A stretch of DNA of 64,000 bases from Actinomycetota bacterium. GTDB taxonomy: Bacteria; Actinomycetota; Actinomycetes; S36-B12; CAIYMF01. The position numbers and the translations under genes were made by a program. Positions 1 to 64,000 of the stretch are shown here, piece by piece (the stretch's first letter is position 1; the number at the start of each line of letters is the position of its first letter). The notes under the pieces are model-generated. The model saw only the letters and a program-made list of their open reading frames with translations, did not search any database and was not told the DNA's origin. Location: assembly GCA_009697815.1 (NCBI GenBank), contig WLRQ01000002.1, positions 1 through 64,000 of the forward strand, given 5' to 3'.

Positions 1-562
1 CGCCGATGACCGAGTAGATCCCCGTCATCGCCGTCAGCACCTGCCCGGCGGGGATCGACTCGGTGCCGCCGATCGCGTACTCGAGACTGAACGCGAGGGC
101 CGCGGCCGGCACCGACAGGAATGCCGCCACTACGGACGACACGATGATCGACATGCGGCCACGAGGAAGGGTCGACACCACAAGCGTGAACACCAACCAT
201 CCGACGAGCGTGGTCACCAGCGCCATGTTGGTGATGTTCAGGCCCAGCGCGGAGAGCCCGCCGTCGGCGAACACGAGGCCCTGGATCACGATCACCGTGG
301 TGACGGCCAGCAAACCGAGGTAGGGGCCAAGGAGCACCGCGGCAAGTGCCCCGCCGAGCAGATGACCGCTCGTACCAGCGGCTACCGGGAAGTTGATCAT
401 CTGGGCGGCGAAAATGAAGGCCGCCGCGAGCCCGGCGAGTGGCGCAGTGCGGTCGTCGGCACTGCGACGAGCACCGCGCACGCTCAGGGTGATCGCCGCA
501 ATCGCGACGACACCCCCAGCGATTGCCACCGGAGGGTTGAGGAAGCCATCAGGGATATGCAT
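1..562 (-). CDS. cbiM: CbiM-family cobalt/nickel ECF transporter subunit (C-terminus truncated by window start)
   Basis: Reverse translation from 562 begins MHIPDGFLNPPVAIAGG and contains INFPVAAGTSGHLLGG; very similar to the full-length CbiM at 33621-34313. Confidence 0.88.
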   Translation of the reverse strand, partial: MHIPDGFLNPPVAIAGGVVAIAAITLSVRGARRSADDRTAPLAGLAAAFIFAAQMINFPVAAGTSGHLLGGALAAVLLGPYLGLLAVTTVIVIQGLVFADGGLSALGLNITNMALVTTLVGWLVFTLVVSTLPRGRMSIIVSSVVAAFLSVPAAALAFSLEYAIGGTESIPAGQVLTAMTGIYSVIG

Positions 563-690
563 GTGATGACCTCCCCCTCGACGTCGGCGCTTCGCTCATT
601 CATACACCCGTCGATAGGTGCTGGCCAGATGTATGGAGGACCGAGCCCGACACGACCGGTGGGGATGAGGCAGCCCCGACGGCCCGGCCC

Positions 691-1803
691 TCACCCCCGG
701 TACACCTCGAGTTCGGTGGCCTTCGCCGAGAGCCACACCCGATCCCCACGGGCCAGGTGCAGTTCGGCAATCGCGCCCGAGGTCACATCGACCATCACTG
801 TCGGCGGGCCGACGACGGTGACACGCACGCGGTCGCCGATCACCTCGATCCCGTCGACGGTGCCCGTCCAGACGTTGCGCGCGCTGCCATCGGGGCGGTC
901 CGCGTGCAGCAGGATCGCGTTGGGCCGGATGGCGACGAGTACCCCTCCGAACACCGAACGATCCGCGACATGAAGCAGACCACCTCCATCGACCGTCACC
1001 TCACCGTCGATCGCATGACCACGAAGGAGGTTGAGGCCCAGGAGTCGTGCCACATAGTCGGTGGCGGGCCTTCGCGCGACCTCGAGTGCCTGGCCTTGTT
1101 GGGTGATCAGCCCGTCCTCGATCACGACGATGCGGTCCGCGAGTACGAGCGCATCGATGGCGTCGTGCGTGACCACGATGGTGGGTCCGGCGAAGTCGCG
1201 GAGATGGTCACGCAATTCACTGCGCACCTCGAGCCGGGTGCTCGCATCGAGAGCCGCCAGCGGCTCATCAAGCAGGAGTGCCATGGGATTACACGCGAGA
1301 GCTCTGGCCAGCGCGACTCGCTGCGCCTGTCCACCGGAGAGCTGCGACGGCTTGCGCTGAGCGAGATCCGCGAGGCCGAGCCTGTCGAGCCAGGGGTGGG
1401 CAACGAGGCGGGCCGCAGCCCGAGAAGACCCAGACGATCGTGGGCCGAACGCGACGTTGTCGAGAACACTCACGTGCTCGAAGAGGCGGTACTCCTGGAA
1501 CACGACACCGATTCCGCGACGGTTCACCGGCATCATGACGTCGGCCTCGGGATCATCAAGCACAGCGTCCCCGAGCATGATCCGGCCGTGTGTGAGGGGC
1601 ACCAGCCCACAGATCGCGCGCAGCAAGGTCGACTTGCCCGCCCCGTTCGGCCCCAGAACTCCCACGACCTCCCCGGGCTCGACATCGAGTGCGACGTCGA
1701 GGCTGAAGCCCTCGCGCTCGACACCAATGCGCCCGGAAAGCCCGAAGGTCTCCGCGGGGGCGCGCCCACCGGGGACGGACGGCACCGGCATCGCTCGCGT
1801 CAT
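691..1803 (-). CDS. modC: Molybdate ABC transporter ATP-binding protein with C-terminal TOBE-like region
   Basis: Walker A GPNGAGKST, signature LSGGQAQRVALARAL, Walker B LLLDEPLAALD; ATGA overlap with modB stop; adjacent to modB and modA. Confidence 0.92.
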   Translation of the reverse strand: MTRAMPVPSVPGGRAPAETFGLSGRIGVEREGFSLDVALDVEPGEVVGVLGPNGAGKSTLLRAICGLVPLTHGRIMLGDAVLDDPEADVMMPVNRRGIGVVFQEYRLFEHVSVLDNVAFGPRSSGSSRAAARLVAHPWLDRLGLADLAQRKPSQLSGGQAQRVALARALACNPMALLLDEPLAALDASTRLEVRSELRDHLRDFAGPTIVVTHDAIDALVLADRIVVIEDGLITQQGQALEVARRPATDYVARLLGLNLLRGHAIDGEVTVDGGGLLHVADRSVFGGVLVAIRPNAILLHADRPDGSARNVWTGTVDGIEVIGDRVRVTVVGPPTVMVDVTSGAIAELHLARGDRVWLSAKATELEVYRG

Positions 1804-2609
1804 GCCGACGCCCCCGTCCGCAGCCATCGATCACGCAACAGGACTAGCGCGCCCACCGACACCGCCAGCAGGATCAGGCTCAGCGCCACGGCCTCCGAGG
1901 GGTCACCCTCGAGCCCGACGTAGACCGCGAGCGGGAGGGTCTGGGTTACTCCGGGAAGATTGCCGGCGAAGGTGATCGTGGCGCCGAACTCCCCCAGGGC
2001 TCGCGCGAAAGTCAGCACTCCCCCGGCGACCAGTGCCGGGGCGAGCAACGGCAAAGTCACTCGCCGGAAGATCGTGAGTCGACCGGCCCCGAGAGTTGCA
2101 GCGGCTTCCTCGACCCTGGCGTCGAGCACCCGCAGTGCCCCCTCCACAGTGATGATCAAGAAGGGCATGGCCACGAACGCTTCGGCAACCACCACGCCCG
2201 GTGCCGTGAACGCGAGGGTGACTCCGCAGCAGGATTCGAAGTACTGGCCCACGATGCCCCGACGCCCGAATGCAAGGAGGAGCGCGATACCTCCGACCAC
2301 GGGAGGGAGTACGAGCGGCACCGTCACGAGTGCGCGCGCGAGACGCCGTCCAGGGAACTGCGCGCGCGCCAGCATCCACGCGAGCGGGACCCCGATCACG
2401 AACGCCACCATCGTTGCGGCAGTAGCAGTAACAAGCGAGAGCCGCAGCGCGTCAAGGCTCGTGCGCGAGGTGAGCACCGCTCCCAAGTTCGACCAGGGGG
2501 CACGAAACAGCAGGCCCACGATCGGCAGCCCGAGGAACAGCAGGGCGATCACCGCGGGGATCGCCACGATCCGCGGCGGTGAGGTGATCGGACGTCCGCG
2601 GCGACTCAT
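1800..2609 (-). CDS. modB: Molybdate ABC transporter permease
   Basis: Multi-TM permease with EAAATLGAGRLTIFRRVTLPLLAPALVAG loop; position between modA and modC. Confidence 0.9.
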   Translation of the reverse strand: MSRRGRPITSPPRIVAIPAVIALLFLGLPIVGLLFRAPWSNLGAVLTSRTSLDALRLSLVTATAATMVAFVIGVPLAWMLARAQFPGRRLARALVTVPLVLPPVVGGIALLLAFGRRGIVGQYFESCCGVTLAFTAPGVVVAEAFVAMPFLIITVEGALRVLDARVEEAAATLGAGRLTIFRRVTLPLLAPALVAGGVLTFARALGEFGATITFAGNLPGVTQTLPLAVYVGLEGDPSEAVALSLILLAVSVGALVLLRDRWLRTGASA

Positions 2610-3442
2610 GGGCTCAGGAACCCCGCGGCCCGCAGCACGTTCTGGCCCGCGTCGGAGAGCACATAGTCGACGAAGGCCTGTGCTGTGGAACCATTGGTGC
2701 TGTTGGTGATCGGGGCGATCGGGTAGGTCGTCGTCACGTTGTCCGCAGCCGGAATCTGTATCCCGATGACCGCGCCCTTCGCGGCCTTCACATCAGTGAC
2801 GTACACGATCCCCGCATCAACTTCGCCGAGTTGCACTTTGGTCAGCACGGCCTTGACGTCAAGCTCCTGCGTCACGGGCGTGACGCGTATCCGGTTCTGC
2901 GAGAAAAGCGTGAGAGCCGCTGCCCCGCAGGGCACATCCTGCTGGCAGATCGCAACCTTGATAGCGGCACCCGCGAGGTCGGCGAGCGAGGTGACAGATC
3001 TCGTCGGGTGAGCAGGCGTCGCGATTTCCATGCTGTTCGCCGCGAACGTGGATGCGGCCTTCACCTCACCATCAGCGATGACAGAGTCCATCGTCTTGGT
3101 GCTCGCCGCGGCGAAGACATCGACGGGGGCGCCTTGCGTGATCTGAGTTGCGAGCCCACTGCTGGGGCCGAAGTTGAAGATCACCTTCACACCGGGGTGT
3201 GCCGCCTCGAACTGCGCGCCGATCGTGGCGAAGGCGCCCTTGAGCGACGAGGCTGCAAAGACGGTGATCGAGCCAGCGATTGAACCCGCGGCAGGTTGCA
3301 CAGAGTGAGCAGCGCACCCGCCCAGCAGGAGCGGGGCGAGGACGATCCCCAGGGCACTCCTCGCGAGACGGCTGTGAGGCCGACGGGCTACGCCCCTGGA
3401 CGGTCGCCAACCGAACAGGTGGAAAGACGCCGACGAATTCAC
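2606..3442 (-). CDS. modA: Molybdate ABC transporter substrate-binding lipoprotein
   Basis: Lipobox-like LLGGCAAHS, ITVFAASSLKGAFATIG and GAPVDVFAAAS ModA motifs. Confidence 0.9.
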   Translation of the reverse strand: MNSSASFHLFGWRPSRGVARRPHSRLARSALGIVLAPLLLGGCAAHSVQPAAGSIAGSITVFAASSLKGAFATIGAQFEAAHPGVKVIFNFGPSSGLATQITQGAPVDVFAAASTKTMDSVIADGEVKAASTFAANSMEIATPAHPTRSVTSLADLAGAAIKVAICQQDVPCGAAALTLFSQNRIRVTPVTQELDVKAVLTKVQLGEVDAGIVYVTDVKAAKGAVIGIQIPAADNVTTTYPIAPITNSTNGSTAQAFVDYVLSDAGQNVLRAAGFLSP

Positions 3443-3846
3443 CGGCGCTCCGGAATCTCGACACCCACGTTCGTCGACTTCACCGTGGCCACGGCAAGCA
3501 CCCCAGGCTCGAGGCCGAGTTCGTCGGCCGCCTCGCGGCTCATGAGCGAGACGATCCGGTGGGGCCCGACCTGGATTTCGACTTGGGCCATCACGGTGTC
3601 TCGCACCACGCGCGTGACGATGCCCGCGAGCCGATTGCGCGCTGAGGCGCTGACCACCGGGCTCTCGAGTGCGGGCTCATCGGCGGCCCGAGCGACCATG
3701 AACCTGGCCAGCTCAGCACCCTCGATGACGGCGCGCCCTGAGTTGTCGGTGGTGGCCGTGAGTCGGCCAGCGTCGGCCCAACGCCGCACTGAGTCATCAC
3801 TGACCTGCAGCAATGCTGCCGCCTCACTGATCCGCAACTGCGTCAT
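3439..3846 (-). CDS. HTH + TOBE (molybdopterin/molybdate-binding) regulator, MopI/ModE-like
   Basis: N-terminal MerR/excisionase-like HTH (LRISEAAALLQVSDDSVRRWADAGRL) followed by Mop/TOBE-like domain; overlaps modA start. Confidence 0.8.
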   Translation of the reverse strand: MTQLRISEAAALLQVSDDSVRRWADAGRLTATTDNSGRAVIEGAELARFMVARAADEPALESPVVSASARNRLAGIVTRVVRDTVMAQVEIQVGPHRIVSLMSREAADELGLEPGVLAVATVKSTNVGVEIPERR

Positions 3847-3909
3847 ATAGGGGAGACTAGACCGCACCTGCGCCTAAAGAAAGCTGAGTGTTCCAGATCT
3901 GCGCCAAGG

Positions 3910-4446
3910 TCAAGGAGCAACGTCCAGATCCAGCCCCGAGGCCACATCCCCCACCTCCACGAGCGCCACCTCGTGGTCGGCGAGGTAGGCCCTCGCACCT
4001 CGATCACCCTCGGCGGAGACGGACACCCCCACCCAGTGCCCGCGGCCGATCAGCACCGGATGGCCACGATCACCGTCGTAGCAGGCGGCCGCAAGATCGG
4101 CTCCCGAGGTCATGAGCCGCGTGACCGCCTCGGCCGTAAGTCCGGGCAGATCAACGAGACTGACCACGACCCGTTCGATGTCAGAGATCTCGTCGAGATG
4201 GGCGAGCCCCACCCGGAGGGAGGAGCCCATCCCCGCCGACCACCCGGCATTGACGACGACGTCGGCCCCCGGGACCTCGCCGAGCCAGGCACCGAGCACC
4301 ACCACCACGGGGTCGCAGCCCGCCTCTGCGAGCACCCGTACCGCGCGATCGACGAGGCGCTCGCCCTCGATCACGAACGGAGCCTTCGGGCCGCCGAACC
4401 GACGACCCTCGCCTGCGGCAAGCACCAAGCCCGCCGTGCGTGTCAC
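3910..4446 (-). CDS. MocA/MobA-like nucleotidyltransferase (likely molybdopterin cytidylyltransferase)
   Basis: N-terminal GLVLAAGEGRRFGGPKA NTP-transferase motif; between XdhC and mod genes in a CO dehydrogenase island. Confidence 0.82.
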   Translation of the reverse strand: MTRTAGLVLAAGEGRRFGGPKAPFVIEGERLVDRAVRVLAEAGCDPVVVVLGAWLGEVPGADVVVNAGWSAGMGSSLRVGLAHLDEISDIERVVVSLVDLPGLTAEAVTRLMTSGADLAAACYDGDRGHPVLIGRGHWVGVSVSAEGDRGARAYLADHEVALVEVGDVASGLDLDVAP

Positions 4447-5549
4447 CTCGGAGCGCCCGCGTGGATCGGGCCGCTCGAGGCCGTGAGCGACTGGCCCGAC
4501 CCACCCCAGCGAGCCTGCACGATCTCGGCCGCGATCGAGATCGCAGTCTCCTCGGGCGTGCGCGCCCCGAGGTCTAGGCCGATCGGCGAGTGGATACGCG
4601 CGATCTCGACGTCGGTCAGACCAGCCTCGCGCAACCGGACCACGCGGTCGTCGTGGGTACGCCGCGACCCCATCGCGCCGATGTAGGCAGCGGGGGTGCG
4701 CACCGCGGCAACCAGCGCAGGGACGTCGAATTTCGGGTCATGAGTCAGCACGCAGATCACCGTGCGTTGATCGACGGGCTGCGAGGCCAGCCAACGATGT
4801 GGCCAGTCGACGACGATCTCGTCGGCATCGGGGAATCGCTTGCGGGTGGCGAAGATCTCGCGCGCATCGACAATCGTCACGTGGAAGCCCAGGAGCTTCC
4901 CCGCCCGACACAGCGAAGCCGAGAAGTCGATGGCCCCGAAGACGTACATCCGCGGTGCCGGGGAGAACGACACCACGAAGATCTCGAGATCATTGCCCAG
5001 CCGCTCACCCTCCGGGCCGTAGTGCAGGAAGCCCGTGGTTCCCGACTCGAGCAACCCGCGCACATCGGCGCCGACCGTGTCGTCGAGGCGCTCGGTGCCA
5101 AGTCCGCCCTCGATCCCGTCGGCCCTGACGACGAGGTGGCGTCCGACATGGTGAGGGCCTCGCACGATAGTTGCGACGGCCACAGGGATCTCGGCCGCGA
5201 CACTCGCCGCGATTCCCGGCAGCTCGGGCCAGGTCAGCGCGGACACTTTCTCAATGAAGATCTCGAGGATGCCGCCACAGGTGAGCCCCACCGCGAACGC
5301 ATCGTCGTCGCTGACGCCGTAGGTCTGGTACTGGGAATCACCGGACTCCAGCACCTCGGTGCCGACCCCATACAGCGCACCTTCGACACAGCCGCCGCTG
5401 ACCGACCCGACGGCCTCGCCCGCCTCGGTGACGAGCATCGAGGCACCAGCGGGGCGCGGCGCAGATCGCCACGTCCGCACGACGGTTGCCATGGCAACAG
5501 ACTCACCGCGCTCGAAGGCGGCCATCAACGAGGGAAGGACCTCACGCAC
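4443..5549 (-). CDS. XdhC/CoxI family protein
   Basis: SVSGGCVEGALY, YIGAMGSRRTHDDRVVRLREAGL and RIHSPIGLDLGARTPEETAISIAAEI motifs. Confidence 0.92.
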   Translation of the reverse strand: MREVLPSLMAAFERGESVAMATVVRTWRSAPRPAGASMLVTEAGEAVGSVSGGCVEGALYGVGTEVLESGDSQYQTYGVSDDDAFAVGLTCGGILEIFIEKVSALTWPELPGIAASVAAEIPVAVATIVRGPHHVGRHLVVRADGIEGGLGTERLDDTVGADVRGLLESGTTGFLHYGPEGERLGNDLEIFVVSFSPAPRMYVFGAIDFSASLCRAGKLLGFHVTIVDAREIFATRKRFPDADEIVVDWPHRWLASQPVDQRTVICVLTHDPKFDVPALVAAVRTPAAYIGAMGSRRTHDDRVVRLREAGLTDVEIARIHSPIGLDLGARTPEETAISIAAEIVQARWGGSGQSLTASSGPIHAGAPR

Positions 5550-5635
5550 CTGACGACTCCTCGCAGCAGTGGGCCGACGGAAGGATATTGCTCCGTCACT
5601 GGGCGATCGCGCGCCCGAGCACCAATAATGGCGCC

Positions 5636-6058
5636 ATGAGCAAGGTCCGGCGCGCAGATGTGATCGAGAGCCCCATTTCGGTGCGCGACGTCGAGGGGCT
5701 GGTGTCCGATGCCTCCGCGGGTGCCGTCGTCACTTTCTCCGGCGATGTCCGCGACCACGACCACGGGCGCCACGTCATGCGCCTTGAGTACGAAGGACAT
5801 CCCAGCGCCGCCGAGGTACTCGCGGAGGTGGCCGCCGAGGTGGCGTCGCGACACGACATCATCGCCATCGCCGTCATGCATCGCGTCGGACCACTGGCCA
5901 TTGGTGAGTCGGCACTGGTGGCCGCGGTCAGCTCGGCCCACCGGGCCGAGGCTTTCGCGGCGTGCGCCGATCTCATCGACACCACCAAGAACCGGCTTCC
6001 GGTCTGGAAGCACCAGATCTTCGCCGACGGCACCGATGAGTGGGTGAACTGCGCATGA
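5636..6058 (+). CDS. moaE: Molybdopterin synthase catalytic subunit MoaE
   Basis: GAVVTFSGDVRDHDHGR...LEYEGHPSAAEVL...HRVGPLAIGESALVAAVSSAHRAEAF...KNRLPVWKHQIFADG. Confidence 0.94.
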   Translation: MSKVRRADVIESPISVRDVEGLVSDASAGAVVTFSGDVRDHDHGRHVMRLEYEGHPSAAEVLAEVAAEVASRHDIIAIAVMHRVGPLAIGESALVAAVSSAHRAEAFAACADLIDTTKNRLPVWKHQIFADGTDEWVNCA

Positions 6059-7056
6059 GCGAGCTAGTCGACACCTTCGGCAGGGCACATCACGATCTGA
6101 GGGTCTCCCTCACCGACCGTTGCTCCCTGCGATGTACCTATTGCATGCCCGCGGACTTCGCCGACTGGATCCCCGGGCCCGAATTGCTCACGACCGACGA
6201 GCTCATGCTCGTTCTCGAGGTCGCCACCGGCCTGGGTATCGACGGGGTGCGCCTCACCGGCGGCGAGCCGCTGCTGCGTCCCGACATCGTCGAGATCGTC
6301 CGCATGATCAACGACCTACCGTCGCCGCCAAAGATCAGCGTCACCACGAACGCTCTCAAACTGGCCCAACTCGCGGGCCCACTGCGCGATGCGGGCCTGG
6401 AGCGGGTCAACGTCAGTCTCGACACCCTCGACCGCGACCGGTTCAAGGCCATGACCTTCCGCGACCGGTTCAATGACGTCCTCGCGGGCATCGCGGCCGC
6501 ACAGGCCGCTGGCCTTGCACCCGTGAAGGTCAACAGTGTGCTGATGCGCGGGGTCAACGACGACGAGGCTCCCGCGCTCCTCCAACGAGCACTCGATCAG
6601 GGCTGGCGCCTCCGGTTCATCGAGCAGATGCCACTGGACGCGGGTGGCCAGTGGCTCCGCTCGACGATGGTGTCGGCGGACGAGATCTTCGAGCAACTGT
6701 CCGCCCTCTACACCCTCACGCCGGTGCCCTCCCGCGGCTCGGCCCCTGCCGAGGAGTTCTACGTCGACGGCGGACCGGCCACCGTCGGGATCATCGCGAG
6801 TGTGACTCGGCCGTTCTGTGCCGCGTGCGACCGGTTGCGCCTCACCGCAGACGGCCAACTGCGCAACTGCCTGTTCGCCCGCGACGAACTCGACCTGCGC
6901 ATCGCGCTGCGCGATGAGTCCCTCTCGCCCGACCAGGTGCGGGCTGAGGTTGAGCGCCGACTGCGTCTCGTCGTCAAGGACAAACTCCCGGGGCACGGGA
7001 TCAACGATCTGAACTTCATCGCGCCCACCCGGCCGATGTCGGCCATCGGGGGCTGA
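6055..7056 (+). CDS. moaA: GTP 3',8-cyclase MoaA (radical SAM)
   Basis: CX3CX2C motif CSLRCTYCMP, RLTGGEPLLR, second Cys cluster FCAACDRLRLTADGQLRNCLF. Confidence 0.96.
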   Translation: MSELVDTFGRAHHDLRVSLTDRCSLRCTYCMPADFADWIPGPELLTTDELMLVLEVATGLGIDGVRLTGGEPLLRPDIVEIVRMINDLPSPPKISVTTNALKLAQLAGPLRDAGLERVNVSLDTLDRDRFKAMTFRDRFNDVLAGIAAAQAAGLAPVKVNSVLMRGVNDDEAPALLQRALDQGWRLRFIEQMPLDAGGQWLRSTMVSADEIFEQLSALYTLTPVPSRGSAPAEEFYVDGGPATVGIIASVTRPFCAACDRLRLTADGQLRNCLFARDELDLRIALRDESLSPDQVRAEVERRLRLVVKDKLPGHGINDLNFIAPTRPMSAIGG

Positions 7057-7092
7057 GCTCGCTGGTCTCGCCGGTCTCGCTGATCTCGCCGG

Positions 7093-7350
7093 TCAGCCTC
7101 CGGCGAAGGGGGGCAGGACATCGAGCCGTGAGCCCGCGGCGATCTGGGCGCCGAGATTGCTCGGCCGCGCGGCGACACCGTCCTGGAGATAGGAGCAACG
7201 CGGCAGCACCTGGGCCAGACCAGGGGCCATCACCACAAGTTGCTCGATCACCTCGCCCAAGGTGCCGGGCGATGCCCGAAGCAGGCTCGAGCCGGCCGCT
7301 ACACGGGCAGCCGCGAACAGGTGGACCTCGACGTCGGGGGTTCCAGGCAC
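7093..7350 (-). CDS. moaD: MoaD/ThiS family molybdopterin synthase sulfur carrier
   Basis: Small ubiquitin-like protein ending LPPFAGG, beside moaA/moaE. Confidence 0.82.
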   Translation of the reverse strand: MPGTPDVEVHLFAAARVAAGSSLLRASPGTLGEVIEQLVVMAPGLAQVLPRCSYLQDGVAARPSNLGAQIAAGSRLDVLPPFAGG

Positions 7351-7560
7351 GCCCCCAGCCTAGGACCGGGATGGGGTCGTGGGGCGATCGCACAGATATC
7401 GGCGCATATGTGCCCTGAATCATGAACCTGGGGTTTCGCTGAGCATCTGATCTCAGGGGTAGCGGTACTGGGTAGACAGGTCTAGCGTTCCGCACGTGGA
7501 CTTAGCGCCTCGCGCGATGTCCGACGGATCACCTGTCGCATACCGGATATCGGAGTCCTC

Positions 7561-8202
7561 ATGGAACTGCTGAACACCTTCACCATCCCGTCCGACATCG
7601 CGACGGCATGGGCCACCCTTCAGGACGTCGAGAGCATCGCCCCCTGCGTGCCCGGCGCCACCCTGGAATCAAGTGACGGCGAGAACTTCACCGGCAGCGT
7701 CAAGGTCAAACTCGGACCCGTGAGCATGGTCTACGGCGGCCAGGCCCGGTTCGTCAGTCGCGACGAGGCCACGCACACCGCGGTGATCGAGGGTTCGGGC
7801 AAAGAGACCCGAGGCACCGGCACAGCGAAGGGCCTCGTCACCGCAGTGCTGGTCGAGGAGGCGCCCGATCGCACGCGCGTCGACATCGTCAGCGAACTCC
7901 AGATCACGGGCAAGGCCGCGCAGTTCGGCAAGGGTGTCATGCAGGAAGTCGCCGGTCGGATCATCGACCAGTTCGCGGGCAACCTCGCGGCCACCATGAC
8001 CGCATCCTCGGTCGCAGCGGCCGCGTCCTCGGCAAGCGGGGAGTCCGGGGTTCCGGCAGCCGCTCCCGCACCCCTTCCCAAGGTCGCCGACAGCATCGAC
8101 CTCCTCGGTACCGCCGGGGCACCCGTGCTCAAGCGACTCGTGCCCGCAGTCGTCGTGATCGTCGTCGTCGTCGCCCTGATCATCTGGGCGGTCAAGCGCT
8201 AG
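7561..8202 (+). CDS. coxG: CoxG-like SRPBCC protein with C-terminal TM anchor
   Basis: FTIPSDIATAWATLQDVESIAPCVPGATLE, typical CoxG; C-terminal hydrophobic VPAVVVIVVVVALIIWAVKR; immediately upstream of coxMSL. Confidence 0.88.
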   Translation: MELLNTFTIPSDIATAWATLQDVESIAPCVPGATLESSDGENFTGSVKVKLGPVSMVYGGQARFVSRDEATHTAVIEGSGKETRGTGTAKGLVTAVLVEEAPDRTRVDIVSELQITGKAAQFGKGVMQEVAGRIIDQFAGNLAATMTASSVAAAASSASGESGVPAAAPAPLPKVADSIDLLGTAGAPVLKRLVPAVVVIVVVVALIIWAVKR

Positions 8203-8291
8203 TTCCGAACCACGCAGGTACCGCACTCGCACGGCACTCGCACCGCATCTACTCCCCCAGGTTCCATCGGCATCTCACGAGAGGTGAGGGA

Positions 8292-9161
8292 ATGCAAACC
8301 CCAGCACCCTTTGACTACGCGAAGGCCACCTCGGTCGCTGACGCGCTCGCGTTGCTCGACAAGCATGGAGAAGAAGCACGTGTCATTGCCGGCGGGCACA
8401 GCCTGCTGCCGATGATGAAGCTGCGCCTCGCACGTCCCGATGCCCTCATCGATCTCAACGACATCGCTGAGCTCCGGGGAATCCGCATCGAGGGCAACGA
8501 GATCGTCGTGGGCGCAATGGTGCGCCACGCCGAGATCCTGTCGTCGGCGATCCTGGCCGAGCACTACCCGATCTTCCGCGAGGCCGAGCACATGATCGCC
8601 GACCCGATCGTGCGCAACCGCGGCACCGTCGGCGGCTCGATGTGCCAGGCAGACCCTGCCGCAGACCTCTCGGCGGTGGGTTCGGCACTCAAGGGAACTG
8701 CCGTCATCCAGGGGGCAGCGGGCACCCGCACGGTCGCACTGCGCGACTTCCATGAGGGCCCGTACGAGACGAAGGTGCAGGCCGGCGAGATCCTCACGCA
8801 GGTCCGCTACCCGATCCGTCCCGGCGCGGGCAGCGCGTACGAGAAGGTCGAGCGCCGCGCTGGCGACTGGGCCGTGGCCTCGTCCGGAGTCTTCGTCGTC
8901 GTCAGTGGCGGCGTCGTCACCGACTGCGGTATCGGACTCACCGCCGTCGGAGCCGATCACTACTGCGCCCCCGCCGCCGAGGAGTTCCTCATCGGCAAGG
9001 CGCCGACCGAGGAGAACCTGGCGGCCGCAGCCAAGATCGCGGGCGACTCGTGCAACCCCGTCGCCGACCAGCGCGGCCCGGCCGACTACAAGGCACACCT
9101 CGCCTACGAACTCACCTTGCGTGCGCTCCGCCGCGCCGCCCGATCCAGCCAGGGAGCCTGA
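8292..9161 (+). CDS. coxM: Carbon monoxide dehydrogenase medium (FAD-binding) subunit
   Basis: VIAGGHSLLPMMKLRLARP and GTVGGSMCQADPAADL FAD-binding motifs. Confidence 0.93.
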   Translation: MQTPAPFDYAKATSVADALALLDKHGEEARVIAGGHSLLPMMKLRLARPDALIDLNDIAELRGIRIEGNEIVVGAMVRHAEILSSAILAEHYPIFREAEHMIADPIVRNRGTVGGSMCQADPAADLSAVGSALKGTAVIQGAAGTRTVALRDFHEGPYETKVQAGEILTQVRYPIRPGAGSAYEKVERRAGDWAVASSGVFVVVSGGVVTDCGIGLTAVGADHYCAPAAEEFLIGKAPTEENLAAAAKIAGDSCNPVADQRGPADYKAHLAYELTLRALRRAARSSQGA

Positions 9162-9163
9162 TC

Positions 9164-9639
9164 ATGCAGGTGACGATCACCGTGAACGGTGTCGAGCACT
9201 CGCGCGACATCGAGCCACGCATGTTGCTCGTGCACTTCATCCGCGACGAACTCCTCCTTCGAGGAACCCACTGGGGCTGCGACACCTCCAACTGCGGGGC
9301 GTGCACCCTCTGGGTCGACAACGAGCCGGTCAAGAGCTGCACGATGCTGGCGGTCATGGCCGACGGCAAGGCGATTCGCACCGTCGAGGGCCTCGCCAAT
9401 GGCGCGGAACTCGACCCCATCCAGAAGGGCTTCATGGAGTGCCACGGCCTCCAGTGCGGCTTCTGCACCCCCGGGATGATGATGACCTGCCGAGCCCTGC
9501 TCGATGGGAACCCGCACCCCACCGAGGCCGAGATCCGCGAAGGGATCTCCGGAAACATCTGCCGGTGCACCGGCTACAAGAACATCGTCGCAGCAGTCCA
9601 GTGGGCCGCTGAGAACCCCGCCACGAGTGAGGTGACCGC

Positions 9640-9643
<4 letters not shown>
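9164..9643 (+). CDS. coxS: Carbon monoxide dehydrogenase small (2x[2Fe-2S]) subunit
   Basis: CDTSNCGACTLWVDNEPVKSC and CGFCTPGMMM...CRCTGYKNIV clusters. Confidence 0.95.
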
Positions 9644-12033
<2,390 letters not shown>

Positions 12034-12037
12034 CCAG

Positions 12038-12970
12038 ATGACTGCGCCGGCGCTGAACGAACGGGCAGAATCCCTGCGGTTGCAGCGGATCCCGTTCGTT
12101 CACGCCCGCGTAGTGCTGGCCGAACGCCCCACCTCTGCCAAGCCCGGCGACGAAGCCCTCGTGACTCCTGATGGGGTCATCGAGGGCTTCGTCGGCGGCC
12201 AATGTGCCGAGTCCACGGTCCGGAGTCAGGCCCTCACACTGCTGGCCTCGGGTGACTCCATGCTCCTGCGCATCGCCCCGAACCCCGAGGCCGATCAACC
12301 CGGTAAGACCGTGGTGCACAACCCGTGTCTGTCGGGAGGAACGCTCGAGATCTTCCTCGAGCCCGTGATCCCCGTGCCGCTGGTCTCGATCCTCGGGGAC
12401 AGCCCGATCGCCGTCGCACTCGCAATCGTCGCGGCCGCGCTCGGTTATCAGGCGTCGGTATTCGTAGCCGCTGATCTGGCCGCCGCCGATGCGGTGATCG
12501 TGGCCAGCCACGGCAAGCGCGAGGAGGACACCCTCGTCGAGGCGGTACGGGCAGGCGTTCCGTACGTGGCTCTCGTCGCGAGCCCCAAGCGCGGCACTGC
12601 CGTGGTGGAGTCCCTCGATCTCACCCCCGACGAGCGCGCGCGCATCCACACCCCCGCCGGGCTCGACATCGGCGCACGTACACCGGCGGAGATCGCGCTC
12701 TCGGTCTACGCGGAACTCATCGCCGAGCGACCCCGTACCTCGCGCGTCTCACGCACCTCACCAGTGCCCGTGATCGCGCAGCCGCCAGTGACGTCGTTCG
12801 GAATGATCACCCTGGAGTCCGCGTCAGCCATCGACCCCGTGTGCGGAATGACGGTGGCCATCACCGATGACGCCCTGGTCGCCGACGTCGACGGCGTACG
12901 GCTCTGGTTCTGCTGCGCGGCATGTCGACGTGCTTACGTTGCCGATCCAGGGAAGTATCCGCTTTCGTGA
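12038..12970 (+). CDS. coxF: XdhC/CoxF-like maturation protein fused to C-terminal YHS domain
   Basis: XdhC-type VGGQCAE and RIHTPAGLDIGARTPAEIALSVYAELI; C-terminus IDPVCGMTVAITDDALVADVDGVRLWFCCAACRRAYVADPGKY matches a YHS domain. Confidence 0.85.
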   Translation: MTAPALNERAESLRLQRIPFVHARVVLAERPTSAKPGDEALVTPDGVIEGFVGGQCAESTVRSQALTLLASGDSMLLRIAPNPEADQPGKTVVHNPCLSGGTLEIFLEPVIPVPLVSILGDSPIAVALAIVAAALGYQASVFVAADLAAADAVIVASHGKREEDTLVEAVRAGVPYVALVASPKRGTAVVESLDLTPDERARIHTPAGLDIGARTPAEIALSVYAELIAERPRTSRVSRTSPVPVIAQPPVTSFGMITLESASAIDPVCGMTVAITDDALVADVDGVRLWFCCAACRRAYVADPGKYPLS

Positions 12971-13851
12971 CCATCTCCGATCTCGTCCCTGACATTCGCA
13001 CCCTGTCCGACCGCCTCGCCGAGGTGGGCTACCTCACCGATGCCGGCCTGGCCGCGGCGCTGTTCTGCGCCGTGCGATTGCCGCAGCCGTTGCTGCTCGA
13101 GGGTGAAGCCGGTGTTGGCAAGACTCAGGCCGCGAAGGCGCTCGCCGAACTGCTCGGCACTCCCTTGATCCGACTGCAGTGCTTCGAGGGGATCGACGCT
13201 GCAGAGGCGCTCTACGAGTGGAACTACCCGCGCCAACTCCTGGGTATCCGGCTCGCCGAGGCGCGCGGGGCCGACCTCGCCGAAGAGTCACTGTTCGGCG
13301 CCGACTACCTCATCCGCCGACCGCTCTTGGCCGCACTCCAGCACCCCGGGCCCATGCCGGCCGTGCTCCTCATCGACGAGATCGACCGCGCCGACGAGGA
13401 GTTCGAGGCATTCCTGTTCGAACTCCTCGCCGAGTCAACGGTCACGATCCCGGAGATCGGCACCCTCACGGCGACCCACCCGCCGATTGTGATCTTGACC
13501 TCGAATCGAACCCGAGACCTCCACGACGCCCTCAAGCGCCGCTGCCTCTATCACTGGATCGATTACCCACCGCTCCCCCGCGCCACCGCCATCGTGCGGT
13601 CACGGGTCCCCGAGGCCAGCCCCGAACTCGCGAGCGCGATCGCCGGCGCCGTCCAGCGGTTGCGCAGCCTCGACCTCCAGAAGCTGCCCGGGGTGGCGGA
13701 GGCCATCGACTGGGTCAACGCGGCAACCCTCATGGGCCTGAATGTCCTGGACCCCGACGCGGTCGAGGCCACGCTCGGGTCGGTGTTGAAGTACCGCGAA
13801 GACCACGACGTCGCCCGGGAGAAGGGCTTGGCCTGGATCGCGGATGCCTGA
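12967..13851 (+). CDS. coxD: MoxR-family AAA+ ATPase CoxD
   Basis: LLLEGEAGVGKTQAAKALA Walker A, VLLIDEIDRADEEFEAFLFELL Walker B; located between coxF- and coxE-like genes. Confidence 0.9.
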   Translation: MTISDLVPDIRTLSDRLAEVGYLTDAGLAAALFCAVRLPQPLLLEGEAGVGKTQAAKALAELLGTPLIRLQCFEGIDAAEALYEWNYPRQLLGIRLAEARGADLAEESLFGADYLIRRPLLAALQHPGPMPAVLLIDEIDRADEEFEAFLFELLAESTVTIPEIGTLTATHPPIVILTSNRTRDLHDALKRRCLYHWIDYPPLPRATAIVRSRVPEASPELASAIAGAVQRLRSLDLQKLPGVAEAIDWVNAATLMGLNVLDPDAVEATLGSVLKYREDHDVAREKGLAWIADA

Positions 13852-15100
13852 CCTAGCCGATATTGCCGCAACCTTCGGCCATCTCCTGCACGAGGCCGGG
13901 GTTCCGGTCACGCCCGAGCGCAGTGCCCGCTTCGCCCAAGTGATCGCTTTGGCCGAGCCCACGACTGTCGTCGACCTCGCGGCACTCGGGCGCACCACAC
14001 TCGTCAGCGGCCGCGACCAGATCGAGATCTTCGATCGGGTGTTCTCCCAAGTCTTCCGGGGATTCCTGGACATGGCCGAGTTCCGCGGTGACAGCAACGT
14101 AGATCCACCCCCGTCCTCCCTCCCGGGCGACACAGCACCGGGAGATCCCGGGCGCACAGGCGAGACCCACACCCGTCCCCGCGGGGCCAGCGGGCTCCCA
14201 GGCGACGACGAGCAGGGGTCTCCGGAGGAGGAAGAGAGCGAGTCAGTGCTCGCCGCAGTGAGCGTCGAGGAACGTCTGGGCGAGAAGGACTTCGCCGATT
14301 GTTCCGACGACGAGCTGCGCCTGATCAACGCCCTCATCGCCCGACTGGCATTCCTTCCGCCGCTACGTCTGGCCCGTCGCCGTCGACGTCACAACGCGGG
14401 AACCCGGCTCGATGTCCGAGCCACGTTGCGGGCCTCCCATCGCACTTCGGGAGATCCCGTCACCCGCGTCTACCGCCGTAACACCCGGCGGCCGCGTCGA
14501 GTGGTGCTGATCGCCGATGTGTCCGGGTCGATGGAGCCCTACGCCCGCATCTACTTGCACCTCATGCGAGGTGCGGTGCGCGCACTCGGCTCCGAGGCGT
14601 TCGTATTTGCCACCCGACTAACGCGCCTCACGCGCCAATTGGGCGACACCCACCCCGACGTCGCCTACCGAAACGCCGCGCTGGCCGCGCCCGACTGGTC
14701 TGGTGGCACCCGCATCGGGGTGGCGCTGAAGACCTTCATCGATCAGCACGGCCGTCGAGGAATGGCGCGCGGCGCGGTCGTGGTGATCGTCTCCGACGGG
14801 TGGGAGGTCGACGACCCCAGAATCATTTCGCGCAGCATGGAGCAGCTCGCCCGCCTGGCGTTCCACATCATCTGGGTGAACCCGAGGAAAGCAGCCACGG
14901 GCTACGCGCCCCTCGTCGGCGGTATGGCTGCCGCGATGCCCTATGTCGACACATTCGTGAGCGGACACTCCCTCGGAGCACTCGAGGCCGTCATGGCGGC
15001 GATCCGAGACTCCGCCAACGATGGGCGCCGCCGCTCTACGCCTGGGTCGATCCGGCTGCCCGAGCTCACGCCCCTCCTCGCGGCCGCCGACGCGCCATGA
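13844..15100 (+). CDS. coxE: VWA-domain protein CoxE
   Basis: VVLIADVSGSMEPYARIYLHLMRG MIDAS motif; VIVSDGWEVDDP; cox cluster position. Confidence 0.9.
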   Translation: MPDLADIAATFGHLLHEAGVPVTPERSARFAQVIALAEPTTVVDLAALGRTTLVSGRDQIEIFDRVFSQVFRGFLDMAEFRGDSNVDPPPSSLPGDTAPGDPGRTGETHTRPRGASGLPGDDEQGSPEEEESESVLAAVSVEERLGEKDFADCSDDELRLINALIARLAFLPPLRLARRRRRHNAGTRLDVRATLRASHRTSGDPVTRVYRRNTRRPRRVVLIADVSGSMEPYARIYLHLMRGAVRALGSEAFVFATRLTRLTRQLGDTHPDVAYRNAALAAPDWSGGTRIGVALKTFIDQHGRRGMARGAVVVIVSDGWEVDDPRIISRSMEQLARLAFHIIWVNPRKAATGYAPLVGGMAAAMPYVDTFVSGHSLGALEAVMAAIRDSANDGRRRSTPGSIRLPELTPLLAAADAP

Positions 15101-16338
15101 TGACCCCCATGCGAACCGTGTCGGAGCACCAGGCGATCGTGCTGGCCAACACCGATGTGCTCGGGCAGGTTGATGTCCCACTACTCGACGCCCTCGGCCA
15201 GTGTCTCGCCAGTGACATCGTCGCCCCCTGGCCCCTCCCGTCGTTCGACAACAGTTCGATGGACGGCTACGCGGTGATCTCCGCCGACGTGGCAGACGCC
15301 TCGGAAGCCAACCCGCGCGCACTCAGAGTCATCGCGGACGCAGCCGCGGGGTCATCCGGTCACCTCGAGGTGGTGTCCGGCACGGCAGTGCGCATCATGA
15401 CCGGCGCCCCGATCCCCTCTGGGGCCGATGCGGTGGTGCCCATCGAGGCGACCAACGGCGGCATTGCGGACGTGCTCGTCCGCGAGGCCGTCACGTCGGG
15501 CTCCTACGTGCGCTGGGCCGGCGAGGATGTCACCGCGGGATCTGTCGTGATGAGAGCCGGAACCGTGGTCACCGAGAGGTCTCTCGCGGTCCTGGCCTCA
15601 GTCGGGCGCGCGAGTGTCCCCGTCTTCCGTCGCCCTCGAGTCGTGGTTATCTCCACAGGTGACGAACTCGTCGAGCCCGGCACGGTGCTCTCACATGGCC
15701 GGATCATCGATTCGAACGGTGTGATGCTCACCGCGTGTGCTCGCGAAGCTGGTGCCGTGGCGCACAGGGCACCCCTCGTGCGCGACCAGGAGGATGAGGT
15801 TCGCGCCGCGCTCGATCTGGCAGCGGCCGATGCCGACATCATCGTCACCAGCGGCGGCGTGAGCATGGGCGCCTACGACACTATGAAAGCCGTGCTCTCG
15901 CGCACCGGCGAAGTCGAATTCGCCAGGGTGGCGATGCATCCCGGAATGCCCCAAGGCACTGGGCTCGTGCGGTTTTCCGGTGGTCGGCACGTACGCATCG
16001 TGACACTTCCCGGGAATCCAGTCAGTTCGTTCATCTCGTTCGAGCTCTTCGTGCGCCCCCTGATCCGGGCGATGATGGGCTTCACTGAGGGATCGCGCCC
16101 TGGTGAACGTGCACGATCCGACGAGGCCTTCGACTCCCCCGTAGCGAAGCAGCAATATGTGCGTGCGGTCCTAAGTCGCGCATCCGATGGCTCTCGACGA
16201 GTGCGACCGGTGGGGGGCCAGGGATCGCACGTGGTCGGCGGTTTGGCTCAGGCAGACTGCTTGGTCGTCGTGCCTGTCGGGGTTGGCCGAGTCGAGGTCG
16301 GCAGCGAGGTCGAGGTCATAGACCTCACCCGTCGGTAA
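15097..16338 (+). CDS. moeA: Molybdopterin molybdenumtransferase MoeA
   Basis: PSFDNSSMDGYAV, RIMTGAPIPSGADAVVPIE, VISTGDELVEPG, IVTSGGVSMGAYD motifs; ATGA overlap with coxE. Confidence 0.94.
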   Translation: MMTPMRTVSEHQAIVLANTDVLGQVDVPLLDALGQCLASDIVAPWPLPSFDNSSMDGYAVISADVADASEANPRALRVIADAAAGSSGHLEVVSGTAVRIMTGAPIPSGADAVVPIEATNGGIADVLVREAVTSGSYVRWAGEDVTAGSVVMRAGTVVTERSLAVLASVGRASVPVFRRPRVVVISTGDELVEPGTVLSHGRIIDSNGVMLTACAREAGAVAHRAPLVRDQEDEVRAALDLAAADADIIVTSGGVSMGAYDTMKAVLSRTGEVEFARVAMHPGMPQGTGLVRFSGGRHVRIVTLPGNPVSSFISFELFVRPLIRAMMGFTEGSRPGERARSDEAFDSPVAKQQYVRAVLSRASDGSRRVRPVGGQGSHVVGGLAQADCLVVVPVGVGRVEVGSEVEVIDLTRR

Positions 16339-17368
16339 CCGATGCGGCCACGGCACGGATCCGAGAGGCGAAGGTGTCGACGTCCGATTCCTTCGACGAC
16401 CACGAGGTCATCCATCTCACCTGTCCGGTCGCTTCATCCCACACATAGAAGGGGAACTCCGCCTGGAGAACCCTCGTGGCCGACGGGTCGATGATCGCGA
16501 AGACCGCGTTGGCCGCGACCTCGTGAGTGATCGTGACACCCTGGGCGCCAGCGAGGCCGGACGACAGACGCAACGCCATCGCGTTGGCGTGTGAGGCATT
16601 TCGACGCCAGAGCTCATCGGTGAGCAGCGCAACGAACTGCGCTGAGACGTAGCGCATCTTCGATGCCAGCTGCATCGACTGCTTGCGGATGAACGGCAGT
16701 GACGACGCCAGCTCGGGCCGCAGCGCGATCACGGCCTCCGCACCCATCGCCCCATTCTTCGTGCCGCCGAAGGACATCATGTCGATCCCGGCGGATGATC
16801 CGAGTTCGCCGAGATCGACCCCGAGTGACGACGCCGCGTTCGCGAGCCGGGCACCATCGAGATGGACCAGGAGGCCGTGCGCGTGAGACCACGACGTGAT
16901 GTCCCTGATCTCGTCGAGTGAGTAGACGGTGCCCAGTTCACTCGACTGAGTTATCGAGACGACTTTGACCTGAACATGGTGCTGATCTCCCGCACCGCGA
17001 ATGGCAGACTCGATGAGCGCGGGGGTGAGCTTGCCGTCGGGAGTCGCCACGTCAATGAGCTTGATGCCGGCGAGTTTCTCGGGAGCGCCGCACTCGTCGA
17101 CGTTGATGTGTGCCGTCTCCGCGCACACGACGGCCTCGAACGAGCGAACCATCGCCTGGAGGCCGACGACGTTCGCGCCGGTGCCGTTGAACGTTAGGAA
17201 CACCTCGGCTTGCGGGCCGAACTCCCGACGCAGCAGTCGCACAGCAGCGGCCGTCACGAGGTCATCCCCATACGACGGCGAGTCACCAGCATCGGCAGCG
17301 ATGATCGATGCCATCACCTCAGGATGAATCCCGGCGTTGTTGTCACTCGCGAAACTTGATGTGGTCAT
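16325..17368 (-). CDS. Threonine aldolase family (beta-eliminating lyase) protein
   Basis: SFASDNNAGIHPEVM...YGDDLVTAAAVRLLRREFG; VHLDGARLANAA; MMSFGGTKNGAMGAEAV with PLP Lys. Confidence 0.87.
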   Translation of the reverse strand: MTTSSFASDNNAGIHPEVMASIIAADAGDSPSYGDDLVTAAAVRLLRREFGPQAEVFLTFNGTGANVVGLQAMVRSFEAVVCAETAHINVDECGAPEKLAGIKLIDVATPDGKLTPALIESAIRGAGDQHHVQVKVVSITQSSELGTVYSLDEIRDITSWSHAHGLLVHLDGARLANAASSLGVDLGELGSSAGIDMMSFGGTKNGAMGAEAVIALRPELASSLPFIRKQSMQLASKMRYVSAQFVALLTDELWRRNASHANAMALRLSSGLAGAQGVTITHEVAANAVFAIIDPSATRVLQAEFPFYVWDEATGQVRWMTSWSSKESDVDTFASRIRAVAASVTDG

Positions 17369-17444
17369 ACCGCCCCCTCGCGCGATGGATCACCATCCTC
17401 GCGCGATCCAGCCGGAGTGCGCGCACCGGCGCGGCCGAGCGGTG

Positions 17445-19619
17445 TTAGACGAGCGAGACCAACCCGTTGTACCCGAGCACGCCGCTCGCCCCACCCGTCG
17501 CGTTGAGAAGCGTGATCGTGTGAGCGCCATTGACGCCGAAGTCCTTGCTCCAGACGACCCGCGTGGAGGTGGCGGCGGCCCGAAGGTTCAGGTTCGCGGA
17601 CCACTTTCCATCCACGTAGATCGCCACGGATCCGTTGGTCGGGCCGGTCTGGAGGAGCAATCCCACACTTCTGGCCGTCACCCGAACCAGGACGGTCGCA
17701 CGCAGTGTCTTGGTGGCGCGCACTGCGCCACCCACTGCGCCCGGGGCTGCCACCGATGCCCAGCCCGTCGAGTAGCCAACCGACGCACCCGGGCTCTGGG
17801 TCGCATACCGACCTTGGGCTCGCCCGAGTGCACTCACCACTGTGCCGTCAACAGCACGCACCGATGCGCGGTACATCCATGGGGTCCACACGGTCGACAC
17901 GGCGCTGGCGAGCCCCACCGCGGTGGCCGACGTCAGTGCGGCGGCAGCATTCGGCACGGCTGAGGGTGTCGTGACGCGCCAGCTCCAGCGGAGGGGCACC
18001 GTCGGACCCGTGGCTCCCGCGCGGATGGGACCCACTGCCAGGAGTGACTTGGGCGCAGACACAGTCGGCATCGGCGGCGCAACGTATCGAGGATCGGTCG
18101 ACGCCGCACCGTTCCGGTAGTCGATCACCGCGCCGCTCAGGCTCTGAGAATTGATCCGAAGGCCAAGTCGGCCACCGGCGAGGTTGAGCCAGACACCGAC
18201 GGGTAGCACCGTGCGGATCGAGCCGAAAGAGGTGTCCGCAGATGCAGGGTCGCCGTCGAGGACAAAGGATTCACGGGCCAGGAATGTTGATGCCCCGGTC
18301 TGGGTGGCGTCGAACTCCCGCCTGACGGTCACGCCGGGTGCACCCCACCCTGTGGTCGTCGCCATCCACGCATCGAGCCCGACCGCCTGGCGGTACTCAA
18401 CGACGTACCTGTTGGCTCCGTCGCTCAACGTCAGAATCCTCGTGCCGGCACCCGTCGACAGGGGTGCCAGAGTGACCTGCCCGTTATCGACGGGAGTCAC
18501 CTGGGAGGTCGAGTCGACCAGTCCAAGGCCCCGCAGGTGCGAGGCATTGAGGAAGCCCTGGTTGTCCCAGGAGACCGCCATGATGTCGTTGGTGTCCCAG
18601 TAGGAGCGCTTGGTGCAGTTGGCGGGTGCCGAATCCATGACGCGCACCCCGCCCACCACGCAGTCGAGTTCCTGCGAGTGGCCCAGCCCGAGGTTATGTC
18701 CGAGCTCATGACCCAGGACCGACGTGCTCGGGAATCCGTTCGACCACGTCACCCCGCCGGATCCGACTCCGGTGCCGATGGTGCCCAGCCCCGCGATGCC
18801 ACCACAGCTTGCCAAGGTCTTGAAGTAGACGAGCATGTGCTTGCCCGGGCCCTCGACCCAGCCAACCTTGGCGGCAACCTCGTCCCAGAAGGTGAAGGAC
18901 GAGGCGACACTGCCGCTGGAGCAAGGAGTGCTCTTGGTCGTCACGACGGACGGGTAGGCGGTCGCAGCGAAACCGACGGCGCCTGCGGTGACGGTCGTCC
19001 AGTAGTTGTTGACGCCGGAGTTCACCACGGACGCGATGGTGGAGGCAGACACCGCAGAAGCGCTTCCGCCCGCAGGTATGACGACCACCACGAGAACCTG
19101 GTGCTTGGCCACGGAGGAGGCCGCTGCGGCCGCGACCGCGACAACGCCGGCGGTGGGCGACGTTGTCGCGAGGGCTGGCTCGGCAAGGACCTCGACGCTC
19201 GTGACGTCGGCCCCGGCCTCGGGGTCGGCGGCATCGGCAGCGGAGGCGGGCGCTTGAGTGACAGAGCCGGCGTCAGCGACGCCCACCGCGACCGTGGAGC
19301 CCTCTGCGACGTCGTCCACGCGTGAGGCAGGAACCTGGACCGGCCCGGCCTCGGTCTGGACGAATGCGAGCTCGTCGGCGGATGTCGGGAGCGGGTTGGC
19401 GAAGTCGTCTAGGTGCAACCTCTCGACGGTGCCAGTGAGCACGGTCGAGGAGGAACCGGGTGAGGGGAGATCCACGGACGGCGAGGCGAAGGCGTTGGGA
19501 AGGCCGAGTCCGGCGAGCACCGCTACAACCGCGACACCTGACACCGCGGCACGGGCCGCACGTCGGCCTGCGTGACGGGGGTGCCCAAGCGTGCTCGTGC
19601 GAGCGCCATATGACCTCAT
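17445..19619 (-). CDS. Secreted zinc metalloprotease, M11 (gametolysin)-like
   Basis: N-terminal signal sequence; zincin motif VLGHELGHNLGLGHS (HExxHxxGxxH) and downstream SYWDTNDIMAVSW Met-turn-like segment. Confidence 0.8.
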   Translation of the reverse strand: MRSYGARTSTLGHPRHAGRRAARAAVSGVAVVAVLAGLGLPNAFASPSVDLPSPGSSSTVLTGTVERLHLDDFANPLPTSADELAFVQTEAGPVQVPASRVDDVAEGSTVAVGVADAGSVTQAPASAADAADPEAGADVTSVEVLAEPALATTSPTAGVVAVAAAAASSVAKHQVLVVVVIPAGGSASAVSASTIASVVNSGVNNYWTTVTAGAVGFAATAYPSVVTTKSTPCSSGSVASSFTFWDEVAAKVGWVEGPGKHMLVYFKTLASCGGIAGLGTIGTGVGSGGVTWSNGFPSTSVLGHELGHNLGLGHSQELDCVVGGVRVMDSAPANCTKRSYWDTNDIMAVSWDNQGFLNASHLRGLGLVDSTSQVTPVDNGQVTLAPLSTGAGTRILTLSDGANRYVVEYRQAVGLDAWMATTTGWGAPGVTVRREFDATQTGASTFLARESFVLDGDPASADTSFGSIRTVLPVGVWLNLAGGRLGLRINSQSLSGAVIDYRNGAASTDPRYVAPPMPTVSAPKSLLAVGPIRAGATGPTVPLRWSWRVTTPSAVPNAAAALTSATAVGLASAVSTVWTPWMYRASVRAVDGTVVSALGRAQGRYATQSPGASVGYSTGWASVAAPGAVGGAVRATKTLRATVLVRVTARSVGLLLQTGPTNGSVAIYVDGKWSANLNLRAAATSTRVVWSKDFGVNGAHTITLLNATGGASGVLGYNGLVSLV

Positions 19620-19703
19620 AGGCTCTTCATCGGCGCCCGAACGTGCTCCTCACGGGGCCATTCGGGTGAACCACTCGGTCCTCGAGCGCCTAGGGTGGCG
19701 CCC

Positions 19704-20330
19704 ATGACGACGAACGGGAAGCCCACCGACCGGATCGTGTGGCTCGACTGCGAGATGACAGGCCTCGATCTGGCCTCCGACGCCCTCGTCGAGGTCGCGT
19801 GCGTGATCACCGACGCCGAACTCAACGAACTCGACGAGGGGATCACCTTCGTCATCCGCCCGCCCGACGCCGCCTTCGCCGCCATGCCAGAAATCGTACG
19901 CGAGATGCACACCGCCTCGGGGCTAATCGAGGAGATCCCCCACGGCGGCACCATCGCCGACGCCGAGCAGCTTCTCCTGGCCTACATTCGCTCGCACGTC
20001 GTGGAGTCCCGCAAGGCACCTCTGGCGGGGTCGAGCGTGTACGTCGACCGCGGCTTCCTGGCCCGCGACATGCCCGAGCTCGACGCGTTCCTGCACTATC
20101 GCCTCATCGACGTCTCGAGCATCAAGGAACTCGTGCGCCGTTGGTATCCCAGGGTCTATTTCAACTCCCCGAAGAAGCGGGGCAACCACCGCGCCCTCGC
20201 CGACACACGAGAAAGCATCGCCGAGCTTCGCTTCTACCGCGAGGCCGTCATGATCCCCGGTCCCGGGCCGACCACCGACGAATCACGAGTGATCGCCTCA
20301 CACCACGTGGTCTTCCCCGACCAGGGTTAG
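19704..20330 (+). CDS. orn: Oligoribonuclease
   Basis: DRIVWLDCEMTGLDLASDALVEVA DEDDh exonuclease; NHRALADTRESIAELRFYR (alternative start 19695). Confidence 0.93.
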   Translation: MTTNGKPTDRIVWLDCEMTGLDLASDALVEVACVITDAELNELDEGITFVIRPPDAAFAAMPEIVREMHTASGLIEEIPHGGTIADAEQLLLAYIRSHVVESRKAPLAGSSVYVDRGFLARDMPELDAFLHYRLIDVSSIKELVRRWYPRVYFNSPKKRGNHRALADTRESIAELRFYREAVMIPGPGPTTDESRVIASHHVVFPDQG

Positions 20331-20406
20331 GACTGCTCCGCGCGCGCGGATATACTCCCTGTCGGTTGCGGCTCGCAGGACGGATTCGTCAGGCAAGGCG
20401 CGGCAT

Positions 20407-20483
20407 GGTGGGTGTAGCTCAGCTGGTAGAGCACCTGGTTGTGGTCCCGGTGGTCGCGGGTTCAAGTCCCGTCATCCACCCCA
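20407..20483 (+). tRNA. tRNA-His (GTG)
   Basis: Cloverleaf GTGGGTG...CATCCAC acceptor, loop TTGTGGT, TTCAAGT T-loop, encoded CCA, G(-1):C73 pair; TATACT -10-like box at 20351. Confidence 0.96.
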
Positions 20484-20489
20484 CGAGAT

Positions 20490-20527
20490 GGCCCCCGGCC
20501 TGCGGAGACGCAGGCCGGGGGCCTTTT
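20490..20527 (+). terminator. Rho-independent terminator after tRNA-His
   Basis: Perfect 15-bp stem GGCCCCCGGCCTGCG/gaga/CGCAGGCCGGGGGCC followed by TTTT. Confidence 0.9.
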
Positions 20528-20577
20528 CGCGTTCTGGAGCACCCGGTCAGGGCCGCGGGGCTCATGGCAACAGACGA

Positions 20578-22998
20578 TCAACCGCGCGCGCGTGATCCCT
20601 GCGGGTCGTAGGCCGCCTCAGGAAGGATTCTCGCCGCCCGGCGCTCCCCAATCACCGATACGGCAAGCTCGGGGCGCTCCTCGATCACGGCCACGTCCAC
20701 GTAGGCGAGGGCCAGACTTCGGCCCACGTGATGCCCGTAGGACCCCGAGGTCACGAATCCGACCAGTTGGCCCTCGCACCACACCGGCTCGTCGCCGGAG
20801 GCGTCCGCATCGAGGGCATCCACTTCGAGCAGCACGAGGCGGCGACCCGGACCACGGTCGCGATCGCGGATCGCCGCGTCGCGCCCGATGAAATCACCCT
20901 TGTCGAAGGCGACGAAGCGGTCGAGACCGGACATGGCCGGGGTGTAGGCCTGGGTGAACTCGGTGGACCAGATGCCATAGGCCTTCTCCAGCCGGAGGCT
21001 GTCGATCGCGCGGTCGCCCACGGGACGCAGCCCGAGGTCGGCGCCCGCCTCAGCGAGGCGCAACCACAACGATCGATGCTGGTTAGCGGACACGGTGATC
21101 TCATAGCCGAGTTCACCGGTCAATGAGAGCCGAGCCACGACCGCGCGCGAGATCCCGATGTCCATCGACTGGCAGGACATCCACGGGACTGCCTCGTTCG
21201 ACACATCGACGTCGGTGAGCCGGGAGAGCAGCTCGCGCGATGCCGGGCCGGAGATCGCGAAACCGAGGTGGTCGTCGGTGAGGTTGGCGATGTGGACCCC
21301 GGAGGACGGGAGGTGGGACTCGAACCAGCGCTGGTGCCATTCCTGGAGGTAGTACGACCCGACGAGCCAGAAGCGCTCATCCTCCAGACGCGAGACCGTG
21401 AGGTCGCCGACGAGGGTGCCCGTGGGGTGGAGCATCGGGGCGAGCCTGACCCGACCGACATTCGGGATGCGCGCGGCCAGCATGCGATCAAGCCAGGAGT
21501 GAGCGCCCGGGCCGGTGACCTCATAGCGCGCGTAGACACCCGTCTCGTAGGCCCCCACCGCGCCCCGCACCGCCGCGACTTCGTCGGCCACGAATCCGAA
21601 CGCGTTGGGGCGAAACAGGGTGGGCACCTCGGCGAAATCCGTCCGGCCGGGGGTGAAGTACTGCGGCACCTCCAACCCCCAGGTGGCGTCGAAATGCGCG
21701 CCCTCCGCGAGAAGGAGGTCGTATGCGGGAGTCGTCTTGAGCGGCCGTCCGGCCGGCAGTCGCTCGTTGGGGTGGGCGATGACGAACCGGCGCGAGTAGA
21801 ACTGCGCCGTGGTGTCCTTCAGGAACCGGTCGTTCGCGGCATAGTCGCCGAAACGCGCGACATCCATCGCGAAGACGTCATCGCCGGGATCGCCGTCGAC
21901 CATCCAGTTCGACAGTGCCAGACCAATCGCGGCGCACTGGGAATAGCCCGCCATCACCCCACAGGCCGACCAGTAGTTCCGGACCCCGCGCACCGGGCCC
22001 ACGAGCGGGTTTCCGTCGGGGGTGAAGGTGAATGCGCCGTTGACCCAGCGCTTGATTCCCGCCCGTTCGAGCGCGGGGAAACGGGCGAAGCCGATCGCGA
22101 GCTCAGGACTGATCCGGTCGATGTCCTCTGGGAGGAGCACCATGCCGAAGTCCCAGTCGGCTCCCTCGGTCTTCCAGTGACGAGGGTTCTGCTCGTAGAC
22201 GCCGAGCACCACCCCGTCCTGCTCGCGCTGCAAGTAGGTGAAGCCCTCGAGGTCAGTGACCGCGGGCATCACATGGGTGAGCGCCGCAATTTCGGGCACA
22301 GATTCGGTGACCAGATAGTGATGCTGCATCGGGGTCACCGGATGGTCGACCCCGACCATGCGACCCACCTTGCGGGCCCAGAGCCCTGCGGCATTCACGA
22401 CATGCTCGGCGATCACCGGGCCCTGCTCGGTATCGAGCCGCCACAAGCCATCGGGCGTGCGCGTGATGGACAGCACCCGGTTGTGAAGGACGATGTCGGC
22501 CCCGCGCAGCCTCGCTGCGCCCGCGTAGGCGTGCGTCGCGCCATGCGGATCGAGATTGCCCTCGTGCGGATCGAAGAGGCCTCCCACCAGTCCGGCGGGT
22601 TCGACGATCGGGACGAGATCGACGATCTCGTCCACGTCGAGCACTCGCGCGCCCTGCGTGCCCATCATCGCGTGCCAGTCGAGCTCGGCCCTGAGCCACT
22701 GCATGCGCTCTGGAGTGCTCGCGAGTTCAATGCCGCCGGTCATCCGCAGACCCACACTGACGCCGCTCTCGGCCTCGACCTGCGGGTAGAGCCCGATCGT
22801 GTACTTCTGCAGGGCCGCGATGTGAGTGTCGCTGTTGATCGCGTGAAAGCCACCTGCCGCATGCCAACTCGACCCGGCGGTGAGCTCGGTGCGCTCGATG
22901 ATCGCGACATCTGTCCAGCCCCGCAGGGTCAGGTGATAGAGCAGGCTGCACCCGACGATGCCGCCGCCGATAACGACGACCTGGTAAGACGACTTCAT
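20578..22998 (-). CDS. FAD-dependent oxidoreductase with GcvT-like C-terminus (dimethylglycine/sarcosine dehydrogenase-like)
   Basis: VVVIGGGIVGCSLLYHLTLRGW Rossmann, SSWHAAGG; C-terminal LSLTGELGYEI...VGFVTSGSYGHHVGRSLALAYV folate-binding GcvT motifs. Confidence 0.87.
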   Translation of the reverse strand: MKSSYQVVVIGGGIVGCSLLYHLTLRGWTDVAIIERTELTAGSSWHAAGGFHAINSDTHIAALQKYTIGLYPQVEAESGVSVGLRMTGGIELASTPERMQWLRAELDWHAMMGTQGARVLDVDEIVDLVPIVEPAGLVGGLFDPHEGNLDPHGATHAYAGAARLRGADIVLHNRVLSITRTPDGLWRLDTEQGPVIAEHVVNAAGLWARKVGRMVGVDHPVTPMQHHYLVTESVPEIAALTHVMPAVTDLEGFTYLQREQDGVVLGVYEQNPRHWKTEGADWDFGMVLLPEDIDRISPELAIGFARFPALERAGIKRWVNGAFTFTPDGNPLVGPVRGVRNYWSACGVMAGYSQCAAIGLALSNWMVDGDPGDDVFAMDVARFGDYAANDRFLKDTTAQFYSRRFVIAHPNERLPAGRPLKTTPAYDLLLAEGAHFDATWGLEVPQYFTPGRTDFAEVPTLFRPNAFGFVADEVAAVRGAVGAYETGVYARYEVTGPGAHSWLDRMLAARIPNVGRVRLAPMLHPTGTLVGDLTVSRLEDERFWLVGSYYLQEWHQRWFESHLPSSGVHIANLTDDHLGFAISGPASRELLSRLTDVDVSNEAVPWMSCQSMDIGISRAVVARLSLTGELGYEITVSANQHRSLWLRLAEAGADLGLRPVGDRAIDSLRLEKAYGIWSTEFTQAYTPAMSGLDRFVAFDKGDFIGRDAAIRDRDRGPGRRLVLLEVDALDADASGDEPVWCEGQLVGFVTSGSYGHHVGRSLALAYVDVAVIEERPELAVSVIGERRAARILPEAAYDPQGSRARG

Positions 22999-23013
22999 CC
23001 GTCCACTCCCTGA

Positions 23014-24315
23014 CTAGCCCATCCCCCGCTGCGGCACAACACCGCGCAAGCGTGAGAAGTGCGCGAGATCAACGTCGACACCCGTCCAGGATCCCTTGAC
23101 CACCAGAGGCTCGCGGTCGTGATCATGACCACCCTCCACCTGCTCGATGAGGCGGGCCATGATCTCGCCCACGAATGGTGCCTGCTTGAACCCGTGCCCG
23201 CTCGTGCCGATCGCGACGTAGTAGCCATCGAGCGCGGTGCGATCGTAGATCGGGATCCAGTCCTCGGTGACGTCGTAGACGCCGATGATCCCGCGCGGGG
23301 TCGAGGGGATACCCAGCCCGGGAAGCCTGCGAGCGAGCCGCAGTGTCTGGAGTTCCCAGGTCTTCTGGCTGATCGAGGTTGCCGCGTCGTCGGGTGAGTC
23401 GAGGAACACGAGCTCATCGCATGGCGGTTCGAGGCCGCCCACGATGATCGTGTCGCCCGCGTGAACCCGGAAGTATGTGGCGAAGTCCGCATCTGTGACG
23501 CAGGTGCCCCCATGCCCGAGCCGGAAGTCCGCCGGCGCAGGCACCGACACCACCTCGTGCTCGAGGGGGCGGGTCGTGGTCGTGAAGTCCTCCAGCACAT
23601 CGGCGAGGCGGTTCAGTTGCGCGGACCACGGCCCGGCCACGTTGACCACGACGCGCGCGTGCACCCGCTCGCCGCCCGCGAGCTCGACACCAGAGACGCG
23701 GCCGCCGTCGCGAAGAACCGCGACAACCTCGCAGCCGAAGCGGAACACCGCACCATTGGCCTCGGCCGCATGGGCGAGGTTGTGGGTGGCGAGCTGGGGA
23801 TCATCGATATGGCCAGCGCCTTCGACGTACATCCCGGCAAGCTCACCCGTGGGCTCGGCCCAGAAGTGGTCGTCCTCGAGGACGGTCGCCGGGCCGATGC
23901 GCTGGGGATCAAGGCCGGGGAAGCGCTCGCGCAGTTCAGCAGCGGTGAGTTCGTCGACGTCGATGTTCAGCTCTCGCAGGATCGACACGAACAGCTCGAT
24001 GTCATAGCCCGGCCCCTCGAGGACGAGAGCACCCGAGGGCACGAACTGCGCCATGCCAATCGGGTCGACGACCCCAAGGTGCCGCTCCCAGTCCTGCCAG
24101 CGATGGCCTGCCTCCCAGGCGATCGCCGACTCGGGCAGATGGCTGTAGTGATAGCGGATGATCGCGGACGACGCGCTGGTACTGCCGTACCCCGGCCCAC
24201 CCCTGCTATCGAGGACCACAACCCGGTGCGACCTGCGCGCGAGTTCGAGTGCCAACGAGCACCCGAGCACACCTGCTCCGACGATGATCACGTCGAGCGC
24301 GAGATCCTGCGACAT
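23014..24315 (-). CDS. FAD-dependent oxidoreductase (sarcosine oxidase beta/DadA-like)
   Basis: DVIIVGAGVLGCSLALELARRSHRVVVLD; C-terminal YYVAIGTSGHGFKQAPFVGEIMARLI. Confidence 0.85.
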   Translation of the reverse strand: MSQDLALDVIIVGAGVLGCSLALELARRSHRVVVLDSRGGPGYGSTSASSAIIRYHYSHLPESAIAWEAGHRWQDWERHLGVVDPIGMAQFVPSGALVLEGPGYDIELFVSILRELNIDVDELTAAELRERFPGLDPQRIGPATVLEDDHFWAEPTGELAGMYVEGAGHIDDPQLATHNLAHAAEANGAVFRFGCEVVAVLRDGGRVSGVELAGGERVHARVVVNVAGPWSAQLNRLADVLEDFTTTTRPLEHEVVSVPAPADFRLGHGGTCVTDADFATYFRVHAGDTIIVGGLEPPCDELVFLDSPDDAATSISQKTWELQTLRLARRLPGLGIPSTPRGIIGVYDVTEDWIPIYDRTALDGYYVAIGTSGHGFKQAPFVGEIMARLIEQVEGGHDHDREPLVVKGSWTGVDVDLAHFSRLRGVVPQRGMG

Positions 24316-24402
24316 GACGCGACCCTAGCGGGATATCGCCTACAAGGACTCTCCTCGAGGATCCCCAGCCGACCCTCCCGCGGAGGAATCGCCTGCGGCA
24401 GC

Positions 24403-26451
24403 TCATCTCAGGTGACGTGAGCCGACAGCATGCTCGACCGGATCCGGCGCGTACACGACGGTGCGCGACCGACCGCTCTCCTTCGCGCGATAGAGCGCGG
24501 TGTCGGCGTGCCGAAGAACCAGATCGGGGTCCTCGCCGATGTCCGCGGCCGACAGGCCGATGCTGACAGTCACCGGGATCTGCTGCCCGTCGAGGACGAT
24601 CGGCTCCGACATGGCCTGATGGATCTTGGCCGCGACAAGGCCCGCATCGGCGACGGCGTGAACCGAGGAGAGCACTACGACGTACTCATCACCTCCCAAA
24701 CGAGCGACGAGGTCGTCAGCACGCACCTGCGCGGAGATCCGCTCGGCCACTGCGACGAGGACGTCGTCGCCAGCCGCGTGCCCGTAAGCGTCGTTAATGG
24801 TCTTGAGCCCGTCGAGGTCGAGGAAGAGCACCGCAACCTGCCTACCCGCGGTGACCGGCTGGGAGAGGAAGTGACTCATGCGGTTGAGCAGCTCGGGGCG
24901 GTTCACCAAGTGCGTCAAGGCATCGTGGGTCGCCAGGAAATTCAAGGCATCGTGGGCAACCACGTCTTCGGTGACATCGCGGATAATGGCGAAGTTCAGG
25001 GTTTTCTGGCCGTCGACAATCGGGGAGGCTCGCACCTCGACCATGCGTACCTTGCCGTCGGCGATCCGGTGCGGAGTGATGAACGACGTCGTCCTTCGAG
25101 CAGCGACATCGGCCTCGATCATCGACGACTCCTCCGAGGGAAGGGCGCTGATGTCACCGATCGCCATTGACGCGAGCTGCTCGCGCGAATACCCGTAGAA
25201 CTCGACGGCGGCCTCATTGGCGCCCACGATGAGGCCGGTCGATGCCTCGATGAGCAGCATGATCGCCCCATGCATCGAGAACATGTCCGAGAACCGGCGT
25301 TCAGAGGCCTTCAGTGCGATCTCAGCAGCGTGGCGGTCCGTTGTGTCGCGCCAGGTGAAGGAGAGTCCGTCTCCGACACGCACGGCGCGGACATCGCAAT
25401 AGCCCGAGGCGCGACCACTGCCCTGATCTTGAAACCGAAGGTCGTCGATCGCGAGGGGTTCGCCGGCCTCGACGACCGAACACGCCGACGTGAATAGTCC
25501 GGAGCCTGCGATACCGGTCACAAGGCCCAGGATGTCCGACCCGACGAGTACCTCACGCTCGAGTCCGAGGAAGGAAGACGCCGCGGGATTTGCGTCGGCG
25601 ACGACGAAGTTGACGATCTTCCCTGAGGGATCTCGCAGCGAGTCCAGCAGCACGAACGGATCCATCATTGAATCCATCATGGCGCGAACCCGCTCTTCGC
25701 TGGAGCGTGCCAGGTCACTGGCACGCATGAGTGCATCGACATCGTGCATACCGCCTACAACCCCGGCGGGACGCCCCAGCCGGGCCTCCACGGCCGTGAT
25801 ATCGCCCGACATCCACCGATAAGAACCGGCCTTCGTGCGCATGCGCATGACGAACCCCGTGGGCGAGGGTGGAGCTATCAGCCCGGAGTAGGCCCGGGCG
25901 CGGTGCACTTCGGTGCTTTCCCTGTCAACGGGATGAACCAAATTCATGATCCGGGTTCCGACCAACTCGTCCGGGGTCCATCCCAACACTCGGGTCACCG
26001 AGGGAGCTACCCACGTCACGCGACGATCATTGTCGGCCAGGTAGACCAAGTCTGTGGTGTTGTCGACGACAAGGTCATAGCGCTGCTCCGCGAGGGCCAA
26101 CGCCTGTCCGCGTTCGGTTACCGCTCGCTCCGCAGTCGTCGCCCGGTAGGAGACGAACGTGGCGAGTGCCCCGATGAGTCCGATCGTCAGCGGAACCGAC
26201 CACTGCTCCTCCGTGCCAAGGTCGTGTTCGGCGCTGCCCAGCACGATGGCGATGGCGATGGCGATTGTCGCCACGACAGCGAACGCGGTCAGCCGGGGTC
26301 CGGCGAACGCAGACGCGGCGACCGCGGGCACCGCGAGGAACGGCAGACGCGCCATCTCAGGGAATGCGAGCTCGAGCACGAGAACGAGCCCGAACAGGCC
26401 GACGAGCAGCCATACCCGAACGCCAATTGCCAAGTGCCACTTGTGCTTCAT
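24403..26451 (-). CDS. Membrane-anchored multi-PAS diguanylate cyclase (GGDEF domain, GGDEY variant)
   Basis: N-terminal hydrophobic segments, PAS segments (e.g. VVDNTTDLVYLADNDRRVTWVAPSVTRVLGW), GGDEF domain FLDLDGLKTINDAYGHAAGDDVL and RADDLVARLGGDEYVVVL. Confidence 0.9.
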   Translation of the reverse strand: MKHKWHLAIGVRVWLLVGLFGLVLVLELAFPEMARLPFLAVPAVAASAFAGPRLTAFAVVATIAIAIAIVLGSAEHDLGTEEQWSVPLTIGLIGALATFVSYRATTAERAVTERGQALALAEQRYDLVVDNTTDLVYLADNDRRVTWVAPSVTRVLGWTPDELVGTRIMNLVHPVDRESTEVHRARAYSGLIAPPSPTGFVMRMRTKAGSYRWMSGDITAVEARLGRPAGVVGGMHDVDALMRASDLARSSEERVRAMMDSMMDPFVLLDSLRDPSGKIVNFVVADANPAASSFLGLEREVLVGSDILGLVTGIAGSGLFTSACSVVEAGEPLAIDDLRFQDQGSGRASGYCDVRAVRVGDGLSFTWRDTTDRHAAEIALKASERRFSDMFSMHGAIMLLIEASTGLIVGANEAAVEFYGYSREQLASMAIGDISALPSEESSMIEADVAARRTTSFITPHRIADGKVRMVEVRASPIVDGQKTLNFAIIRDVTEDVVAHDALNFLATHDALTHLVNRPELLNRMSHFLSQPVTAGRQVAVLFLDLDGLKTINDAYGHAAGDDVLVAVAERISAQVRADDLVARLGGDEYVVVLSSVHAVADAGLVAAKIHQAMSEPIVLDGQQIPVTVSIGLSAADIGEDPDLVLRHADTALYRAKESGRSRTVVYAPDPVEHAVGSRHLR

Positions 26452-26562
26452 CAGATAACGTCACCCCCCCCCGGGGAGTTGAGACTCAGGAAAGGAGTGG
26501 TACCCGCCCCGATAGACGATCTGGCGACGCGACATTCGGCTAGCGCCAGCCGCGACTAGGCG

Positions 26563-26955
26563 TTAGCCGATGGCCTTGGCCTTCAGCGATGCGAACTCGG
26601 CCTCGGTGATGACGCCCTTATCGCGCAGGTCGGCGAGTTTCGCGAGCTCGCCCGCCGAGCCGGTCCCTGCGATGCTCTGGATGTAGTCGCGCTGGGCAGC
26701 CTCCTGGGCCTTGACCTGCGCGAGCGCGTGCTCCTTCATCTTGCCGCCGCGTGCGACGAGGTAGACGAGCACACCGAGGTAGGGCAGCACGATCACGAAG
26801 AGCACCCACAGGGCCTTGGCGCCACCGCTCATGTCGTGGCTACGGAAGATGTCGGCCCAGACGGTGATGAGCAGCCAGACCCACATGAAGAACAGGAAGA
26901 ACCAGATCATGCTCCATAGCACCTGACCGGTTCCGAACTCGGCGAGCATGTCCAT
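26563..26955 (-). CDS. PLDc_N + SHOCT-domain small membrane protein
   Basis: MWVWLLITVWADIFRSHDMSGGAKALWVLFVIVLPYLGVLVYLVARGGKM then SHOCT-like LAKLADLRDKGVITEAEFASLKAKAIG. Confidence 0.87.
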   Translation of the reverse strand: MDMLAEFGTGQVLWSMIWFFLFFMWVWLLITVWADIFRSHDMSGGAKALWVLFVIVLPYLGVLVYLVARGGKMKEHALAQVKAQEAAQRDYIQSIAGTGSAGELAKLADLRDKGVITEAEFASLKAKAIG

Positions 26956-27163
26956 GTTCAATCCTTTGCGTTGTCGACGGCGGAGTGTGCGATCGGCCCC
27001 GGCAGGGGCGAGGGAGCATTTATATGCTGCCATTTGGCAGAGCGATCGCGTGGGCAAACGCCAAGGCACACTCGACGCGATAGACATGTCCGCCATCACC
27101 TCGACGACCGCGCCGCCCCCGGACTCCTCCAGTGACAGGACCTCGCCCCATGTCGATCGCCGT

Positions 27164-27976
27164 ATGAGGGTCCTCGACCTCAATGCCGATCTCGGTGAGG
27201 GAGTGCGTACCGCGGACCTCGACACCGAGGCTCTCGACGCAGCCCTCGTCGAGATCGTGACGAGTGCGAACGTCGCCTGTGGCGGCCACGCCGGGGACGC
27301 AGCCTCCATGGCCCGGGTCTGCCGTGATGCGGTCACCCGAGGTGTCGCGATCGGCGCGCAAGTGTCGTACGTCGACCCGTCCGGATTCGGTCGCACACGT
27401 CTCGAGATCCCCCACGACATCCTGGTCGGACAGCTTCTCGTCCAGATTCGCGATTTGGCCGGGCACGCTCGCGAAGCTGGGGGCGCTCTCGCACACGTCA
27501 AGCCACACGGGGCGCTCTACAACGCGGCGGCAGACGACCTTCACGTCGCAACTGCAGTCGTCGAGGCCGTGCTTCGCCACGCCGACGCAACCGGGGTCGC
27601 ACTGCCACTGTTTGCCCTCCCCGGCTGCGCCCTAGCACAGGAGGGAGTACGACGCGGAATCCCTGTGGTGAGTGAGGCTTTCGCCGATCGTGCTTATCTC
27701 GCAGACGGCAGGCTTGTGCCACGTTCGCGAGACGGCTCCGTGATCACAGACGTCGACGAGGTCGTCGCGCGCGTTATGCGCCTCGCGACCGAGGGCGTGA
27801 TCCGCAGCATCGACGGTATCGACGTAGCGGTGACGGCCCGCTCGCTCTGCCTGCACTCGGACACCGACGGCGCACTTCTTCTCGCTGGGCGCGTGCGTGC
27901 GGCATTGAACGCTGCCGGCGTACGCCTCGAGGCGTTCGTTCCAGCGACACTTCCTCGGACGGATGCCTCGTCGTGA
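27164..27976 (+). CDS. pxpA: 5-oxoprolinase subunit A (LamB/YcsF family)
   Basis: VLDLNADLGEGVRTAD...VTSANVACGGHAGDAASM...VKPHGALYN. Confidence 0.94.
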   Translation: MRVLDLNADLGEGVRTADLDTEALDAALVEIVTSANVACGGHAGDAASMARVCRDAVTRGVAIGAQVSYVDPSGFGRTRLEIPHDILVGQLLVQIRDLAGHAREAGGALAHVKPHGALYNAAADDLHVATAVVEAVLRHADATGVALPLFALPGCALAQEGVRRGIPVVSEAFADRAYLADGRLVPRSRDGSVITDVDEVVARVMRLATEGVIRSIDGIDVAVTARSLCLHSDTDGALLLAGRVRAALNAAGVRLEAFVPATLPRTDASS

Positions 27977-28578
27977 CCCTCGTGCGCAAGTGCGGCGACC
28001 GCGCCCTTCTGCTCGAGGTCGACGACGTGCACGGCATGGTCCGCGCACTCGAGGCTCTCGACCTTCCTGGTGTCACCGAGATCGTCGCCGGTGCCCGAAC
28101 CGTGCTGGTGTCGCACGGCGCCGACGCTGACGTCAATGCACTGGCCCGTCGAGTCGCCGGCATCACACCGATGGCCGAACCGGAGGGCGACCCCGCCACC
28201 ATCACCCTCGAGGTGATCTACGACGGCGATGACCTCGGGGTGGTGGCCGGGGTCGCCGGGATCTCGGTCGAGGAGGTCATCGCCCGTCACGTGGGGGCGG
28301 ACTATCAGGTGGCTTTCTGCGGCTTCTCTCCTGGTTTTGCCTATCTCAGGGGGCTCGACCCGTCACTGGTAGTGCCCCGCCTCGCCTCACCTCGCACCCG
28401 GGTACCTGCGGGATCAGTCGCGATCGCCGACACATGGTCGGCGGTCTACCCTCGCGAGTCGCCTGGTGGCTGGCGACTGCTCGGGCACACCCGCACACCC
28501 CTCTGGGATCTCACGAGCCCAGTACCCGCACTGCTGACGCCCGGCACGCGAGTGCGATTCGCCAGGATCGCCTCATGA
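27973..28578 (+). CDS. pxpB: 5-oxoprolinase subunit B (KipI/allophanate hydrolase subunit 1)
   Basis: VAFCGFSPGFAYLRGLDPSL and PAGSVAIADTWSAVYPRESPGGWRLLGHT. Confidence 0.94.
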   Translation: MTLVRKCGDRALLLEVDDVHGMVRALEALDLPGVTEIVAGARTVLVSHGADADVNALARRVAGITPMAEPEGDPATITLEVIYDGDDLGVVAGVAGISVEEVIARHVGADYQVAFCGFSPGFAYLRGLDPSLVVPRLASPRTRVPAGSVAIADTWSAVYPRESPGGWRLLGHTRTPLWDLTSPVPALLTPGTRVRFARIAS

Positions 28579-29465
28579 TCGAGGTCATCTCACCCGGACC
28601 GCAGACACTCGTCCAGGATCTGGGTCGCCCAGGTTGGGCCGCCCTCGGTGTGGGCTCGTCCGGCGCTTTCGACCGCGCCTCCCTGCGCCTAGCGAACCGG
28701 CTCGTGGGGAATCGGGAGTCCGCCACGTGCCTCGAGACTCTCGGTGGGGGTCTAGAGATCCACTTTCGAGTGGCCTGCGTCGTCGCGGTCACGGGGGCCG
28801 AGGGGAGCGTCATGGTGAGAGGCGGGGTCGGGGTGAGCCAGCCCGGCCAGCCCCACCGCCCACGCGGCGAATCCCGCAACTCACCCCTGTACGTGAATGA
28901 GGGCGAGGTGCTCACGATCGGGCCTCCTACCGCGGGGCTGAGGTCCTACGTCGCGGTGCGCCGCGGAATCGCGGTCCCCCACGTCCTGGGCAGTGCGTCC
29001 CGTGACACGTTAGGAGGAATCGGACCCGAGCCGGTTCTGGCTGGCGACCTGCTCGATCTCGGCGACGACGGCACCCACGACCCTCTCGTCGACCATGTGG
29101 CGGTGCGCGCCAGATCAGGCCCGTTGCGCGTCATGCTCGGCCCCCGCGAAGACTGGTTCACCGCCGATGCGATCAGTGCGCTTACGACCACACACTGGTC
29201 GGTCGCGACGCAGATCGACCGCGTCGGCATCCGCCTTCTCGGTGTTCCACTCAGCCGCGTCGAGCCCTCCCGGGAACTGCCCAGCGAGCCCGTCGTTAGT
29301 GGGGCGATCCAGGTGCCACCCGACGGGAGTCCGGTCATCCTGGGCCCCGACCACCCGACGACGGGCGGCTACCCGGTGATCGCAGTCGTGATCGACGCCG
29401 ATCTCGACCGGCTGGCCCAACTACGCCCAGGCGATGTAATCGACATGAGGGCTGTGGAGGTCTAG
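28575..29465 (+). CDS. pxpC: 5-oxoprolinase subunit C (KipA/biotin-dependent carboxylase-like)
   Basis: IEVISPGPQTLVQDLGRPGWAALGVGSSGAFDRASLRLANRLVGN; ILGPDHPTTGGYPVIAVVI. Confidence 0.94.
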   Translation: MIEVISPGPQTLVQDLGRPGWAALGVGSSGAFDRASLRLANRLVGNRESATCLETLGGGLEIHFRVACVVAVTGAEGSVMVRGGVGVSQPGQPHRPRGESRNSPLYVNEGEVLTIGPPTAGLRSYVAVRRGIAVPHVLGSASRDTLGGIGPEPVLAGDLLDLGDDGTHDPLVDHVAVRARSGPLRVMLGPREDWFTADAISALTTTHWSVATQIDRVGIRLLGVPLSRVEPSRELPSEPVVSGAIQVPPDGSPVILGPDHPTTGGYPVIAVVIDADLDRLAQLRPGDVIDMRAVEV

Positions 29466-29596
29466 GGCCAGAGCCGATGAGCACCACCCATTCGGCCCCC
29501 CATGATCGTGCCGCCGCGTGACGACACCTGTGAGGTGATACCGCGCAGCTCCCCCACCCGAACGACACAGTCACTCACCACGAGGAGGACGACGTG

Positions 29597-29704
29597 ATGG
29601 AGCTCCTGCGCCATGGCGTACCGCTGACCCTTCTGTTCGATCTCATCGACCCCAGCGGGCCGCGATCGGCCGAGTTGTACGGGCAGGAGCAGGCGGCGGC
29701 ATAG
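29597..29704 (+). CDS. Small 35-aa protein MELLRHGVPLTLLFDLIDPSGPRSAELYGQEQAAA
   Basis: ATG with GAGGAGG Shine-Dalgarno a few nt upstream; below the ORF-track cutoff; immediately upstream of tRNA-Lys. Confidence 0.6.
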   Translation: MELLRHGVPLTLLFDLIDPSGPRSAELYGQEQAAA

Positions 29705-29752
29705 GTGATTTCCTCCCCGCCCCGGCGCCGGTGTATCTTGGTTGAGCACTAA

Positions 29753-29825
29753 GCGCCGCTAGCTCAACTGGCAGAGCAGTGGACTCTTAATCCGCGGGTT
29801 GGGGGTTCAAGTCCCTCGCGGCGTA
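29753..29825 (+). tRNA. tRNA-Lys (CTT)
   Basis: Cloverleaf with loop CTCTTAA, stem GTGGA/TCCGC, T-loop TTCAAGT; no encoded CCA. Confidence 0.94.
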
Positions 29826-29896
29826 CCCAGCACGAAGGTCCGGCTGCAGAGTGATCGCAGCCGGACCTTCGTCGTTCGATGGGGCCTAGGCCAGCC

Positions 29897-30418
29897 TCAG
29901 ACTTCGATGCCCAACGGGATCGACACGCCAAGGCCCCCGCGGGTGGCGGCTCCATACCGCGAGATCTCCGCGTCGATGTCCAGTGGTCGGTTGCGCGAGC
30001 GACGCTCCAACGTCTCGGGGTCGAGACGGTCGGCCGGAACGAGCCAACTCACCTCGAACTCCAGGCCGTCGGGATCCTGCGCATACAAAGCCTTGGTGGT
30101 CGCGTGGTCGGTCGCACCCACAAGTGCCCCCGCATCGCCCAGCACGCTCGCGATACGGGCAAGTTCGCCGAGGGTGTCTACCTCCCAGGCGAGGTGGTAA
30201 AGACCCACGGTGGCACGTCCGGCCCCAGACGGGCCGGCACCACCACCGATCTCGAAGAGTCCGAGGTCATGGTCGTTCGTGCTGCCCGAGGCTTGGAGAA
30301 ATGCCGCGCCGGGGAAGGCCATGACGGTGCGGAAGCCGAGCATCTCGGCGTAGAAGGCGACGCTGCGCTCGACATCGCGCACATAAAGCACCGCGTGATT
30401 GAGGCGGGTGACCGGCAT
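29897..30418 (-). CDS. VOC family (glyoxalase/dioxygenase superfamily) protein
   Basis: LNHAVLYVRDVERSVAFYAEMLGFRTV...LYHLAWEVDTLGEL...YAQDPDGLEFEVSW. Confidence 0.88.
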   Translation of the reverse strand: MPVTRLNHAVLYVRDVERSVAFYAEMLGFRTVMAFPGAAFLQASGSTNDHDLGLFEIGGGAGPSGAGRATVGLYHLAWEVDTLGELARIASVLGDAGALVGATDHATTKALYAQDPDGLEFEVSWLVPADRLDPETLERRSRNRPLDIDAEISRYGAATRGGLGVSIPLGIEV

Positions 30419-30586
30419 GATCAATCCTTTCGACCCCTCAGGGTACCGACGTCTCCCGCAACAGTTCAGTGCAATGCCCAGTGGATCCCCTGCCCGTTCA
30501 CAGGGTCTTCCCATGTACGGGGGGCACGATCGTCTATAACGTAACCAGAACGGCTTCCAAAGCCCTGACGTTCCGAGAGGACCGAC

Positions 30587-31333
30587 ATGACGCAGCAGGA
30601 CACTCCCGAGTCGAACCCCGCGCCCGACCATTCAGGCGGCACACCGGAGTTCGTCGCGCCGTTGGCGTTCGAGTCACCATTGAACTCGTCCTCCCCGAAG
30701 GCGCGCGGCTCCCGTCGCACGCGGGTTGGCACCCGGGTCGCGATCGCCGCACTCGGCGTTGGCGCACTCGGGTTCGTCGGCACCGCCTTCGCCGCGAGTG
30801 CCACCACCTCCGCACCTGATCCCAGTGCCACCAGCGCCGCCGAACCAGCACCGAACGACCCCGACGCCCCCGGCAACGGGCCAGGCCGCATGGGCGCCCG
30901 GGCGAACGGTCCGATGGGCGCACCCGGACAGGGCCCGCGCCACGCTGGCGGAGACGGTGCGGGAACGCGCGCCGGCGGCCTCGGCATTGGCCGTGGCGGG
31001 GCGATCCACGGAAGTGCCGTGGTTCCCAAGGCGGGCGGCGGCTACCAGACCGTCGACGGTCAGAGGGGCACGGTCACCGCCGTCAGCGCCGATTCCATCA
31101 CCGTGCACAGTGAGGATGGATTCGACAAGACTTATGTCGTCAACGCCGACACCGTGGTCAACGGCCAGGCTGGCGGGATTACCACGGTCAAGGTCGACGA
31201 CAAGGTGGCCATCATGGGGATTGAGGCGGGCGACACCACCACCGCGGTTCACATCAGGGACCGCACCCAGGGCGGCAAGGGCGCCAAGCCCCTCGCGCCG
31301 CCGAACCCTGCACCGACCGCTTCCACCACCTGA
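30587..31333 (+). CDS. Membrane-anchored/secreted Gly-rich protein with DUF5666-like C-terminal domain
   Basis: One TM (VAIAALGVGALGFVGTAFA), Pro/Gly-rich linker, then QRGTVTAVSADSITVHSEDGFDKTYVVNADTVVNGQAG. Confidence 0.65.
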   Translation: MTQQDTPESNPAPDHSGGTPEFVAPLAFESPLNSSSPKARGSRRTRVGTRVAIAALGVGALGFVGTAFAASATTSAPDPSATSAAEPAPNDPDAPGNGPGRMGARANGPMGAPGQGPRHAGGDGAGTRAGGLGIGRGGAIHGSAVVPKAGGGYQTVDGQRGTVTAVSADSITVHSEDGFDKTYVVNADTVVNGQAGGITTVKVDDKVAIMGIEAGDTTTAVHIRDRTQGGKGAKPLAPPNPAPTASTT

Positions 31334-31345
31334 GAATCTGAGCGA

Positions 31346-31384
31346 CCGACACCCCCTCGCCGCACTGCGGCGAGGGGGTGTCGG
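31346..31384. terminator. Long hairpin after 30587-31333 CDS
   Basis: Perfect CCGACACCCCCTCGCCGCA / TGCGGCGAGGGGGTGTCGG inverted repeat; no clear poly-T. Confidence 0.65.
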
Positions 31385-31451
31385 CATGTGTCGCGCATCC
31401 GCTCAGGGCAGACGTGTGAAGTCGGGCTAGACGCTATCGACGAACGAGGCT

Positions 31452-31772
31452 TCAGCCGCGCCCGCGGCGCATCGCGCGCAAACCCACCAGGATCGCAATG
31501 GCAGCTAACCCTGCAACGAGCACGCGCTCGGGCCGGATGCCGCCGTACTCGTCGACGAATGAGTTCTTGATCCGGCGCACTTGGCGTTCGGCGACATTTC
31601 GCGGCGACACGTAGGACTGAAGATCGTCGAGTCGGCTCGAGAGGCGGGCGCGGGTGGCGTCGAGCTCGGCCTCGATCTCGGCAACGGTTCGCCGACGGAT
31701 GGGGGCCTCGCGAGCATCCTCGGCCGTGACGGGCGCCACCGGATCCTTCTCGTTCGCCGCGGCAGTGGTCAC
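31452..31772 (-). CDS. DUF3618-like protein
   Basis: RRRTVAEIEAELDATRARLSSRLDDLQSYVSPRNVAERQ plus C-terminal TM; GTG start inferred. Confidence 0.8.
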   Translation of the reverse strand: MTTAAANEKDPVAPVTAEDAREAPIRRRTVAEIEAELDATRARLSSRLDDLQSYVSPRNVAERQVRRIKNSFVDEYGGIRPERVLVAGLAAIAILVGLRAMRRGRG

Positions 31773-31782
31773 AAGGGTGAGC

Positions 31783-32547
31783 CTACGCCGGGACCGCGTT
31801 CGGGTCGAAGCCGAATGGAAGTTCCAATCGATGCGCGGACATGAGAACCCCATCGGAGAGCACGTCGCGAGTGGCTCCGTCGGCCACGATCACACCGGCG
31901 GACAGGACCACTGATCGCTCGCACAACTCGAGGGCGTAGGGCAGGTCGTGGGTGACCATCACCAGGGTGATATCCAGCGCGCGAAGGACGTCGGCGAGCT
32001 CGCGACGGCTCGCGGGATCAAGGTTGCTGCTGGGCTCGTCAAGCACAAGGACGTCGGGCCTCATGGCCAGCACGGTGGCGACGGCGACGCGCCGACGCTG
32101 CCCGTACGACAGATGGTGAGGAGGGCGGTCGGCGAAGTCGAGCATGCCCACCGCGAGGAGTGCCTCGTCGACCCGCTCCGCGAGCTCGGCGCCGACGATG
32201 CCGAGGTTTGCGGGCCCGAACGCGACATCCTCGCGCACCGTGGGCATGAACAGTTGGTCGTCGGGGTCCTGGAACACGATGCCCACCCGTCTGCGGATCT
32301 CGCGGAGGTTCTCGCGGGTGACGGGCAGCCCCGTCACCGCCACGGTTCCCTCGCACTGGCCGCTGCCCGTGTGGGCGCCGAGGATTCCGTTCAGGTGCAG
32401 GATGAATGTCGTCTTGCCGGCACCGTTGGGCCCGAGCACCGCGACGCGCTCGCCCTGCGCCACATGGAGATCGATACCGAAGAGGGCCTGATGCCCGTCG
32501 GGGTAGGCGAAGGCCACACCGTGGATGTCCAGGCAGGCGTCGGTCAT
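31783..32547 (-). CDS. cbiO: Energy-coupling factor ABC ATPase (CbiO)
   Basis: GPNGAGKTTFILHLNGIL, HLSYGQRRRVAVATVLAM, LVLDEPSSNLDP; next to cbiQ/N/M. Confidence 0.92.
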   Translation of the reverse strand: MTDACLDIHGVAFAYPDGHQALFGIDLHVAQGERVAVLGPNGAGKTTFILHLNGILGAHTGSGQCEGTVAVTGLPVTRENLREIRRRVGIVFQDPDDQLFMPTVREDVAFGPANLGIVGAELAERVDEALLAVGMLDFADRPPHHLSYGQRRRVAVATVLAMRPDVLVLDEPSSNLDPASRRELADVLRALDITLVMVTHDLPYALELCERSVVLSAGVIVADGATRDVLSDGVLMSAHRLELPFGFDPNAVPA

Positions 32548-33341
32548 CGGGCGGCCCTCCATGAGATGAGCAAGACGAGTGCCGCGGCCAGGGGAAGTGT
32601 GAGCGCGAGCCACCACTGCGCGGGGAGCGCCGCGGTGTTCGAGACGAGTGGCATCCGGCCCTGGAATCCGCGCGAGAGCATCGCGAGGTGTACGCGTTCG
32701 CCACGCTCGTAGGAGCGGATGAACAGTGCACCCGCGGACTGTCCGAGCACGCGCCATTGTCTCGGCCCTCGGGCCTCGAAACAGCGGGACTGCCGTGCGA
32801 TCGACATCCGGCTCATCTCGCCGCTGATGACCTCGGCGTATCGGATCATGAACGAGGCGATCTGCACGATGAGCTCGGGCATGCGCAGCCGCTGCAATCC
32901 CAGAAGCAGATCATGTGAGGAGGTTGTTGCCGCGAGGATGATCGACGCGATCACTCCGAGTGAGGCCTTGACGAGAATGACGAAAGCGGCCTCGAGCCCA
33001 CGCACCGACAGTGAGAACCACAGCACCTCCACGCGCGGCCCGGTGGAGATGAAAGGCATGAGCACCGCAAAGAGCAGAAATGGGATCTCCACCGACATTC
33101 GGCGAAGGATGGTCGCCAGCGACACCTCGGCGATCCGCGCCACGATAGCGAGCAGGAACGCGTATCCCAGGAAGGTCCACCGCAGGGTGCCCGGAGTGGC
33201 CACCACCACCAGGACGAACAGCAGCAGTGTCACCACCTTCACGTGGGCGGGCACACGGTGAACCCATGAATGGCCGTGAAGGTAGAGCGCCCCACCCGGA
33301 CCGTGACGATGTCCCCCGCCCATCTCAGCCGACCTCCCCAC
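32544..33341 (-). CDS. cbiQ: ECF transporter transmembrane protein CbiQ
   Basis: RVPAHVKVVTLLLFVLVVVATP...SRCFEARGPRQWRVLGQSAGALFIRSYERGERVHLAMLSRGF. Confidence 0.92.
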   Translation of the reverse strand: MGRSAEMGGGHRHGPGGALYLHGHSWVHRVPAHVKVVTLLLFVLVVVATPGTLRWTFLGYAFLLAIVARIAEVSLATILRRMSVEIPFLLFAVLMPFISTGPRVEVLWFSLSVRGLEAAFVILVKASLGVIASIILAATTSSHDLLLGLQRLRMPELIVQIASFMIRYAEVISGEMSRMSIARQSRCFEARGPRQWRVLGQSAGALFIRSYERGERVHLAMLSRGFQGRMPLVSNTAALPAQWWLALTLPLAAALVLLISWRAAR

Positions 33342-33624
33342 GGCGCCGACGCACGATCACGACGAGTCCACCGGAGATCGCGAATGTGACAGCCACTCCG
33401 ACAACCCCGGCGACCGCCTTCGATGCGCGTGGATTGCCGACCCCAGTGACGTCGTAACCGGCGAGCGGGGTCGTCGCGGATATCGGCGGTGACGACGTCG
33501 CGAGGCCCTGATCCGCGGCGATCTTGTTCAGCCCATCCGGGGAGGTCGACGCGTAGTAACTCACGAACCCGGCCAAGACCACCACGAGAGTGACCGCCCC
33601 GAGAACGAACCAGCGCGCCTTCAC
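33325..33624 (-). CDS. cbiN: PDGLE-domain CbiN-like subunit
   Basis: GTG start; FVSYYASTSPDGLNKIAADQGL (PDGLE-type) and two TM helices. Confidence 0.85.
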   Translation of the reverse strand: MKARWFVLGAVTLVVVLAGFVSYYASTSPDGLNKIAADQGLATSSPPISATTPLAGYDVTGVGNPRASKAVAGVVGVAVTFAISGGLVVIVRRRRGEVG

Positions 33625-34313
33625 GCGACAGGGACGGGCACACCTGAACGGAGCTCGAGACGGGGCATCATCCCGCGCGCGCCGTAGACCAGATCGGGCC
33701 GTGTGGCCAGCAACGCTCCCACCGTGAGCCCGGTGATGACAGCCTCTCCGATCCCGATAAGCACGTGCACACCCGTCATCGCGATGAGCACCTGCCCGAA
33801 GGAGAAGGACGCTGTTCCTCCGAACGCGTACTCGGCGGTGAACGCGAGTGCCGCGGCGGGAACCGAGGAGAACGCCGCGACAGCGGCGGCGGCCATGATC
33901 GACGAGCGCCCGCGGGGAAGTACACGCACCAGGGCCCGGAACACCAGCCATCCGACCAGAGCGGTGACCAGCGCCATGTTGATCACGTTCAGACCCAGCG
34001 CCGACAGCCCACCGTCGGCAAACAGCAGCGACTGCACGACCAGCACCGTGGTGACTGCGAGTGCACCCACATAGGGGCCCACCAAGATCGCCGCCAGGGC
34101 GCCACCGAGCAAGTGCCCGCTGGTACCTGCGGCCACCGGGAAGTTGAGCATCTGGACCGCGAAGATGAAGGCCGCCGTCAGACCCGCCAACGGCGCGATC
34201 CGCTCATCGAGATTGCGACGGGCGCCTCGGATGCAGATCGCGACCCCGGCGACGGCGACGGCGCCCGCGGCGATCGAGACGGGGACATCGATGAATCCGT
34301 CAGGAATGTGCAC
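33621..34313 (-). CDS. cbiM: CbiM-family cobalt/nickel ECF transporter S component
   Basis: MHIPDGFIDVPVSIAAG...NFPVAAGTSGHLLGGALAAILVGP. Confidence 0.95.
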   Translation of the reverse strand: MHIPDGFIDVPVSIAAGAVAVAGVAICIRGARRNLDERIAPLAGLTAAFIFAVQMLNFPVAAGTSGHLLGGALAAILVGPYVGALAVTTVLVVQSLLFADGGLSALGLNVINMALVTALVGWLVFRALVRVLPRGRSSIMAAAAVAAFSSVPAAALAFTAEYAFGGTASFSFGQVLIAMTGVHVLIGIGEAVITGLTVGALLATRPDLVYGARGMMPRLELRSGVPVPVA

Positions 34314-34390
34314 GTGCCTCGACCCCTTCCCCGTACGCGATCACTACTCGTGCCCACCGACGATCGGCGCGTGCTGCCACATTCTCGCAC

Positions 34391-34407
34391 TTGCAAAGAC
34401 TATGCAT
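34391..34407. promoter_or_regulatory. Candidate Nur (nickel Fur-family) box TTGCAA-N5-ATGCAT
   Basis: 17-bp motif between divergent cbiM and bcp, close to the TTGCAA-N5-TTGCAA Nur-type consensus. Confidence 0.4.
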
Positions 34408-34477
34408 CTAGAGGGGCTCTCTGGCGACCGGTCACCTCGCCCCGATCCCCTCTCCCCCTGTCTGGAAGGCTCTCCCC

Positions 34478-34960
34478 ATGACATCCGACCGCCTCCAGCC
34501 CGGCGACCTCGCTCCCGCCCTCGACATCGCCGACGACACCGGAACCGTGCACCGCTGGGCCGATCATCAGGGCACGCGCGTGGTCCTCTACGCCTACTCC
34601 TCGGCCATGACGCCCGGATGCACCAAGCAGGCGTGCGATTTCCGCGACTCACTCGCTGCGCTTCGCGCCGAGGGCATCACGGTGTTGGGGATCTCACCCG
34701 ACTCCGTCGCCCGGCTCGCGAAGTTCCGCGACCGCGACTCGCTGACCTTCCCCCTGCTCTCAGACCCCGATAAGCACGTGCTGGCCGCCTATGGCGCCTA
34801 CGGCGAGAAGCAGCTCTACGGCAAGACGGTCACGGGCGTGATCCGCTCGACATTCGTGATCGACGTCGACGCCGCAGGAGTCGCCCGTATCGAGCGGGCG
34901 ATGTACGCGGTGAAGGCGACCGGGCACGTGGCCCGCCTCGTCAAGGAACTCGGCATCTGA
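34478..34960 (+). CDS. bcp: Thioredoxin-dependent thiol peroxidase (Bcp/PrxQ)
   Basis: MTPGCTKQACDFRDSLAAL and VLGISPDSVARLAKFRDRDSLTFPLLSDPDKHVLAAYGAYGEK. Confidence 0.94.
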   Translation: MTSDRLQPGDLAPALDIADDTGTVHRWADHQGTRVVLYAYSSAMTPGCTKQACDFRDSLAALRAEGITVLGISPDSVARLAKFRDRDSLTFPLLSDPDKHVLAAYGAYGEKQLYGKTVTGVIRSTFVIDVDAAGVARIERAMYAVKATGHVARLVKELGI

Positions 34961-34984
34961 CGCGAAGCGCCCACGGGCAGACGC

Positions 34985-35311
34985 TCAGTGGACGGGATGC
35001 CCCGCGCTGATCCAATCGCCCGTGCCGCCCTCGACGTTCACGACGTCGTACCCCTGCTCGGCGAGCCAGCCACAGGCGCGCGCGGACCGGCCACCGGCCT
35101 GGCACACGACGTACACCGTGCGATCGCGCGGCAGTTCGGCGTGACGCACCGAGACGATCGACAGTGGCATCGACACCGCACTCGGCAGGTGCCCTGCGGC
35201 GTATTCGTCAGTCTCGCGGACATCGACGACCGGGGTCGACGGATCGGCCGCGATGATCACTGCGAGCTCGGCGACGGACACGGACGGAAGAGATGGCTGC
35301 GGACTGGACAT
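34985..35311 (-). CDS. Single-domain rhodanese
   Basis: VVDVRETDEYAAGHLPSAVSMPL and active-site loop VVCQAGGRSARA. Confidence 0.92.
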   Translation of the reverse strand: MSSPQPSLPSVSVAELAVIIAADPSTPVVDVRETDEYAAGHLPSAVSMPLSIVSVRHAELPRDRTVYVVCQAGGRSARACGWLAEQGYDVVNVEGGTGDWISAGHPVH

Positions 35312-35408
35312 CGGAACTCCATAGGGATCATGAGATGCGCTGGGCGCACCACGGGTTGACGGAGGCTAGCGGGGTCGATGACGACGACCTCGCGCGGGGC
35401 CGAACTGG

Positions 35409-35678
35409 TCAGGCGAGGGAGAGGAAGAGCTTCTCGAGCCGCGCGCGCTCCATGGGCGGATCTTCACCGCGCGACTCGGCTTCGATACAGGCTTGGAGAC
35501 CACATGCCACAATCGTGAACGCGGCCCGGTCGACGGCCTTAGAGGCCGCCGAGAGCTGGGTGATGATCGCCTCGCAGTCGCGGCCGTCGTCGATCATCGC
35601 AAGCACGCCCTCGAGTTGACCTCGGGCGCGTCGAAGTCGAGTGGTGACCGCGGCCGCCGACGCTGGATCCATCTTCAT
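35409..35678 (-). CDS. CsoR/RcnR/CstR (DUF156) family repressor, CstR-like
   Basis: TRLRRARGQLEGVLAMIDDGRDCEAIITQLSAASKAVDRAAFTIVACGLQACIEAE; two Cys spaced as in CstR, no His at the CsoR Cu-ligand position. Confidence 0.87.
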   Translation of the reverse strand: MKMDPASAAAVTTRLRRARGQLEGVLAMIDDGRDCEAIITQLSAASKAVDRAAFTIVACGLQACIEAESRGEDPPMERARLEKLFLSLA

Positions 35679-35722
35679 GCCGGTCTCCTGTGGGTTAACT
35701 CTGCTGTTGATCCCCGCCTTGC

Positions 35723-37423
35723 TCACGATCTCATCGCCTCCGCGAAGTCCGATCCCACCACGAGCGGCGCGTCGGGGCGGATCGCGAGGAGGGTCTGTAG
35801 CCCGCCATCGAGACTCGCGGAGTCGATTCCGTGCGCGCTCAACACCCGGTGCGCGAGATAGGACCGGAATCCACTGGCACACAGCACCCTGACGGGACGG
35901 CCAACTGCCGCCGTGATGACCTCGTCGATCCTGGCTCGGAGGTCGACGTGCGCGATGTTCAGCGAGCCCGGAAGGTGACCAGACTCGAACTCCTGCGCGG
36001 ACCGCACATCCAGGACCAGAACCGAGCCGTCGAGTGTGGAGTCGAGATCGGTGCCCGACCAGTTGCTGAGGGTGCCGTCCAGCAGGTTCTGGGCGAGGAA
36101 CCCGGCCATGTTGACGGCATCCTTCGCACTGCCGAAGGGAGGCGCGTACGCGAGCTCGAGCTCGGCGAGATCGTCGACATCCATTCCGGCACGCAGTGCA
36201 GTGGCCAGGACATCGATGCGCTTGTCGACGCCCGCGCCGCCCACGGCCTGGGCGCCGAGAAGTCGGCCTGAGGGCGTGAAGATCACCTTGAGGTGGATGG
36301 ACTCCGCTCCCGGGTAGTACCCGGCATGGTTGCCTGGGTGCAGGTGCACGACTCGGTGCTCAACACCCGCGGCCGTGAGACGGCGGGAGGTCGGGCCGGT
36401 GACGGCGGCGTTGAGTTCGAAGACCCGAACGATCGCCGTGCCCAGCACAGGGCTGGAGGCAACGGAGCGGCCCATGATCGCATCGGCCGCGATGCGTCCC
36501 TGGCGGTTGGCCGGGCCGGCTAGTGGCACGACCCCGGGGGCTCCGGTGACGGCGTCGACCACCTGGATCGCATCGCCTACCGCGTAGATGTGAGGGTCGC
36601 TGGTCTGTTGCGCCTGGGTGACGACCACAGCCCCGGACGGTGCAAGTTCGAGACCGGCAGCGCGCGCCAGCGCAGTCGAAGGACGCACTCCGACACCGAG
36701 AAGCACGACGTCGGCGGGCACCCGAGTACCGTCGGCGAGCACGACGTCGATCGGGTGCTCTGTCGCCGAATCCTCGACAGCGACAAAGCCGATACCGACA
36801 CGAACATCAACGTCGTGGGCGCGCAGTTCGGCTTCGACGAGCTGGGCCATCTCGGCATCGATCGCGGGAAGTACCTGTGGCGCAAGCTCAATCAGCGTCA
36901 CCTCGAGCCCTCTGTTGCGGAAGGCCTCCACCGTTTCGAGCCCGATGAAGCCCGCGCCGATCACCACAGCCTTGCGTGCGCCCTCATCGAGCATGCGGCG
37001 AAGGACGTCGGCGTCGGGCACATTGCGCAGGGTGCGGACCTCGGGGCGATCGAGCCCGGGAAGCGGCGGCACGATCGGCTCTGCGCCAGTGGCCAGCACC
37101 AGATCGTCGTAGGTGAGGTCGTAGTCACGCTGTGCTTCGAGGTCGCGCACCGTGACGGTGCGGGCCGAGCGATTGATCGCGATGACCTCATGCCGCGTCC
37201 TGACATCGAGGTTCAGCGACGCGCGCAACGAGGCGGGGGTGTGCAGCAGGAGTGAATCGCGATGGGTGATCTCGCCGCCCACGTGATACGGCAGGCCACA
37301 GTTGGCGAAGGACACATCGCCACCTCGCTCGAGCACCACGATCTCCGCGCTCTCATCGAGCCGTCTCAAGCGCGCTGCCGCGGACATACCTCCGGCGACT
37401 CCTCCGACGATCACGATGCGCAT
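35723..37423 (-). CDS. CoA-disulfide reductase/NAD(P)H persulfide reductase-like flavoprotein with C-terminal rhodanese domain
   Basis: RIVIVGGVAGGMSAAARLRRLDESAEIVVLERGGDVSFANCGLPYHVGG (active Cys) and C-terminal rhodanese loop VRVLCASGFRSYLA. Confidence 0.92.
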   Translation of the reverse strand: MRIVIVGGVAGGMSAAARLRRLDESAEIVVLERGGDVSFANCGLPYHVGGEITHRDSLLLHTPASLRASLNLDVRTRHEVIAINRSARTVTVRDLEAQRDYDLTYDDLVLATGAEPIVPPLPGLDRPEVRTLRNVPDADVLRRMLDEGARKAVVIGAGFIGLETVEAFRNRGLEVTLIELAPQVLPAIDAEMAQLVEAELRAHDVDVRVGIGFVAVEDSATEHPIDVVLADGTRVPADVVLLGVGVRPSTALARAAGLELAPSGAVVVTQAQQTSDPHIYAVGDAIQVVDAVTGAPGVVPLAGPANRQGRIAADAIMGRSVASSPVLGTAIVRVFELNAAVTGPTSRRLTAAGVEHRVVHLHPGNHAGYYPGAESIHLKVIFTPSGRLLGAQAVGGAGVDKRIDVLATALRAGMDVDDLAELELAYAPPFGSAKDAVNMAGFLAQNLLDGTLSNWSGTDLDSTLDGSVLVLDVRSAQEFESGHLPGSLNIAHVDLRARIDEVITAAVGRPVRVLCASGFRSYLAHRVLSAHGIDSASLDGGLQTLLAIRPDAPLVVGSDFAEAMRS

Positions 37424-37477
37424 GGCAGATCTCCTTCATGTGGGCACTCAACCGGCTACTTCCCCAGGTCCAACGTT

Positions 37478-37493
37478 ATACCCCTAGGGGTAT
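37478..37493. promoter_or_regulatory. CsoR/CstR-type operator palindrome
   Basis: Perfect 16-bp palindrome ATACCCCTAGGGGTAT between divergent starts at 37423(-) and 37547(+). Confidence 0.75.
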
Positions 37494-37546
37494 GTTCCAG
37501 TCCCTGGGGTGACGGTCGTCTCCCCACTGCGTGCCAGGCTTCTCCC

Positions 37547-38761
37547 ATGCGTCGTGCCTGGCTGACCCGCAATCTGGTCGTCCTCACCCTGGTGTCACTC
37601 ACCCAGGACGCCGCGAGCGAGTTGCTCTACCCGCTGCTGCCGCTACTCGTGACCGGCCTGCTCGCCGCGCCACCCGTGGTGCTGGGCATCGTCGAGGGTT
37701 CGGCCGAGGCCGCGGCGGGCATCTCGAAGTACGTCGCCGGGCGGTGGTCGGATAAGCGATCACGTAGGCCGTTCGTCACTGCCGGCTACGGTCTCGCGGC
37801 ACTGGGCAAAATCCTCGTGGCCCTCGCGTTCGCCTGGCCGCTCGTCCTCCTGGGCCGGGTCGTCGACCGGCTTGGCAAGGGGGTGCGCTCGGCGCCGCGC
37901 GATGCCCTCATCGCCGGATCGGTGCCGCGCGAACACCTCGGCCGGGCCTTCGGCTTCCATCGGGCGGGCGACACCCTGGGTGCGGTAATCGGGCCGCTGA
38001 TCGCACTCGCCGGCCTGGCGCTGCTGAATGGGAACGTCCGCGCAGTCTTGTGGTGGGCCATCGTCCCGGCCGTGCTCTCGATGGCGCTCACCTTCTTGGT
38101 GGTCGAGCGCAAGCGTCAGCGCAGCGTCGACGAGCCAGCCGACACCCCCACACCAATTCCGATCCCACTGCGAGTCGCGCCTAGCCCGCTGCCGCGGAGC
38201 TTCTGGCGCGTGACGGTAGTGCTGGTCGCGATCACAATCGTGAACTTCCCCGACGTCCTGCTACTTCTGCGCGTGTCGGACCTCGGGTTCACCACCACAC
38301 AGGTGGTGCTCGCGTATGTCGTCTTCAACCTCGTCTACACCCTCGCGTCCTACCCGGCCGGCGCATGGTCGGACCGCCTCCCCCGGCCCCTCGTCTACGG
38401 CATCGGACTGATCGCCTTTGCTGCCGCGTACGCCGGGCTCGCCCTCGTCGGCAAGGGCCCGTGGGTGTTCGTGCTCATGGGGTTCTACGGCCTGTTCCCC
38501 GCGTTCACCGATGGGGTCGGCAAGGCATGGATCTCCTCACTTGTCACCGATGAGCATCGAGGTCGGGCGCAGGGTGTCTTCCAGTCACTGAGCAATGGCG
38601 GTGTGCTCGTCGCCGGGCTCTGGGCCGGACTGACGTGGACCCTGGGCCCGGGTGCGGGAGTCGTGCCGCTCATGATCTCCGGCTGCCTGGGCCTAGTGGC
38701 AGGGCTCGCTCTTGTGATCGGGCGGCACCGCGTGACTGGGGTTCATCCCCCTCTCGCCTAG
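37547..38761 (+). CDS. MFS transporter
   Basis: About 12 TM helices; GRVVDRLGKGVRSAPRDALIAGSVPREHLGRAFGFHRAGDTLGAVIGP. Confidence 0.87.
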   Translation: MRRAWLTRNLVVLTLVSLTQDAASELLYPLLPLLVTGLLAAPPVVLGIVEGSAEAAAGISKYVAGRWSDKRSRRPFVTAGYGLAALGKILVALAFAWPLVLLGRVVDRLGKGVRSAPRDALIAGSVPREHLGRAFGFHRAGDTLGAVIGPLIALAGLALLNGNVRAVLWWAIVPAVLSMALTFLVVERKRQRSVDEPADTPTPIPIPLRVAPSPLPRSFWRVTVVLVAITIVNFPDVLLLLRVSDLGFTTTQVVLAYVVFNLVYTLASYPAGAWSDRLPRPLVYGIGLIAFAAAYAGLALVGKGPWVFVLMGFYGLFPAFTDGVGKAWISSLVTDEHRGRAQGVFQSLSNGGVLVAGLWAGLTWTLGPGAGVVPLMISGCLGLVAGLALVIGRHRVTGVHPPLA

Positions 38762-38773
38762 GCTGACGCCCAC

Positions 38774-38855
38774 GCGGGAGTGGTGGAATTGGCAGACACG
38801 CAGGACTTAGGATCCTGTGCTTTCGAGCGTGCGGGTTCAAGTCCCGCCTTCCGCA
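38774..38855 (+). tRNA. tRNA-Leu (TAG)
   Basis: Class II tRNA: GCGGGAG/CTTCCGC acceptor, CAGGA-CTTAGGA-TCCTG anticodon arm, long variable arm, TTCAAGT T-loop. Confidence 0.95.
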
Positions 38856-38857
38856 CA

Positions 38858-38896
38858 CGACGGCCCTAGGAAACCTATGGTTTCCCAGGGCCGTCG
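38858..38896. terminator. Hairpin downstream of tRNA-Leu
   Basis: 18-bp stem CGACGGCCCTaGGAAACC/tat/GGTTTCCcAGGGCCGTCG with one mismatch. Confidence 0.7.
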
Positions 38897-38917
38897 AGGC
38901 TTGTGGCGGGTGAGCGG

Positions 38918-39754
38918 TCAGCTATCGGTGCTGAGCTTCTTCGAGAACGCGAGCACACACGCCAGCGCTCCGAGCAGGGTGCCGATCCCAAGGCACACGT
39001 GCCAGTAGGTGGCGTTTGCCGCGTTCGCCGGATCAAAGGCCCCCAGGAACGGGTTGGCCGCGTATACCAGCGGCGCGAGGATCCCGGCGATCACCGCCAG
39101 CAGGCCGATCCGGGGGACGAGGTGCTCAACGTGGCTGATCACTCCGATCGCCGCCAGCACCGAACCCACGCACATCAGGACCAGCGGTCCGCGACCGGTG
39201 ACGTTGGCCATCCCCATGATGCCGATCCCGTACAGGACGAATCCGAGTGCGGCGGTGATCAGGGAGAAGAATGAGGCGTACACCGTCACCCGAGCTTGCC
39301 ACGGGGCGCCCGCGACGTAGTCGGCGAGCGTGGCCTTCATCTGACCCTCCTTGTGGACCGCCACCATGGCCACACCCACACCCGCGAGCGCGAAGCCCGC
39401 GCCGACAAACCACAGCGGACCTTTACTACTGGCGTTCAACGCCCCCAACAGGTTCCCGATGCCAACGGCGATCGCACCAATGATCACCAGCACAACCGCG
39501 CTGCGCCCGAGCCGGAAACTGAGGTGATCAACATGCAATACCACAGCAACCACAAGCACCGCAGTGCCCACGAACGCGATCGCGGAACCCAACTGACCAT
39601 GGGCCGAACCGAAAATTGCCGAACCCAACAGGCGGCCGACACCATAAATGGCCAGCCCGATCGCGCCGAGGATCAGCACCGTGGGCGATGCGTGAATTCT
39701 CTCGGACTCAAAACGTCGCGCCTGCGGGTTCGATTCCTTCGTTGCCGTGGCCAT
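38918..39754 (-). CDS. Multi-TM membrane protein of unknown function
   Basis: Several hydrophobic helices, no recognised motif. Confidence 0.7.
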   Translation of the reverse strand: MATATKESNPQARRFESERIHASPTVLILGAIGLAIYGVGRLLGSAIFGSAHGQLGSAIAFVGTAVLVVAVVLHVDHLSFRLGRSAVVLVIIGAIAVGIGNLLGALNASSKGPLWFVGAGFALAGVGVAMVAVHKEGQMKATLADYVAGAPWQARVTVYASFFSLITAALGFVLYGIGIMGMANVTGRGPLVLMCVGSVLAAIGVISHVEHLVPRIGLLAVIAGILAPLVYAANPFLGAFDPANAANATYWHVCLGIGTLLGALACVLAFSKKLSTDS

Positions 39755-39888
39755 GATCTCGCTCTCCCTCTGCTCACTACCACGAACCAGACGGCCCGAG
39801 AGTACTTATCTTGCACGCCCCAGAGCGGTTTGCCTACGGTCCGCCGCTGTGCCACGCCGGCGCCTGCACCACGCCACATCAGGGCACA

Positions 39889-40185
39889 ATGGAGCGCATG
39901 GGAGACATCCTCGTCGTGGACAACACCGACCTCTCGCGAGTCGAGGCGCTCATCGAGTCAGAGGTCGCCGGATTCGCGGCGTATCGCGAACGCGAGAGCA
40001 CCCGGATCTTCACCCACACTGTCGTCGCTCCCGAATTCGCCGGCCGCGGAGTGGGCTCGACTCTTGCCCAAGGCGCGCTCGACCTCGCGCGGGCCGAGGG
40101 CAAAGCGGTGGTGCCGCTGTGCCCGTTCATCAAGGGGTGGATCTCGAAGCACCCCGACTACGCCGACCTCGTCGTCCCCTACTGA
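39889..40185 (+). CDS. GNAT-like N-acetyltransferase (YjdJ/NATD1 type)
   Basis: RIFTHTVVAPEFAGRGVGSTLAQGALDLARAEGKAVVPLCPFIKGWISKHPDYADLV. Confidence 0.88.
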   Translation: MERMGDILVVDNTDLSRVEALIESEVAGFAAYRERESTRIFTHTVVAPEFAGRGVGSTLAQGALDLARAEGKAVVPLCPFIKGWISKHPDYADLVVPY

Positions 40186-40805
40186 GGCACTGCGGGCCCG
40201 TCGGGTGCGAGCACCTCACGCAGCACTGGCACCAGCGCACGCAGCGCATTGCCACGGTGGCTGATGGCGTCCTTCTCCTGGGCTGAGAGCTCGGCGCTCG
40301 TCCGGGTAACTCCGTCGGGCACGAAGATCGGGTCGTAGCCGAATCCGTTGGCGCCCTTGGGTTCACGGACGAGCGCTCCGATCATCTCGCCCTCGACCAC
40401 CGACTCACGCCCATCGGGGAGTACCAAGGCCACCGCGCACCGGAACCGCGCGGCCAGCCGCTCGTCGGGGGTGTCGGTGAGCTGGTCGAGGAGGAGCCAC
40501 ATGTTCGCGGTATCGTCGCCGTGCCCACCGGCCCATCTGGCCGACAAGATCCCGGGCATCCCGTTCAACTCATCGACACAGAGGCCGGAATCATCTGCAA
40601 CCGCGGGCTCGCCCGTGGCGCGGCAGACCGCGCGCGCCTTGAGCAGGGCGTTGTCGGCGAAGGTTTGCCCTGTCTCGGCGACCTCGGGTACTCCCTCGAA
40701 TGCGTCGATGCCGAGCACCTCGATGGCGAGACCGGCATCGGCGAGGATCCGTGCCATCTCCTCGACCTTGTGCGCATTGCGCGAGGCGAGGACGAGCCGG
40801 GTCAC
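40179..40805 (-). CDS. rdgB: RdgB/HAM1 family XTP/dITP diphosphatase
   Basis: [68 protein letters not shown] start. Confidence 0.94.
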
Positions 40806-41530
40806 ACCTGGCCGAGCGCCGCGGCCTGCAGCCGGGTGAGCTCGGCACATCCCGAAGCTGCGAGTGCGAGCAACTCATCGAGCAGCCCGCGGTCGAAGGG
40901 CTGGCCCTCGGCCGTGCCCTGCACCTCGATATAGCGTCCGTCGCCGGTCATCACGACGTTCATGTCGGTGTCGGCGGCAACATCGTCGTCGTAGTGCAAG
41001 TCGAGGCGTGCCTCGCCGCCGACGATGCCCACACTGACCGCTGCGACAGAGTTCGCGATCGGCTTGGCATTCGCCTTGACCAGTCCCTGACCGCGCGCCC
41101 AGGTGATCGCGTCGACGAGTGCGACGTAAGCACCGGTGATCGCGGCGGTGCGCGTGCCGCCGTCGGCCTGCAGCACGTCGCAGTCGATGAAGATCGAGTT
41201 CTCGCCGAGTGCCCCGAGGTCGACCGCCGCACGTAGCGATCGCCCGACAAGCCGGGAGATCTCATGGGTGCGTCCACCGACCTTGCCGCGCACGGACTCA
41301 CGGTCGTTGCGGGTGTTCGTAGCCCGCGGCAGCATCGCGTACTCGCCGGTGACCCACCCCTGTCCGGAGTCCTTGCGCCAGCGCGGCACGCCGGCCGTGA
41401 ACGATGCGGCGCACAGCACCCGAGTGCGACCGAACTCCACCAGGCACGAACCTTCGGCGTGGTCGAGCCACCCGCGCTGGAAGCTGATGGGGCGGAGCTG
41501 GTCTGCGGCGCGGCCGTCACTACGAGTCAT
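40802..41530 (-). CDS. rph: Ribonuclease PH
   Basis: [62 protein letters not shown]. Confidence 0.96.
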
Positions 41531-41554
41531 ATCCGTGACCCTAACCGTCGGACG

Positions 41555-42307
41555 TCAGACCTCGAGGACCGCACCCGCACGCGCGAGGGAGAGATCTCCC
41601 CTGAATACCTCGGCGGCCTCGGCCAGAGATTCGGCGTCGTCATTCCATGGGACGAGGTGGGTGAGGATGAGCCGCTCGACCCCTGCCTGCACGGCATGCT
41701 CCGCCGCCTCGGCCGCGGTCAGGTGGAGCCCCGGCGGGTTGTGATGGCGGCGCAGGAACGACGCCTCGAACAGCGCGACGTCGGCGCCTTGTGCCAGCTC
41801 GACGAGCGCCTCGCTCACTCCGGTGTCGCCGCTGTAGACGAGGGCTCGGCCACCTGCCTCGACCCGGATCGCGTAGGCCGGAACCGGATGCACCACAAGG
41901 GATGTCGTGATCCGAAAAGGCCCGATGTCGGTGACCTCGACATGGTCGCGAAACTCGAACACGCCCGTCATTCCCGGGGAAGCGGGCATGTCATAGGCCC
42001 GAGCAAGACGTTCCGCCGTGCCGGCAGGTCCCAGAACTGCGAGCGGCGAACCTGGCCCACCGGGGCGGTACTTGCGCGCGACGTAGTAGGCGGTGAGGTC
42101 CAGACAGTGATCAGGGTGAAGGTGTGAGAGCACCACCGCGTCGATGGAGTCGGACGCCAGGACGTCAACGTGACGCTGGAGTGCGCCGAACGCACCGCTG
42201 CCGAGGTCGAGCACGATATGGCGGCCCTCGTGCTCCACGACGTAGCACGACGCCGGGGATTCGGGCCCGGGGAAACTGCCGGAGCAGCCCACGATCGCTA
42301 GGCGCAT
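41555..42307 (-). CDS. MBL-fold metallohydrolase (Rv1339-like)
   Basis: VVLSHLHPDHCLDLTAYYVARKY, YSGDTGVSEALVELAQGADVALFEASF, LILTHLVPWND. Confidence 0.88.
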   Translation of the reverse strand: MRLAIVGCSGSFPGPESPASCYVVEHEGRHIVLDLGSGAFGALQRHVDVLASDSIDAVVLSHLHPDHCLDLTAYYVARKYRPGGPGSPLAVLGPAGTAERLARAYDMPASPGMTGVFEFRDHVEVTDIGPFRITTSLVVHPVPAYAIRVEAGGRALVYSGDTGVSEALVELAQGADVALFEASFLRRHHNPPGLHLTAAEAAEHAVQAGVERLILTHLVPWNDDAESLAEAAEVFRGDLSLARAGAVLEV

Positions 42308-43113
42308 CAGCTCATCAGCCCGCGTGCGCGCTCGACCGCACCCACCTCCGGGCCCAGGAATCTGCGCGCGAGGGCGGCAAATGGCGCGGGGTCTCCGGTG
42401 GCAAGGAATCGGTGAGTGGGAGGAGGCAGCGACACGTCACGCTCGAGACCTCGTGCGATCAGGGTTCGATAGACATCCTGAGCGGTCTCATCCGCACTGC
42501 TCACGAGGGTGACGTCCTCCCCCACGACGTAGGAAATCACTCCTGCGAGTAGCGGGTAGTGCGTGCAGCCGAGCACGAGGGTGTCGACCCCCTGCTCGAC
42601 GAGTGGGTCGAGGTACTCGTGCGCCACCTGCTGCAGTTCAGTGCCTCCCGTGACTCCAGCCTCGACGAACTCGACGAATCGAGGGCAGGCCTGCTGCACG
42701 AGGCTGATATCGGGCGCCGCCGCGAAGGCGTCGGCATACGCATCACTCGTGACGGTCGCGCGAGTGCCGATGACGCCCACCCTGCCCGTGCGCGTGACAC
42801 GAACAGCGCGACGCACGGCCGGCGCGATCACCTCGACTACCGGAACGTCGTACCGCTCACGGGCATCGCGCAGCACAGCCGCACTCGCGGAGTTGCACGC
42901 GATGACCAGCATCTTGACGCCTTGCTCCACGAGATGGTCCATGACATCGAGTGCGAAGGCACGCACCTCGCCGATGGGCCGCGGGCCGTACGGCCCGCGC
43001 GCAGTGTCACCAACGTAGAGCACCGGCTCATGCGGCAATTGGTCGAGCACCGCACGGGCGACGGTGAGGCCACCCACCCCGGAGTCGAAGATCCCGATCG
43101 GCGCATCCGTCAC
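42307..43113 (-). CDS. murI: Glutamate racemase
   Basis: [41 protein letters not shown]; the longer ORF to 43743 is an upstream in-frame extension. Confidence 0.95.
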
Positions 43114-43115
43114 GA

Positions 43116-44072
<957 letters not shown>

Positions 44073-44345
44073 TCAGCCTCCCGCGACTGCGGGCAGCACC
44101 GTGACGACGTCACCGTCGGCCACGACGGTCTCGATGCCGTCGAGGAATCGGACGTCCTCGTCGTTGAGATACACGTTGACGAACCTGCGGAGCCCCGCGT
44201 CATCGACGATGCGCGAGTGGATACCCGGGTGACGGGTCTCCAGGTCATCAAGCAGTGCCCGCAGGGTGCCACCAGAGCCCTCGACCGCACGCGCGCCATC
44301 GGTATAGGTACGCAGGATGGTCGGGATTCGGACCTCGATGGCCAT
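44073..44345 (-). CDS. cysO: Ubiquitin-like sulfur carrier protein CysO
   Basis: MoaD/ThiS fold, ends TVLPAVAGG; sits between cysM and mec. Confidence 0.92.
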   Translation of the reverse strand: MAIEVRIPTILRTYTDGARAVEGSGGTLRALLDDLETRHPGIHSRIVDDAGLRRFVNVYLNDEDVRFLDGIETVVADGDVVTVLPAVAGG

Positions 44346-44504
44346 GGCGGTCGTACTCCACTCGGATGTCTGGGGTCTGGCGGGTCTGTGGTGCGGGTGA
44401 TGCGGGTCGTGCGCGGTCACTGGAACCAAGGCCGAGCCTAGGGCGCGCCACTCCCGGCGGCCCCCGCCGGGTGCGGTGTCGGCGCCCCGAGATCGCTGGC
44501 CGGG

Positions 44505-44921
44505 TCAGATGATCGTGATCTCTTCCTCGGAGATCACCCCGTCGACGATCCGGTAGGACCGCAGTTCGAAGGGGCCATCCCCAGCGCCGGTCTCGCGCGT
44601 GGACACCACGACATAGTGCGCGTCGGGCTCGGACGCATACGACACATCCGTGCGCGAGGGATAGGCCTCGGTGGCGGTGTGCGAGTGATAGATCACGACC
44701 GGGACTTCGTCGTTGTCATCCATGGCGCGGTACAGGCGAAGCAGATCCATCGAGTCGAACTCGTAGAACGTGGGTGAGCGTGCCGCGTTGAGCATCGGGA
44801 TGAACCGGTCGGGGAGGTCCGCGCCCGCTGGCCCGGCGATCACCCCGCAGGCCTCGTCGGGGTGGTCGGCGCGGGCATGGGACACGATGGCATCGACCAA
44901 GTCCTGGCGGATCCTCAACAT
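44505..44921 (-). CDS. mec: JAMM/MPN metalloprotease Mec+ family
   Basis: HPDEACGVIAGPAG, VVIYHSHTATEAYPSRTDVSYA (JAMM HxHxnS...D). Confidence 0.92.
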   Translation of the reverse strand: MLRIRQDLVDAIVSHARADHPDEACGVIAGPAGADLPDRFIPMLNAARSPTFYEFDSMDLLRLYRAMDDNDEVPVVIYHSHTATEAYPSRTDVSYASEPDAHYVVVSTRETGAGDGPFELRSYRIVDGVISEEEITII

Positions 44922-44966
44922 GGTCCGACCCTAACGCGAGCGCGCGACGCGGCCGGTCGCGACAGG

Positions 44967-45605
44967 TCAGCGGGCGTCGGTCGGCTCATGGTGCAACTCG
45001 TCAGGCTCGCCCGGCTCGTCGGCGACGAGCTCGGCGTCGAATCCTGTCAGTGCGCGAATGAGGGTGTCCTGAAGGAAGGTCAGCCAGTCATAGACGTGGT
45101 ACAGCGCGAATGTCGGGTGATCCTCGGGCAGCGCGAGGAAGTCCTCGTGATTGTCCTCGTCGATCCCCAGACGGCTTCCCAGGGTGAGCCGCAGGTCGTT
45201 CAGGGTGCCGAGCCAGGCCTGAGCGTCAGCGTCCCCGAGCACGATCTTGTTTCCCGAGCGATCGATGGAGTGCGCCACCGTGCGCGCATGCGCCATCTTG
45301 GTCTCGCGCAGGGAGCGCTCGGTGAACCGACGGAACTCCGAGGCCGCCTCTTCATCGTCTGAGTAGGCATCGGGGAAGAGCCGGGCCAGCGCGGGATCAT
45401 CGGATCGTTCGGCGTTGGGGTCGATGCTGACGAGACGGGCGAGGGGGTCGAGGTCGTCGCCCCAGAGGTGCTCGTCATCGGGGGTGACGAACTCGAGCAA
45501 TTGCGCAACGAGATCGCCCAGGATGCCGCGCTCAATGTCATCGCACCGCAGGACGATCCTGCCCCCCAGGCTGCGACGGAAGCCCTGCACCGCCACGTCA
45601 GTCAT
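44967..45605 (-). CDS. DUF2017 family protein
   Basis: Immediately downstream of clpS with overlap; acidic, [51 protein letters not shown]. Confidence 0.85.
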
Positions 45606-45921
45606 CCTTCTGGAGGGTGGCCCAAAGCCCGTAGGAGTGCATCGCGGTGACGTCGCGCTCCATCTCCTCGCGCGTACCCGTCGACACGGCCGCGCGACCG
45701 ACGTTGTGCACATCGGACATCAACGCCTGCGCCTTGTCCTTGGAGTACCCGAAGTAGGTCATGAACACGTAGGTGACATACGACATGAGATTGACGGGGT
45801 CGTTCCAGACAAGGGTGACCCAGGGGCGGTCCAGGGCGGTCACGCTCTCGGTCTCGGGCCGCTCAAGCTCCACCGGCGCAATTCCCACGAGAGCCATCGT
45901 GCCACGCGACACCGCCCCCAT
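45598..45921 (-). CDS. clpS: ATP-dependent Clp protease adaptor ClpS
   Basis: [47 protein letters not shown] (alternative start 45897). Confidence 0.93.
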
Positions 45922-45944
45922 GTCTCGATGCGTACCCTGGGGGC

Positions 45945-47669
45945 GTGTCCGACCAGTCGATCGTCGTCCCGGCAAGGAATCTCTCGTTGCCCGAACCAGC
46001 GTTGCTCGCCCACATCCGCGACAGCGTGATCGGCGACGACCAGGTGATGTATGGGCCTTATGGCCCGCGACGGGTCACTTATGCCGACTACACGGCCTCT
46101 GGGCGCGCGCTCACCTTCTTCGAGGACTTCATCCGCGACGAGGTCCTGCCCCGATATGCCAACACCCACACCGAGAGCAGCGGCACCGGCCTCCAAACCA
46201 CGAGGCTGCGCGAGGATGCCCGCGCGATCATCCACGAAAGCCTTGGGTGCGGCGACGACGCCGTAGTGATCTTCGCTGGCTCGGGCACCACCGGTGCCAT
46301 CGACCGGCTCGTGGGCATCCTCAATCTCCGCATCCCTGCAGACCTCGATCAGCAGTACCGCCTCTCTGCGCAGATCCCCGCGTCGAAGCGCCCGGTCGTC
46401 TTCATCGGCCCCTACGAGCACCACAGCAACGAGCTTCCCTGGCGCGAGTCGATCGCCGACGTCGTCACGATCCCCGAGGACGCCGATGGGCACATCGACA
46501 CCGGCCGCCTGGCCTCCGAGCTGGCCGCGCACGCCGACCGGCCGCTGAAGATTGGGTCGTTCAGCGCCGCCTCAAATGTCACGGGCATCGTCACCGACAC
46601 CGATGCGATCTCTCGACTTCTTCACGCCCATGGCGCGCTCGCGGTCTGGGACTACGCAGCGGCCGCGCCCTATCTCGATATCGACATGGCCGGCGATCAC
46701 CTCGACCCCGCGACCTACAAAGACGCCGTCGTGCTCTCGCCCCACAAGTTCGTCGGTGGTCCGGGCACGCCAGGGGTGCTGGCGATCAGGCGCGACCTGC
46801 TCACAAACTCCGTGCCCGTGGTCGTGGGCGGTGGCACCGTGGCCTACGTGAATCCGGCCGAGCACGTCTACCTCTCGGACCCGGTGCACCGCGAGGAGGC
46901 CGGCACGCCGGCGATCATCGAGTCGATCCGCGCCGGACTCGTATTCGATCTCAAGCGCAACGTCGGCGTCGAGGTGATCCGCGCTCACGAGCATGACTAC
47001 TTGCGTCGGGCGATCTCCGCCTGGAACGACCAACCCGGAATAGACGTTCTAGGAAACCTCGAAGCCGAGCGACTCTCGATCCTGTCCTTCACCGTGCGTC
47101 GCCCCGGCGGGCGCTATCTGCACCACAACGTCGTGGTCTCGATACTCAATGACCTGTTCGGGATCCAGAGCCGTGGTGGCTGCTCGTGCGCGGGCCCCTA
47201 CGGGCACAGGCTCCTGGGCATCGACCTCGAACGCAGCCACGAGTTCGAGCGCGAGATCACCCACGGCTGCGAGGGCATCAAGCCCGGCTGGGTGCGTGTG
47301 AACTTCAACTACTTCATCAGTGAGGAGGTGTTCGAGTACATCGTGCGCGCAGTCGCACTAGTGGCCGAGCATGGTTGGCGCCTCGTGCCCGACTACCGCT
47401 TCGATGTGGCCTCGGGTCGCTGGCGTCATAAGAACGGCCCCGTCGAGCCGCCGCTGCGCCTCTCCCAGCTCAACTACGTCGACGGCGTGCTGACCTACCC
47501 ACGACGCGACGACCGCGCGCCGGAGTCCGACCTCGCGGGCTATCTCACCTTCGCGCAGGAACTCATGACCTCCCTGCCCGAACCCGGCGCCGACGTCGAT
47601 GCGCACAAGGTCAGCGCGGACTTCGAGCACCTGCGTTGGTTCGAGCTGCCCGACATCTGCCTGAGCTGA
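45945..47669 (+). CDS. Class V aminotransferase-fold (cysteine desulfurase-like) PLP enzyme
   Basis: [21 protein letters not shown] Lys, [14 protein letters not shown] Cys loop, [14 protein letters not shown]. Confidence 0.87.
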
Positions 47670-47708
47670 GCGCGCTCTGCCCAGCCTGACCCGAGCCGGT
47701 GCCCGGCC

Positions 47709-49559
47709 CTAGGTGCCCGTGATCGTGAATCCCGCCGTGGCACCGGTGACTGTCGGTGTACCGACCGCCACCAGGCGATAGGTCCTGGTCACACCCACGT
47801 TCCCCGCAGTGAACCTGAACCCCACCCGGCCGAGCGAATCGGCGGAGGCAGTCGCCAAGGTGATCCACTGGCCGCTCGACTGCAGGATCTGTCGCAGAAC
47901 CTTCTGGCCTGAGATCGCCGGCAATAGCACAGCCGAGACTCGGACCAACTGCCCGTGCGCCACGTTCGGACCGTTGGTGTAGAGACGAATCGCGGTTCGC
48001 AGCCCAACGGCCTTGGTAGCCGATCCCGTGAGGCGTTCGAACGTGCCCTGCACCACCACGTGGTACTGGCCGGCGGCCACCACCGCCATCGCGAATCTGA
48101 CGGCTCCGGTGGAGTCCGTGGTACCGGTCGCCACCTTCGTCCACGGCGTGACGCCCGTCTTGCGGAAGTAGAGGATCGCCGGAACCCCGTCGACTGCCAC
48201 ACCACTGGACAGTGCTTGCGCGAGGATCCCGGCCCGTACACCGTAGGTGACCACCGGTGAGGCGGTCAGAGTCACCACGGTGGGAGTCGGGGCGATCGTG
48301 CTGGCGTAGGTCCGAAGCGAACTCCATTGCGCGGGGTCCTCACCACCAACGGTCCATTCGGCGATCCCGCCGAGGTGGTACTTGGGGACGAGGGCAGCGC
48401 GTGCGACGGCGGCCCTCGCCTCGTCGTACCAGACCTCACGTGCGACGACGCAGGACGTCGCCGCACCCAGCGCGGTCGTACCCCTGTAGGTGACGTTGTA
48501 GCGGAACGACTGCTCCTGATAAGTCGCGTCCCAGTGACCGGCTGCCGTGACCCCGCGTGCCGCCAGCACCCCGGGCACCGCCGCCGCAGTGAAGGTCTTG
48601 CGCGTGTAGTCAGGCACATTGTCGACGGGGCACACCCCGGTGACGAGAAGGTTGTTCGCCGCGTCGCGCCGCACCCAGTCGCGGCCGTATTGCGCAACAC
48701 CTGCGAAGACCTTGCCCGAGGCAACCTGCGTTGTCGCGAATGCGACCACTCGTTCCACCCACGGGAACGGGGAGATCGGGCCAGGAGTGGAGACGTGGTA
48801 GTCGTAGGTCATGATCCGAAGGCGGTCGATGTAGGTCGAGATTCCGGCCCAGTCGTAGACCCAATAGCCCGACGTCGTACTGCAGGGATTGAACCCTGGC
48901 ACTGTCATGGCAGTGCGATATGTGGCGTCGTACATCGCTGGCGTCGTCACCGACAGAAGTGCGCCATGTGCGTGCAAAGCCGCTGAGAGCTGGGCGATGA
49001 ACGTCACCCAGGCAGGTCGCGTGGTGGCCCAGCTGCTGCAGCCGTCGCTGAACGCGAAGTTCTCGAAGTCCAGGTCGATGCCCGCGTAGCCGTTGGTGGT
49101 CACGAGGTCGGTGATTCGGCCGACGAAGAGGTCTCGCTCCGTGGGCGATGCCAGGGTCGCGGCGAGCTGGCGGGCGGCCATGCCGTCGGTGATCGAAGGG
49201 ATGACCTTGACACCCGCGGCCTGCAACTGCGGCAGATACGTGGTCTTGGACGAATCGCTCACCTGTTGGATCAGGGACGATGTGGCGCCGGTCCATGTCG
49301 CGGAGTACCAGAACGGCGACACGTCCGTGAAGAGGTCTGCATTGGCCACCACCGAAGCTGTGGACGCGGCGCTGGTCCAATAGGGCAGCCACCCGGACAC
49401 GATCCGTCGCGGCGGCGCGGGCGTGACGGCGGCGGACGCCGGCACGAGCCCCCCCGCGAGAACGAGGACGATGATCCCCGCCACGGCTGAGGTGACACGA
49501 CCGCGACGGTGGCGGTGGGCCGACTCGGCAGGCAGGCCGGAGGCGGTCGAGTGGGTCAT
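47709..49559 (-). CDS. Secreted GH18-like glycoside hydrolase with C-terminal Ig-like region
   Basis: Signal peptide, VSGWLPYWT, catalytic GYAGIDLDFENFAF, repeated beta-rich C-terminus. Confidence 0.83.
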   Translation of the reverse strand: MTHSTASGLPAESAHRHRRGRVTSAVAGIIVLVLAGGLVPASAAVTPAPPRRIVSGWLPYWTSAASTASVVANADLFTDVSPFWYSATWTGATSSLIQQVSDSSKTTYLPQLQAAGVKVIPSITDGMAARQLAATLASPTERDLFVGRITDLVTTNGYAGIDLDFENFAFSDGCSSWATTRPAWVTFIAQLSAALHAHGALLSVTTPAMYDATYRTAMTVPGFNPCSTTSGYWVYDWAGISTYIDRLRIMTYDYHVSTPGPISPFPWVERVVAFATTQVASGKVFAGVAQYGRDWVRRDAANNLLVTGVCPVDNVPDYTRKTFTAAAVPGVLAARGVTAAGHWDATYQEQSFRYNVTYRGTTALGAATSCVVAREVWYDEARAAVARAALVPKYHLGGIAEWTVGGEDPAQWSSLRTYASTIAPTPTVVTLTASPVVTYGVRAGILAQALSSGVAVDGVPAILYFRKTGVTPWTKVATGTTDSTGAVRFAMAVVAAGQYHVVVQGTFERLTGSATKAVGLRTAIRLYTNGPNVAHGQLVRVSAVLLPAISGQKVLRQILQSSGQWITLATASADSLGRVGFRFTAGNVGVTRTYRLVAVGTPTVTGATAGFTITGT

Positions 49560-49742
49560 GCTTCTCCCGGGGTGTGGCGGCATATGCCGCGCCGAGGGCT
49601 CGTTCCCGGCCCTTGACTCCATCTTCGTCGGCCGGTGCCGAAACCTTGACCATTTCGGCCACCCGCGAGTCCCGATTGATCTCACAATGTCCGAGTTCCG
49701 GCGGAGGTGACCGGCATCAAGCAGCGCTAGTGATCGCGTAAC

Positions 49743-50639
49743 GTGACCGTGGTGTCCTCGCCCACCCCCGCCCCCACCCCCGCCGGCGCGGCCGGCCTCC
49801 TCCCCGAACGCGCCACTGCCTTCCTCGTCGGCATCGTCGATGACGCCGAGGCCGTCGCTCCCGGTTCGACCTCACTGGCCGATGCGATCCAGACCCATCG
49901 CAGCCACCGCCACGAGCCGCACGGGCTGGTCGTCGGCCCACTCCTCGCCCAAGTCTCACGACTGGCCGAGGTGCTCGACGCACTCGATGCCCACGCCTCG
50001 AGCGATCCTCTCGATCTCGTCCTGATCGCCGATACCGGCCTCGTGGAGGCCGCAGAAGCCCGCGCCGTGCTCCTCGATGACGACCGCGTCGAACTCGTCG
50101 GGCTCGAGGTCGCGCTCCCCCGAGATTCCTCGATGGCGCTCGCCGCACACACAACACTCGACAGCCTGGATTTCGCGTTACCCGCGGCGATCGAACTGCC
50201 CCGGGCCGCCGGTTGGCAGGAGGCTCTGGGGGTGATCGCCAGCGACGGCGCTGAGCGAGTCGGCTTTCGCGCGGGGGGAACCGGCGAGTTCGTGCCCGAC
50301 CACGATCTCGCTGAGTTCGTCCATGCGGCGGTGCAACGTGGTGCTTCGTTCAAGCTCACCACCGGACCCGGGCGCGCACTGAGGCACACCGATCCGGCCA
50401 GTGGCACCGAGCACCACGGATTCCTCAATGTGCTAGCGGCCACGGCCGAAGCACTCGACGGCCGAGGGCTTGAGCACCTGGTGGCGGTGATCGCCGAGCG
50501 CGATCCGCTGCCATTGCTCGCGATCCTGGGCGATGCCGAACCCCGCACCGTGCGGGCCCGATTCACCTCGTTCGACTCCGACTCCCTGGGCCAGACCATC
50601 GAGGACATGCGCACACTGGGAATGCTCGATCTCCCCTGA
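49743..50639 (+). CDS. Conserved hypothetical protein
   Basis: Complete 298-aa ORF, good coding character, no recognised motif. Confidence 0.7.
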   Translation: MTVVSSPTPAPTPAGAAGLLPERATAFLVGIVDDAEAVAPGSTSLADAIQTHRSHRHEPHGLVVGPLLAQVSRLAEVLDALDAHASSDPLDLVLIADTGLVEAAEARAVLLDDDRVELVGLEVALPRDSSMALAAHTTLDSLDFALPAAIELPRAAGWQEALGVIASDGAERVGFRAGGTGEFVPDHDLAEFVHAAVQRGASFKLTTGPGRALRHTDPASGTEHHGFLNVLAATAEALDGRGLEHLVAVIAERDPLPLLAILGDAEPRTVRARFTSFDSDSLGQTIEDMRTLGMLDLP

Positions 50640-50677
50640 CCCCACGTCGTGACACCACGACAGGATGAGCACGGTGA

Positions 50678-51400
50678 TCAGCGACGGGTCGACACCACCA
50701 CAGTGCGCGCCGTCTTGTCGTGCAACGCCTGTCGCCACGGCTTGTCCCACAACGGCCAGAGGTAATCGAGCAACGTGAACACGCCGTAGCCGACCAGCGA
50801 CCCGATCGTGGAGGTCGCCCAACGGATCGTCGCCTGCACCCAGGTGAGCGCGATGTCCTGTGCCTTCGGGCGGATCCTGATACCCGTCGCGCGCTTTCCC
50901 AAGGTGCGGCCCCAGATCACGTTCTGCGGCACCTCGTAGAGGAAACTGACGACGGCCGACACGATCGAGAGCGTGAGAGAAACCCCGACCACGTCGGCCT
51001 GGAAGGACGCCATTGCCTGCTCGGACGGCGCCGAGCCGTCGGCCGGAACGGCGTCGAGAAGTCGTTGGAGCGGCGGCCAGACTAGCCACAAGTAGAACGG
51101 GGCGGTGAGGATCGCCTCGATGAGTGAATCCAGGATTCTCGCCCAAGCCCGCGATCCCCACATGGCGAGTGGCACGTTCGCCGCCACGTCGGCTTCTGCC
51201 GATCCTGGGTAGGCGGGCGCGCCGAAACCGCCACGACCAGCAGGTGGCGGAGGTGGCATTGGGACGGGTGTGCCGGGCTGGTCGGACGCGGGCGCTGCGG
51301 TCTCGAGCGAGGTCGAGGCACCCCATCGCTGACCGTCCCACCAGCGGATGTAGCCGCCGTTGGAGAACGGGTCCGGGTACCACCCGGGTTCCATGGACAC
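50678..51400 (-). CDS. DUF2510 + RDD family membrane protein
   Basis: MEPGWYPDPFSNGGYIRWWDGQRWG (DUF2510) then RARILDSLIEAI...GRTLGKRATGIRI (RDD). Confidence 0.92.
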   Translation of the reverse strand: MSMEPGWYPDPFSNGGYIRWWDGQRWGASTSLETAAPASDQPGTPVPMPPPPPAGRGGFGAPAYPGSAEADVAANVPLAMWGSRAWARILDSLIEAILTAPFYLWLVWPPLQRLLDAVPADGSAPSEQAMASFQADVVGVSLTLSIVSAVVSFLYEVPQNVIWGRTLGKRATGIRIRPKAQDIALTWVQATIRWATSTIGSLVGYGVFTLLDYLWPLWDKPWRQALHDKTARTVVVSTRR

Positions 51401-51662
51401 GTGGTCAGCCTAGGTCGTCGCTGGCAGGGCATGGTGGCCGCCCCGTCCACGCCAGTTGGGGGGCCGTCCGAGCCTCAGTGGTGACAGGACACGATTCCCC
51501 CCGGCCAACGGATATCACGCGGAGGAGTACCCATGCACGCCACGGTGCGCAGTTACGAAGGCCACGTCGTCCTGCACCGCTAGCGTTCACGCCGTGGGAT
51601 CCGGGCAGGCGCTCCCGTTCGGAGCCACTGGCATCTGATGACGTGGACGACCTGCGTTGCGG

Positions 51663-52310
51663 TCACCGCAGCGCGCGAGCGACCTCGCCTGCCGCGCGCA
51701 ACACCTTGGGGCCGACCTCCTCGACGGCCAGGTCGGCGAGCGCGAACACCCCGACCGCCGCTTCAATGCCGGCGACGCCGAGCAGGGGTGAGGCCACGCC
51801 GTAGCCGCCCGCCTGCGGTTCGCCGATCGACACCACCCACCCTGGCTCGAAAGGTCGCCCCTGGGTGGAACGAGCCGCGAGCACCGCCTTGCCCGCTGCG
51901 CCTCGATCGAGCGCATGCCTCGCCCCCACGCGATAGGCGACATGGAAGTCCGAACGTGTTGGTTCCACGACCGCGACCGACAGGGCGTCGGTGCCATCGA
52001 CGACGGTCAGATGCGCCGTGGCCCCGACCGAATCGGCCAAGCGCCGCAGTGCCGGCATCGCTGCCTCACGCAACACCGGCTGCACCTGCCGCGCGAGGGC
52101 CAGCACGGCCATGCCGAGGCGACATCGGCCATCCGTCCCTCGGCGCAGCAGTGCGTGCATCTCGAGAGTGACCACGAGCCGATAGACCACGGTGCGCGAG
52201 ACCCCGAGACGCGCTGCGATCTCGGTGACCGTGAGCCCGTCCGAGGCATCGGACAGCAACTCGAGCACAGTCAGCCCGCGGTCTAGTGTCTGGCTGGTCT
52301 CGGCGACCAC
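51663..52310 (-). CDS. IclR family transcriptional regulator
   Basis: TLDRGLTVLELLSDASDGLTVTEIAARLGVSRTVVYRLVVTLE wHTH. Confidence 0.93.
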   Translation of the reverse strand: MVAETSQTLDRGLTVLELLSDASDGLTVTEIAARLGVSRTVVYRLVVTLEMHALLRRGTDGRCRLGMAVLALARQVQPVLREAAMPALRRLADSVGATAHLTVVDGTDALSVAVVEPTRSDFHVAYRVGARHALDRGAAGKAVLAARSTQGRPFEPGWVVSIGEPQAGGYGVASPLLGVAGIEAAVGVFALADLAVEEVGPKVLRAAGEVARALR

Positions 52311-52428
52311 GCGCCCACCCCATCCCGAGAACCTGACCCGACGATCCCTGACAAGGCCTACTCTGCCGGAATGTACCCATCCGCGTCTCGTTGAGGCCGA
52401 GAGCGCGGTAGCAGGATCCTCGCGTAGG

Positions 52429-52998
52429 TCAGGCCCCCGCGAGTTTCTTTACCTGGAAGGAGGTCGCGATCTCGCTCAGGCCCACGATGATGAGCATGAT
52501 CCCCGAGATCGACACGAGTGCGCCCAGAGCCAAGCTCGGGTAAACGAACACCACGATGGCACCGACGATAAGCAGCAGCGCGCTGATCATCAGCCAGCCT
52601 CGGCCATCAGCACCCTTGCTCTGCAAGGCGACAAGGAATTGGATGATCCCGCGGAGCAGCCAGGCGAGGCCGATGAACAATGCAAGCAACTCGGCCTGGT
52701 TGTCGTTGTGGATGGCCTTGAAGCAGTAGACCGCGAGGATGATCGACAAGATGCCCGAGATCGCGAGCAGCCCTCGGTTGGCCGCGTTCGAGAACGACTG
52801 GGCAAGGGTGAGGATTCCGCTCACGAGCAGGTACAAACCGAACAGCACTGCGAGCAGGGTGACGGTCTTGTCCGTCCACACCACACATGCGAGACCAAGG
52901 ATCACGGTGAGGGCGCCAGCGGCCAACAACAGCCACCAACTGCGCCCGAGGGCCGCAAGCGTGTCGCGCTCAGCCAGGGAATCGCTGGTTGTGGACAT
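52429..52998 (-). CDS. HdeD family (DUF308) membrane protein
   Basis: WWLLLAAGALTVILGLACVVWTDKTVTLLAVLFGLYLLVSGILTL repeated TM pairs. Confidence 0.88.
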   Translation of the reverse strand: MSTTSDSLAERDTLAALGRSWWLLLAAGALTVILGLACVVWTDKTVTLLAVLFGLYLLVSGILTLAQSFSNAANRGLLAISGILSIILAVYCFKAIHNDNQAELLALFIGLAWLLRGIIQFLVALQSKGADGRGWLMISALLLIVGAIVVFVYPSLALGALVSISGIMLIIVGLSEIATSFQVKKLAGA

Positions 52999-53120
52999 AG
53001 TTCCTCCTCGGAGAGTGTGCGACCTCGTGGCCGCACGCTCGTCATAGGTTAGGGCCCGACCGTGTCGCTCACGCGGATTTGGCCCAGGCGCGCCCCAACC
53101 ACCTCCGCCCATCGGTGGCG

Positions 53121-53864
53121 TCAGCGAGCCCTGACCCGCGCCAGGAAGTCTCGTGTGCGCTGCTCCCGGGCATCGCCGAACACTTGTTGCGCCGTGCCCT
53201 CCTCGAGCACCGCTCCCCCATCAAGGAAGCACACGCGGTCCGCGCACTCCTGCGCAAAGGCCATCTCATGGGTTGCCATGAGGATCGTCATGCCAGCGTG
53301 AGACAGGCCGCGCACAACATCGAGAACCTCGCCGACGAGCTGAGGGTCGAGCGCCGACGTGATCTCGTCGAAGAGCATGATCTCGGGATCCATAGCAAGT
53401 GCCCGCACGATGGCCACACGTTGCTGCTGCCCGCCCGAGAGACGGTCAGGGAAGCTCATCGCCTTGTCCGACAGGCCAAATGAGGTGAGCAGGTCATGCC
53501 CATGCTGCTCAGCCTCGGCCTTCGAGCGCCCGAGCACCTTGCGCTGTGCCAGCGTCACATTGTCCAGAACACTGCGATGCGGGAAGAGATTGAAACTCTG
53601 GAAGACGATGCCCACCCGTCGCCGAACCTCGTCGAGATCCGCGCCGAGGGCTGTCACCTCGATGTCGTCGTCGAGCATGATGCGGCCCGCGTCAACCGGA
53701 AGGAGTCCGTTGATACATCTGAGCAACGTGGACTTGCCCGAGCCCGACGCTCCGATCAGCACCACGACCTCGTGCTCAGCGACACGCAGGTCGAGCGCGC
53801 GCAACACCGGGTTAGTACCGAAGGCCTTGTGAACACCTTCGATCGCGAGCGTCGTGCCACTCAC
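53121..53864 (-). CDS. Polar amino acid ABC transporter ATP-binding protein
   Basis: VLIGASGSGKSTLLRCINGL, LSGGQQQRVAIVRALAMDPEIMLFDEITSALDPQLVGEVL. Confidence 0.93.
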   Translation of the reverse strand: MSGTTLAIEGVHKAFGTNPVLRALDLRVAEHEVVVLIGASGSGKSTLLRCINGLLPVDAGRIMLDDDIEVTALGADLDEVRRRVGIVFQSFNLFPHRSVLDNVTLAQRKVLGRSKAEAEQHGHDLLTSFGLSDKAMSFPDRLSGGQQQRVAIVRALAMDPEIMLFDEITSALDPQLVGEVLDVVRGLSHAGMTILMATHEMAFAQECADRVCFLDGGAVLEEGTAQQVFGDAREQRTRDFLARVRAR

Positions 53865-54736
53865 GTCGAACCTCCCGCGCCGCGCTCGCGCGCGGACCGC
53901 GCATTGAGCCAGTCCGCACAACGCGTCATGGGAACCGTGAGCGCGATGAAGAGCACTGCGGCGACGACATACGGAGTGAAGTTGAAGGTGAACGATGAAT
54001 CAATCTGCGCCTGTCGCAGCGCCTCGATGGGCCCGATGACAGACACGAGAGCCGTGTCCTTCTGCAAGGAGATGAAGTCGTTGAGGAGCGGGGGCACCAC
54101 GCGCCTGACGGCCTGGGGCAGCACAACGTAGCGGGTGGTCTGAACCGACGAAAGCCCGAGGGACCGCGCCGCCGCACGCTGCGAGGGATGAACAGAGTCG
54201 ATCCCCGCCCGGAACACCTCAGCGACGTAGGCGCTGTAGGAGATCACGAGCGCAACGGTGCCCCAGACCAGTGGGTCATTCGGCACTCCGGAGAGCCCGA
54301 GGGCCGGGACTCCGAAACCGAGCAGGAATACGAGCAGAATCGTGGGAATGCCGCGGAAGATGTCGGTGTAGACGGTGGCGACTACCCGAAGGGGAAAGGT
54401 CAGCGGACTTCTCGTGCCGCGCGAGAGAGCGATTGCCAGGCCCACGACAAGAATCAATGGCTCTGCGACCAGGAAGATCCGGACGTTCAACCAGAACGCC
54501 GATGCGATCTCCGGCAGCGTGGAGCCGATCTGTTCGCCACTGAAGAAGGTGTCGCGCACCAGAGGCCAGCCCGCAGCGGACGTCACGAGCGCGACACCAG
54601 CCACCACCACGACGGCGATCGATACGGACGCGATCACCGTGTCCCGGATCGCCTTGCGACGCTGGAGATCGCGACGAACAGGATCGACGTAGGGAATCGG
54701 TGCCCCGGTGTCGGGCTCCGTACCGGAAGTCGTCAC
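53861..54736 (-). CDS. Polar amino acid ABC transporter permease
   Basis: FRGIPTILLVFLLGFG, YVAEVFRAGIDSVHPSQRAAARSLGLSSVQTTRYVVLPQAVRRVVPPLLNDF. Confidence 0.93.
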   Translation of the reverse strand: MTTSGTEPDTGAPIPYVDPVRRDLQRRKAIRDTVIASVSIAVVVVAGVALVTSAAGWPLVRDTFFSGEQIGSTLPEIASAFWLNVRIFLVAEPLILVVGLAIALSRGTRSPLTFPLRVVATVYTDIFRGIPTILLVFLLGFGVPALGLSGVPNDPLVWGTVALVISYSAYVAEVFRAGIDSVHPSQRAAARSLGLSSVQTTRYVVLPQAVRRVVPPLLNDFISLQKDTALVSVIGPIEALRQAQIDSSFTFNFTPYVVAAVLFIALTVPMTRCADWLNARSARERGAGGST

Positions 54737-54770
54737 CCCGGGTGTCCGTCGCGGCCTCGAGATGGCAGAA

Positions 54771-55679
54771 CTAGGAAGTGAAGTACGGCGCGCCCACGCC
54801 AGCCAGCCACGTGTCCTGGATCTTCTGGAGCTCGCCTGAGGTCTTGAGGTCGGCAAGCACCTTGTTCACACACGGCAGGAGCGGGCTGTCCTTCTGGAAC
54901 AGCATGCCGTACTGCTCGGCACCAGCTGCGTCGACGGCCGCGAACTGACCGACAATCTTGCTGCCGTCAATCTCTGCCGCCGTGACGTAGTAAGCCGTCG
55001 GGAGGTCGACGACGATGCCGTCGATCTGGCCGCTCGCCAACGCCGCCTTGGCGCCGTTGGTGTCGTTGTACACGAAGGGCTGCTGCGTGGGCTTGATGTC
55101 GCTGAGGATGTACTTCAGGCTCGTCGTCCCGACCTGTGCGCCAAGCTTGGCCGCCTGCAACGCCGCGAGGGTCGTAGCTCCTGCGATCTTCGATGTCGTG
55201 AGCGCGACGACCGCCTGGTTGACGGTGTAGTACCCGTCGGAGAACGACACCACCTTCGCGCGCTCGGGCGTGATCGAGATCTGGTTGATGTCGAAGTCGA
55301 ATGTCTTCTTGCCCGGGGCGTATGAGTTGTTGAACGGCACCACGACCCACGTGACATCAGCACTCGCGAAGCCGAGCTTCTCTGCCACGGCGTAGGCCAC
55401 CGCCGACTCGAATCCCTGGCCGTTCGCCGGCTTGTCGTCGGCGAAGTACGGCGGGTATGCGGGAGTGTCCGTGCCGACCGTGAGCTTTCCGGCCGTCACT
55501 GTCGTGAGTGCGCCGGTCGCACAGGGGTCAGCGGATGCGGAGGGGCTCTCGGAGGCCGTCGTCGACCCGGGGGCCGACACGCTCTCAGTGATCGACGGGT
55601 CGACGGTCGTGGACGAGCCACAGCCGGCCAGAAGCAGGCCTGCGAAGGCGGGCACGAGGACGGTCAAACTACGGCGCAT
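54771..55679 (-). CDS. Polar amino acid ABC transporter substrate-binding lipoprotein
   Basis: Lipobox LLAGCGSS; GKLTVGTDTPAYPPYF...GFESAVAYAVAEKLGF. Confidence 0.93.
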   Translation of the reverse strand: MRRSLTVLVPAFAGLLLAGCGSSTTVDPSITESVSAPGSTTASESPSASADPCATGALTTVTAGKLTVGTDTPAYPPYFADDKPANGQGFESAVAYAVAEKLGFASADVTWVVVPFNNSYAPGKKTFDFDINQISITPERAKVVSFSDGYYTVNQAVVALTTSKIAGATTLAALQAAKLGAQVGTTSLKYILSDIKPTQQPFVYNDTNGAKAALASGQIDGIVVDLPTAYYVTAAEIDGSKIVGQFAAVDAAGAEQYGMLFQKDSPLLPCVNKVLADLKTSGELQKIQDTWLAGVGAPYFTS

Positions 55680-55819
55680 GGAAAACCTCCGAATAGGCGC
55701 GGGCGTTCCCCCACCTGTCCACAGTCTGCCAAGGTCCCTACGATTCAGCCACGCCGACCTCCCGGATCGCCCCGAGGGCTCGATCAGCACGCGCGCGGCG
55801 CCCGTTCAGTGCCGGCTGT

Positions 55820-57550
55820 TCAGCGGCGCCCGACCGCCCACGCGCGTACCTTCTCGATCCGCGCCCGCAACTCCAGGCCACTCGCCCGAGCGACCTCCGG
55901 CCCACCACAAGCTCGCCGCAGCTCGGCGTGGACCAGGGCTTGCGAGGATGCACTCTGCCGGGCGTAGCCCTTCACGCACTCGTTCAGCTCGCGCTTGAGC
56001 GCCGGTATGTCGGCGGTGATCACCGCGGGCTCCGCATCGAGCCTGGCTGCGGCTCTGCCACCTCGTGCGCGCAGCAGGTCAGTCACTTGCGCGGCATCGA
56101 GCAGGCCGGGGATGCCCAGGAACTCCTCCTCCTCAGCGCTGCCCGAGGTGATCGCACCCCCGAACTCACCGCCGTCGAAGAGCACACGGTCGAAGGTCGC
56201 CTCACTCTCCAGCGCTTCGAAACTGAGCTGGTCGTCGACTAGATGATCGGCGGTGTCGCGCTGAGCGAGTGCCTGGGCCATGAGGATGTCCTCCTCACTC
56301 CAGGTGCCGTCGCTGGCACGACCGAGGACGTGATCGCGCTCCTCCTCGAGTTCGCCAGCCAGACGCAGCAGCAGGGGCACGCTGGGAAGAAAGATATTGG
56401 CGGTCTCACCGCGGCGCCGGGCGCGCACGAACCGGCCTACGGCCTGGGCGAAGTAGAGCGGGGTCGAGGTGGAGGTCGCATAGACCCCCACCATCAAACG
56501 AGGCACATCAACCCCCTCGCTGACCATCCTCACCGCCACCATCCAACGGTCGGCGCCATCGGCGAACGCGCTGATGCGCGCCCCGGCCTTGGGGTCGTCC
56601 GACAAGACGAGCGTCGGCTTGTGCCCCGTGATCGACTCGAGCTGTTTGGCGTAGGCGCGTGCCTTCGTCTGGTCGGTGGCGATCACGAGGCCCGCCGCGT
56701 CGGGGACGTGCTTGCGTACCTCAGTCAGCCGTCTGTCGGCCGCACGCAGTACTTGCGGAATCCACTCCCCCTGCGGATCGAGCGCGGTGCGCCAGGCTTG
56801 CTGGGTGACGTCCTTGGCCTGGTCTGCGCCGAGCACGGCGCTCACCTCGTCACCTGCCCGGGTGCGCCATCGCATCCGGCCGCTGTAGGCGAGAAACATC
56901 ACGGGGCGGACGACGTGGTCGCGGAGCGCGTCCGCGTAGCCATACACGTGGTCGGCCGCGCTGCGGGGGATGCCGTCGGGGCCCGGCGCGTACGTCACGA
57001 ACGGGATCGGGTTGATATCACTGCGGAAGGGCGTCCCCGTCAGGGACAGTCGACGAGTCGCCGGCTCGAATGCCTCTCGGATCGATTCACCCCACGAGAG
57101 TGAATCGGCGGCGTGGTGCACCTCGTCGAGGATCACGAGGGTCTTGCGATCTTCGGTGCGGCGACGGTAGAGAAGTGAGTTGGCCGCCACCCCGGCATAG
57201 GTGACGGCGATGCCGAGGTAATCACTGCTCGTCGCGCCTCGAGCGCCGGAGAAGTCCGGATCGAGGGGGATCCCGACGCGGGCAGCCACCTGCGCCCACT
57301 GCGTCTTGAGATGCTCGGTCGGGGCGACCACGATCACCCGCTCGATGATGTGACGCTCGAGGAGCTCCCCTGCCAGTCGCAGCGCGTAGGTGGTCTTGCC
57401 AGCACCCGGTGTCGCGACCGTGAGGAAATCCCGCGGCTGACGCTCGAGGTAGGCATCGACCGCGGCCTGCTGCCATGCCCTCAATCGCTCCGCGGCACCA
57501 CGCGGCGCGCGAGCCGGGTAGGCCGGCGGCAGGTGCGAAGCGAGTGGCAT
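55820..57550 (-). CDS. DEAD/DEAH-box (SF2) helicase
   Basis: TVATPGAGKTTYALRLA, LVILDEVHHAADSLSWGE, LSLTGTPFRSD, AVRMVSEGVDVPRL, QAVGRFVRARR. Confidence 0.92.
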   Translation of the reverse strand: MPLASHLPPAYPARAPRGAAERLRAWQQAAVDAYLERQPRDFLTVATPGAGKTTYALRLAGELLERHIIERVIVVAPTEHLKTQWAQVAARVGIPLDPDFSGARGATSSDYLGIAVTYAGVAANSLLYRRRTEDRKTLVILDEVHHAADSLSWGESIREAFEPATRRLSLTGTPFRSDINPIPFVTYAPGPDGIPRSAADHVYGYADALRDHVVRPVMFLAYSGRMRWRTRAGDEVSAVLGADQAKDVTQQAWRTALDPQGEWIPQVLRAADRRLTEVRKHVPDAAGLVIATDQTKARAYAKQLESITGHKPTLVLSDDPKAGARISAFADGADRWMVAVRMVSEGVDVPRLMVGVYATSTSTPLYFAQAVGRFVRARRRGETANIFLPSVPLLLRLAGELEEERDHVLGRASDGTWSEEDILMAQALAQRDTADHLVDDQLSFEALESEATFDRVLFDGGEFGGAITSGSAEEEEFLGIPGLLDAAQVTDLLRARGGRAAARLDAEPAVITADIPALKRELNECVKGYARQSASSQALVHAELRRACGGPEVARASGLELRARIEKVRAWAVGRR

Positions 57551-57652
57551 AGAACGGCGACTCTAGGCGAGCCCAGACAACGACATGCCCGGGTACGTGG
57601 TGGCGTGTGTCACCCAGGATTGCGTGCTAACGGGGCCGGCGCGGAGCCTCGA

Positions 57653-57967
57653 TCAGGCGTCGTCGCCCTTGCCCTTGTCCTTGCCCTTGCCCTTGTCCTT
57701 GCGCTCGGGTATGCCGTCGTAGATCCGCTTGCAGTCCGGGCACACCGGGAACTTCGCCGGGTCGCGTCCGGGGATCCACGTCTTGCCGCACAGGGCGATG
57801 ACCGGGGTGCCGGTGACCGCCGACTCGACGATCTTGTCCTTCTTCACGTAGTGCGCAAAGCGTTCGTGGTCGCCGTCGCCGTGCGAGGTGGCGGGGCGGT
57901 CCTCCACCATCGTGCCGCCCCCGATTTCGGGCTCGGGCATCGGCAGCGGCTCGAAAGGCGTTGTCAT
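57653..57967 (-). CDS. DUF3039 protein with KDKGKG-repeat tail
   Basis: DHERFAHYVKKDKIVESAVTGTPVIALCGKTWIPGRDPAKFPVCPDCKRIYDG. Confidence 0.9.
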   Translation of the reverse strand: MTTPFEPLPMPEPEIGGGTMVEDRPATSHGDGDHERFAHYVKKDKIVESAVTGTPVIALCGKTWIPGRDPAKFPVCPDCKRIYDGIPERKDKGKGKDKGKGDDA

Positions 57968-58047
57968 GCGCGACATCGTACGGCGCTCGGCATCCCCCAC
58001 AAGGCCCGCGCCTCGAGTGGGGAACGCGGCAACGCAGCTGTGACGAT

Positions 58048-58638
58048 TCAGTTCAACGAAGGGTCGCGTGAGGGCGTGGCCACGAAGGCCAGATCACCCT
58101 GCTGCCGACGAAGCACGCGATGCCACAGCCCCTCCGGGTCGTGGTCGAACACATCGTCGGGGCCGCCGTCGATGACGTACCACGCACCTTCGGCGACCTC
58201 GTCGTCCAGTTGACCCGAACCCCATCCGGCATACCCGGCATAGATCCGGATCGCACCGAGGGCGGCACGAGCGTTCTCGGGGTCCAGGTCGAGATCGACG
58301 AGCCCGAACGGCCCAGCCACCCGTCGGAACCCCTCCGGCTCGGGTCCGTCGAATGGGCCGGGCAGGAGTCCAAGGGCGAGGGCGCTGTCATCGGCCACCG
58401 GCCCGCCGGTGAACAGGACATCCGTTCCGGTGGTGAGACCGTCCCAGGGAGGGAGTACGACGCCCACGGGCACGTGCGAGGGCCGGTTGAGCACGATGCC
58501 GAGGCTCCCGTCCTCGTCATGGTCGAGCAAGAGGATGACCGTGCGTGAGAAGTTCGGATCCGAGAGCGCCGGGGCGGCCACCAGCAGTCGGCCAGCAAGG
58601 GGGATGGCCAGCGGGACATCCAACGGTTCGAGAGTCAC
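58048..58638 (-). CDS. YqgE/AlgH family protein
   Basis: LAGRLLVAAPALSDPNFSRTVILLLDHDEDGSLGIVLNRPS...FTGGPVADDSALALG; GTG start inferred. Confidence 0.92.
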   Translation of the reverse strand: MTLEPLDVPLAIPLAGRLLVAAPALSDPNFSRTVILLLDHDEDGSLGIVLNRPSHVPVGVVLPPWDGLTTGTDVLFTGGPVADDSALALGLLPGPFDGPEPEGFRRVAGPFGLVDLDLDPENARAALGAIRIYAGYAGWGSGQLDDEVAEGAWYVIDGGPDDVFDHDPEGLWHRVLRRQQGDLAFVATPSRDPSLN

Positions 58639-58825
58639 ACCACCCAGGATGCCTTGTCCTGAGCGAAAAGGGCACGCGTAACCGAGGTCACTGGGTACCG
58701 TGGTCAAAGTCAGGCGGGAATGTTGATCTCGGCGTAGCCTGACGAAGAGTAAGGAACTGTTCACGAGGCGTAGCAAGGAGTCGCCGCGTGGGGGTCAGGC
58801 AAGACTGCAACGAGGAGGTCGTGAC

Positions 58826-59167
58826 ATGCCACAGCAACCACTCGCGCAGGTCCCACTGGACGCCACCTGGGACTGGCAGGAGCACGGCGCATGCCGTGAG
58901 GCCGACACAGCCCTGTTCTTCCACCCGCAGAACGAACGCGGACTCTCACGCGTCCGCCGTGACCGGGCAGCGAAGTCGGTCTGCGCCCGATGCGATGTCC
59001 GGCTCGACTGCGCCGACTATGCGATCCGCGCGCGCGAACCATATGGCGTATGGGGCGGCCTCACCGAGGAGGAACGGGAGCGCATCTATACCCGCAGCAC
59101 CCTGAGTGAGTACGGCCGCGAGAAGGGCGCCGGCCTCCGCGCTGCGGCCGACTCCACCCCGCTGTAA
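58826..59167 (+). CDS. WhiB family Fe-S transcriptional regulator
   Basis: ACREADTALFF...SVCARCDVRLDCADYAIRAREPYGVWGGLTEEERERI with 4 conserved Cys. Confidence 0.95.
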   Translation: MPQQPLAQVPLDATWDWQEHGACREADTALFFHPQNERGLSRVRRDRAAKSVCARCDVRLDCADYAIRAREPYGVWGGLTEEERERIYTRSTLSEYGREKGAGLRAAADSTPL

Positions 59168-59387
59168 TCCTTCGCCCCCACACGCGGACGCCCCCGCGCT
59201 GCGACCACCACGTGCCCTCGTCGGCCACAATGGTGGCGAGAGGGTGACAACTACGCGCTCGTAGTTCGAGAACAGCGCGCAGGGCCACCGACTCAGCGTG
59301 ACTTTCCCTGACTCGCCCCATCACGTGTGCCGCCGCGTCCTGACCACGTGACCGGCAGCGTTCCTTAGCCCCACTGGAGACGACGCC

Positions 59388-60395
59388 ATGCCGGTGAACC
59401 TGCGCGACCGCGACTTCCTCAAGGAGGTCGACTTCACCACGGCGGAGCTCCAGTACCTGCTCGACCTCTCCGCAGACCTCAAGCACGCCAAGCGCACCCG
59501 CACCGAAGTGCCGCGCATGAGCGGCAGGAACGTCGCCCTCATCTTCGAGAAGACCTCCACTCGGACGCGCTGCGCATTCGAGGTCGGGTGCTACGACCAA
59601 GGCGCACGCGTCACCTACCTTGATCCGACCTCATCCCAGCTCGGTCACAAGGAATCGGCGGCTGACACGGCCCGCGTCCTGTCGCGGATGTTCGATGCCA
59701 TCGAGTTCCGTGGCAGTGCCCAGGAGACGGTGGAGACACTCGCGGAGTTCTCCGACGTCCCTGTCTACAACGGGCTCACCGACGAATGGCACCCCACCCA
59801 GATGCTGGCGGACTACCTCACGATGCTCGAGCACGGCAAGGGCCGTGTCGCCGCCGACATCAGCTACTGCTACCTGGGCGACGCCCGCTCGAACATGGGC
59901 CACTCGCTCCTGGTGATGGGCGCGATCATGGGCTCCGACGTCCGCATCGCCGCCCCGAAGGCGCTCTGGCCCAGCGCCGAAGTCCGGGCCATCGCGGCGG
60001 AACGCGCTGCCATGTCGGGCGCGCGGATCACCATCACCGATGATCCTGCCGAGGCGCTACGTGGGGCTGCGTTCGTCCACACCGATGTCTGGGTCTCGAT
60101 GGGTGAACCCAAGGAGGTATGGGACGAACGCGTCGCGCTGCTGACCCCGTACCAGGTCAATGCCGCGACACTCGCGAGCACCGGCGACCCCGACGTGAGG
60201 TTCATGCACTGCCTGCCTGCCTTCCACGACAGCAACACGGTCGTGGGCAAGGAGATCCTTGAGCGCACCGGGATGAGCGAGGGCCTCGAGGTCACCCATG
60301 ACGTCTTCGAGTCGCCGGCCAACATCGCCTTCGACCAGGCCGAGAACCGCTTGCACACGATCAAGGCCGTGATGGTGGCCACGATCGGCGACTGA
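59388..60395 (+). CDS. argF: Ornithine carbamoyltransferase
   Basis: [50 protein letters not shown]. Confidence 0.94.
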
Positions 60396-60402
60396 GCCCA
60401 CG

Positions 60403-60448
60403 ACATGACAGTGCCCGGCCCCCCGAGGGGTGCCGGGCACTGTCATGT
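60403..60448. terminator. Bidirectional terminator-like hairpin between convergent argF and pckG
   Basis: Perfect 17-bp stem ACATGACAGTGCCCGGC/GCCGGGCACTGTCATGT. Confidence 0.75.
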
Positions 60449-60454
60449 GAACGA

Positions 60455-62278
60455 TCAGGCTGAGGGGGCGACCAACCTGGCGCGCAGGTTGTCGAGCTCG
60501 GTCAGCAGTTCCGCGGGGACCTGATCACCGAACTGGGCGAAGTACTCACCCGTGAGGTCGGCCTCGGCCAACCACGATGCGCGATCGACCGCGAAGAGCT
60601 CGGTGAGCACCTCGTCGGCGATGTCGAGCCCCGTGACATCAAGATCACCGGGCATGGGCAGGCGGCCGATCGGCGTGTCGAGAGCGTCGACGTTGCCTTC
60701 GAGCCGATCGATGATCCAGGCCAGCACACGGCTGTTCTCGCCGTATCCGGGCCAGATGTAGTTGTCATCGGCGTCCTTGCGGAACCAGTTGACCTGGTAG
60801 AGCCGAGGAAGCTTGTCAGCGTCGGTGGAGCGCCCCACCGAGAGCCAGTGGCCCCAGTAGTCGGCCATGTTGTATCCGCAGAAGGGCAGCATGGCGAATG
60901 GGTCACGTCGCAGTTCGCCGACCGTGCCCTCAGCGGCAGCGGTCTTCTCCGAGGCAATGGTCGCTCCGATGAACACCCCGTGCTGCCAGCTGAGCGACTC
61001 ATTGACCAGCGGCACGTTCGTGGCACGACGGCCGCCGAACAGGATCGCCGAGATCGGAACGCCAGCCGGGTCTTCCCAGTTGGGGGCGATCGACGGGCAC
61101 TGCTCAGCCGGGGCCGTGAAGCGGGCGTTGGGGTGTGCGGCGGGGGTGCCGGACTCGGGGGTCCAGTCGTTGCCCTTCCAGTCGATCAGGTGCGCGGGAG
61201 CCTCGTCCGTGAGGCCTTCCCACCAGAAGTCGCCATCATCGGTGAGTGCGACGTTGGTGTAGATGCAGTTGGCCTTGAGGGACTTGATGGCGTTGGCATT
61301 GGTCGCCACGCTCGTGCCGGGCGCAACCCCGAAGAACCCGGCCTCGGGATTGATGGCGTAGAGCCGGCCGTCCTCACCGAAACGCATCCAGCAAATATCG
61401 TCGCCGACGGTCTCGACCTTCCAGCCCGCCAGGCTCGGCTCGAGCATCGCGAGGTTGGTCTTGCCACACGCGGACGGGAACGCTGCGGTCACGTACTTCT
61501 CATGACCGTTCGGATGCGTGAGCTTGAGGATGAGCATGTGCTCAGCGAGCCAACCCTCGTCACGGGCCATCACCGACGCGATGCGCAGGGCGAAGCACTT
61601 CTTCCCCAGCAGGGCGTTGCCGCCATAACCCGATCCGAACGACCAGATCTCGCGTGACTCGGGGAAGTGGACGATGTACTTCGTGTCGCTGCACGGCCAG
61701 GCGACATCGGCCTGTCCCTCGGCGAGCGGGTGACCCACCGAGTGAAGGGCGGGAACGAAGTCGCCGTTCTCTCCGATGAGGTCGAGAGCCTCTTGCCCCA
61801 TGCGGGTCATGATTCGCATGTTGACCACGACGTAGGGCGAGTCGGTGATCTCGACACCGAGCTGGGAGATGCGCGAGCCGAGGGGGCCCATGGAGAACGG
61901 GATGACGTACATGGTGCGGCCGCGCATGCAGCCGGCGAAGAGGCCGTTGAGGGTGGTGCGCATCTCGACGGGGTCGGCCCAGTTGTTGGTGGGCCCGGCA
62001 TCCTGCTGGCGGAGCGAGCAGATGTAGGTGCGGTCCTCCACGCGCGCAACGTCGCTGGGGTGCGAGCGGGCGAGGAAGGAGTTGGGACGGGTCTTCTCAT
62101 TCAGGCGCGTGAACACACCACTGCTGACGAGGAGTTCGGTGAGCCGGTCCCACTCTTCCTGGGAGCCGTTCGCCCATTCGACCCTGTCAGGCTGGGTGAG
62201 GGCGGCAACTTCTTCTACCCACTCGAGCAACTTCTTGTTGCGCGTGGGCGGGTTCTCGAGACCGGGGATCGCCGACAT
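60455..62278 (-). CDS. pckG: Phosphoenolpyruvate carboxykinase (GTP)
   Basis: [17 protein letters not shown]-loop, [34 protein letters not shown]. Confidence 0.97.
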
Positions 62279-62441
62279 GACTTCGTTGTCCTATCGAGAG
62301 TCGCTACGACCTTCTTCATGAAGGATCCCGTAAGGATGCCCTCACCCGCAGCCTTACCTGCAGCCGGGGGGTCGATTTCCATGACCTATGTGACCAAGGG
62401 CACAGGGTGGCGAGCATGCGCTGGACTGGTTACGACACGAC

Positions 62442-62475
62442 GAAGCGCCCGCCCCCCGAAGGGGACGAGCGCTTC
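62442..62475 (-). terminator. Hairpin downstream of cspA
   Basis: GAAGCGC...CCCC-CGAA-GGGG...GCGCTTC nested inverted repeats just after the cspA stop. Confidence 0.55.
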
Positions 62476-62493
62476 ACCAGGTAATCCGCGAGA

Positions 62494-62697
62494 TCAGACA
62501 GCGCGGACGTTCTCGGCCTGGGGGCCCTTCTGGCCTGTGCCGATCTCGAACTCAACGCGCTGGTTCTCCTCGAGCGAGCGGTAGCCGCTGCCGACGATTG
62601 CGCTGAAGTGAACGAACACATCCGTGTCGCTGCCGTCCGGGGAGATGAAGCCGAAGCCCTTCTCCGCGTTGAACCACTTGACAGTTCCTTGCGCCAT
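62494..62697 (-). CDS. cspA: Cold shock protein
   Basis: [34 protein letters not shown]. Confidence 0.97.
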
Positions 62698-63168
62698 TAC
62701 GTGTCTCCTCATGGGGACGGTGCAGATCGAGCACTTTGCCCGATCCGGGCTGCTTCCCGTCGTTGTGTCAGACCTGCCCATGGGGACGTGTCTTGCGAGG
62801 CCACCGGAGGTCTCCCACCGGAACCCAGTACGAACGAAGTACTGCAACCACGATGAGCATACTCACGTAAAGTGCTCCGGCACCATGCCCAATGGCGAAT
62901 GAGTTACGCGGCGACCTTCTCCCTCGCCGAGCAACGGCCGCTCACGGGCGTCTTTAGGTGACGGCGCCCACCTGGCACCCTCCGAAACTTGAGCGTATTC
63001 AGCGTCCATCTTGAGGGGCAGGAGAGGTTTGTCCGTCATAGTCGAGCCACAACTTGATGAGGGAAGGCTGCCCTATCCCAGCCGCGCTCCTCGGTCGCAC
63101 AGACCTCAGCGCGGTGAGGGCACTTCCCCTCCTAGACAGGACCCGGTACCCCCCCACCGTGGTCCGTA

Positions 63169-63211
63169 CGCTGACGGCCCCCCTCACCCCCCCGAGGCGG
63201 GGCCGTCAGCG
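63169..63211. terminator. GC-rich hairpin in the long intergenic region before 63298
   Basis: 13-bp inverted repeat CGCTGACGGCCCC/GGGGCCGTCAGCG. Confidence 0.45.
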
Positions 63212-63297
63212 CGTGCGCGCCATGTCGCTGGCACCGCGTGTCGGCGAGCACCTGAAGATGCTGACTCGTTGATCAGCAACGGCGTACGCTCGCCGCC

Positions 63298-64000
63298 ATG
63301 TCGGACCCAGTCCTCCCCTCTCGCGCCAGGGTTGTCGTCATCGGGGGCGGAGTCATCGGCACCTCAGTCGCCTACCACCTCGCCGATATGGGCTGGGCCG
63401 ACATCGTCCTGCTCGAGCGCGACCGACTCACCTCCGGCACGACATGGCACGCAGCCGGGCTGATGGTCACCTTCGGATCGACATCGGAGACGTCCACCGA
63501 ATTCCGCAAGTACACCCGTGATCTCTACTCGCGGCTCGAAGCCGAGACCGGTCAGTCAACCGGCTTCTCGCCCGTGGGGTTCATCGAAATCGCCACGGAC
63601 GCCGGAAGGCTTGAGGAGTACCGCCGGGTGTCGGCGTTCAACCGGCACTGCGGAGTCGACGTCCAGGAGATCTCCGCACGCGAGGTCGAGAACCTGTTCC
63701 CGCTGGCCCGAGTCGATGACGTACTCGCGGGCTTCTATGTCGCGGCGGACGGTCGCGCCAACCCCGTCGACGTGACGATGGCCCTCGCCAAGGGTGCACG
63801 CCTCAAGGGCGCCACCGTCATCGAAGGCGTTCCCGTCACCGCGGTCACCACCAAGGCCGGCGCTGTCACCGGCGTGCAGACCCCCTATGGCGACATCGAG
63901 GCCGACTACGTCGTGAACTGTGCGGGCATGTGGGCAAGGCAGCTCGGTGAGCAGGCAGGGGTGAACATCCCGCTGCAGGCCGCCGAGCATTACTACCTGA
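63298..64000 (+). CDS. FAD-dependent oxidoreductase, dimethylglycine/sarcosine dehydrogenase-like (truncated at window end)
   Basis: VVVIGGGVIGTSVAYHLADMGWADIVLLERDRLTSGTTWHAAGLM; similar to N-terminus of 20578-22998 product. Confidence 0.87.
   Translation, partial: MSDPVLPSRARVVVIGGGVIGTSVAYHLADMGWADIVLLERDRLTSGTTWHAAGLMVTFGSTSETSTEFRKYTRDLYSRLEAETGQSTGFSPVGFIEIATDAGRLEEYRRVSAFNRHCGVDVQEISAREVENLFPLARVDDVLAGFYVAADGRANPVDVTMALAKGARLKGATVIEGVPVTAVTTKAGAVTGVQTPYGDIEADYVVNCAGMWARQLGEQAGVNIPLQAAEHYYL

Follow-up and report, generated by a model that had tools for sequence, protein, structure and literature searches.

A YHS domain at the C-terminus of CoxF in form I carbon monoxide dehydrogenase clusters: a candidate module for copper handling

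The maturation factor CoxF joins an XdhC-type body to a C-terminal YHS domain, and this fusion is real, conserved and specific: it is widespread rather than private to the genome in which it was noticed, and in the genomes searched it is restricted to form I clusters of aerobic carbon monoxide dehydrogenase (CODH). The active site of aerobic CODH is a Mo-S-Cu centre, and form I is the enzyme type that needs copper. On balance, CoxF of form I CODH is probably an XdhC-type chaperone with its own tethered copper-handling domain for this site, a reading that we hold with modest confidence. The fusion and its form I restriction appear to be undescribed, although a copper role of CoxF has already been proposed: no paper on XdhC together with a YHS domain, or on a YHS domain together with carbon monoxide dehydrogenase, was found in a search that left most subscription papers and all preprints outside its range. 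So far, ideas on the route of copper to the Mo-S-Cu centre, the site of aerobic CO burning, have come from one organism and a motif-based proposal. CoxF-YHS is a testable candidate for copper insertion into the CO-burning enzyme, which is found in many bacteria of soil and water.

The coxF gene and its YHS domain

The window (the whole stretch of DNA analysed, 64,000 nucleotides) holds on its + strand a cluster in the order coxG-coxM-coxS-coxL-coxF-coxD-coxE-moeA. It comprises coxG (7561-8202, Pfam PF06240), the FAD subunit gene coxM (8292-9161, assigned from the ORF list and cluster position), the small [2Fe-2S] subunit gene coxS (9164-9643, from the ORF list, with the start picked by eye), coxL (9640-12033), coxF (12038-12970), coxD for a MoxR-type AAA+ ATPase (12967-13851, Pfam AAA_5), coxE for a von Willebrand-type protein (13844-15100, Pfam VWA_CoxE) and a moeA-type gene (15097-16338, Pfam MoeA_N and MoeA_C). 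CoxL is of form I, scoring 1344.9 bits with TIGR02416 against a cut-off of 991 and carrying the active-site motif AYACSFR (10753-10773), so that coxF is encoded alongside form I coxMSL. Among the nearest named relatives of the genome in the CoxL-based sampling of public genomes are 'Candidatus Nanopelagicales' MAGs.

The gene directly after coxL had been called XdhC/CoxF-like in an earlier note made from the sequence, and both parts of that call are borne out. It is a single unbroken reading frame of 310 aa from the ATG at 12038 to the TGA at 12970, and its end overlaps coxD, which begins with GTG at 12967. Domains XdhC_CoxI (residues 16-79, 12083-12274; PF02625, E 2.7e-15) and XdhC_C, a Rossmann domain (residues 117-227, 12386-12718; PF13478, E 3.9e-19), both lie well above their Pfam cut-offs, and the protein attains the cut-off of none of the NCBIfam models. 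By family scores and a C-x-S-x-G signature it groups with known CoxF and not with CoxI/XdhC paralogs.

The YHS/TRASH domain makes up the last 47 residues (264-310, 12827-12967) behind a disordered linker (residues 238-260, 12749-12817), and the earlier note had located it correctly at 12830-12967. The window copy alone scores 17.9 bits with Pfam YHS (PF04945) over residues 265-307 (E 0.003), below the cut-off of 30.3, and is matched by a TRASH model at E 0.0035; of the 48 sequences in the family alignment, 33 match Pfam YHS with E values no higher than 0.01 (best 1e-12). A YHS profile built from relatives, leaving out the window protein and its two nearest relatives, gives CoxF 75.7 bits and the runner-up 5.9 among 1,131 frames in the window. 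The YHS assignment is therefore secure and a chance match is ruled out; a private oddity or an assembly fusion is likewise ruled out, since relatives within the genus and elsewhere in the phylum share the architecture. Identity to two relatives of the same genus is 68-81% in the YHS part and 42-54% in the linker, the fastest-diverging part, which indicates that the domain is under selection. Across 48 actinobacterial sequences, D266, P267, C269, M271, V273, F291, C292 and C296 are invariant, and these include the Asp and all three Cys of the YHS metal site (D266, C269, C292 and C296), the candidate ligands.

The AlphaFold2 model of CoxF (mean pLDDT 88) consists of a confident XdhC body (residues 1-237) that matches the solved XdhC structures 2we8 and 3on5, the disordered linker (pLDDT <50) and, from about residue 261, a small domain that is again modelled confidently. 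Modelled by itself, the YHS part reaches a pLDDT of 90 and is composed of beta strands and one helix. In the PDB it matches alpha-subunit chains of monooxygenases, ribosomal L24e and a TRASH domain of ZMYM, none of them significantly for 53 residues (no E below 0.001). By sequence, the nearest YHS relatives outside CoxF are those of heavy-metal P-type ATPases.

Distribution and restriction to form I loci

To estimate the extent of the fusion, form I loci of Actinomycetota were collected by their CoxL, irrespective of CoxF architecture. This gave 80 loci, in which 53 of the 72 complete CoxF carry YHS. When loci from other searches are added, the domain is found in 103 of 130 distinct CoxF. Other phyla, sampled through plasmid records only, contribute YHS-bearing CoxF from Thermomicrobium roseum (Thermomicrobia), Paraburkholderia and Caballeronia (Burkholderiales) and the haloarchaeon Natronorubrum, whose protein additionally has a CCGGG stretch. 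In Mycobacteriaceae, 59 of the 61 CoxF matches able to show it extend through YHS, and among the matches listed for 297 Actinomycetota genomes CoxF-type proteins run through the domain while other XdhC stop short; in both searches the query included YHS, so fused proteins were favoured. One CoxF from an AYRCSFR locus (L159:6804-8288, - strand) has two tandem C-terminal YHS domains. A second double-YHS ORF (L199:7007-7618, - strand) was rejected as a CoxF, being a membrane protein with two YHS domains at its C-terminus.

A form I motif is present in the same locus for 94 of the 103 fusions, and for another 8 the contig stops short of the coxL motif. The remaining one adjoins a Caballeronia CoxL (L035:2788-5232) that reads AYRCSFM instead of AYRCSFR and shares 92% identity with a form I enzyme; every fusion with coxL visible on its contig thus adjoins form I CoxL. 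None of 60 XdhC/CoxI paralogs from the same loci carries the domain (Fisher p ~1e-14 for CoxF versus paralogs in the unbiased set), and it was not seen in four non-form-I clusters equipped with XdhC, coxD and coxE. YHS as a general XdhC add-on is rejected on the paralog count. The window genome repeats this pattern. Its second xanthine oxidase-family enzyme (contig C50:1172-1909) has the form II-type motif AYRGAGR, its other XdhC gene, an internal control (4443-5549, - strand), matches only PF02625 and PF13478, and CoxF is the sole YHS match in the whole genome. Together, the exclusive position beside form I enzymes, the paralogs and the non-form-I clusters tie the domain to the copper-containing enzyme. 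The restriction to form I cox clusters raised in the earlier note is thereby upheld for the genomes searched, and the frequency beside non-CODH xanthine dehydrogenases, which that note had named as the comparison to make, is far from equal. For annotators, YHS on CoxF would serve as a marker by which form I (copper) clusters can be told apart from form II look-alikes.

The domain is not universal. Nine alphaproteobacterial form I plasmid clusters, including pHCG3 of Oligotropha carboxidovorans, are devoid of it, as are two or three mycobacterial CoxF that are accompanied by coxD and coxE and have no Cys/His tail either. On an unrooted tree of CoxF bodies, the YHS label requires 9 changes, and YHS-less proteins are nested inside YHS-bearing groups. 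This nesting suggests an old fusion that was lost recurrently, with the caveat that an unrooted tree alone cannot separate gain from loss. In Deinococcus sp. AJ005 (L034:7971-9032), the YHS-like end of CoxF is degenerate, with Asp in place of the first Cys and FT in place of FC; having lost two ligands, it represents a natural mutant of the putative site.

In five loci (L052, L067, L070, L078 and L089), a coxF without YHS ends in a short Cys/His-rich tail (VCAEHCH, EHHCDAHGH, HHRCH, ACHGHG or GHCCG). A Cys plus three or more Cys/His among the final 15 residues occurs in 5 of about 25 YHS-less CoxF and in 0 of 61 paralogs; that such tails may substitute for YHS is suggestive, the sequences being few and partly related. 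No detached YHS gene is found within 600 bases downstream in the YHS-less actinobacterial loci. All four Rhodobacterales form I plasmid clusters in the set analysed (CoxL SYRCSFR, CoxF without YHS) have after coxF a mostly unannotated ORF of 33-40 aa that ends in K[FS]PCC (L038:6764-6886, L204:11416-11517, L205:11291-11413 and L206:11885-11986), a candidate for a separate Cys-Cys metal peptide. In Nonomuraea and related actinobacteria (L039, L053, L055-L057, L062, L073, L075, L077, L078, L080, L083, L091 and L110), form I coxL is followed by a CoxF without YHS and coxD/coxE are absent nearby; these enzymes may mature differently or may not be true CODH.

Proposed copper loading and alternative roles

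Pelzmann et al. (2014, PMC4240915) showed that the CODH of coxE and coxF mutants of O. carboxidovorans is Cu-free, yet its Mo is sulfurated. They proposed that CoxF supplies Cu via two motifs, MCPSHGTM in the body and a phytase-like one at the C-terminus. This body motif corresponds to the C-x-S-x-G signature, which is found in 129 of 130 CoxF, with or without YHS, and was not seen at that site in XdhC paralogs.

We infer that the YHS domain of CoxF binds copper, presumably as Cu(I) and not Cu(II), and that the bound copper would reach CODH. The XdhC body would dock on apo-CODH at the sulfurated Mo site, while the YHS domain on its flexible linker would hold one copper ion, drawn from the cytosolic pool, in a Cys3(Asp) site formed by C269, C292, C296 and D266. 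The domain could then swing in and pass on its Cu(I), with the Mo-S site and the cysteine in the AYxCSFR loop of CoxL as recipients. Passage to the Mo-S site would perhaps run via the body cysteine of C-x-S-x-G, with YHS providing the carriage in most lineages. A cytosolic copper pathway is present in the window genome, in which a CopZ-like HMA protein (contig C19:12524-12941, - strand) adjoins an ORF of 758 aa that also bears HMA and probably encodes a copper ATPase. More tentatively, as a possible rather than a probable account, CoxF-YHS could be a swinging-arm Cu(I) loader that arose as an ancestral form I-specific fusion, was duplicated in at least one lineage and repeatedly lost, and in some lineages was replaced by Cys/His tails or perhaps by a small Cys-Cys protein.

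Copper handling is favoured by the high frequency of the fusion, the form I restriction, the invariant ligands, the kinship of the domain with YHS of heavy-metal P-type ATPases, the tandem YHS, the Cys/His tails, the disordered linker between ordered domains and the CopZ-like protein of the window genome, as well as by the published Oligotropha mutants and the Cu2+ response of a mycobacterial YHS domain. Tandem domains and Cys/His tails are the expected outcome of a selected metal-binding tail, and on small numbers they are suggestive. Against it count the YHS-like folds in monooxygenase subunits and ribosomal L24e, which are not copper carriers there, the two ligands lost in Deinococcus and the mycobacterial CoxF with neither domain nor tail. 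The suggestion in the earlier note of a copper delivery module stands in part: the domain is tied to the copper-containing enzyme, but it is not essential everywhere, since its absence from the alphaproteobacterial clusters means that delivery is possible without it, and the fusion occurs far beyond this genome.

Delivery has two serious rivals, a gate that senses copper and a docking module that binds zinc. As a gate, YHS would bind copper and thereby activate CoxF, which would confine the completion of CODH to times of copper supply; the delivered ion would come from elsewhere (the C-x-S-x-G body motif, CoxE or CopZ). The one YHS fusion studied biochemically, an adenylyl cyclase, fits such a role, and the near-constant presence of the body motif regardless of YHS means that transfer could rest on the body. 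CoxF is, however, an assembly factor whose loss gives Cu-free CODH, which makes a separate sensor less direct, and tandem domains and substitution by short tails suit carrying better than conformational switching; we regard gating as unlikely. Slightly less likely still is a structural role in which YHS binds Zn and docks CoxF on form I CODH, CoxD or CoxE. An apparent treble-clef/TRASH-type fold, with L24e and ZMYM among its (non-significant) structural neighbours, agrees with it. The Asp/Cys3 pattern, however, is that of copper ATPases, which also supply the closest relatives by sequence, and YHS is missing from form II-type clusters even though these possess coxD, coxE and XdhC. Raw counts also pair the presence of YHS with that of coxD/coxE, and strongly so; a link between their losses was nevertheless rejected, because the signal comes mostly from one clade and the tree offers too few independent pairs. 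The invariant cysteines might instead carry persulfide or reduce Cu(II) to aid sulfuration, as XdhC partners a cysteine desulfurase in Moco sulfuration. This is very improbable, given that sulfuration is common to xanthine dehydrogenase-type enzymes, whose XdhCs in these loci lack YHS (0/60), and that CODH of the Oligotropha coxF mutant keeps sulfurated Mo while lacking Cu (PMC4240915). For the preferred reading, a conserved domain of metal-binding type that, in the genomes searched, is confined to the assembly factor of form I offers specific residues for mutation and a simple in vitro transfer assay.

Comparison with known systems

XdhC of the Rhodobacter capsulatus type, with the solved relatives named above, shares the two-domain fold of the CoxF body. 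In contrast to CoxF, it serves Cu-free enzymes, has CGG in place of C-x-S-x-G where the site is readable, and is without YHS. The YHS domains of copper P-type ATPases share the Asp/Cys3 pattern with CoxF, but they are borne on a pump. The mycobacterial YHS domain of the M. phlei adenylyl cyclase responds specifically to Cu2+, and its proposed Cu ligands, an Asp and three Cys, match D266, C269, C292 and C296 (PMC4626032). The C-terminal position of the fusion is also shared, yet on the cyclase the domain is a Cu2+ sensor and not a known donor.

CoxF of Oligotropha (Afipia) carboxidovorans OM5 (WP_013913733.1) resembles the window protein in its XdhC body, its C-x-S-x-G motif and its location in a form I cox cluster. 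The gene order differs, coxL-D-E-F in Oligotropha as opposed to coxL-coxF-coxD-coxE in the window, and the protein stops after the XdhC body without YHS, the published Cu model relying on the body motif and the phytase-like tail. If the swinging-arm reading is true, the current model would be based on a derived simplification, the unfused CoxF of Oligotropha.
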